A DNA stretch of 34,096 nucleotides from Dehalococcoidales bacterium. GTDB lineage: Bacteria; Chloroflexota; Dehalococcoidia; Dehalococcoidales; RBG-16-60-22. Shown here in pieces: positions 1-34,096 of the stretch (its first letter is position 1; each line of letters opens with the position of its first letter). Location: assembly GCA_028706655.1 (NCBI GenBank), contig JAQTVW010000007.1:1-34096 (forward strand), read 5' to 3'. The translations under genes were made by a program, and so were the position numbers. Below the pieces are notes generated by a model. The model saw only the letters and a list, made by a program, of their open reading frames with translations, made no database searches and was not told where the DNA came from.

Positions 1-495
1 CCGATAACCGCCCAGCGCCGGTCCTGCTGCCCAGCCTACGTTCCCCCCGACGCGCAGCAGTCCGTACGCCCCGGTGAGGCGCTCTTTGGGAGTCAGGTCG
101 GTGATTAGCGCGGAGACGCTCGGCCAGAGCATCGTCATCACCGAACGGCTTACGATATAAATCGCCGCAATCGATAAAACCGGAGCTTCAATGCCTACCA
201 GGAAAGCCAGACATAAATAAAGCAGCGCACCAATCCCCAGCGTGCCAATCAGGAGACGACGGCGGCCCAGCCGGTCGGAGAGGAATCCGCCCACTATGCC
301 GACCGCCGCCGAAGACAGCCCGCCGATGAGGATAACCGTGCCCACCAGGGACATCGAGATGCCGCGCTGCTGATGAAGATAGAGTGCCAGGAACGGCATA
401 CTGACGGAAATGCCCATGATGGTCAACAGCCAGACTGCCGTCGCCACCCAGACACCCGGGTAAAAACCATCCGTAAAACGCCCGAACATCTTCAT
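1..495 (-). CDS. MFS transporter, N-terminal part (gene runs off the left edge of the window)
   Basis: Manual reverse-strand reading from ATG at 495: MKMFGRFTDGFYPGVWVATAVWLLTIMGISVSMPFLALYLHQQRGISMSLVGTVILIGGLSSAAVGIVGGFLSDRLGRRRLLIGTLG...; contains the MFS loop motif GGFLSDRLGRRR. Not in the ORF track because it is open at the edge. Confidence 0.85.
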   Translation of the reverse strand, partial: MKMFGRFTDGFYPGVWVATAVWLLTIMGISVSMPFLALYLHQQRGISMSLVGTVILIGGLSSAAVGIVGGFLSDRLGRRRLLIGTLGIGALLYLCLAFLVGIEAPVLSIAAIYIVSRSVMTMLWPSVSALITDLTPKERLTGAYGLLRVGGNVGWAAGPALGGYR

Positions 496-562
496 AGTCA
501 GGGATATTAGCCGCTAGAATACCGGGTGTCAATCAGCCGGCGAGCAATAACTTCAGGCAGCT

Positions 563-1468
563 TCAGGCACTTTTCAGCCGGATGCGGTACTTCTCCGCCA
601 TGTGGTCCGGCTGGTAGGACTCTTTTGCCTGCCGCAGCGACAAATCGCCCAGGTCCTGCTCGCGGTTAACGAACGGTACTTGCTCGAAGGCATGCGCTGC
701 GAACTGCTGGTTGATGACCGCGTACAGCCCGCGTATTTCCGGGTTCGCTTTTTCGATGTGTACCACTCCGGTCGAGTTGTTCAGGAGTTCCCCGATGGCG
801 AAGGCTTCCACCCTGCCGTCAATGCGGATGAGTCCGCCCTTTAGTTTAAGATTCGCGAAGTTCTCGAGCGCTTCATTCACCGCGATATTCTCATCAGACA
901 GACCCAGGTCTTCCTCGCAACGGCGCTGCTGACACCACATCTCCACCATCTTTTGACACGCGGCGGCATTATCCTGAGTCAAATCTTCGTAGGTAAAGTG
1001 GTTGTTGCTGCGGAAGGTATTGATAAAGTTGCGCTTGGCATGGTACCTGCGCCCCGCCAGCCCGACGAGGTCCTCGGTGCGGTAGACATAGTCGAAATCG
1101 TCCCGGACAGGTTCGATAGTTAAGTCACCGGCACCGGCAAGCTCGGAAACCAATCGTGCATCACAACGTTCAAGCCGGGATTCTCCCTGACCCATATCTT
1201 TCAGCCAATCGAGAAAGGTGTGCGTCACCGCCTCACGCGGCGATGGACCAACGGGCGGTAAGCCTACTGCGCCATTTATCGTCCGGCTGAAAACAATAAG
1301 CAGCCAGTCGCTATAAACGGACAGCATCACTCGGTAGTGCGCCCGCCAGATGAACAGGTTGGTAAAAGTAAGTTCAGAGGTCTCCGGCTGGTATTTCCAG
1401 AACCAGTCCTGCACCGCGGGACGGTCTACCAGGCTGATAGGGCGAAATTCCGGAAATCGTGCAAGCAA
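563..1468 (-). CDS. DUF2156 (phosphatidylglycerol lysyltransferase C-terminal-like, GNAT fold) protein
   Basis: 301 aa ORF, 'FRPISLVDRPAVQDWFWKYQPETSELTFTNLFIWR' N-terminus typical of DUF2156; TTG start uncertain. Confidence 0.75.
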   Translation of the reverse strand: MLARFPEFRPISLVDRPAVQDWFWKYQPETSELTFTNLFIWRAHYRVMLSVYSDWLLIVFSRTINGAVGLPPVGPSPREAVTHTFLDWLKDMGQGESRLERCDARLVSELAGAGDLTIEPVRDDFDYVYRTEDLVGLAGRRYHAKRNFINTFRSNNHFTYEDLTQDNAAACQKMVEMWCQQRRCEEDLGLSDENIAVNEALENFANLKLKGGLIRIDGRVEAFAIGELLNNSTGVVHIEKANPEIRGLYAVINQQFAAHAFEQVPFVNREQDLGDLSLRQAKESYQPDHMAEKYRIRLKSA

Positions 1469-1476
1469 GTTCAGTT

Positions 1477-1647
1477 CTATTTCTTGATCGCTTTCTTTAT
1501 TTTCTCGGACATTTCCGGAGAGATACTTTTGATATTGTGCGATTTATCACCGTGCATCGCGATTATCTGCATCATTTCGTCCTGGTTCTCATCCTTGACT
1601 TCAAACTTGCAAGCCATGCCCACATCTTTGCATTTGAATGACGGCAT
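1477..1647 (-). CDS. Small DUF1059-family protein (56 aa)
   Basis: Manual translation MPSFKCKDVGMACKFEVKDENQDEMMQIIAMHGDKSHNIKSISPEMSEKIKKAIKK; upstream GGAGG on the minus strand; DUF1059-like CKDVGMxCxF motif. Missing from the supplied ORF track. Confidence 0.75.
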   Translation of the reverse strand: MPSFKCKDVGMACKFEVKDENQDEMMQIIAMHGDKSHNIKSISPEMSEKIKKAIKK

Positions 1648-1809
1648 TATGACCTCCTTATCTGTGAGTAATCAGCCTCTTTCAGTATTGTTTCAGGAAG
1701 GGAAAATAGTCAATACGTATCTCTACGAGTCCCGACCTATTGACTGTGCCGCCGGATAGCAATAGAGTCAATGTATAAGCCGGACTGACCGTCATACCGG
1801 AGGAGCATA

Positions 1810-2772
1810 ATGCCTACGTTGATTCTGAGCGGCAGCAATGTGCGTGATTTGCTGGATATGAAGAATGCTATTGACGCTGTAGAACAGGCGTTCCGGCAGT
1901 TGGCTCACGGCGCGGCGCAAATGCCCGCCAAGTCCTATCTGGTGCTGGAGAAGGGTGATTTCCGGGCGATGCCCGCGGCAATTGCGGGGGCGGTGGGCAT
2001 CAAGTGGGTCAATGTTCACCCGCAGAACCCTGCGCGCGGCTTACCCACCGTCATGGGAAGCCTGATATATAACGACCCGGATACCGGTTACCCCCTGGCG
2101 ATAATGGATGCGACTGGAATCACCGCTTACCGTACGGGAGCGACCGCGGCTATCGCATCCAAATACCTGGCGAGAAAGGACGCCCGCACGTTGGGCATCG
2201 TGGGAGCGGGACGGCAGGCGTATACCCAATTGCTCGCTCATGCCGAGCTTTTCGACCTGGAGCAAGTGCTGGTCTATGATTTATCGACAGCCGCAATAGA
2301 CAGGTTCATTGCAGATTTCCCGCAGTTCCCGGTCAAGGCATCGCGGCTGGGGGAGGTCGCCGCTGCGGATATCGTTTGCACCGTTACGCCGGCGCGCCAG
2401 CCAGTGCTCAGGAAAGAATGGGTCCGACCGGGGACGCATATCAACGCTATCGGGGCAGACGCCAAAGGCAAAGAGGAACTCGAACCGGCGATTCTCAAAT
2501 CAGCCGTGGTAGTCGTGGATGATATCGAGCAGGCGACCGGCGGCGGGGAAATCAATGTGCCCATCAGTCGGGGGCTTTTTACCGAATCGGACATCTATGC
2601 AACACTGGCGGATATTGTCTCAGGGAAGAAGCCCGGGCGCCGCAGCAACGATGAAATTACCATCTTCGATTCTACCGGTATTGCCATTGAAGATATCGCA
2701 TGCGCCCGCATTATCTACGAAAAAGCAAAACAATCCGGCAAGTACCTTTCGATAGATTTTATCGAAGGCTGA
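1810..2772 (+). CDS. Ornithine cyclodeaminase / mu-crystallin family protein
   Basis: 320 aa; AVGIKWVNVHPQNPARGLPTVMG...GITAYRTGATAAIASKYLARKDARTLGIVGAGRQA (Rossmann) typical of OCD/mu-crystallin; RBS ggagg upstream. Confidence 0.88.
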   Translation: MPTLILSGSNVRDLLDMKNAIDAVEQAFRQLAHGAAQMPAKSYLVLEKGDFRAMPAAIAGAVGIKWVNVHPQNPARGLPTVMGSLIYNDPDTGYPLAIMDATGITAYRTGATAAIASKYLARKDARTLGIVGAGRQAYTQLLAHAELFDLEQVLVYDLSTAAIDRFIADFPQFPVKASRLGEVAAADIVCTVTPARQPVLRKEWVRPGTHINAIGADAKGKEELEPAILKSAVVVVDDIEQATGGGEINVPISRGLFTESDIYATLADIVSGKKPGRRSNDEITIFDSTGIAIEDIACARIIYEKAKQSGKYLSIDFIEG

Positions 2773-2786
2773 TACCCGGATATCAG
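2769..2786 (+). terminator. Weak candidate intrinsic terminator after the OCD-family gene
   Basis: CTGATA-cccgga-TATCAG followed by TTTT; overlaps the stop codon; short AT-rich stem. Confidence 0.3.
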
Positions 2787-2863
2787 TTTTGGTGAGTCGT
2801 GAACCAGAAAGCCTTGCCGATTCATCCTTCGACAAGCTCAGGAGAGCAGAATAAAACTATCTC

Positions 2864-3202
2864 TCAGGACCGTATCATCACCAGCATCATCTTGAACTTC
2901 TGGATAGCTTTCAGGGCATGCGTCTGGTTCGCCGGCATGATAATCGTTTCGCCTTCCTTCAGGCGGTTGGGCTTGCCCGCGATGGTTATCTCGGCTTCCC
3001 CTTCGATAAGATACACGAAGGCATCATAGGGTGCGGTATGTTCGCTTAACCCCTGTCCCGTATCAAAGGCGAACAGAGTTATCGTGCCGACCTTCTTATC
3101 GATAAGCGTCCGGCTGACTACTGAAGCATCGCGGTAGTCGACCATTTCACGCAGTTTTTCGACCCGCCCGGTATTAGTTTGTGCCACGAGCACCTCCAAC
3201 AT
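2864..3202 (-). CDS. Small cupin-domain protein
   Basis: MLEVLVAQTNTGRVEKLREMVDYRDASVVSRTLIDKKVGTITLFAFDTGQGLSEHTAPYDAFVYLIEGEAEITIAGKPNRLKEGETIIMPANQTHALKA; cupin motifs. Start reset to internal ATG at 3202; the supplied ORF extends out of frame into the upstream gene. Confidence 0.85.
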   Translation of the reverse strand: MLEVLVAQTNTGRVEKLREMVDYRDASVVSRTLIDKKVGTITLFAFDTGQGLSEHTAPYDAFVYLIEGEAEITIAGKPNRLKEGETIIMPANQTHALKAIQKFKMMLVMIRS

Positions 3203-4385
3203 TTGATTCCTGCGGGATTTCCGCCGTGGCGTAGCGCAGGACCGCCGCTGCCGGTGTGCCGTCCGGCATATTCTCCGGAGCAACGACATGCACCGTCCCC
3301 CGGTGAGCGAGGGTATGCGCTGCCGCCATGTCCAGTAAATCCTCGTCGCAGGACTCTTCTTTTGCATGCAATGATACCACATTTGTATACGGGTCGAAAG
3401 TGCCCCACCTTTCTGCCCCGGCGGCGATGAGCAGGCGATATACCTTCCCCGAATAGGAGTCAGTGACTATCCTGGACAAATCTTCGGCGGTTTTTCCGGT
3501 GCCCGCCAGCTTGCGGTACTGCCTCGCTGCCTCTTCCTCCTCGCGCTTGAAATGAGGCTCGATGATTGCCCAGGCTTTAGCGTGAATCTCTTCGGGAGTG
3601 AGACGGTCGGGATTACCTTCAACTGCTTCGCCAAACAGGTTCGCATAAGTATTCGCCTCTTTATATATCGGGAAGAAATAGTCTACGCCCGCGAGCACCA
3701 GCGGAGCGTTTTCATTCTCCAGGATATCACGGCGTAACCCTCTGTCTACCATGTGCGAATATTTTAACAGTTCGTCTTTGCGGTCTTCGGGCTCCTTGCC
3801 GTGCGCTAAAACCGGTTCTCTGCCCGGCAGTCCGGAATGGTGATGGAATTGCAGTTCTCTATCGAAGTGCTCATATTTCATAGCCTCGGCAAGGCTGCGC
3901 GGGATGATGCCGTCCAGGTCGATTTCCCGGAATCCGTAGTGAGTGCACTGATACAGCCGTACCGTTTTCTGACTGATTGCCAGGATATAAAACAGTCCGT
4001 CAGCGCTCAGCATCGTCAAAAGCGGCTTAACGTGGAATCGTTTGCTCACTACGACCGCTTCCTTGAACTGCACCGGCAGCCGGTAATAACGGAAGAAGTC
4101 ATCCGCCAGGAAAACGACAAGCCCATCACCCTGGTGCCTCCAGAAAAAACTATCGGTCAGGATGCCCTGCACCGGCTCCAGGAACTTCGTCGCTTCCGGC
4201 GCGCGCAGGCCTGCCTTCATCAATCGCGCATGGGCATCCTTTAACAGGTTTCGCAACCGGACAGGGTTCTGCTGCGTCTGGTCGGTGCCGCCTTTATAGG
4301 TGGGCAGGTACATAGAAACGCAAATACAGCCTACCGTTTGTGCTTCCAACAGCATTTTCAGTTCGCCTTTGGGAAATATATCCAT
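3174..4385 (-). CDS. baeRF-type (bacterial archaeo-eukaryotic release factor-like) domain protein
   Basis: About 404 aa; 'FFIYKEAN..NLFGEAVEGNPD..' and C-terminal '..LLDMAAAHTLAHRGTVHVVAPENMPDGTPAAAVLRY' resemble baeRF family proteins; ATG at 4385 with AAGGAAGGTG upstream preferred over GTG 4394. Confidence 0.7.
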   Translation of the reverse strand: MDIFPKGELKMLLEAQTVGCICVSMYLPTYKGGTDQTQQNPVRLRNLLKDAHARLMKAGLRAPEATKFLEPVQGILTDSFFWRHQGDGLVVFLADDFFRYYRLPVQFKEAVVVSKRFHVKPLLTMLSADGLFYILAISQKTVRLYQCTHYGFREIDLDGIIPRSLAEAMKYEHFDRELQFHHHSGLPGREPVLAHGKEPEDRKDELLKYSHMVDRGLRRDILENENAPLVLAGVDYFFPIYKEANTYANLFGEAVEGNPDRLTPEEIHAKAWAIIEPHFKREEEEAARQYRKLAGTGKTAEDLSRIVTDSYSGKVYRLLIAAGAERWGTFDPYTNVVSLHAKEESCDEDLLDMAAAHTLAHRGTVHVVAPENMPDGTPAAAVLRYATAEIPQESNVGGARGTN

Positions 4386-4484
4386 AGTTGTCACCTTCCT
4401 TTCACTGACTACCAGCTTAATATTTCCCGAGCCGGATTGGTATCCGTAAAGATACGTATTTTAGAAATAAATGCTCACCGATTT

Positions 4485-4514
4485 TTTACAACATGAGTGT
4501 TCCTGTTATATACT
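4485..4514 (+). promoter_or_regulatory. Candidate sigma70-type promoter TTTACA-N18-TATACT
   Basis: TTTACA 4485-4490, TATACT 4509-4514, 24 nt upstream of the ATG at 4539. Confidence 0.5.
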
Positions 4515-4538
4515 GGCAGCAAAAAGGACTGGCGAAAT

Positions 4539-5942
4539 ATGAAATCAGAATCAGCAGGTGTTGACTCGGTAAGAGTGTTCTTTGAACCACGGAGCGTGGC
4601 GGTGGTGGGGGCTTCCCGCACGCCGGGTAAGCTGGGGAATACTGTTCTAAAAAACCTGCTGACATGGAAATTCCCGGGGCAGATTTTCCCGGTCAACCCC
4701 AATCCCGGAGATATCCTGGGTTTGCCCGCCTACACCTCGGTGAGCGCCATCCCGCATCCTGTCGAGCTCGCTGTTATCGCCATTCCCATGGATTATGTCC
4801 TGGATGTCGCCCGCGAATGTGCCGGCAAGGGCGTCAAAGGGATGGTCATTATAACTTCCGGCTTCAATGAAATCGGCGAGGAAGGCGCGCGGCGCCAGCA
4901 GGAATTGCTGCGCATTGCCAGAAGCGCGGGCATGAGAATCGTTGGTCCCAACACAACCGGCATCGTCAATCCCTACCATCCCTTCACCACCACCTTTGTC
5001 GAAATGGGGGCGGTCCGGAAGGGCGCCATCGCTTTTATCGCGCAGACCGGCATGTTCGCCGGGCTGATGCTGCAACGCATCATGACCGCGGAGAACTTCG
5101 GGCTCAGTATCGTCGCCGGGCTGGGCAATAAATCGGACGTCGCCGACCATGATATCCTGGAATACCTGGCGCAGGATGACAACACCAAAGCCATCATGAT
5201 GTACATCGAGGGCGTCAAAGACGGACGCCGTTTTTATGAAACAGCGCGCCGCCTGACCAAAACCAAGCCGATTACCGCAATGAAAATCGGGCGGACCCCG
5301 GAGGGCGCCCGGGCGGCGCTGTCCCATACCGGCTCACTGACGGGCAGCGATGCCGTTTTCGATGCGGTCTGCCGCCAGGCGGGCATCGTCCGCGCCAGCG
5401 ACTTCGACGAGCTAATCGATTTTGCCAAGATGTTCGCCTGCCAGCCCGTGCCAAAGACCAGCCGCACGGCGGTCGTGACCCTGTCCATGGGCGCCGGTGC
5501 GCTCGCCTCCGACTTCTGCTACGAGAGCGGTCTGGAGTTGGTGAAGCTTAAACCTGCCACGCTGGAGAAAGTCGCCCGCAAATCGCCGTCGTGGGCTAAG
5601 CTGACCAATCCTATGGATATCGAAACCATGGTGGAACTGGTGGGACCGGTGGAAGGCTACCGGACCGCAATAGAAGCAGCGCTTGCGGATGAGAATGTCG
5701 ACCAGTGTCTTATCATCGGCGCTACCGTGCTCCAGACTGAGTCCGATGTCCGCTTCCTGGAATCTGTCCGTAAAGCCTATCCTCAAAAAGCAATATCAGT
5801 CTGTATATTGGGTGCCAAAGATGTTTACGAGCGGCTTTTCCCTGCCATCGAGAAGTATCAGATACCGGTTTTCCCCGGTCTGCGCCGTGCGGTTAATGCA
5901 CTCGCGGCGCTGAACCGCTACCGCCAGCTTAACCGGGAATAA
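4539..5942 (+). CDS. NDP-forming acyl-CoA synthetase alpha-type subunit (CoA-binding plus ligase-CoA domains, no ATP-grasp)
   Basis: FFEPRSVAVVGASRTPGKLGNTVLKNLL (CoA-binding), ...AALSHTGSLTGSD (phospho-His motif); ORF track start 4497 overlaps the candidate promoter, so ATG 4539 preferred. Confidence 0.85.
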   Translation: MKSESAGVDSVRVFFEPRSVAVVGASRTPGKLGNTVLKNLLTWKFPGQIFPVNPNPGDILGLPAYTSVSAIPHPVELAVIAIPMDYVLDVARECAGKGVKGMVIITSGFNEIGEEGARRQQELLRIARSAGMRIVGPNTTGIVNPYHPFTTTFVEMGAVRKGAIAFIAQTGMFAGLMLQRIMTAENFGLSIVAGLGNKSDVADHDILEYLAQDDNTKAIMMYIEGVKDGRRFYETARRLTKTKPITAMKIGRTPEGARAALSHTGSLTGSDAVFDAVCRQAGIVRASDFDELIDFAKMFACQPVPKTSRTAVVTLSMGAGALASDFCYESGLELVKLKPATLEKVARKSPSWAKLTNPMDIETMVELVGPVEGYRTAIEAALADENVDQCLIIGATVLQTESDVRFLESVRKAYPQKAISVCILGAKDVYERLFPAIEKYQIPVFPGLRRAVNALAALNRYRQLNRE

Positions 5943-6046
5943 GGACAGTCGGATTCTCGCAAACGCCATCGCGTTATTGCTTCTTTGCCATTCGTGGAGT
6001 GGAGCAGTTCCCTCATTTCATTGTACAATTAACTTAAGAGATTTTA

Positions 6047-6541
6047 ATGTTCGACGCTTATCTGGATATCGAAACCACCGGCTTATCTTCCTGGAATTCG
6101 GAGATAACCGTTATCGGCATCTACCTGGTGAAAAGCCGCGAGAGCCGCATGCTGCAGCTGACCGGGCGGGACGTGACCGCTTATAACCTCCGTGAAGCCC
6201 TCGATGGCGTCAAGACAATTTACACCTATAACGGCAGCAGGTTCGACCTACCCTTCATTTACAGCACCCTCGGCGTTGACGTCGAAAAGGCTATCCATCA
6301 CACCGACCTCATGTATGATTGCTGGCGCTGCAAGCTGAAAGGCGGACTCAAGTCCGTGGAAGAACAACTTGGAATCCCCCGCAAGCTTAAAGGCATCACC
6401 GGCTGGGATGCGGTGCGCCTGTGGTATCAATACCAGGAAAATGACGACCGCGACGCGCTCAACACCCTGCTTGAATACAACAAAGAAGATGTGATGAACC
6501 TGAAAGTCTTGCGGGAAAAACTGCGGACTGCCCCACGGTAG
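6047..6541 (+). CDS. YprB-like RNase H-fold / DEDD 3'-5' exonuclease domain protein
   Basis: YLDIETTGLS ... YNGSRFDLPFI ... HTDLMYDCWR ... YNKEDVMNL: acidic motifs of the RNase_H_2/YprB family. Confidence 0.8.
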   Translation: MFDAYLDIETTGLSSWNSEITVIGIYLVKSRESRMLQLTGRDVTAYNLREALDGVKTIYTYNGSRFDLPFIYSTLGVDVEKAIHHTDLMYDCWRCKLKGGLKSVEEQLGIPRKLKGITGWDAVRLWYQYQENDDRDALNTLLEYNKEDVMNLKVLREKLRTAPR

Positions 6542-6550
6542 AGAACCCGG

Positions 6551-7816
6551 TTAAACTGATTTATTCGCTGAAGCAGTCGTTCTCTTGATGACGAACGTAA
6601 GCACCACCGCGCAGACACTGGCAAAGACCCCGATGGTAAATGGTACCTGATAACTCTGCGTCGCATCGAAGATTTGCCCCGCCGCCCACGACCCGAACGC
6701 GCCGCCGATAGTTGCGCCGGTTACTACCACTCCAACGAGCGCCGAGACCAGGCGGAAGCCGAAGAAATGCCCCACTAACGTCGGCAGGATAGACCACTCC
6801 CCGCCGTATGCCAGCCCGAAGACCACCGCCAGGGCATAGAATGTCCAGAGAGAGCGCGTAAAAATGAATGCCAGCAGAGACAATGCCAGTATCGAACAGC
6901 ATATTATGAGCATGTTCATGCCGCCGAACTTGTCTGACGCGGCTCCCATCGATAACCTCCCTGCGATACTGCCGATACCGACGACACTCACGATAGTTGC
7001 GGCTACCTGCGGCGCAATGCCGAGGTCGGTGGTATAGTTGACCAGGTGTACCATTATCATCTGGACGCCGGAATTAAAAAAGAGATACACCACGAACAGC
7101 AGCCAGAGCGATTTCGTCCGCAGGGCGGAAGACATGGTGGTTTGCGGATTAGTGCCTGCCGGCGTTGGCGGCGCGTCCTTCCGGGGGTTCTGTTCCGCAG
7201 TTCCGGCGGGTCCGCGCCGCAAAAGCAGAGCGCTGCCAATCATGGCGACCCAGACAATGATACCAAATCGCAAGTAGGCGACCGACCAGCCGGCGTCCGC
7301 GATGAGGCGCTCGATTATAGGCACCATCAGCAACGTGCCCAACCCGATGCCCGTCGCCACAATGCCGAGCGTCAGCCCCCGGCGGCGGTCAAACCAGCGG
7401 GCAGTAGTGCCCGTACCGATGGGAAACCCACCGCTGATACCGATGCCGCTGATGAGACCGTAGGCAATGTAAAGCTGCCACAATTCGGTGATACGGCTGG
7501 CAAGCACCAGCCCCAGCCCGGCCATGACGGCACATGCCGTCTCTACCCGAGCGGGTCCAAACCGGTCAGCGAGCCAACCCACGGGCACGGCGAATAACCC
7601 GTGGGTCAGCATCAATGTCGAATAAGCGCCGGAAGTAGCCGCCCGGCTCCAGCCGAACTCCGCCGCCAGCGGCTTGAAAAACACGCCGAAGCTGTACATG
7701 ATGCCCGATTGCATGACGAGCAACATAGTACTGGCAACGACAATTACCCAGCCGTAAGATGAACCCCGGCTCGGCGCCTGTTCCGATACGGACATAGCAC
7801 CCTTTTCTGCAATCAA
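6551..7816 (-). CDS. MFS transporter (oxalate/formate antiporter or monocarboxylate-like)
   Basis: 421 aa, about 12 hydrophobic segments, 'YSFGVFFKPLAAEFGWSRAATSGAYS', 'GWLADRFGP', 'GAASDKFGG'. Confidence 0.88.
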   Translation of the reverse strand: MIAEKGAMSVSEQAPSRGSSYGWVIVVASTMLLVMQSGIMYSFGVFFKPLAAEFGWSRAATSGAYSTLMLTHGLFAVPVGWLADRFGPARVETACAVMAGLGLVLASRITELWQLYIAYGLISGIGISGGFPIGTGTTARWFDRRRGLTLGIVATGIGLGTLLMVPIIERLIADAGWSVAYLRFGIIVWVAMIGSALLLRRGPAGTAEQNPRKDAPPTPAGTNPQTTMSSALRTKSLWLLFVVYLFFNSGVQMIMVHLVNYTTDLGIAPQVAATIVSVVGIGSIAGRLSMGAASDKFGGMNMLIICCSILALSLLAFIFTRSLWTFYALAVVFGLAYGGEWSILPTLVGHFFGFRLVSALVGVVVTGATIGGAFGSWAAGQIFDATQSYQVPFTIGVFASVCAVVLTFVIKRTTASANKSV

Positions 7817-7866
7817 TGTTGCAGTGTGGAATGGCTTAAACCGATGCCAATGCGGTTATGTGCAGT

Positions 7867-8646
7867 TTAGAGCACCGGTTTGCCGGCAGCTTTGAATTCC
7901 TCAACGAGTATCGGCACTGCCATATTCAGTGTATGGATGCCCAGGACGCTCGCCAGTTCGAAGACTTCCATGATTTCTTCAGCCGTCGCGCCGTAGCCCA
8001 GCGCATTCTTGATATGCTGTCTCGTACCTACGGCATGCAGGTGAGTGCAGGAAACATCGATTGCGATGTAAACAAATTCTTTGATTTTGGGCGGCAGGAC
8101 GCCCTGCAGCCACGGCTTGGACGAATACACCCGGTAAGCATCAAAAAAGTCCGGGGCCAGTCTGAGCAATTGCCCCCAGGCTTCCTCGCTCCAGTAACCT
8201 CTCGCCTTGGTGAATTTTTCCTTGATTTCTTTTTGTTTCGGGGTTAAAGCTTCAGGCAGCGCCGGTTTGCCGGCAGCCTTGAGTTCCTCGACAAGTATCG
8301 GCACTGCCATATTCAGCGTATGGATGCCCAGGACGCTCGCCAGCTCGAAGACTTCCATGATTTCTTCTTTGGTCGCGCCGTAGCCCAGCGCATTCTTGAT
8401 ATGCACATGGGTGCCCGGGGCATTTAGATGGGTGCACGCGACATCAATGGCGATGTAAACAAACTCTTTGATTTTGGGCGGCAGGACGCCCTGCAACCAC
8501 GGCTTGGACGAATACGCCCTATAAGCATCAAAAAAGTCCGGATCCAGTCTGAGCAACTGTCCCCAGGCTTCCTCACTCCAGTAGCCCCGCGCCTTGGTGA
8601 ATTTTTCCTTGATTTCTTTTTGTTTCGGGGTTAAATCTTCAGCCAC
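7867..8646 (-). CDS. Carboxymuconolactone decarboxylase (CMD)-family protein with two tandem near-identical domains
   Basis: Two copies of LTPKQKEIKEKFTKARGYWSEEAWGQLLRL.PDFFDAYR.YSSKPWLQGVLPPKIKEFVYIAIDV.CTHL......HIKNALGYGAT.EEIMEVFELASVLGIHTLNMAVPILVEE; GTG start at 8646 preceded by GGAGG. Confidence 0.85.
   Translation of the reverse strand: MAEDLTPKQKEIKEKFTKARGYWSEEAWGQLLRLDPDFFDAYRAYSSKPWLQGVLPPKIKEFVYIAIDVACTHLNAPGTHVHIKNALGYGATKEEIMEVFELASVLGIHTLNMAVPILVEELKAAGKPALPEALTPKQKEIKEKFTKARGYWSEEAWGQLLRLAPDFFDAYRVYSSKPWLQGVLPPKIKEFVYIAIDVSCTHLHAVGTRQHIKNALGYGATAEEIMEVFELASVLGIHTLNMAVPILVEEFKAAGKPVL
7867..8646 (-). repeat. Intragenic tandem duplication, 387 bp period
   Basis: Same sequence starts at about 7875 (ccggtttgccggcag...) and 8262 (ccggtttgccggcag...), offset 387 nt = 129 codons, highly similar across the unit. 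Confidence 0.9.
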
Positions 8647-8808
8647 AGTTTTCCTCCTATAATAATTCCGGGTTGATTTGCCATGTTGCGGGCAATGACG
8701 TTGATTAAGTATTTTACGGGAGTTTCGGGTATGTGTCAAACGCAACACGATGACGCAAAAGGTGACTGTCAGGTATGTCGCCAGATATTGATTTTATATG
8801 GTTTTTCC

Positions 8809-8837
8809 TTGACTTTAATCGGTCAAAGTTGTAGATT
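8809..8837 (+). promoter_or_regulatory. Candidate promoter TTGACT-N17-TAGATT for the CoA-transferase/mutase block
   Basis: TTGACT 8809-8814, TAGATT 8832-8837; about 225 bp upstream of ATG 9063; TTGAC-N8-GTCAA inverted repeat overlaps it. Confidence 0.35.
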
Positions 8838-9062
8838 ATTTCTGGTTCGTCTGAATAATGATAAGTTGTTTGATATCATCCCTGAAATGCTTTTACGATT
8901 TCCCCCGGCTCTCTCCGCCGAATGTGATTCGGCACACCGCAAAATTCCAGCCAGACTATCAATGGCATCAAGCATCGTCTTTTCTGAGTTACCCTTTGTT
9001 AGAATCTCCAGACTCGATTTTGGAGTGTATATAGGCACACCCTTTTATTTGTGAGGAGAGGC

Positions 9063-10064
9063 ATGAAAAAATCAGAAACTATAGAGATTATCGCAGAAGG
9101 ACAAGGCAACCTGTTCCAGCCGCCTGATCCTGATGGTTTCCGCGCTTACGTCAGAAGCCACAAGCCAAAGGGGCTGGTCAACAAAATAATGACCGAGCAG
9201 GAAGCGGTCAGTAAGTTCGTGCAGGACGGCGATTATACCGTCGTTGACTGCAACATGTTCCAGAGAGGACCCAGCTCTCTCGTGCGCGAGGTAATCCGCC
9301 AGAGGAAAAAGAACCTGGGCATCGCCGGCAGATTTACCTATATGGACGTCGCCGTGCTTACCGCGGGCGGCTGTCTCGACCGGATTGACGTCGGCTTTAT
9401 CGGCGTCTCGATGGCTCCGGTCACCCGCGCGCTGGCGGCGGGAACGGTAAAGCTCGCCGAATGGACCAACTCCGGCCTGACCATGAGGCTGCAGGCAGGC
9501 GCGATGGGTCTGCCCTATATGCCTGCCAGATTCCTCGGCGGCACCGATTGCTTCAAATATTCGGGGGCAAAACTGGCAACCGATCCTTTTACCGGCAAAC
9601 CGGTAACGCTGCTCCCGGCACTGAATCCGGATGTAGCGCTCATTCACGTTCACCAGTGCGATATGTACGGCAACGCCCGCATTTTCGGCAGCAATATCTC
9701 ACCCAAAGAAGCGGCCGGCGCATCCAAGAAAGTCATCATCTCCACCGAAGAAATCATCGATACCGAAGATATCCGGAGACACCCGGGCAACACCACCATC
9801 CCCTACTACCTCGTCGATGCGGTGGTCGAAGCGCCCTTCGGCGGCTATCCCGGCGAGGTACAGGGTGTTTACCTGTCCGATACCGACCACTCCGGCAAAC
9901 TTTTCATGGCAACCAACGATAAAGGCAGCGACTTAATCGATAAATACCTGCAAGAGTACGTCTGGGGCGTGAAATCACACCAGGATTTCCTGGAAAAAAT
10001 TGGGCTGACCCGCTTAATGGAACTCAGACGGCAAGCGGAAATCAAGGAGGGATATCGTCTATGA
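9063..10064 (+). CDS. Class I CoA-transferase subunit A (glutaconate CoA-transferase-like)
   Basis: GLVNKIMTEQEAVSKFVQDGDYTVVDCNMFQRGPSSLVREVIRQ... typical CoA-transferase alpha; RBS gaggag before ATG 9063; ATGA overlap with the next gene. Confidence 0.85.
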   Translation: MKKSETIEIIAEGQGNLFQPPDPDGFRAYVRSHKPKGLVNKIMTEQEAVSKFVQDGDYTVVDCNMFQRGPSSLVREVIRQRKKNLGIAGRFTYMDVAVLTAGGCLDRIDVGFIGVSMAPVTRALAAGTVKLAEWTNSGLTMRLQAGAMGLPYMPARFLGGTDCFKYSGAKLATDPFTGKPVTLLPALNPDVALIHVHQCDMYGNARIFGSNISPKEAAGASKKVIISTEEIIDTEDIRRHPGNTTIPYYLVDAVVEAPFGGYPGEVQGVYLSDTDHSGKLFMATNDKGSDLIDKYLQEYVWGVKSHQDFLEKIGLTRLMELRRQAEIKEGYRL

Positions 10065-10876
10065 CACGTGCTACTGCCTTTACCCAGGGCGAAGCATTGA
10101 TATGCACTATGGCCCGAATGGCGGAGGAGGACAAGCTGTACTGGGTGGGGGGCGGCGGTCCCGGTCCCCTGGCACTTGTTCTTGCCCAGCGGACGCATGC
10201 CTCAAATCTCGTTTTCATGACGGAAGACGGCAGCATCGGGCAGCAAGCAAAATTCCCCATTGCGTCGTTCATGTACATGGTCTCGGCAAGAGGCAACTTC
10301 CGTGCCCTGTGCTGGGCGGATATGAACACCGGTACTTCTCATGACAGCGGCGGCGCAATCGAATACGCCCTGCTGGCGACCCTGCAAATCGACCCCTACG
10401 GGAACATCAACAGCTCGATGACCGGCAAAGACTACGCCCATCCCGAGCGGCGTTTCGGCGGAGCGGGCGGAGCCAATGAAATGGCAGCCCTGTGCTGGCG
10501 GACGGTTATCGTAACCAACCTGGAAAAGCGGAAATTCGTACCCAGGCTGGACTTCGTGACGACCCCCGGCTACCTGGACGGCTCACCCAATGCCCGTGAA
10601 AAAGCGGGTATGCCGACCGGGACCGGCCCCTACCGCGTGGTCACTCCGGAAGCGGTGTTCGGCTACGATGAGAAGACCCATTATATGAAACTCATCGGGC
10701 TTGCCGAATGGTCTACGGTTGATGAAGTGCTGTCCAACATGAGCTTCAAACCGCTGATTGCAGACAAGCTGGAGAAGCTGGCACCGCCCACCGAGGAGGA
10801 GCTGGTTATTCTCCGTTCTGAACTCGACCCGGGCGGGCGCACCAGCGGTGAAGGAAAGTGGATAAATCTGGAGTAA
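10061..10876 (+). CDS. Class I CoA-transferase subunit B (glutaconate CoA-transferase-like)
   Basis: WVGGGGPGPLALVLAQRTHASNLVFMTEDGSIGQQ: position of the class I (S)ENG motif reads TEDG; translationally coupled to subunit A. Confidence 0.83.
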   Translation: MTRATAFTQGEALICTMARMAEEDKLYWVGGGGPGPLALVLAQRTHASNLVFMTEDGSIGQQAKFPIASFMYMVSARGNFRALCWADMNTGTSHDSGGAIEYALLATLQIDPYGNINSSMTGKDYAHPERRFGGAGGANEMAALCWRTVIVTNLEKRKFVPRLDFVTTPGYLDGSPNAREKAGMPTGTGPYRVVTPEAVFGYDEKTHYMKLIGLAEWSTVDEVLSNMSFKPLIADKLEKLAPPTEEELVILRSELDPGGRTSGEGKWINLE

Positions 10877-10928
10877 AATGCTAGAGTAATTGAGAACTGG
10901 AATTAATTGAGAAAGGAGTGCAATCGGA

Positions 10929-11351
10929 ATGAACGACCATAAGATTGATCATATCGGCATTGCGGTTAAAGATATCGATGCAGCCATTAAGCTCTACCGT
11001 GACTACATCGGGCTGGAATGTGAACCTATCCAGACCTTCGAAAAGTCCGGTCTGCGGCTCGTCTTTTTGAAGACCGGCGAGAGTTCCCTGGAACTGCTCT
11101 GCCCGATGGCGAAACCGCCCAAGGGTTCGGATGGCGAGATGATTGCCACCTTCATTAAAGAAAAAGGCGAAGGCATTCACCATATCGCCCTGGTAGTCGA
11201 TGATATCAACGGAACCCTGAAAAAACTGGATAAAAACGGCATCGCCCTCGATGATAAGGTGGGACGACCCGGCGCTCATGGACTTATCGCATTCCTCAAC
11301 TCCAAATCTACTTACGGCACGGTACTGGAACTGTGCGAACCAAAGCACTAG
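10929..11351 (+). CDS. VOC-family, methylmalonyl-CoA epimerase-like protein
   Basis: IDHIGIAVKDIDAAIKLYRDYIGLE...SSLELLCP...GEGIHHIALVVDDI...GTVLELCEP; metal-ligand pattern of MCE present. Confidence 0.85.
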   Translation: MNDHKIDHIGIAVKDIDAAIKLYRDYIGLECEPIQTFEKSGLRLVFLKTGESSLELLCPMAKPPKGSDGEMIATFIKEKGEGIHHIALVVDDINGTLKKLDKNGIALDDKVGRPGAHGLIAFLNSKSTYGTVLELCEPKH

Positions 11352-11379
11352 ATAAAAAAATATAAAAGAACGGTGTGAA

Positions 11380-11832
11380 ATGAGTAAAGAAAAAGCAGCA
11401 ACGGAGAAAAAACAGATACTGGTAGGAGACGGCACATGGTTCGTGCAACAACCTTCCGGTGAATCCTACCTGGTTGGCAACAAATGCAAAGTCTGCAAGA
11501 AGACATTTTTCCCCAAGAGAGGCGTTTGTCCTAATTGCCAGAAAGACGGCACGCTGGAAGATGTGCGTCTGAGCACCAAAGGCAAGCTCGGCGTCTTTGC
11601 CGTCCCGCAGGTAGCCGCCGTCGGCTTCAAAGCTCCCTATATCATCGGCTATGTCGACCTGCCCGAAGTTACGGGCATCTTCTCCCCGATTGTCGGCTTT
11701 GAACCGCGCGAGGACGCCATCAAAAAGGGCACGGAAGTCGAACTTCAAATCGGAAAAATCGCCGAGGATGAACAGGGCAACGACATCATCGGTTATCAAT
11801 TTGGTCCCGTCAAGGGAAAGAAGGGTAAATAA
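11380..11832 (+). CDS. DUF35 Zn-ribbon / OB-fold protein (acyl-CoA-associated thiolase partner)
   Basis: GNKCKVCKKTFFPKRGVCPNCQKDGTLEDVRLSTKGKLGVFAVPQVA; CxxC-CxxC ribbon then OB fold; directly abuts the thiolase gene. Confidence 0.88.
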   Translation: MSKEKAATEKKQILVGDGTWFVQQPSGESYLVGNKCKVCKKTFFPKRGVCPNCQKDGTLEDVRLSTKGKLGVFAVPQVAAVGFKAPYIIGYVDLPEVTGIFSPIVGFEPREDAIKKGTEVELQIGKIAEDEQGNDIIGYQFGPVKGKKGK

Positions 11833-13008
11833 ATGAGAGAAGTAGTCATACTTGGTATAGGCATGCACCCGTTCGGTAAATATACCGAAAAGAGTTTGAA
11901 AGAACTGGGCAGAGTAGCCATCTGGGAAGCAATCCATGATGCAAACGTCCCTCCCAAGGATATCCAGGCAATCTATTTCGGCAACTCCGTCGGCGGGCTG
12001 CTCACCGGTCAGGAAGGCATCCGCGGTCAAACCGTGATGAAATATTCCGGTCTGGACTGGGTGCCGGTCACTAACGTTGAGAACGCCTGCGCCAGCGGCA
12101 CTACGGCATTTCGCGGCGCATGGATGGAAGTCGCCTCCGGGCTTTGTGATGTCGCGCTGGCAGTCGGCGCGGAAAAACTGTTCGTCAATGATACCGCTAA
12201 ATCAATCGCGGCAATCGCCGCTGACTCCGAAGTCGAACTGGCACGCATGGGCATGCAGTTCACCAGCCTTTATGCCCTCAACCTGAAAAAATACATGGCG
12301 GAATCCGGCGCGACCCAGAAACACTTTGCCAAAGTCGTCGCCAAGAACAGCTTTAACGGCTCGATGAACCCGATGGCTTACCATCGCACTCCCCTTTCCG
12401 TTGAGGAAGTCCTGGCTTCACGCGAAATTGTCTGGCCGCTGACCCTTTACATGTGCGCTTCCATGGGCGACGGCGCTGCTGCGGCAGTGCTCTGCGCGAA
12501 GGAAGTTGCGGACAAATACATCAAAGAGCAGCACCGCCTCGTCCAGATTGAAGCCTGCGTCCTCCGTTCCGGCGTATGGCTTGACCCCACTAAGAAAGAC
12601 CTCAAAGACCCCATCAGCCGGACTGCTGAAGAAGCCTACAACATCGCCGGCGTTGGACCTAAAGATATTGACGTTATAGAAGTACACGATGCGATGGCGC
12701 CCGCGGAAATCAAGCTCTATGAAGAGCTGGAAATCTGCGGCAAGGGCGAAGGTCCCAAACTCATCGACGAAGGGACAACCGCCATTAACGGTCGCATCCC
12801 GGTCAACCCCAGCGGCGGTCTGGCGGCGAAGGGTCACCCGGTCGGAGCCACCGGACTGGCGCAAATCGCCGAGATTGCCTGGCAACTCCGCGGTGAATGT
12901 GGGCAGAGACAGGTGAAAGACCCCCAGATCGGTTTGACTCAGAACGACGGCGGATGGGTCGACGGAGACTCCGCAGCCCATACGATAACGATTCTGAAAC
13001 GGCTATAA
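11833..13008 (+). CDS. Thiolase (SCP2-type acetyl-CoA acetyltransferase-like)
   Basis: NVENACASGTTAFRGAW (nucleophile Cys), EVHDAMAPAEI, NPSGGLAAKGHPVGATGLAQ. Confidence 0.9.
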   Translation: MREVVILGIGMHPFGKYTEKSLKELGRVAIWEAIHDANVPPKDIQAIYFGNSVGGLLTGQEGIRGQTVMKYSGLDWVPVTNVENACASGTTAFRGAWMEVASGLCDVALAVGAEKLFVNDTAKSIAAIAADSEVELARMGMQFTSLYALNLKKYMAESGATQKHFAKVVAKNSFNGSMNPMAYHRTPLSVEEVLASREIVWPLTLYMCASMGDGAAAAVLCAKEVADKYIKEQHRLVQIEACVLRSGVWLDPTKKDLKDPISRTAEEAYNIAGVGPKDIDVIEVHDAMAPAEIKLYEELEICGKGEGPKLIDEGTTAINGRIPVNPSGGLAAKGHPVGATGLAQIAEIAWQLRGECGQRQVKDPQIGLTQNDGGWVDGDSAAHTITILKRL

Positions 13009-13059
13009 AGTAAATACGGCATTCGCAGGAAACCCATCGTTACCATTTGTGGAGGAAAA

Positions 13060-13464
13060 ATGAAGGCGAAAGAACGCAAGATTAGAGTCCTCATGGCAAA
13101 GGTCGGATTGGATGGACACGAGCGCGGCGCGAGAATCGTCGCATTCGGGCTCCGCGATGAAGGTATGGAAGTCATCTATACCGGTATCAGGCAGAGCATG
13201 GAGTCCATCGTCCAGACCGCTATCCAGGAAGACGTAGACGTGGTGGGCTTGAGCTCCATGTCCGGAGCGCACGAGCTTTTTGCCGATATCGTTAAGATGC
13301 TGAAAGATAAGGGCGCCGACGACGTACTGGTCATCGGCGGCGGTATCATACCGGATGAAGAAATCCCCGGTCTCAAGAAAGCCGGTGTCGCCGCCATTTT
13401 CACCCCGGGCACCCGCTTGAAGGACATAGCCGATTACGTCCGGCAGAACGTCAGGCAGCGATAG
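13060..13464 (+). CDS. B12-binding small subunit of acyl-CoA mutase (methylmalonyl-CoA mutase C-terminal domain-like)
   Basis: KIRVLMAKVGLDGHERGARIVAFGLRD (DxHxxG), VVGLSSMSGAH, VLVIGGGIIPDEE. Confidence 0.92.
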   Translation: MKAKERKIRVLMAKVGLDGHERGARIVAFGLRDEGMEVIYTGIRQSMESIVQTAIQEDVDVVGLSSMSGAHELFADIVKMLKDKGADDVLVIGGGIIPDEEIPGLKKAGVAAIFTPGTRLKDIADYVRQNVRQR

Positions 13465-13547
13465 GGTTTCCCGCGAAATACCGGTTTATATCAGTCTACT
13501 TGGCTGGTTTGCAGGATTATTGTAGCGCAAAAGCAGGAGTGTGAGAT

Positions 13548-15248
13548 ATGGCAGGGAAAACCTCTAAAACGAAAGAGACTATCGAAGAACGCCAGAAACA
13601 GTGGGAAGCATCCTTGGCGAAGTGGAATAAAGAATACGGCGAGCGCCGGAAGCAGTTCACCCACCTTCAGGGGCGGGTGCCGGTGAAAGCACTCTATACC
13701 CCGCTGGACGGTGCGGAAAGGGGATTTGATTTTCTCAGGGATGTCGGCTATCCCGGCGAGTTCCCTTTCACCCGCGGCAATGAGACCAGCATGTACCGGC
13801 GCCAGTACTGGGAAATGTCCCAGTATTCCGGATTCGGTTCGGCGAGTGAGACGAATAAACGCATCAAAGAATTGTTTGACCGTGGTTTGAGCGGTATCTT
13901 TATCGCGATGGACCTGCCGACCCAGATAGGCTACGACTCGGACAATACGATGGCGCGTAAAGAAGTAGGCAAGGTGGGTGTCGCCATCAGTTCCATGGAA
14001 GACATGGAGCGTATTTTTGAAGGCATCGACCTGAGCAAACTTTCTTCCGTTAAGACCACTGCCAACGCGATTGCGCCGGTCTGGATGGCTTTCATGCTCG
14101 GCGTTTGTGAAAAGCGCGGCATCAATCCCAATAGTTTCCATGTCTGCACCCAAAACGATATTCTTAAGGAATTTGCCTCACGCGGCACCCAGATTTTCCC
14201 GTTGAAACCTTCTCTCAAGTTTGCCACTGACCTGCTCGAGTATTGCGCCAAGAACCTGCCCACATGGTCTCCCTTGCAATTCTCCGGCGAACACATGATG
14301 GATATGGGCGGGCGGCAGACTGATTCGATGGCTTTCGCCCTTTCCAATGCCATCCAGTACTACGAATATGTCCTTGAGCGCGGCGTCGATATTGATGAAA
14401 TCGCGCCCAAGAATGAAATCCTCATCGCGGGACGTGAAGAAGACTTCTTCGGCGATATCGCCAAGTTCCGCGCTTCACGCCGGATGTGGGCGCGCATCAT
14501 GAAAGACCGCTTCCATGCCAAGAATCCGGAATCGATGAAGTTGCACATGTGTGGTTTCGGCGCCGGCGCCCCGCTGCTCAGACAGGAACCTTTGAATAAC
14601 ATCGTCCGTATCACGCTGGAATCGCTTGCCTGCGCCCTCGGCGGTACCGAGAGCCAAAACCTGCCATCCTTCGATGAAGCACTGTGCACTCCTTCCGCCG
14701 ATGCCGCCCGCGTCGCCATGAGGACCCAGCAGATTATCGCCTACGAGTCCGGCGTTGCCGATACCATCGACCCGCTGGCGGGCTCTTTCTTCGTCGAATA
14801 CCTGACCGATGAGTTTGAAAAAGAGACGATGGCGATGATTGCCAAGGTAGACAAGAAAGGCGGCGCCGCCGCTGCCATCGAGGAAGGATTCTTCCAGCAG
14901 ACCATCCTGCAAGCCGCCTATGAATACCAGAAGGGCGTCGAAAGCGGCGATATCGTGCGCGTCGGCTTGAACAAGTTTGCCCAGGAATCGCACATTCCGT
15001 GGCCGGCTTTCAAAGGCAATCCCGAAGAAGAGGAAAACCAGAAGAAACGGCTCAAGGAGCTGCGTGCCCGCCGCGATAACCGCGCGGTGCGCCAGACCCT
15101 GGGCGATTTGAAGGTCGCCGCCAAGAAGAGCGAGAATGTGATGCCCTACCTGATTAAATGCGCCCGGGAATACGCTACCATTGGCGAAATTTTCGATACC
15201 ATGCGCGAGGTCTGGGGCGAATTCCACGCTCGTTCACAGATATTCTAG
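13548..15248 (+). CDS. Acyl-CoA mutase large subunit (methylmalonyl-CoA mutase superfamily; substrate uncertain)
   Basis: 566 aa; DLPTQIGYDSDN, TQNDILKEF, IDPLAGSFFVE, RVGLNKF identify the family; other active-site motifs diverge (see findings). Confidence 0.9.
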   Translation: MAGKTSKTKETIEERQKQWEASLAKWNKEYGERRKQFTHLQGRVPVKALYTPLDGAERGFDFLRDVGYPGEFPFTRGNETSMYRRQYWEMSQYSGFGSASETNKRIKELFDRGLSGIFIAMDLPTQIGYDSDNTMARKEVGKVGVAISSMEDMERIFEGIDLSKLSSVKTTANAIAPVWMAFMLGVCEKRGINPNSFHVCTQNDILKEFASRGTQIFPLKPSLKFATDLLEYCAKNLPTWSPLQFSGEHMMDMGGRQTDSMAFALSNAIQYYEYVLERGVDIDEIAPKNEILIAGREEDFFGDIAKFRASRRMWARIMKDRFHAKNPESMKLHMCGFGAGAPLLRQEPLNNIVRITLESLACALGGTESQNLPSFDEALCTPSADAARVAMRTQQIIAYESGVADTIDPLAGSFFVEYLTDEFEKETMAMIAKVDKKGGAAAAIEEGFFQQTILQAAYEYQKGVESGDIVRVGLNKFAQESHIPWPAFKGNPEEEENQKKRLKELRARRDNRAVRQTLGDLKVAAKKSENVMPYLIKCAREYATIGEIFDTMREVWGEFHARSQIF

Positions 15249-15270
15249 CCGCGCATGAATCTTGCGGCTA
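15246..15270 (+). other. Hairpin overlapping the mutase stop codon
   Basis: TAGCCGC-N11-GCGGCTA, perfect 7 bp arms; no T-tract follows. Confidence 0.4.
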
Positions 15271-15333
15271 AAAGATTTGGGAATAGTAACTCAATAAGTA
15301 CTTTATATTAACTTTTTAAACCGGAGGTGGGCT

Positions 15334-16335
15334 TTGTCTAATCGGTCCAAGTCTCAGGAGAAAACAATGCTGGCAGATAAAGTACTGGAAGGTGATATCC
15401 AGGCGTCCGCCAGATTGATAACCCTTATCGCTGACGAGTCACCGAGGCTGACGGCAGAACTGGATAGAATCTATCCGTACACCGGCAAAGCCCATATTAT
15501 CGGTATCACCGGCTCACCGGGTATCGGTAAAAGCACCAGTGTCAACGCCCTGATTGAAGTCTTCCGCAGCATGAAAATGAAAGTGGGCGTGATTGCCGTC
15601 GACCCGACCAGTCCCTTCACCGGCGGCGCGCTGCTGGGCGACCGCATCAGGATGCAGCAACACAGTCTGGATAAAGGCGTCTTTATCCGCAGCCTCGCTT
15701 CCCGCGGCTGGCAAGGCGGACTGGCGAAAGCCGCCATCAACGCCATCCATGTTATGGACGCGATGGGCATGAACATCATCCTCGTGGAAACCGTAGGTGT
15801 CGGACAGTGTGAAGTAGATGTCGCCCGGTTCGTGGATACTTCTATTGTCATCCTGTCCCCCGGTACCGGTGATGAAATCCAGGTTGCCAAAGCCGGCATC
15901 ATGGAAATCGCCGATATTTTTGAAATCAACAAAGCCGACAAACCGGGTGCAAAAAACCTGGCTATCGAAGTCGAAGGCATGCTCGAGATGAAGAATTTTG
16001 CTCCCGGCGAATGGAAGCCAAGCGTTGTCCTGGTAGAAGCGATTAACGGCAAAGGCATCAAGGAATTAGCTGACCAGATTCTCAAGCATCACGAGTATCT
16101 GATATCCAGCGGCGGACTGGACAAGCGCCGCAAAGAACGCGCGAAGCAAGAACTCATTGGAGCGATTGAAGACTCTGTCCGCGACCATTTCTATGCGATG
16201 ATTGAGCAGGACCAGAATCTGGACGAACTCGTGGATAATTTTGTGAAAAGAAAAGCTAATCCCCGTTCGACGGCGTTAAAAGTAATCGGGCAGTTCACCA
16301 AGCAGTTCGATAAGGCTCAGGATTCTGCCGCATAG
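15334..16335 (+). CDS. meaB: MeaB/ArgK-like G3E GTPase, acyl-CoA mutase chaperone
   Basis: IIGITGSPGIGKSTSVNALIEVFR (P-loop), GVIAVDPTSPFTGGALLGDRIRMQ, VETVGVGQ, NKAD; TTG 15334 after GGAGG or ATG 15367 as start. Confidence 0.9.
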   Translation: MSNRSKSQEKTMLADKVLEGDIQASARLITLIADESPRLTAELDRIYPYTGKAHIIGITGSPGIGKSTSVNALIEVFRSMKMKVGVIAVDPTSPFTGGALLGDRIRMQQHSLDKGVFIRSLASRGWQGGLAKAAINAIHVMDAMGMNIILVETVGVGQCEVDVARFVDTSIVILSPGTGDEIQVAKAGIMEIADIFEINKADKPGAKNLAIEVEGMLEMKNFAPGEWKPSVVLVEAINGKGIKELADQILKHHEYLISSGGLDKRRKERAKQELIGAIEDSVRDHFYAMIEQDQNLDELVDNFVKRKANPRSTALKVIGQFTKQFDKAQDSAA

Positions 16336-16569
16336 TATCTCCAGACTATAAGTGTCAATGTTTTGCCCTCAAACTGAACCGGTGTATTTGGCACCACGTT
16401 TAATCACCGGCAGGTATGAATCTATACATACTTATCAGCAATAATACCCGTGGACTATGTTAGACTTTCCAAAAAGGTTCCAAATAAGGTATCATTAATC
16501 TAAGTGATGCGGATGTGGGGAGGATGATATTTCCTTAATTCAGCTCTGTATTTTTCATCAAGGGTAACG

Positions 16570-16599
16570 TTGTTTTTTCGTTGGGCGGTTGCCTATAAT
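16570..16599 (+). promoter_or_regulatory. Candidate sigma70-type promoter TTGTTT-N18-TATAAT upstream of the TRAP operon
   Basis: TTGTTT 16570-16575, TATAAT 16594-16599, in the 355 bp gap before ATG 16691. Confidence 0.5.
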
Positions 16600-16690
16600 T
16601 AACTGGAACAGAAAAGGGGGAGGTGGTAGAACAAACCTGATAATTCGTAATGGTAACTAACACAACAGTATTATTTAAGGAGGTTTATTA

Positions 16691-17839
16691 ATGTTAAACA
16701 AAAAATTTCTTACTCTTGTTTCTATCTTCCTGGCGCTCCTGGTAGCAAGTACGATGTTTTTTGCCGCCTGCGCTCCCAAGGAAGAACCTACGCCGACGAC
16801 AACAACGCCCACAACTACAACCCCGGCTCCTACCACAACTACTGCGCCGACTACTACGGTAGCCCCAACCACTACTGTGCCGCCGGCTACTACAACTCCC
16901 GCGCCTACAGTGCAAATCAGAAAGACCAAACTGAACTTCGGGCATTATTTTGCTGTAGGAGACTTCCGGGACGTCACTGCTCATCACTTTGCGGATCTCG
17001 TTTCAGCGCAAAGCAACGGTCTCATGACCGTGACAGTCTATCCTGCGGAGCAACTGGTTAAAGGCAAAGAGGGTTTTCAGGCGGTTTCCGCTGGCGTCGT
17101 TGATTTATACACCAATGATGCTTCATACTTCGCCGGGGATATCCCATTAATGGATATCTTTAACCTTCCACTGCCGCCCTTTGATGATGCCGGCGCAGTC
17201 AAAGTAGCGCACAACGCCTGGAATATCATCGTTCCTGCCTTCGAAGCCAAGAATATAACGATGCTCGGCATCTGTGGCAGCACTGGTCCCGGTTACACTT
17301 ATTTTGTCAAACCGGTCCGCACCCTGGCAGACCTGAAAGGCATCAAAATCAGAGCGAGCGGCGGCATGTTCGAGACCATGATGAATGCTATGGGAATGTC
17401 CGTCGTCACCATGAGCGCGGCAGAACAATATATGGCTCTGCAGACCAAAGTTGTCGAAGGAGCTAATACTACGTTCCAATCAGTCATGTCCTACAAGCTC
17501 TATGAAGTCGCTCCTTACCTTCTCCACGTCGATTTCGGCGGAGCGCACCCCTACTGGCTGATGATGAACGCCACTAAATTCAAAGGCATGAATGCCGCTG
17601 AGCAGGCAATCATCCAGAAAGCCGCCACGGATACGGAGGCATGGATGCTGGGTGAGTTCACCGGTCAGATAACCACTCTGGAGAAGCAGGTTTCTGAAAA
17701 GATGAAGGAAGTCATTAATCCACCTGCAACAGAGGTTGAAAATTGGCGCGCCCTCAAGAGCGGACTCATCGATACCTGGAAAGCCAAGGCCGGTCCTCAG
17801 GCGGACGCAATGCTGGCAATCTACAACAAAGGTCCGTAA
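16691..17839 (+). CDS. dctP: TRAP transporter solute-binding lipoprotein (DctP family)
   Basis: Lipobox FFAAC, Thr/Pro linker, FGHYFAVGDFRDVTAHHFADLV..., DLKGIKIRASGG, VVEGANTTFQSV; followed by small and large permeases. Confidence 0.92.
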   Translation: MLNKKFLTLVSIFLALLVASTMFFAACAPKEEPTPTTTTPTTTTPAPTTTTAPTTTVAPTTTVPPATTTPAPTVQIRKTKLNFGHYFAVGDFRDVTAHHFADLVSAQSNGLMTVTVYPAEQLVKGKEGFQAVSAGVVDLYTNDASYFAGDIPLMDIFNLPLPPFDDAGAVKVAHNAWNIIVPAFEAKNITMLGICGSTGPGYTYFVKPVRTLADLKGIKIRASGGMFETMMNAMGMSVVTMSAAEQYMALQTKVVEGANTTFQSVMSYKLYEVAPYLLHVDFGGAHPYWLMMNATKFKGMNAAEQAIIQKAATDTEAWMLGEFTGQITTLEKQVSEKMKEVINPPATEVENWRALKSGLIDTWKAKAGPQADAMLAIYNKGP

Positions 17840-17855
17840 CACAACGAAAGTCGAT

Positions 17856-17883
17856 AGCACCGGGGGATAAAACCCCCGGTGCT
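17856..17883 (+). terminator. Strong stem-loop between dctP and dctQ (attenuator or mRNA-processing element)
   Basis: AGCACCGGGGG-ATAAAA-CCCCCGGTGCT: perfect 11 bp stem, 6 nt loop; followed by cttaatt rather than a long T-tract. Confidence 0.75.
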
Positions 17884-17900
17884 CTTAATTGGAGCGGCAA

Positions 17901-18401
17901 ATGCACCGGATAACCAAATTACCACAAGCTATTAATAAATTGTCTTTTTACATGGCAGCGGCATCGCTGCTTATTATGACATTGATTATGACTTATGAAG
18001 TCGTCATGCGGTATGTCTTCAACGATCCCACGATCTGGTCTAACGAAATGACCGGGTACACGCTTGTTTTTCTTGCCTTCCTCGCGGCGCCTTATACCCT
18101 TCACCTGAACGGGCACGTCTTTGTTGATACGGTAGTCCTTCATTTTACCAGGACTGCCCAGCTCTGGACTAAATTGATTTTGTCAATTCTGTCTCTGGTA
18201 TTCATGGTAGCACTCACCTATTTTGGATGGGAACAAGCTCTGCGATCTTATACATTGGGTTTTCACTCCTCAAGCGCTTTTGGGCCCCCGTTGTTTATTT
18301 TTCAAATTTTCATTCCAATCGGAGCTTTCCTCCTGACCATTCAACAGCTTGTTATCATGTTTGATGTAATTTCCCAACTTGCCGGCAGGAGGACAAACTA
18401 A
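17901..18401 (+). CDS. dctQ: TRAP transporter small permease (DctQ family)
   Basis: Four hydrophobic segments, 'YEVVMRYVFNDPTIWSNEMTGYTLVFLAFLAAPYTL' typical; ATG 17901 preceded by ggag. Confidence 0.9.
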   Translation: MHRITKLPQAINKLSFYMAAASLLIMTLIMTYEVVMRYVFNDPTIWSNEMTGYTLVFLAFLAAPYTLHLNGHVFVDTVVLHFTRTAQLWTKLILSILSLVFMVALTYFGWEQALRSYTLGFHSSSAFGPPLFIFQIFIPIGAFLLTIQQLVIMFDVISQLAGRRTN

Positions 18402-19717
18402 TGGAAATAGCATGGCCGTTACAGGCAGGCCTTATCTTTTTAGCGCTTATCACTTTGATCATACTTGGCATGCCGATCGCATTTTCTCTTGGTTTGGTTA
18501 GTCTTGCCGGAATTTTTATCTTCATGGGACCCCCTGCTTTACAATCGTTTGGACATGTTTCCTGGACTACGATCAACTCTTTCGTGTTCGCCGCGGTGCC
18601 GCTTTTCTTCCTGATGAGTGAAATTATTACATTTACCGGCATGTCCGGTGATGTATTTAACGCCATGCATAAATGGCTGCAGTGGCTTCCGGGCGGACTC
18701 GCAGTAGTCAGCGTCATGACCTGTGCCATTTTCGGCGCAGTGAGCGGTACCGGGGTAGGGGTAGCTGCTATCGTCGGTTCTGTGGCAGTTCCACAAATGT
18801 TGAAATACAAATACGATGGCAAGCTCGCAACCGGCGCGGTGGCAGCATCGAGCGCACTCGGCATGGTAATTCCGCCGAGCATCCCGTTTATTCTCTACGG
18901 GGCGGTAACCGAGACATCGGTTGGCAAGATGTTTATTGCCGGCATTCTACCGGGCTTAATTGTAACCGCTCTATACGCCACATATATTATTAGTGCGGTA
19001 AAAATCAAACCCACTCTTGCGCCGTTGGAAACAGTAGAAATTACATGGAAAGAGAGATTCTCATCATTAACAAAAATATTACCGATTGCCGCGCTGATAG
19101 TCCTGATCATCGGGGGCATGTACGGCGGCATTTACACGCCTACTGAAGCTGCCGCCATCGGAGCGGTGGGAGCAGGAATAATTGCTGCTCTTTTCCGGAA
19201 ATTAACCTGGCGTAATTTATGGAAAGCATTGACCTCAGCGACCAGGGTTACCAGTATGACTATGTTCATAGTCATCGGAGCGATGCTTTTCGGTTTCCTC
19301 CTTACCGGCACAAGGATTGGGCTTAATCTTTCTACCTGGGTAGTCAGCCTTGATGTATCGCGGTGGATCATTTTTCTGATCTTTAACTTGATATGGTTAA
19401 TTCTGGGCTGCTTTATAGATGTCGGTTCTATTGTTCTGATAACAATGCCCATCTTCTTTCCCATTGCGAAAGGGCTGGGCTTCGATCCTGTATGGTTCGG
19501 GGTTGTCTGCATGATAAACATGTGCGCTGCTGTGGTCACGCCTCCTCTGGGACTTTGCGCCTTCGTCGTCCATAGTATCGCCCCTGAAATTCCTCTGTCC
19601 GATATTTTCAAAGCCATTATACCTTACCTGTGTCTCATCGCATTTGCGATTATTTTATTCTCAATATTCCCGCAAATTATTACAGTACTGCCAAATGCCA
19701 TGTTCGCAGCAAGATAA
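18401..19717 (+). CDS. dctM: TRAP transporter large permease (DctM family)
   Basis: 'GMPIAFSLGLVSLAGIF', 'AIFGAVSGTGVGVAAIVGSVAVPQM', 'ASSALGMVIPPSIPFILYG', 'GMYGGIYTPTEAAAIGA' typical of DctM. Confidence 0.95.
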   Translation: MEIAWPLQAGLIFLALITLIILGMPIAFSLGLVSLAGIFIFMGPPALQSFGHVSWTTINSFVFAAVPLFFLMSEIITFTGMSGDVFNAMHKWLQWLPGGLAVVSVMTCAIFGAVSGTGVGVAAIVGSVAVPQMLKYKYDGKLATGAVAASSALGMVIPPSIPFILYGAVTETSVGKMFIAGILPGLIVTALYATYIISAVKIKPTLAPLETVEITWKERFSSLTKILPIAALIVLIIGGMYGGIYTPTEAAAIGAVGAGIIAALFRKLTWRNLWKALTSATRVTSMTMFIVIGAMLFGFLLTGTRIGLNLSTWVVSLDVSRWIIFLIFNLIWLILGCFIDVGSIVLITMPIFFPIAKGLGFDPVWFGVVCMINMCAAVVTPPLGLCAFVVHSIAPEIPLSDIFKAIIPYLCLIAFAIILFSIFPQIITVLPNAMFAAR

Positions 19718-19780
19718 ACATTAACAGACCGGTTTCACGGATCAATTCATTTGATAACCGGAAGATATGGAGGTTGATAC

Positions 19781-20998
19781 ATGGGTAATTTTTTGACCGG
19801 AATCAGGGTGCTCGCCATGGAACAAATCCTGGCAGGACCCTTCGGCTCGATGCTCCTGGGCGACCTCGGCGCTGAAATTATCAAGATAGAACCACCCGGC
19901 GGGGAAATTTCCCGCCACCAGGCCGGCCCTTCATATAAGGGGGAAAGCAACTACTACCTGGCGTTCAACCGCAACAAGAAGAGCATCGTCCTTGACCTGA
20001 AAACAAAGTCCGGCAAGCAGGCTTTCTATGACCTGGTCAAAATCTCGGACATCGTGTGGGACAATCACCGCGCCGGCGCCATGAAAAGGCTCGGGGCAGA
20101 CTATGATACCCTCAAGAAAATCAACCCCAAAATCATCTGCTGCAATATCACCGGCTGGGGTATGACCGGCCCATACAAGGACTACACGTCTTACGACCTG
20201 ATGGCGCAGGCTGTAGCGGGCATTCTCTCCGTCACCGGCGAACCCGGCGGCCCGCCCATTAAACCCGGCCCTTCCATCGCAGATATCGCCGGCGCCACCT
20301 TCGGCACTATCGGGGTGCTGGCTGCTCTGGCAGCGCGGGAGAGAACGGGAGAAGGACAGAAAATCGAGATAAACCTGCTGGATGGTGCCATGGCGATGCT
20401 ATGCTTCCATTATACCTGGTACTTCATCAGCGGCGAAAACCCGATACCGGTCGGCTCCGGACACATCAATACCGTGCCATTGGGCGCTTATAAAGCGAAG
20501 GATGGCTGGGTGGCGCTGGGTCCCTGCTGGCCGCGCATCACCCGGGTTATCGGACAGGAATGGATGATTGACGACCCGCGCTTCAGCACCGGTGACGCCC
20601 GTTTGAAGAACCGGACAGAGGTCAACCAGATTGTCAGCGATGGCTTCAGCAAGTTTTCCTCAGCAGACCTTATCGAATTGCTGCGCGCAGAAGACATCGC
20701 CTGCGCTCCGGTAAATACCCTGGATAAAGCCGCTGTCGATCCCCAGATTGTGAACAATAACATGGTTATCACTCTGCCGCATCCGCTGGGCGGTGAGATC
20801 AAACTTGTCGGACAGCCGATAAAGGCGCCGGATCGGATTGACGAAAAGAAGTTCACCGCGCCGCCGACCCTGGGGCAGCATACCGATGCGGTACTGTCTG
20901 AACTGCTTCACTACTCCGGTGATAAAATCAAGGCTCTCAAGGAAGAGGAAGTAGCGAATACCGAAAAACGGGAAGAGCGCCTCCACAAGAAACTTTAA
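19781..20998 (+). CDS. CaiB/BaiF family III CoA-transferase
   Basis: GIRVLAMEQILAGPFGSMLLGDLGAEIIKIEPPGGEISRH...NRNKKSIVLDLKTKSGKQAFYDLVK...GPSIADIAGATFGTIGVLAAL; catalytic-Asp region present. Confidence 0.93.
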   Translation: MGNFLTGIRVLAMEQILAGPFGSMLLGDLGAEIIKIEPPGGEISRHQAGPSYKGESNYYLAFNRNKKSIVLDLKTKSGKQAFYDLVKISDIVWDNHRAGAMKRLGADYDTLKKINPKIICCNITGWGMTGPYKDYTSYDLMAQAVAGILSVTGEPGGPPIKPGPSIADIAGATFGTIGVLAALAARERTGEGQKIEINLLDGAMAMLCFHYTWYFISGENPIPVGSGHINTVPLGAYKAKDGWVALGPCWPRITRVIGQEWMIDDPRFSTGDARLKNRTEVNQIVSDGFSKFSSADLIELLRAEDIACAPVNTLDKAAVDPQIVNNNMVITLPHPLGGEIKLVGQPIKAPDRIDEKKFTAPPTLGQHTDAVLSELLHYSGDKIKALKEEEVANTEKREERLHKKL

Positions 20999-21005
20999 CT
21001 ACAGC

Positions 21006-21530
21006 TCAGGATTCAAGTTCAACCTGAAGGGCGACCAGTACGCGGCAGACCAGCCCATAGTAACCGATGGCGGTGGTCAATTCGACAATCTCTGCTTCGT
21101 TGAAATACCGTTTGAGTGTGGCGAAGGTCGTGTCTTGTACTGCGATTTTCTCCGCTACTTCATCGGTGTAAGCAAGAACGGCGCGTTCTTTTTCATCGAA
21201 CGCCGGCGAAGTACGATATTTTGATATCTCGGCGACCTGCTGGGTAGTCACCCCCGCTTTCTTCCCGATCTCCGTGTGTTTGGTAAATTCATACACCGAG
21301 TGCGCCAGGTCACCGACGCGTAAAATCGCGAGCTCACGCAGCTTCGGAGATAGCCCTTCGCCATGCAGAATGGCGTTGCCCAGCCTCTGGAAGTTCAGCC
21401 CGATGTAAGGGCAGTGCCCCAGCACCTTAAATAAATTGAGCACCGGCCAGCCCTGGGCCTCGTTCTTCTCATACAACTTTTTGACGACCGGATGAGCCTG
21501 TTCCTTCTGTACTAAGCTGACGCGCGGCAT
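21006..21530 (-). CDS. Carboxymuconolactone decarboxylase-family protein
   Basis: PRVSLVQKEQAHPVVKKLYEKNEAQGWPVLNLFKVLGHCPYIGLNFQRLGNAILHGEGLSPKLRELAILRVG...; CMD/AhpD-like fold signature without CxxC. Confidence 0.85.
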   Translation of the reverse strand: MPRVSLVQKEQAHPVVKKLYEKNEAQGWPVLNLFKVLGHCPYIGLNFQRLGNAILHGEGLSPKLRELAILRVGDLAHSVYEFTKHTEIGKKAGVTTQQVAEISKYRTSPAFDEKERAVLAYTDEVAEKIAVQDTTFATLKRYFNEAEIVELTTAIGYYGLVCRVLVALQVELES

Positions 21531-21561
21531 ATTGCCTCCTTAAAATATTACAAGCGGTATC

Positions 21562-22779
21562 CTATAAAATTACCTTCTGTTCTTTAAATCCGGTTATTTC
21601 TAATGCGGAATAGCCCAGGCTGCGCATGATTTCCCCGGTGTCCTGCCCGATTTCCGGCGCGCCGCACCGTAATGTTGCCGGAGCGTCACTGAAGTTTACC
21701 GGCGTAGTTACCAGCTTCAAATCTCCCTGGGGCAGACGCACTTCCGCAAAGAAACCATTTTCCTTTGCCTGCACATCGTTGACTACGTCTGTCGGCGTCT
21801 GGACACGCCCGTAGATGCACTTATTTTCCCGGAAACGTCTCTCCCACTCCGCCATATCCCTGGAGGCTATAACCCTGTCCAGTATACCCACCAGTTCTTC
21901 ACAGTTCTGTTCCCGCGCCTCGATGGTGCTGAACCGCGGGTCAATCTCCAGTTCGGGCATTTCAATCGCCCGGCAGAAACCGGGCCAGATTTCCGCCTGT
22001 GCCATGACCAGTTGAAACCAGCGATTGTCTTTTGTGCGGTAGGTATTATGTAAAGGATTAGGCGCCATGGTGCGGGCGTGCTTGCCCAGCGGGACGCCCA
22101 CCAGTGCCGCCTGAATATCAGAAAGCGCCGTCCAGACGCCGGTATGGTACAGCGAGCATTCTACTTCCTGTCCCTTGCCCGTTTGCTGCCGGTGCCACAG
22201 AGCAGCCAGTACGCCGGCAACGATGTTGGTGCCGGTCACCCTGTCCATCATTCCGCCGCGCTGTGGTGGCGGAGAAGTGCCCGGTTCGCCGATTAAGTAC
22301 TGGAGACCCGAACGTGCCCATGCCGCCGACCAATCGAAGCCACGCTCGTCCTTATCGGGTCCGGCGGTCCCGTAGCCGGTGACGATGGCATAGACCAGCT
22401 TCGGATTGAACTGACTCAGCGTAGCATAATCTGTCTTGAGTTTCTTGAGTGAGTTGATCTCGTAGTTGGTCATGAAAACATCTGACTGCCGCACGAGACG
22501 ATAGAGGATTTCTCTGCCCGCATCCTGCTTCAAATCCAGGGCTAATCCCTTCTTGTTGCGGTTGTGCGCCTGGATAATCCAGTCCACTTTGCTTTCGCCA
22601 AGCCTGATAGTTTTATCGACGCCATGATAGCGTTTCGGGACCCTGAGCAATTCGCCGGTAAGCGGTTCGACCTTGATAACCGCAGCCCCCCAATCGGCCA
22701 GCATTGCGCCTGCGGCGGGGATTGCCACAAAGTGCCCCATTTCGATTATCTTGAGACCGTCAAGTATTCCAGACATCAT
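21562..22779 (-). CDS. CaiB/BaiF family III CoA-transferase
   Basis: GILDGLKIIEMGHFVAIPAAGAMLADWGAAVIKVEPLTGE...NRNKKGLALDLKQDAGREILYRLV...GGMMDRVTGTNIVAGVLAALWHRQQTGKGQ. Confidence 0.93.
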   Translation of the reverse strand: MMSGILDGLKIIEMGHFVAIPAAGAMLADWGAAVIKVEPLTGELLRVPKRYHGVDKTIRLGESKVDWIIQAHNRNKKGLALDLKQDAGREILYRLVRQSDVFMTNYEINSLKKLKTDYATLSQFNPKLVYAIVTGYGTAGPDKDERGFDWSAAWARSGLQYLIGEPGTSPPPQRGGMMDRVTGTNIVAGVLAALWHRQQTGKGQEVECSLYHTGVWTALSDIQAALVGVPLGKHARTMAPNPLHNTYRTKDNRWFQLVMAQAEIWPGFCRAIEMPELEIDPRFSTIEAREQNCEELVGILDRVIASRDMAEWERRFRENKCIYGRVQTPTDVVNDVQAKENGFFAEVRLPQGDLKLVTTPVNFSDAPATLRCGAPEIGQDTGEIMRSLGYSALEITGFKEQKVIL

Positions 22780-22908
22780 CCAGCACCTCGATTAGAATTG
22801 GCTATATCAGTTATAGCTGACTGACGTCTTTTTTGCAATACGAGGACACGGCGGCAGGAGAATGAGAGCAAAACTCGAATTGACGCAAAGATTGGGAGAG
22901 ACTCAATC

Positions 22909-24852
22909 CTAATCGCCCGGCTGGTGACAGATAGTGCACTGTGAGTTAGTCCTGCCCACATGGTCGGAAGGGAAGGGCTCGATGCCGCCCCGCGCATGGC
23001 ACATGAGACAATCGCCGATACCCACGATAGAATGCGGTATCGATCCTGCCGGAGGCGGCAGTGACGGCGGACGGGCAACGGTAGTGGGTTGATGACAGAC
23101 GGTACACAACGCGTTAGTCCGGCCCACATGATTGGCGGGATAAGGTCGCACCGAACCCGGCCCGTGGCACAGGAAGCAGTCCGCCAGCCCGGCAATGCTG
23201 TGTGGTATCACGATAGCCGCCGGAGGGGTCGCCGGGGGACGCGCCGGCAGCTGGGGCGACTTATGACAGATCGTGCATTGTGCGTTAGTCCTGCCGACGT
23301 GATCGGCGGGGTATGGCTGGCTCGATCCGGGACCATGGCAGGAAAAACAATCCTCAAGCCCGGCGATGCTGTGCGGTATCTGACCCGCTGCGGGCGGCAC
23401 TGACGGCGGTGCGGCTGTCGTTGTAGGCTTGTGGCAGACAGTACACAGAGAGTTGGACCTGCCCACATGATTTGCGGGGTATGGCTTGATGTTGCCCGGC
23501 CCGTGGCAGGAAAAACAATCTTCAAGACCGGTGATGCTGTGCGGTATCGGCACGGCTGCCGGCGGTGTTGCCGGCGGCGGTACAGCGATAGTCGATGGTT
23601 GATGGCAGGCGGTGCAAAGCGTATTTGACCTGCCGACATGGTCGGAGGGGAACGGCTTGGTGCCGTCGGCGTCGTGACAGGAAAGGCAGTCTTCAAGTCC
23701 GGCGATTGCATGGGGAATGAAACGCCCGGTAGTGATTGTTCCTTCCCGCCCGGGATTATAGTGGCACGCGTTACAATCAGCGCTGATGACATCCGCCTTG
23801 TTATTCCCGGCGCCTGCCGCCAGTGTCCCATGGCAACGGAAACAGCCCTCTGACTGGCTGTGTCCGACATTATCAAGATGAGTTTGCCAATCTACACCCA
23901 TTTCTGTAAAGACTGTCAGCAGAGCAACTTCTTTCAGTTCTTCGATTGCGTTATCGATATCCTGCCTTTGTTGGGAGTATACTGCCGGATAATTCGTCCG
24001 GTAAAAATCGGCTAAAGCTTCAACTTTGAGATTGGCGATGTCCAGGCTGGGACTGATTTCACCTAATGCCTTGAGTGCTTCACGCTTGATGTAAGGGAGA
24101 CTGCCGTCTATCCTGCCGAGGGTTATCCTTTCGTCGATAAGCTGCTCGGGCGAACTGAATACGTGAGTAGCACGGTTGTGACAATCGATGCAGTCCATCA
24201 ACCGCTTCTCTTTCTCGACCCGGGCGGCAGTAATCTCGCCGGCATACTTTGGATTGGTGTATTCCGCCAGCCCGGCAACCGGGTCTTCCACACCTACCCA
24301 GCCTATCTTGGCGTGCTTTTCGTCGAGAGGGACATACCAGACCCTGGCAGCGATGTGCCAGTGAATATCACGGGCGATTTCTTCCTGCCCGGTACCGACA
24401 CGCAGTACCATGTTAATCGCACGTTCGGTACTGGCTTCATCCACATCATAAGTGGTGTACGTACGTAAAATATCACCCGAGAATATCTCCGGGCGGTGGC
24501 ACTGTTCACAGGTATCTCTTGCCGGGCGCAAATTTTTCACCGGAGTACCGAGCGGGCGTTCGTAAGTACTGAACAACGTCGCGAAGACCTGGGGCAACCC
24601 CCTGATTTTCGCTTTTACCAAATAATCTGCTCCCGGTCCCACATGGCAATCAACGCAGGGTACGCGGGAGTGCGGCGAATGCTGATAGACGGTATACTCC
24701 GGATTCATCACCGTATGGCAAAGCTGCCCGCAGAAGGAGTTGGATTCGGAGAACTCGTAAAGCTGATAGCTGCCCATCACCAGCAATACCAGGCTGATGG
24801 CGCCTGTGATTGCCAGGAAGATGACCTTGTCCTGCCGTAACTTACCCCTCAT
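22909..24852 (-). CDS. NapC/NirT-like membrane-anchored multiheme cytochrome c with 16 heme motifs
   Basis: N-terminal TM then CGQLCH (CxxxCH) plus 15 CxxCH motifs: CVDCH, CEQCH, CIDCH, CFRCH, CNACH, CLSCH, CTACH, CFSCH, CTVCH, CFSCH, CTICH, CFLCH, CTVCH, CLMCH, CTICH. Confidence 0.92.
   Translation of the reverse strand: MRGKLRQDKVIFLAITGAISLVLLVMGSYQLYEFSESNSFCGQLCHTVMNPEYTVYQHSPHSRVPCVDCHVGPGADYLVKAKIRGLPQVFATLFSTYERPLGTPVKNLRPARDTCEQCHRPEIFSGDILRTYTTYDVDEASTERAINMVLRVGTGQEEIARDIHWHIAARVWYVPLDEKHAKIGWVGVEDPVAGLAEYTNPKYAGEITAARVEKEKRLMDCIDCHNRATHVFSSPEQLIDERITLGRIDGSLPYIKREALKALGEISPSLDIANLKVEALADFYRTNYPAVYSQQRQDIDNAIEELKEVALLTVFTEMGVDWQTHLDNVGHSQSEGCFRCHGTLAAGAGNNKADVISADCNACHYNPGREGTITTGRFIPHAIAGLEDCLSCHDADGTKPFPSDHVGRSNTLCTACHQPSTIAVPPPATPPAAVPIPHSITGLEDCFSCHGPGNIKPYPANHVGRSNSLCTVCHKPTTTAAPPSVPPAAGQIPHSIAGLEDCFSCHGPGSSQPYPADHVGRTNAQCTICHKSPQLPARPPATPPAAIVIPHSIAGLADCFLCHGPGSVRPYPANHVGRTNALCTVCHQPTTVARPPSLPPPAGSIPHSIVGIGDCLMCHARGGIEPFPSDHVGRTNSQCTICHQPGD
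22912..23718 (-). repeat. Five tandem diheme repeats (56-58 aa each) within the cytochrome gene
   Basis: Repeated IPHSI.GLEDCFSCHGPG..KPYPANHVGR(S/T)N..CT.CHKP followed by a Pro-rich linker; 168 nt spacing measured between two units. Confidence 0.9.
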
Positions 24853-25159
24853 CTTTTTCCTTCGACCTTACGATAATAATAATGAAGTTGATTGCGCCGA
24901 GGATAAAAAGGACAGGCACCATAAAATAGGTAAACACCCCAATAATTGGTCTCTGCCGGGGCAGGCCAGACACCATGTTGAATACGAAAAATATAAGCAT
25001 AAACGCCAGGAGAATGCCTGACGCCTTCATCCACGAATCATCAAATATTTCCGCGAAACGTTTCAAAACTGCTCTCCAAAAGGGCAGACGCTTTCCCACT
25101 TTGTTACTTGCGATATGAGCGTTCAAAGTATTATATCCAGCACTATCTTTAATAGTCAC
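24842..25159 (-). CDS. Small membrane protein upstream of and overlapping the multiheme cytochrome gene
   Basis: 105 aa maximum, two hydrophobic helices, 11 nt overlap with the cytochrome start; the true start may be an internal GTG (about 25099). Confidence 0.65.
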   Translation of the reverse strand: MTIKDSAGYNTLNAHIASNKVGKRLPFWRAVLKRFAEIFDDSWMKASGILLAFMLIFFVFNMVSGLPRQRPIIGVFTYFMVPVLFILGAINFIIIIVRSKEKDEG

Positions 25160-25308
25160 AACATTTTTCAGGAAAATATAACAAATTTATCACATTAAGT
25201 ATTTTGTTGAAGAAAAACAGCTTCCGGACTGACGTTATGCAAGTTAACGGCGAGACACTTGCTCCCTGTCTGATGCTGCGGGAAAGCTAGACTTGAAACC
25301 GTGACGGA

Positions 25309-25707
25309 TTAGAAAGGACGATATACTTGAGGAGGCAGTACCGATTGGAATACTTCACACTGCCGGCAGGTTTCCAGTTTGTTCTGCCAGCAATCACTTT
25401 GCATGCCACGGCAATTTGTACCGTTGATAAACCAGCACAAATTACCGGCGCGGAATTCCCATGCAGCGCATTCTTTACGCCATTCGCCAGGACAATCTTT
25501 GGTTTCCCAGCATGGGCTGACAATATCGCCGGAAGCGTTTTTCAAATATAAAAGGAACATAAGCTGCCGCTCGACACTAGCCGGCACCTTGCGCCATTCC
25601 TGTTCAAAGCTCTGCACCGCCTTGGGGGAGACGCACAGCAGACGGGCTATTTGATTCTGCGTTTTACCAAGTTCGTGGCGCGCCTGGCTGAATTCTCTCG
25701 CTTCCAT
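25309..25707 (-). CDS. HTH (XRE-like) DNA-binding protein with Cys-rich C-terminal domain
   Basis: MEAREFSQARHELGKTQNQIARLLCVSPKAVQSFEQEWR (HTH), then CWETKDCPGEWRKECAAWEFRAGNLCWFINGTNCRGMQSDCWQNKLETCRQCEVF; ATG at 25707 preferred over TTG 25713. Confidence 0.8.
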   Translation of the reverse strand: MEAREFSQARHELGKTQNQIARLLCVSPKAVQSFEQEWRKVPASVERQLMFLLYLKNASGDIVSPCWETKDCPGEWRKECAAWEFRAGNLCWFINGTNCRGMQSDCWQNKLETCRQCEVFQSVLPPQVYRPF

Positions 25708-25733
25708 TTTCAATAATCAATCCGAACGAAATT

Positions 25734-25750
25734 ATACCACGTTGTAGTAT
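25734..25750. promoter_or_regulatory. Near-palindromic operator candidate 1, overlapping a minus-strand TATAAT
   Basis: ATACCACGTTGTAGTAT (extended TTATACCACGTTGTAGTATAA); minus-strand TATAAT at 25737-25732 precedes the HTH gene. Confidence 0.6.
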
Positions 25751-25789
25751 AAAACGAAAGCGCGCCACGATTGGTTCCATAAAGGGGGG

Positions 25790-25818
25790 TTGCATGGTAT
25801 CCTACATTGTGGTATATA
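25790..25818 (+). promoter_or_regulatory. Candidate promoter TTGCAT-N17-TATATA with operator candidate 2 in the spacer
   Basis: TTGCAT 25790-25795, TATATA 25813-25818; ATCCTACATTGTGGTAT at 25799-25815 matches operator 1. Confidence 0.6.
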
Positions 25819-25873
25819 TAAGGTATGAAGCATCCATTCGGAGTCACGTATAGACTGCCCATGGCGGAGGTGG

Positions 25874-28594
25874 ATGATGCTAAAAAAATTGGTGATGCTG
25901 TCTGCAATCGCAATAGCTACACTGTTCGTAATTCTTGCCTTGAAAGCAACCCCTGTAATAGCCAGTGCCGGTCAAACCAGTTCCTGCACTTCCTGCCATA
26001 GTCAATCAAGCACCATCAACATCACTACGGATTTACCAACCCGCACAGTCTCACCGGGTCAATCTTTTCAGGTAAACATTTCCTGGTCGGGAGGGACCAG
26101 CGGGCGTCGCGAGGTAAACTGGCCAACCAATGCCGTTTCCAACACCCTTTTTAGCCCGACTCCGCGCATCCCCTATTCGAGTTCCGCCGCCAGCGGCACT
26201 ACATCTTCTACGCTGACTGCCCCGGCGACTACCGGTACTTATACCGTGAGGGTATTCATCGCAAGAGGCAGTCCGCGGGATTCGGACTATGCTGACGTCA
26301 CTGTCACCGTTGCCGCAGCGAATGCCGCGCCGGTGCTGGGAACTATCGGCAATAAATCGGTCACGTCAGGACAGCTTCTTCAATTCACCGTCTCCGCCAC
26401 AGATGCTAACGGCGGCACCTTGACCTATTCCGCCACTAGTCTGCCTGCGGGAGCAACTTTCAACGCTTCCACTCGTACCTTCTCCTGGACGCCAGCTGCG
26501 GCAGGCACTTACTCCAATATCATTTTCCAGGTCTCCGACGGCTCGCTGACCGACTCCGAGACTATTTCCATCACAGTTAACGCCGCTAATGTTGCACCAA
26601 TTCTTGCCACCATCGGCAGCAAATCGGTCACGTCAGGACAGCTTCTTCAATTCACCGTCTCCGCCACAGATGCTAACGGCAACACCTTGACCTATTCCGC
26701 CACAGGTCTGCCGGCGGGAGCAACTTTCAATGCCTCGACCCGCACTTTCTCCTGGACACCTGCCACGGCGGGTACTTACTCCAATATCGCCTTCCAGGTC
26801 TCCGATGGCTCGCTGACCGATAGCGAAACAATTTCTATTACAGTCACCGCAGCGAATGTTGCACCAATTCTTGCCACCATCGGCGGTAAATCGGTCACGG
26901 CGGGACAACTGCTCCAATTCGCCATTTCAGCAACCGATGCTAACGGCAACACTCTGACCTATTCCGCCACCGGTCTGCCGGCGGGGTCAACTTTCAACGC
27001 TTCCACTCGCACTTTCTCCTGGACGCCTGCCTCGGCGGGTACTTACTCCAATATCACTTTCCAGGTCTCCGATGGCTCGCTGACCGATACTGAGACTATT
27101 TCCATCACAGTTAACGCCGCTAATGTTGCACCAATTCTTGCCACTATCGGCAATAAATCGGTCACGTCAGGACAGCTTCTTCAATTCACCGTCTCCGCCA
27201 CAGATGCTAACGGCGGCACCTTGACCTATTCCGCCACCGGTCTGCCTGCCGGAGCGGACTTCAACCCGGCGACCCGCAATTTTACCTGGACACCCGCTGT
27301 CGGACAGCCAGGGTCTTACGCTAATATCACATTCCAGGTCTCCGACGGCGCCCGCACCGATTCCGAAAGTATTACCATTACAGTCAATGCCGTTAATGAA
27401 GCACCGGCGCTTGGCGCTATCGGCAACCGGACGGTTAACGCCGGCGAGCTTCTCCAATTTACAGTATACGCCACTGACCCAAACAATAATCCGCTGGCAT
27501 ATTATGCCGCAGGTCTACCGTTGGGAGCTACCTTCAATCCTGAGACAGGAGCATTTTCATGGATGCCCACCGCCGAACAGTACGGTGTCTATCCCAATGT
27601 AGTGTTCCATGTGTCTGACGGTTCCCTGACCGATTTGGAAAGCATTACCATCACCGTCAATGAAGTCAACGCACCCCCTGTATTGAACCCAATCGGCAGC
27701 CGGAAAGTCACTGCCGGAGAGTTGCTCCAATTCACCATCAATGCTACCGATGCGAATAGCAATCCGCTCACCGTATCGACCAAGAGCCTGCCTCCGGGTG
27801 CGAACTTCTCCTCTGCAACGAGGACATTCTCATGGATGCCCGCTCGTGAGCAGGCGGGTACTTACAATGTTGTTTTCCAGGTTACGGACGGCAAGCTCAC
27901 TGCCTCCGAGAGCGTGACCATCATCATTGAACAAGCCGATGTTGCTGCGCCTGTGCTCGGTCCCCCGGCAACTTCAGAGATTGAACCGAACAGCATCGTG
28001 ATACGCTGGACGACGGATGAACCGAGCACCAGCCAGGTCGAATACTGGGCAAGTCCCCATAAACTTTCGCCGATGGACAACAACTACGTCACGAATCACA
28101 TAGTCCGGTTGACCGACCTGGAAGCCGGAGCGACCTACCGGTATACGACCCTTTCCCGAGACATGGCGGGCAATTTGTCCGTATCTACAGAATACAATTT
28201 CGCCACTCCGGCAGCGTTTTCCGTGAGCGGACTAACGGTCACTCCCTCCGAAGCGAAAATCGGCGACACTGTGACTATCGGAGCACTCGTTACCAGCAAT
28301 ACTGCTTCGACCGCCACATATGAGTTATTGTTAAAAGTTGCCGGGGCTACCGTTGCCACAAAGACAATAGACCTTGCCCCGCGAGAACAAAAAACGGTGA
28401 CCTTTACAACCACCAGGTATGCCGCCGGTAAAGCACTGGTTGATATCCATGGAGCAGTCGGTTCTTTGCTGGTCTATCCTTCCATACCGCGAACAAACAA
28501 CTCTTTACCTGTGGGGATTTTGGCAGGAATCTTACTGCTCGGGGGAGTGTGCGGTCTTGCCGGCTGGCGGTTATTCCGGCGCTGGACGCGGTAA
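25874..28594 (+). CDS. Secreted/membrane-anchored protein: single c-type heme motif domain, six Ig-like (cadherin/He_PIG-like) repeats, FN3-like and CARDB-like domains, C-terminal TM
   Basis: Signal peptide, SSCTSCHSQSS, six x 'APILATIGxKSVTSGQLLQFTVSATDANGxTLTYSATGLPAGATFNASTRTFSWTPAxAGTYSNIxFQVSDGSLTDSETISITVNAAN', then FN3-like segment and 'LPVGILAGILLLGGVCGLAGWRLFRRWTR'. Confidence 0.88.
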   Translation: MMLKKLVMLSAIAIATLFVILALKATPVIASAGQTSSCTSCHSQSSTINITTDLPTRTVSPGQSFQVNISWSGGTSGRREVNWPTNAVSNTLFSPTPRIPYSSSAASGTTSSTLTAPATTGTYTVRVFIARGSPRDSDYADVTVTVAAANAAPVLGTIGNKSVTSGQLLQFTVSATDANGGTLTYSATSLPAGATFNASTRTFSWTPAAAGTYSNIIFQVSDGSLTDSETISITVNAANVAPILATIGSKSVTSGQLLQFTVSATDANGNTLTYSATGLPAGATFNASTRTFSWTPATAGTYSNIAFQVSDGSLTDSETISITVTAANVAPILATIGGKSVTAGQLLQFAISATDANGNTLTYSATGLPAGSTFNASTRTFSWTPASAGTYSNITFQVSDGSLTDTETISITVNAANVAPILATIGNKSVTSGQLLQFTVSATDANGGTLTYSATGLPAGADFNPATRNFTWTPAVGQPGSYANITFQVSDGARTDSESITITVNAVNEAPALGAIGNRTVNAGELLQFTVYATDPNNNPLAYYAAGLPLGATFNPETGAFSWMPTAEQYGVYPNVVFHVSDGSLTDLESITITVNEVNAPPVLNPIGSRKVTAGELLQFTINATDANSNPLTVSTKSLPPGANFSSATRTFSWMPAREQAGTYNVVFQVTDGKLTASESVTIIIEQADVAAPVLGPPATSEIEPNSIVIRWTTDEPSTSQVEYWASPHKLSPMDNNYVTNHIVRLTDLEAGATYRYTTLSRDMAGNLSVSTEYNFATPAAFSVSGLTVTPSEAKIGDTVTIGALVTSNTASTATYELLLKVAGATVATKTIDLAPREQKTVTFTTTRYAAGKALVDIHGAVGSLLVYPSIPRTNNSLPVGILAGILLLGGVCGLAGWRLFRRWTR
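26327..27960 (+). repeat. Six tandem Ig-like domain repeats (267 bp period for units 1-4, 273 bp for later units)
   Basis: 'atcggc' landmark at 26345, 26612, 26879, 27146, 27419, 27692. Confidence 0.92.
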
Positions 28595-28606
28595 ACACCG
28601 GGATGA

Positions 28607-30247
28607 CTAGGAAACTACTGCCCGCCCGGTCAGTTCCAGGTTATCGCCGCTCCTGCGGACGATGATGTTCTGTAGCCAGCGGGCGTCATCCTGGTGGGGG
28701 AAATCACTGCGATAGTGCGCACCGCGGCTCTCGGTGCGTTCCAGTGCCGCCTGGCAAACCACTTCGGATACCGACAGCATATTGGCGAGTTCAAACGCCT
28801 GCCACAGGTCATGCGAACTGCTGATACCGATTTGCTGCGATTCCCGCGATAATATTTTAATCTCATCAATAGCTTGCGCCAGCGTTTGCGCGTCCCGGAT
28901 AATGCCGGCTTTTTGCCACAGCGTATCTTTAAGCACTTTTCTAAGTTCCTTGGAAGTAATGGAACCGGACCGAGCTGCTTGAGAGTGCAGCTCATCCAGC
29001 GCACCCCTGACCTGCTTCTGCGGTTTGCTAATCTTAAGATTCAGTGCCGCTTCTGCCGCATTACGCCCGGCGAGCGTCCCCATGACCAGTATTTCGGTGA
29101 TGGCGTTTCCGCCGAGACGGTTGCTGCCATGCATGCCGCCGCAGACTTCTCCGGCAGCAAAAAGCCGTTCTATCTCCGTCCGTCCGCTGCCGTCAATTAC
29201 GACGCCGCCCATTGTGAAGTGGGTAGTGGGACAGATGAAACAGCGTTCGTTGGGAGGGACGCCCTTGGGTAGCAAGCGCGCGAATTTTGTCATCACCTCT
29301 GGAGGAATTTGCGGCAGGTCGATATATAACTTACCATCGATGCCTTTTCCTTGTGATATCTCCTGCATCAGGGCACGGCTTATCCGGTCCCGCGTCATCT
29401 CATTCGGACTATTAAAATACTTAACCAGAACATCCTCACCCGCCGCATCACGAATCCTGGCTCCCGCCCGGAAAACAAAAGTTTCGTATAGTATCAGCCG
29501 ATTGCCGTGCATACCGATTCCGGTGGGGTAGAACTGCACGAATTCCATATCCAACAGTGGCAGACCGGCAGCCAACGCCAGAGCATAGCCATCGCCGGTG
29601 GTCGCCGGCGTATTATCAGTATTACGATAAATCTGTCCCAATCCGCCGGAACACAATATTACCGTCTTCGCCAGAAAAACTACCGGCTCCCCGTCTTTAC
29701 TTACGCCTGCCGCGCCAAATGCCGCACCGTCAGAAACCAGGAGTTGTGTGATCAAAATGTTGTCTGTGAAACGTACTCCGATTTTAGTGGCGTACGAAGA
29801 CATAGGCAAAGTAAAACCGGCGCCGAGGCGTTCCTCGCAGAGGACGACGCGCGGGTGGGAATGACCGGGCACGGGACTCGTTAAAACTTGCCCGCTCTTT
29901 TTTACTATCCGTACGCCGAAGGATTCCAGGTCAGAGACTTGCTGGCCCGCACCACGCACTACGGTATCGGCGATGACACGGTTATTGAGATTACCGCCGG
30001 CAGCAAGAGTATCGTCAAGATGGACTTTGCAGTTATCCTCAGCAGCAGTGAAAGTAGCAGCAAAGCCTCCGCCGGCGATGGTGGTGTTATTACCTCTCCC
30101 CGCCGGCGATTTGCCCACTACCAGAACATCGACCCCCATCTTACGGGCTTCAATTGCCGCACGCAGACCGGCGCCGCCGCTGCCAATGATGAGGACATCA
30201 CAGGTAAACTCAGACAACGAACTCAGCGCAGAGATATTAATTCCCAT
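28607..30247 (-). CDS. FAD-dependent fumarate reductase / succinate dehydrogenase flavoprotein-like oxidoreductase
   Basis: CDVLIIGSGGAGLRAAIEARKMG (FAD Rossmann), MEFVQFYPTG, RDRISRALMQEI, HFTMGGVVID, GSNRLGGNAITEILVMG. Confidence 0.88.
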   Translation of the reverse strand: MGINISALSSLSEFTCDVLIIGSGGAGLRAAIEARKMGVDVLVVGKSPAGRGNNTTIAGGGFAATFTAAEDNCKVHLDDTLAAGGNLNNRVIADTVVRGAGQQVSDLESFGVRIVKKSGQVLTSPVPGHSHPRVVLCEERLGAGFTLPMSSYATKIGVRFTDNILITQLLVSDGAAFGAAGVSKDGEPVVFLAKTVILCSGGLGQIYRNTDNTPATTGDGYALALAAGLPLLDMEFVQFYPTGIGMHGNRLILYETFVFRAGARIRDAAGEDVLVKYFNSPNEMTRDRISRALMQEISQGKGIDGKLYIDLPQIPPEVMTKFARLLPKGVPPNERCFICPTTHFTMGGVVIDGSGRTEIERLFAAGEVCGGMHGSNRLGGNAITEILVMGTLAGRNAAEAALNLKISKPQKQVRGALDELHSQAARSGSITSKELRKVLKDTLWQKAGIIRDAQTLAQAIDEIKILSRESQQIGISSSHDLWQAFELANMLSVSEVVCQAALERTESRGAHYRSDFPHQDDARWLQNIIVRRSGDNLELTGRAVVS

Positions 30248-30269
30248 ATCTGATTACCGATGACCACCG

Positions 30270-31070
30270 CTATTTTCCTTTAAATGTGGGCTTCCGTTTT
30301 TCGCGCCAGGCGCTGTGACCTTCCATCCTGTCTTCCGTTAGGCTGAGTGCCAGGAAACGGTAGAGGTCTGCCTGCGCCGCCTGTTTGATGGAAGCAGTAT
30401 CGAGCCCCATGTTGAGGGACTCCTTGGCAACTTTGACACTAAGCGGCGGGTAGGACGCGATGATTTTAGCGATTTCCCGGGCGCGGGGCATCAGTTGCTC
30501 CAACGGCAGGACTTCGGATACCAAACCGAGACGGTAGGCATCCTGGGCGTTCATATGTTCCGAGGTTAGCGCCATCCGCATAGCAATTCCTTTACCGACA
30601 AAACGCGCCAGCCTGACCGCGCCGGCATAAGCCGGCATCACACCGATGGAGACCTGCGGCAGACCCATCCTCGCATTATCCGAAGCAATCAGGATATCGC
30701 AGCACAGCGTTATCTGGAACCCGATGCCAAGGGCATAGCCGTTAATCGCACAGATAATCGGCTTGGGGAAGTCCGCTATCACATTGAAGATATCCATCCC
30801 CCGCAGGGTAAATTTATGGAGTTCATCACCGACGGATTTCGGCGAATGCGTGGTAAGATCGGCGATATCCGCGCCTGAAGAAAACGCCCTACCTTCAGGA
30901 TTACCGGTCAGAATGACCACCAGCACATCGGGGTCAGCCTCGATTTTAGGAAACAAATCAAGGATTTCCTCCTGCATTATGGCGCTCCAGGCATTCCTCG
31001 CTTCCGGGCGGCTCAAGGTTACAGTAGCTATGTGCTCCTGCTTTTCATACAGCAGCCGGGTATATTTCAC
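30270..31070 (-). CDS. Enoyl-CoA hydratase/isomerase (crotonase) family protein, catalytic Glu positions substituted
   Basis: EARNAWSAIMQEEIL, GRAFSSGADI, CAINGYALGIGFQITLCCDILIAS, MGLPQVSIGVMPAYAGAVRL: crotonase fold motifs. Confidence 0.9.
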   Translation of the reverse strand: MKYTRLLYEKQEHIATVTLSRPEARNAWSAIMQEEILDLFPKIEADPDVLVVILTGNPEGRAFSSGADIADLTTHSPKSVGDELHKFTLRGMDIFNVIADFPKPIICAINGYALGIGFQITLCCDILIASDNARMGLPQVSIGVMPAYAGAVRLARFVGKGIAMRMALTSEHMNAQDAYRLGLVSEVLPLEQLMPRAREIAKIIASYPPLSVKVAKESLNMGLDTASIKQAAQADLYRFLALSLTEDRMEGHSAWREKRKPTFKGK

Positions 31071-31085
31071 GATTCAAATCCTCCT

Positions 31086-31568
31086 CTATGCGCTCAAGTA
31101 TTTTTCGGTATCTTCAATACGCCCCAGGGTCCGTTTCCTCGTTCCCGCAATGTAAAACGTTTCGACCTGCCTGACGCCTTCTATCCTGGAAATTACTTCT
31201 TTGACGAAAGTTGCCATGCCCTCCATGGAAGCAAAATAGCTGTTAATAAAAACATCGAATCTGCCGAACGTCTCTACGACAAACGTGACATTCCGCAATG
31301 CGGCAAGACTGGTGCAAACCGAATCAATTTTGCTGACGTCGACATCCAGGCCGATTAACGCGCTGAACTTGTATCCCAGCTTGGCTAAATCGGGGACGGC
31401 GGTAATCTGAATAATTCCCGAGTTCAACAGATTGTCGATACGGCGTGATACTGTCGACAGGCTGATACCGAGCTGGCCGGCGATATCCGTATACTCTCGC
31501 CTGCCATTTTTCTGGAGTTCAATAATTATTTTCCGGGCAATCTCGTCGATATCGTTTGAGTGGGTCAT
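31086..31568 (-). CDS. Lrp/AsnC-family transcriptional regulator
   Basis: IDEIARKIIIELQKNGRREYTDIAGQLGISLSTVSRRIDNLLNSGII plus RAM-like C-terminal domain; ATG 31568 preceded by TTGAGGTG. Confidence 0.92.
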   Translation of the reverse strand: MTHSNDIDEIARKIIIELQKNGRREYTDIAGQLGISLSTVSRRIDNLLNSGIIQITAVPDLAKLGYKFSALIGLDVDVSKIDSVCTSLAALRNVTFVVETFGRFDVFINSYFASMEGMATFVKEVISRIEGVRQVETFYIAGTRKRTLGRIEDTEKYLSA

Positions 31569-31687
31569 TAAATTCACCTCAATCTGTATTGAAAAAGCTT
31601 GGATACATAATAACCCTTAGAAATGTCGCAGTCAAGACTTTGCATAATTGAAAGTAGAAATGCTCATAGCTCTCATATTTCATGATA

Positions 31688-31720
31688 TTATTGACAATAA
31701 AGGCTCACTTCCATTATAAT
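31688..31720 (+). promoter_or_regulatory. Consensus sigma70 promoter TTGACA-N18-TATAAT with palindrome over the -35
   Basis: TTGACA 31691-31696, TATAAT 31715-31720; TTATTG-A-CAATAA palindrome 31688-31700. Confidence 0.7.
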
Positions 31721-31783
31721 AGCGGCAAAATTTGATGCTTCTCAGCGAATCAATCCGCAGCATAAAATACCGCGTTTTGAATT

Positions 31784-32251
31784 ATGGAGGGTAATGTATT
31801 GCCGCAAGAAGAATGGGCTTACACTATGACCTGGGATGACGTCGTCCCTGACAACAATTGGAAACTGGTCAGAGACATCCGTCTCACTACGGAGATGAAC
31901 CAGCAGTTCATGGATGCTCTTGATGACCATAATCCGCTGTATATTGATGATTCGCCCTACGGCGCTTCGATTGCCATTCCCGGGCTGCTGCACGAGCTGG
32001 CTTTCGAGGCGATGATACGCTCTTTCCCCATCGCCCCACCCAGCGGCTCGACGAGCTATCATGCCAAGCAGGAAACCGAACTGCATTACCCTGTCAAAAT
32101 CGGCGAAAGAGTTAAGATCGAAGTCAGACTGACAGATAAATACGTCAAGCGGGAAAAGAACTATGTCCTCCATGAAGCCAGACTGATAGATGAAAATGGC
32201 AAGATGGTCATGCTCAGCCGGCATTATCGCATGGTGGGAAGGAGGGATTAA
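31784..32251 (+). CDS. MaoC-like / hot-dog fold dehydratase subunit 1
   Basis: MNQQFMDALDDHNPLYIDDSPYGASIAIPGLLHELAFEAMIR...ETELHYPVKIGERVKIEVRLTDKYVKREKNYVLHEARLIDENGKMVMLSRHYRMV; the start may be TTG 31799. Confidence 0.8.
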   Translation: MEGNVLPQEEWAYTMTWDDVVPDNNWKLVRDIRLTTEMNQQFMDALDDHNPLYIDDSPYGASIAIPGLLHELAFEAMIRSFPIAPPSGSTSYHAKQETELHYPVKIGERVKIEVRLTDKYVKREKNYVLHEARLIDENGKMVMLSRHYRMVGRRD

Positions 32252-32253
32252 TC

Positions 32254-32676
32254 ATGTTAGTCCCGATAAGCAAGCTTGAACCGGGCTACCGCATCCCTCA
32301 CCTGATGAAGCAGGTAGTTTTCGAGAAAGTGCGGAGTTTTTCTTCGTGCATGGGCAGAGCCATCCACACTGATGCGGAATTCGCCAAGGGAGTAGCGCAG
32401 CCCAACGTCATCGCCCAGGCATTGATGTCACATAACTACATGATTGAAATGCTGGTACGAGCCTTCGGGCGGGATTTCCTGGAGAACGGCAAGATCGACG
32501 CCAAGTTCCTCGACCAGGTATTCCCCGGAGATAACCTGTTCATCAGAGGCGAAGTGACCTCTAAAAAACAGGAGACAGACGGGTGGCACGTGGCGCTGGA
32601 CGTATGGTGCGAACGGATGTGGGGGCAGAAGACCGCCATCGGCACGGCGACCGTCTTGCTCCGCAGGACGGAATAA
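32254..32676 (+). CDS. MaoC-like / hot-dog fold dehydratase subunit 2
   Basis: IHTDAEFAKGVAQPNVIAQALMSHNYMIEMLVRAFGRDFLENGKIDAKFLDQVFPGDNLFIRGEVTSKK typical hot-dog; 2 nt after the first MaoC-like gene. Confidence 0.8.
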   Translation: MLVPISKLEPGYRIPHLMKQVVFEKVRSFSSCMGRAIHTDAEFAKGVAQPNVIAQALMSHNYMIEMLVRAFGRDFLENGKIDAKFLDQVFPGDNLFIRGEVTSKKQETDGWHVALDVWCERMWGQKTAIGTATVLLRRTE

Positions 32677-32749
32677 AAGCCGGCAGCCTGACCACCACGA
32701 ATAATTAGACTTTGGCGCTAATTCCCGATTTGAATAAATTTAGACGCTT

Positions 32750-34021
32750 TTGGTGATGATGAAACAAACGTCCCGCAGGCACTCTTCTAAAATATTCTAC
32801 GGCTGGTGGGTCGTCGCCCTCTCTTTTCTGGTCAGTTTTTTCAGTGCGGCGTTCATCTGGTATGGTTTCACTGCTTACTTCGCTCCGCTGGTGCAGGAGT
32901 TCGGCTGGAGCTACACGGCAATATCGGTGGCGGGTTCCTTCCGTTCGGCAGAGGTCGGGGTGCTGGGCATCTTCGTCGGGTTTCTGGTCGACCGTTTCGG
33001 GGGAAAGCGCGTTATTGTCATCGGCTCGGTCATTGTCAGTGCCGGGTTTCTCTTGTTCAGCCGCATTACTTCGCTGACGGGATTTTATGTAGCATTCCTG
33101 TTGATTGCGGTGGGCGGCAGCGGTCTGACCAGCATCGTGCTGTTCCAGGTCGTCACCAAGTGGTTTAACAAGCGCCTCGGACTGGTGCTCGGCATTGTCG
33201 GTTCCGGCTTTGGCGCTGGCGGATTTGCCATTCCCGGAATTGTCTTTCTCATCGACCAGATAGGCTTCCGAAACCTTTTCGCCGGTATCAGCGCCTGGAT
33301 TATTATCCTCGGCGCCTTAATCTGGTTTCTCTTCGTAAATGAACCTAAAGAAATCGGCTTGAATCCGGATGGCAAGGTTATCGATGTCGCCGTTGATACC
33401 TCACAGGATAACCGGGCTGCTCCGGTCAAGCGGGCAGACTATACTTTGAAACAAGCCATGGCGGACTGGAATTTCTGGATCGTCAACTTCGCCAGTACCG
33501 CCAGCCTGGTCACGATGATGATGCTCACCACCCACATCATGCCCTGCATGGAGAACCTGGGCTACAGCAGGAGCCTGGCGGGCATCGCCGCAGCGGGGAT
33601 ACCTGTGACCAGTATCATCGGCAGGCTCAGTGTCGGCTGGCTTTCCGATACTTACGGCAGGCGGAGGATGTTTATCCTCACGATGATTGTGCAGACCATC
33701 GGGATGTGGCTCTTCATCAAAGCAGAAGTGCCGCTTTTTGCTGCGTTATCGGTCGTCGTCTTCGGAGTGTCGTACGGAGGCATCCACACCTTACGCGTGG
33801 CAGTACTGAAGTCTTACTACGGCATCGCCAATATCGGCTCGATAATGGGGGTAAACCTGGGACTCTCAAGCGTACTCAGTATCATCGGGCCGCTGGTTGC
33901 CGGCTACTATTTCGATAATACCGGCACGTACCTGTATGCCTGGATAATTGCGGGAGTAATGCTTACGGCGGGGATTCCCCTGCTTTTCATGATGAAGAAG
34001 CCTGAAGGCGAGAAGCATTAA
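32750..34021 (+). CDS. MFS transporter
   Basis: 423 aa, about 12 TM; FYGWWVVALSFLVSFFSAAFIWYGFTAYFAPLVQEFGWSYTAISVAGS; GFLVDRFGGKR; GWLSDTYGRRR. Confidence 0.9.
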   Translation: MVMMKQTSRRHSSKIFYGWWVVALSFLVSFFSAAFIWYGFTAYFAPLVQEFGWSYTAISVAGSFRSAEVGVLGIFVGFLVDRFGGKRVIVIGSVIVSAGFLLFSRITSLTGFYVAFLLIAVGGSGLTSIVLFQVVTKWFNKRLGLVLGIVGSGFGAGGFAIPGIVFLIDQIGFRNLFAGISAWIIILGALIWFLFVNEPKEIGLNPDGKVIDVAVDTSQDNRAAPVKRADYTLKQAMADWNFWIVNFASTASLVTMMMLTTHIMPCMENLGYSRSLAGIAAAGIPVTSIIGRLSVGWLSDTYGRRRMFILTMIVQTIGMWLFIKAEVPLFAALSVVVFGVSYGGIHTLRVAVLKSYYGIANIGSIMGVNLGLSSVLSIIGPLVAGYYFDNTGTYLYAWIIAGVMLTAGIPLLFMMKKPEGEKH

Positions 34022-34025
34022 ACCT

Positions 34026-34052
34026 GAGACCGCTTTCGCTATACGCGGTCTC
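34026..34052 (+). terminator. Candidate hairpin terminator after the MFS gene
   Basis: GAGACCGC-N11-GCGGTCTC perfect 8 bp arms 5 nt after the stop codon; no U-tract. Confidence 0.45.
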
Positions 34053-34096
34053 TAAAAGCAGCCCGGACTAAACCTTCTTTTTTCGCTGTCTCAGAA

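Follow-up and report, generated by a model that had tools for sequence, protein, structure and literature searches.

The DNA between a small helix-turn-helix (HTH) regulator gene and a divergently oriented surface-protein gene, in the 34,096-nucleotide stretch of a Dehalococcoidales genome analysed here (the window), carries two 17-bp near-palindromes. These are very probably the operators through which the regulator (the 25309-25707 protein) represses its own gene and the divergent one. The sites, their conservation, their phase relative to the promoters, and the gene architecture were computed. A reading made earlier from the window alone (the sequence-only reading) had proposed autoregulation together with control of the divergent gene; it is supported by comparative footprinting that spans several families, by the constant promoter phase, and by trans sites, the latter being counted where the genome possesses the regulator. 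The features are collected in Table 1.

Table 1. Features of the regulator locus in the window, and outward promoters containing the distal operator copy there and in relatives
Feature	Position or genome	Strand	Description
Regulator gene, XRE-like HTH and two-CW	25309..25707	-	ATG at 25707; 132 aa
Operator 1 (proximal, autoregulatory; predicted)	25734..25750	-	ATACCACGTTGTAGTAT, in the regulator's direction ATACTACAACGTGGTAT; core 15 bp 25735-25749; from sequence, relatives-only matrix 20.5 bits, equivalent site in relatives
Operator 2 (distal; predicted)	25799..25815	+	ATCCTACATTGTGGTAT; core 25800-25814; in outward-promoter spacer; from sequence, matrix 18.6 bits, same geometry at G104, G314, G256, G009
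-10 TATAAT of regulator promoter	25731..25736	-	extended -10 TGGTATAAT with operator bases
-35-like TTGCAT, outward promoter	25790..25795	+	3/6 match; TTGACA here in several relatives
-10-like TATATA, outward promoter	25813..25818	+	4/6 match
Divergent gene, predicted target	25874..28594	+	signal peptide, one CXXCH, six He_PIG, C-terminal TM
Small membrane protein gene, downstream of regulator	24842..25159	-	homologue precedes NapC-like gene behind third operator
NapC/NrfH-type cytochrome gene, downstream of regulator	22909..24852	-	15 CXXCH; same strand as regulator
Outward promoter, distal copy	window		TTGCAT-17-TATATA
Outward promoter, distal copy	G104		TTGACA-17-TACACT
Outward promoter, distal copy	G314		TTGACA-17-TAGTAT
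Outward promoter, distal copy	G256		TTGACA-18-TATGCT
Outward promoter, distal copy	G009		TTGACG-18-TACATT

The two copies had been reported with their centres 65 bp apart; the sequence agrees, and the match lies far above chance. Across the whole window the first consensus is found without mismatch at these two copies only, and with up to three mismatches at five places against 0.30 expected, a comparison in which the consensus was derived from the two sites themselves. A weight matrix was also built solely from the sites of relatives, the window's own being left out; when the window was scanned with it, the next place after the two copies scored 7.5 bits. The per-position chances of the scores of copies 1 and 2 are 9e-8 and 3e-7, i.e., one such score per 12 and 3.6 million positions, respectively, at the base composition of the window. 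The refined operator, drawn from 22 sites, reads TACCACA-W-TGTGGTA (consensus: TACCACAWTGTGGTA) and holds about 20 bits; a scan of the whole 1.82-Mb genome returned only these two sites with at most two mismatches to it. Read in the regulator's direction copy 1 is ATACTACAACGTGGTAT, and in this promoter orientation it is identical to copy 2 at 14 of 17 positions, against 13 of 17 otherwise, so the face presented to the respective promoter is the same for both copies.

The outer arm of the refined operator forms part of the extended -10 of the regulator promoter (TGGTATAAT). TGGTA, followed by four further bases of the -10, stands in the same phase in 10/10 loci with a proximal site, and in seven of the ten the -10 matches TATAAT at five or more of its six positions (P 3e-5). 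Copy 1 had been described as covering the TATAAT of the HTH gene; it overlaps that hexamer by three bases but does not cover it in full. Copy 2, which was said to fill the 17-bp spacer of the outward promoter, occupies 14 of those 17 bases (25796-25812) and has its remaining three in the -10. The distal copy usually lies within a 16-18 bp spacer of the outward promoter, the best cases having the form TTGACA-N17-TANNNT, and the outward -35 matches at five or more of six positions in 5/8 loci (P 5e-8). The weak -35 of the window's own outward promoter (3/6) counts against the operator reading. One predicted operator per divergent promoter is a recurrent layout in the HTH/two-CW family. The suggestion that 65 bp is close to six helical turns is arithmetically sound (6.19), but the spacing is not conserved (23-101 bp elsewhere). 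The distances between copies are 23, 24, 24, 24, 32, 51, 65, and 101 bp, with no common helical phase among loci; looping is therefore not needed, and conserved helical phasing or looping was rejected.

Conservation in orthologous intergenic regions was one property on which the sequence-only reading had staked itself, and the motif is kept there: a palindrome with at most one mismatch lies within 150 bp of the regulator gene in 9/14 upstream regions and in 0/1032 other 150-bp stretches from the same contigs. Because the window's sites defined the search pattern, the independent part of this count is 8/13 other regions. The palindrome recurs in intergenic regions whose flanking genes vary between genomes but frequently serve respiration or the handling of metals. 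Among the 14 upstream regions no site was found at G163, G193:C7, and G193:C2, the regulator copy of the last having an internal stop, and the WVXP region possesses just one good half-site. At G193:C5 (L047) five weaker operator-like copies are found at -457 to -258 from the regulator start; they precede a divergent tatA-tatC-NrfD-FeS-molybdoenzyme operon, with none at the regulator's own promoter. Within the order, all other regulator-bearing genomes (6/6) hold strict sites, compared with 21/149 of those that lack the gene (P 1.7e-5); the six include motif-defining loci, G057 being the fully independent one. In the regulator-less genomes most of the strict-site matches examined fall inside ORFs.

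The divergent gene encodes a MacB permease in G009 and G003 (the latter with a single operator), Rieske/cytochrome b in G013, a PEP-utilising enzyme in G105, and cytochrome c with a NarG-like enzyme in G256; with such variation among genomes, a special tie to Ig-repeat proteins is unsupported. No relative of the heme-bearing N-terminal domain of the window's divergent gene product turned up in the 30 other genomes of the family; the domain looks lineage-specific on that account, and the Ig/heme gene was rejected as the ancestral partner. Its six He_PIG Ig-like repeats resemble each other and lie between the CXXCH and the TM segment. The C-terminal part of the NapC/NrfH-type cytochrome on the other side of the regulator is made up of near-identical repeats of a two-heme unit, and its paralogue on contig C142 possesses the first five hemes only. 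FtrD-like and redoxin genes adjoin the regulator together with a MacB-type permease in G009, and FtrD-like, redoxin, and DUF411 genes are found among the neighbours of regulator/operator loci.

The regulator consists of an HTH (residues 1-58) and a two-CW domain (residues 65-123), a layout common to all 12 full-length sequences (the window protein and 11 relatives, 48-60% identity). Its Pfam scores for HTH_3 (18.0; cut-off 23) and HTH_31 (18.9; cut-off 27) fall below both cut-offs, for which reason it is termed XRE-like and not filed as a Pfam member; 11/12 members have a Pfam HTH match at E<=0.01, the best being 6e-6. AlphaFold places helices at residues 3-13, 17-24, 28-35, and 43-58, with residues 1-50 predicted well (pLDDT about 84-94). 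Foldseek assigns the HTH to the lambda-repressor-like fold, with probability 1.0 to SO3848, HigA2, C.Kpn2I, and Aca2 (rmsd about 1 A, 51-59 columns, E 0.1-0.5), and sequence-profile matches in the PDB are to 28tn, Aca2, and CylR2. The two-CW part has a pLDDT of 41-55, and the PDB search gave no match beyond the HTH. It is recognised by NCBIfam NF045718 (42.2 bits, cut-off 35; E 7.6e-11), which also matches 12/12 relatives, and seven Cys are invariant in the 12 sequences (C66-W67, C72, C80, C91-W92, C99, C114, and C117). The model of MqsA-type CxxCG_CxxCG_HTH antitoxins, TIGR03830, gives 16.3 bits against a cut-off of 61.8, the match being confined to the HTH, and no toxin gene was recognised adjoining the regulator.

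The regulator is present in 7/156 genomes of the order and in a few others of the class, and one relative is found in a public MAG labelled Proteobacteria. None was found outside the class in a 400-genome sample of the phylum, none new turned up among 245 relatives of G193, and the gene is absent from the nearest congener, the same-genus sister genome G001. Relatives with in-frame stops at L050 (G193:C2) and L051 (G315:C31) are probably degenerating copies, in keeping with a patchy history of gain and loss of the regulator. Stand-alone copies of the two-CW domain exist in G193, and the domain has further relatives in L024 and L025; the G193 protein encoded at L103:1913-2224 (-) is of this type (NF045718, E 3e-28) and has operator-like sites upstream. 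No use of the term two-CW domain was found in the literature searched, and a literature search for the operator sequence gave only an unrelated plant-codon match.

Three sets of trans sites (C142, G057, and G193) took no part in defining the motif. The only other strong site in the window's own genome, G000:C142:5138-5154 (16.7 bits), lies directly after a TTGACT-N17-TATACT promoter; at this score 1.7 sites are expected by chance genome-wide and 0.17 in intergenic DNA. The operon there encodes a small membrane protein, a 5-heme NapC-like cytochrome, and a 9-heme MtrC/F-like cytochrome, and resembles the window in the small membrane protein (40% over 67 aa) and the NapC-like cytochrome (54% identical over 362 aa), both homologous to the genes that follow the regulator. 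On the chance expectations just given, the site is suggestive of a further target of the regulator at this NapC operon. The contig of this third operator also carries FtrD-like and AhpC/TSA redoxin genes (L091:15414-16487). G057 has three intergenic sites, two of them within TTGACA-N17-TANNNT and one preceding a MacB-ATPase-FtrD-like operon with the kind of permease seen in G009 and G003. In G193 two sites precede a gene for a cohesin/TSP3/PKD secreted surface protein and one precedes a stand-alone two-CW gene. A variant site, TAACACATTGTGATA, occurs in a TTGACA-N17-TACATT promoter at L107:250-264 (G013:C35); the short ORF behind it resembles BrnT-type toxins, as judged by eye only. Weak sites in the window's genome (C107 at 14.7 bits, and others) were not accepted, 5.5 being expected by chance. 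Genome counts with a loose pattern are not clearly above chance or the reversed control; a large regulon was thus rejected in favour of a small one.

That the palindromes are chance occurrences, RNA hairpins, or terminators is scarcely credible: their AT-rich ends would fit -10 boxes anyway and their arms measure just 7 bp, but they recur in 9/14 upstream regions as opposed to 0/1032 background stretches, reach per-position probabilities of 9e-8 and 3e-7 under a matrix made without the window, and lie ahead of the starts, not within transcripts, in a constant phase to the promoter. It is very unlikely that they are owned by another regulator, with the HTH/two-CW gene merely one of its targets. 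Such ownership would accord with the 3/14 regulator genes lacking a site and the one having a half-site, and with the G193 sites ahead of the stand-alone two-CW gene and other loci. The strict sites, however, follow the presence of the regulator (6/6 versus 21/149), an operator next to the regulator's own gene, amid neighbourhoods that otherwise differ, is what autoregulation usually looks like, and an HTH of the lambda-repressor type suits a palindrome of 15-17 bp.

MerR-type activators correct promoter spacers of 19-20 bp. The regulator might similarly activate, or switch, from the same sites by bending or untwisting the spacer, an alternative that we consider unlikely. As in the MerR family, the distal copy lies between the -35 and -10, and the -35 boxes of the proximal promoters are weak. 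Unlike that family, the HTH is of a different kind, the -10 is overlapped by the operator, and the spacer is normal, not 19-20 bp, at 16-18 bp where a -35 is recognisable (16-18 bp being the range scanned). Moreover, in-spacer promoters elsewhere have a perfect TTGACA, and the C142 site, downstream of the good TTGACT-N17-TATACT promoter, is in a blocking position. Given the normal spacer and the -10 overlap, repression is expected; it is the likeliest outcome because a protein bound across an extended -10 or a spacer of normal length should keep polymerase out.

We infer binding by the 25309-25707 protein, repression, and a dimeric state. With the palindromes as its operators, the regulator dimer would bind TACCACAWTGTGGTA; at copy 1 it would cover the extended -10 of the regulator promoter and at copy 2 it would lie in the -35/-10 spacer of the outward promoter, excluding RNA polymerase from both and giving autorepression together with repression of the divergent surface protein. 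On contig C142, the NapC-type cytochrome operon would probably be a further target, and repression might be relieved when the two-CW domain responds to a metal, a redox change, or a thiol ligand. The best reading is a putative one-component autorepressor, acting also on the divergent gene and on a few envelope, electron-transfer, and metal genes, with the two-CW domain probably as its sensor.

XRE/lambda-repressor-like repressors act through short palindromic operators located at their own promoters and, in some cases, at divergent ones. The window protein shares a small HTH of the same fold with lambda cI, CylR2, C.Esp1396I, Aca2, and HigA/MqsA, but where these have an oligomerisation or toxin-binding part it carries the two-CW domain at its C-terminus; its operator differs, no toxin or methylase partner was seen, and its predicted targets are scattered among envelope, electron-transfer, and metal genes. 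With the NF045718 two-CW proteins it shares that domain, here fused to a DNA-binding HTH. Autoregulating one-component repression is a familiar mode of control; the domain combination, the operator, and the promoter design are undescribed.

A metal, redox, or thiol signal acting via the seven invariant Cys is a guess, hinted at by the FtrD-like, redoxin, and DUF411 neighbours and by the likeness of the MacB-FtrD genes to an iron cluster of Campylobacter. That P19/FTR1 cluster (1649-1656), which lies downstream of a Fur box, resembles G009 in its MacB-type permease, FtrD-like, and redoxin genes, and the operon behind the G057 trans operator in its permease, ABC ATPase, and FtrD-like genes (PMC6083913). 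No FTR1 or P19 genes were seen in the G009 and G057 stretches read, and the likeness is a hint of a metal signal by analogy.

Quite tentatively, the HTH/two-CW proteins may represent an undescribed metal/redox-sensing repressor family of a class of mostly uncultured bacteria, controlling operons for surface multiheme cytochromes, molybdoenzymes, and iron handling through one type of operator in the extended -10, with the two-CW domain as sensor. The analysis yields a predicted operator, a promoter geometry, and a small regulon for a regulator family that was not found described in the literature searched, and suggests a role for the otherwise uncharacterised two-CW domain as a sensory module on a repressor. 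It may thereby offer an entry point to the switching of multiheme cytochromes and surface proteins in these little-studied anaerobes.
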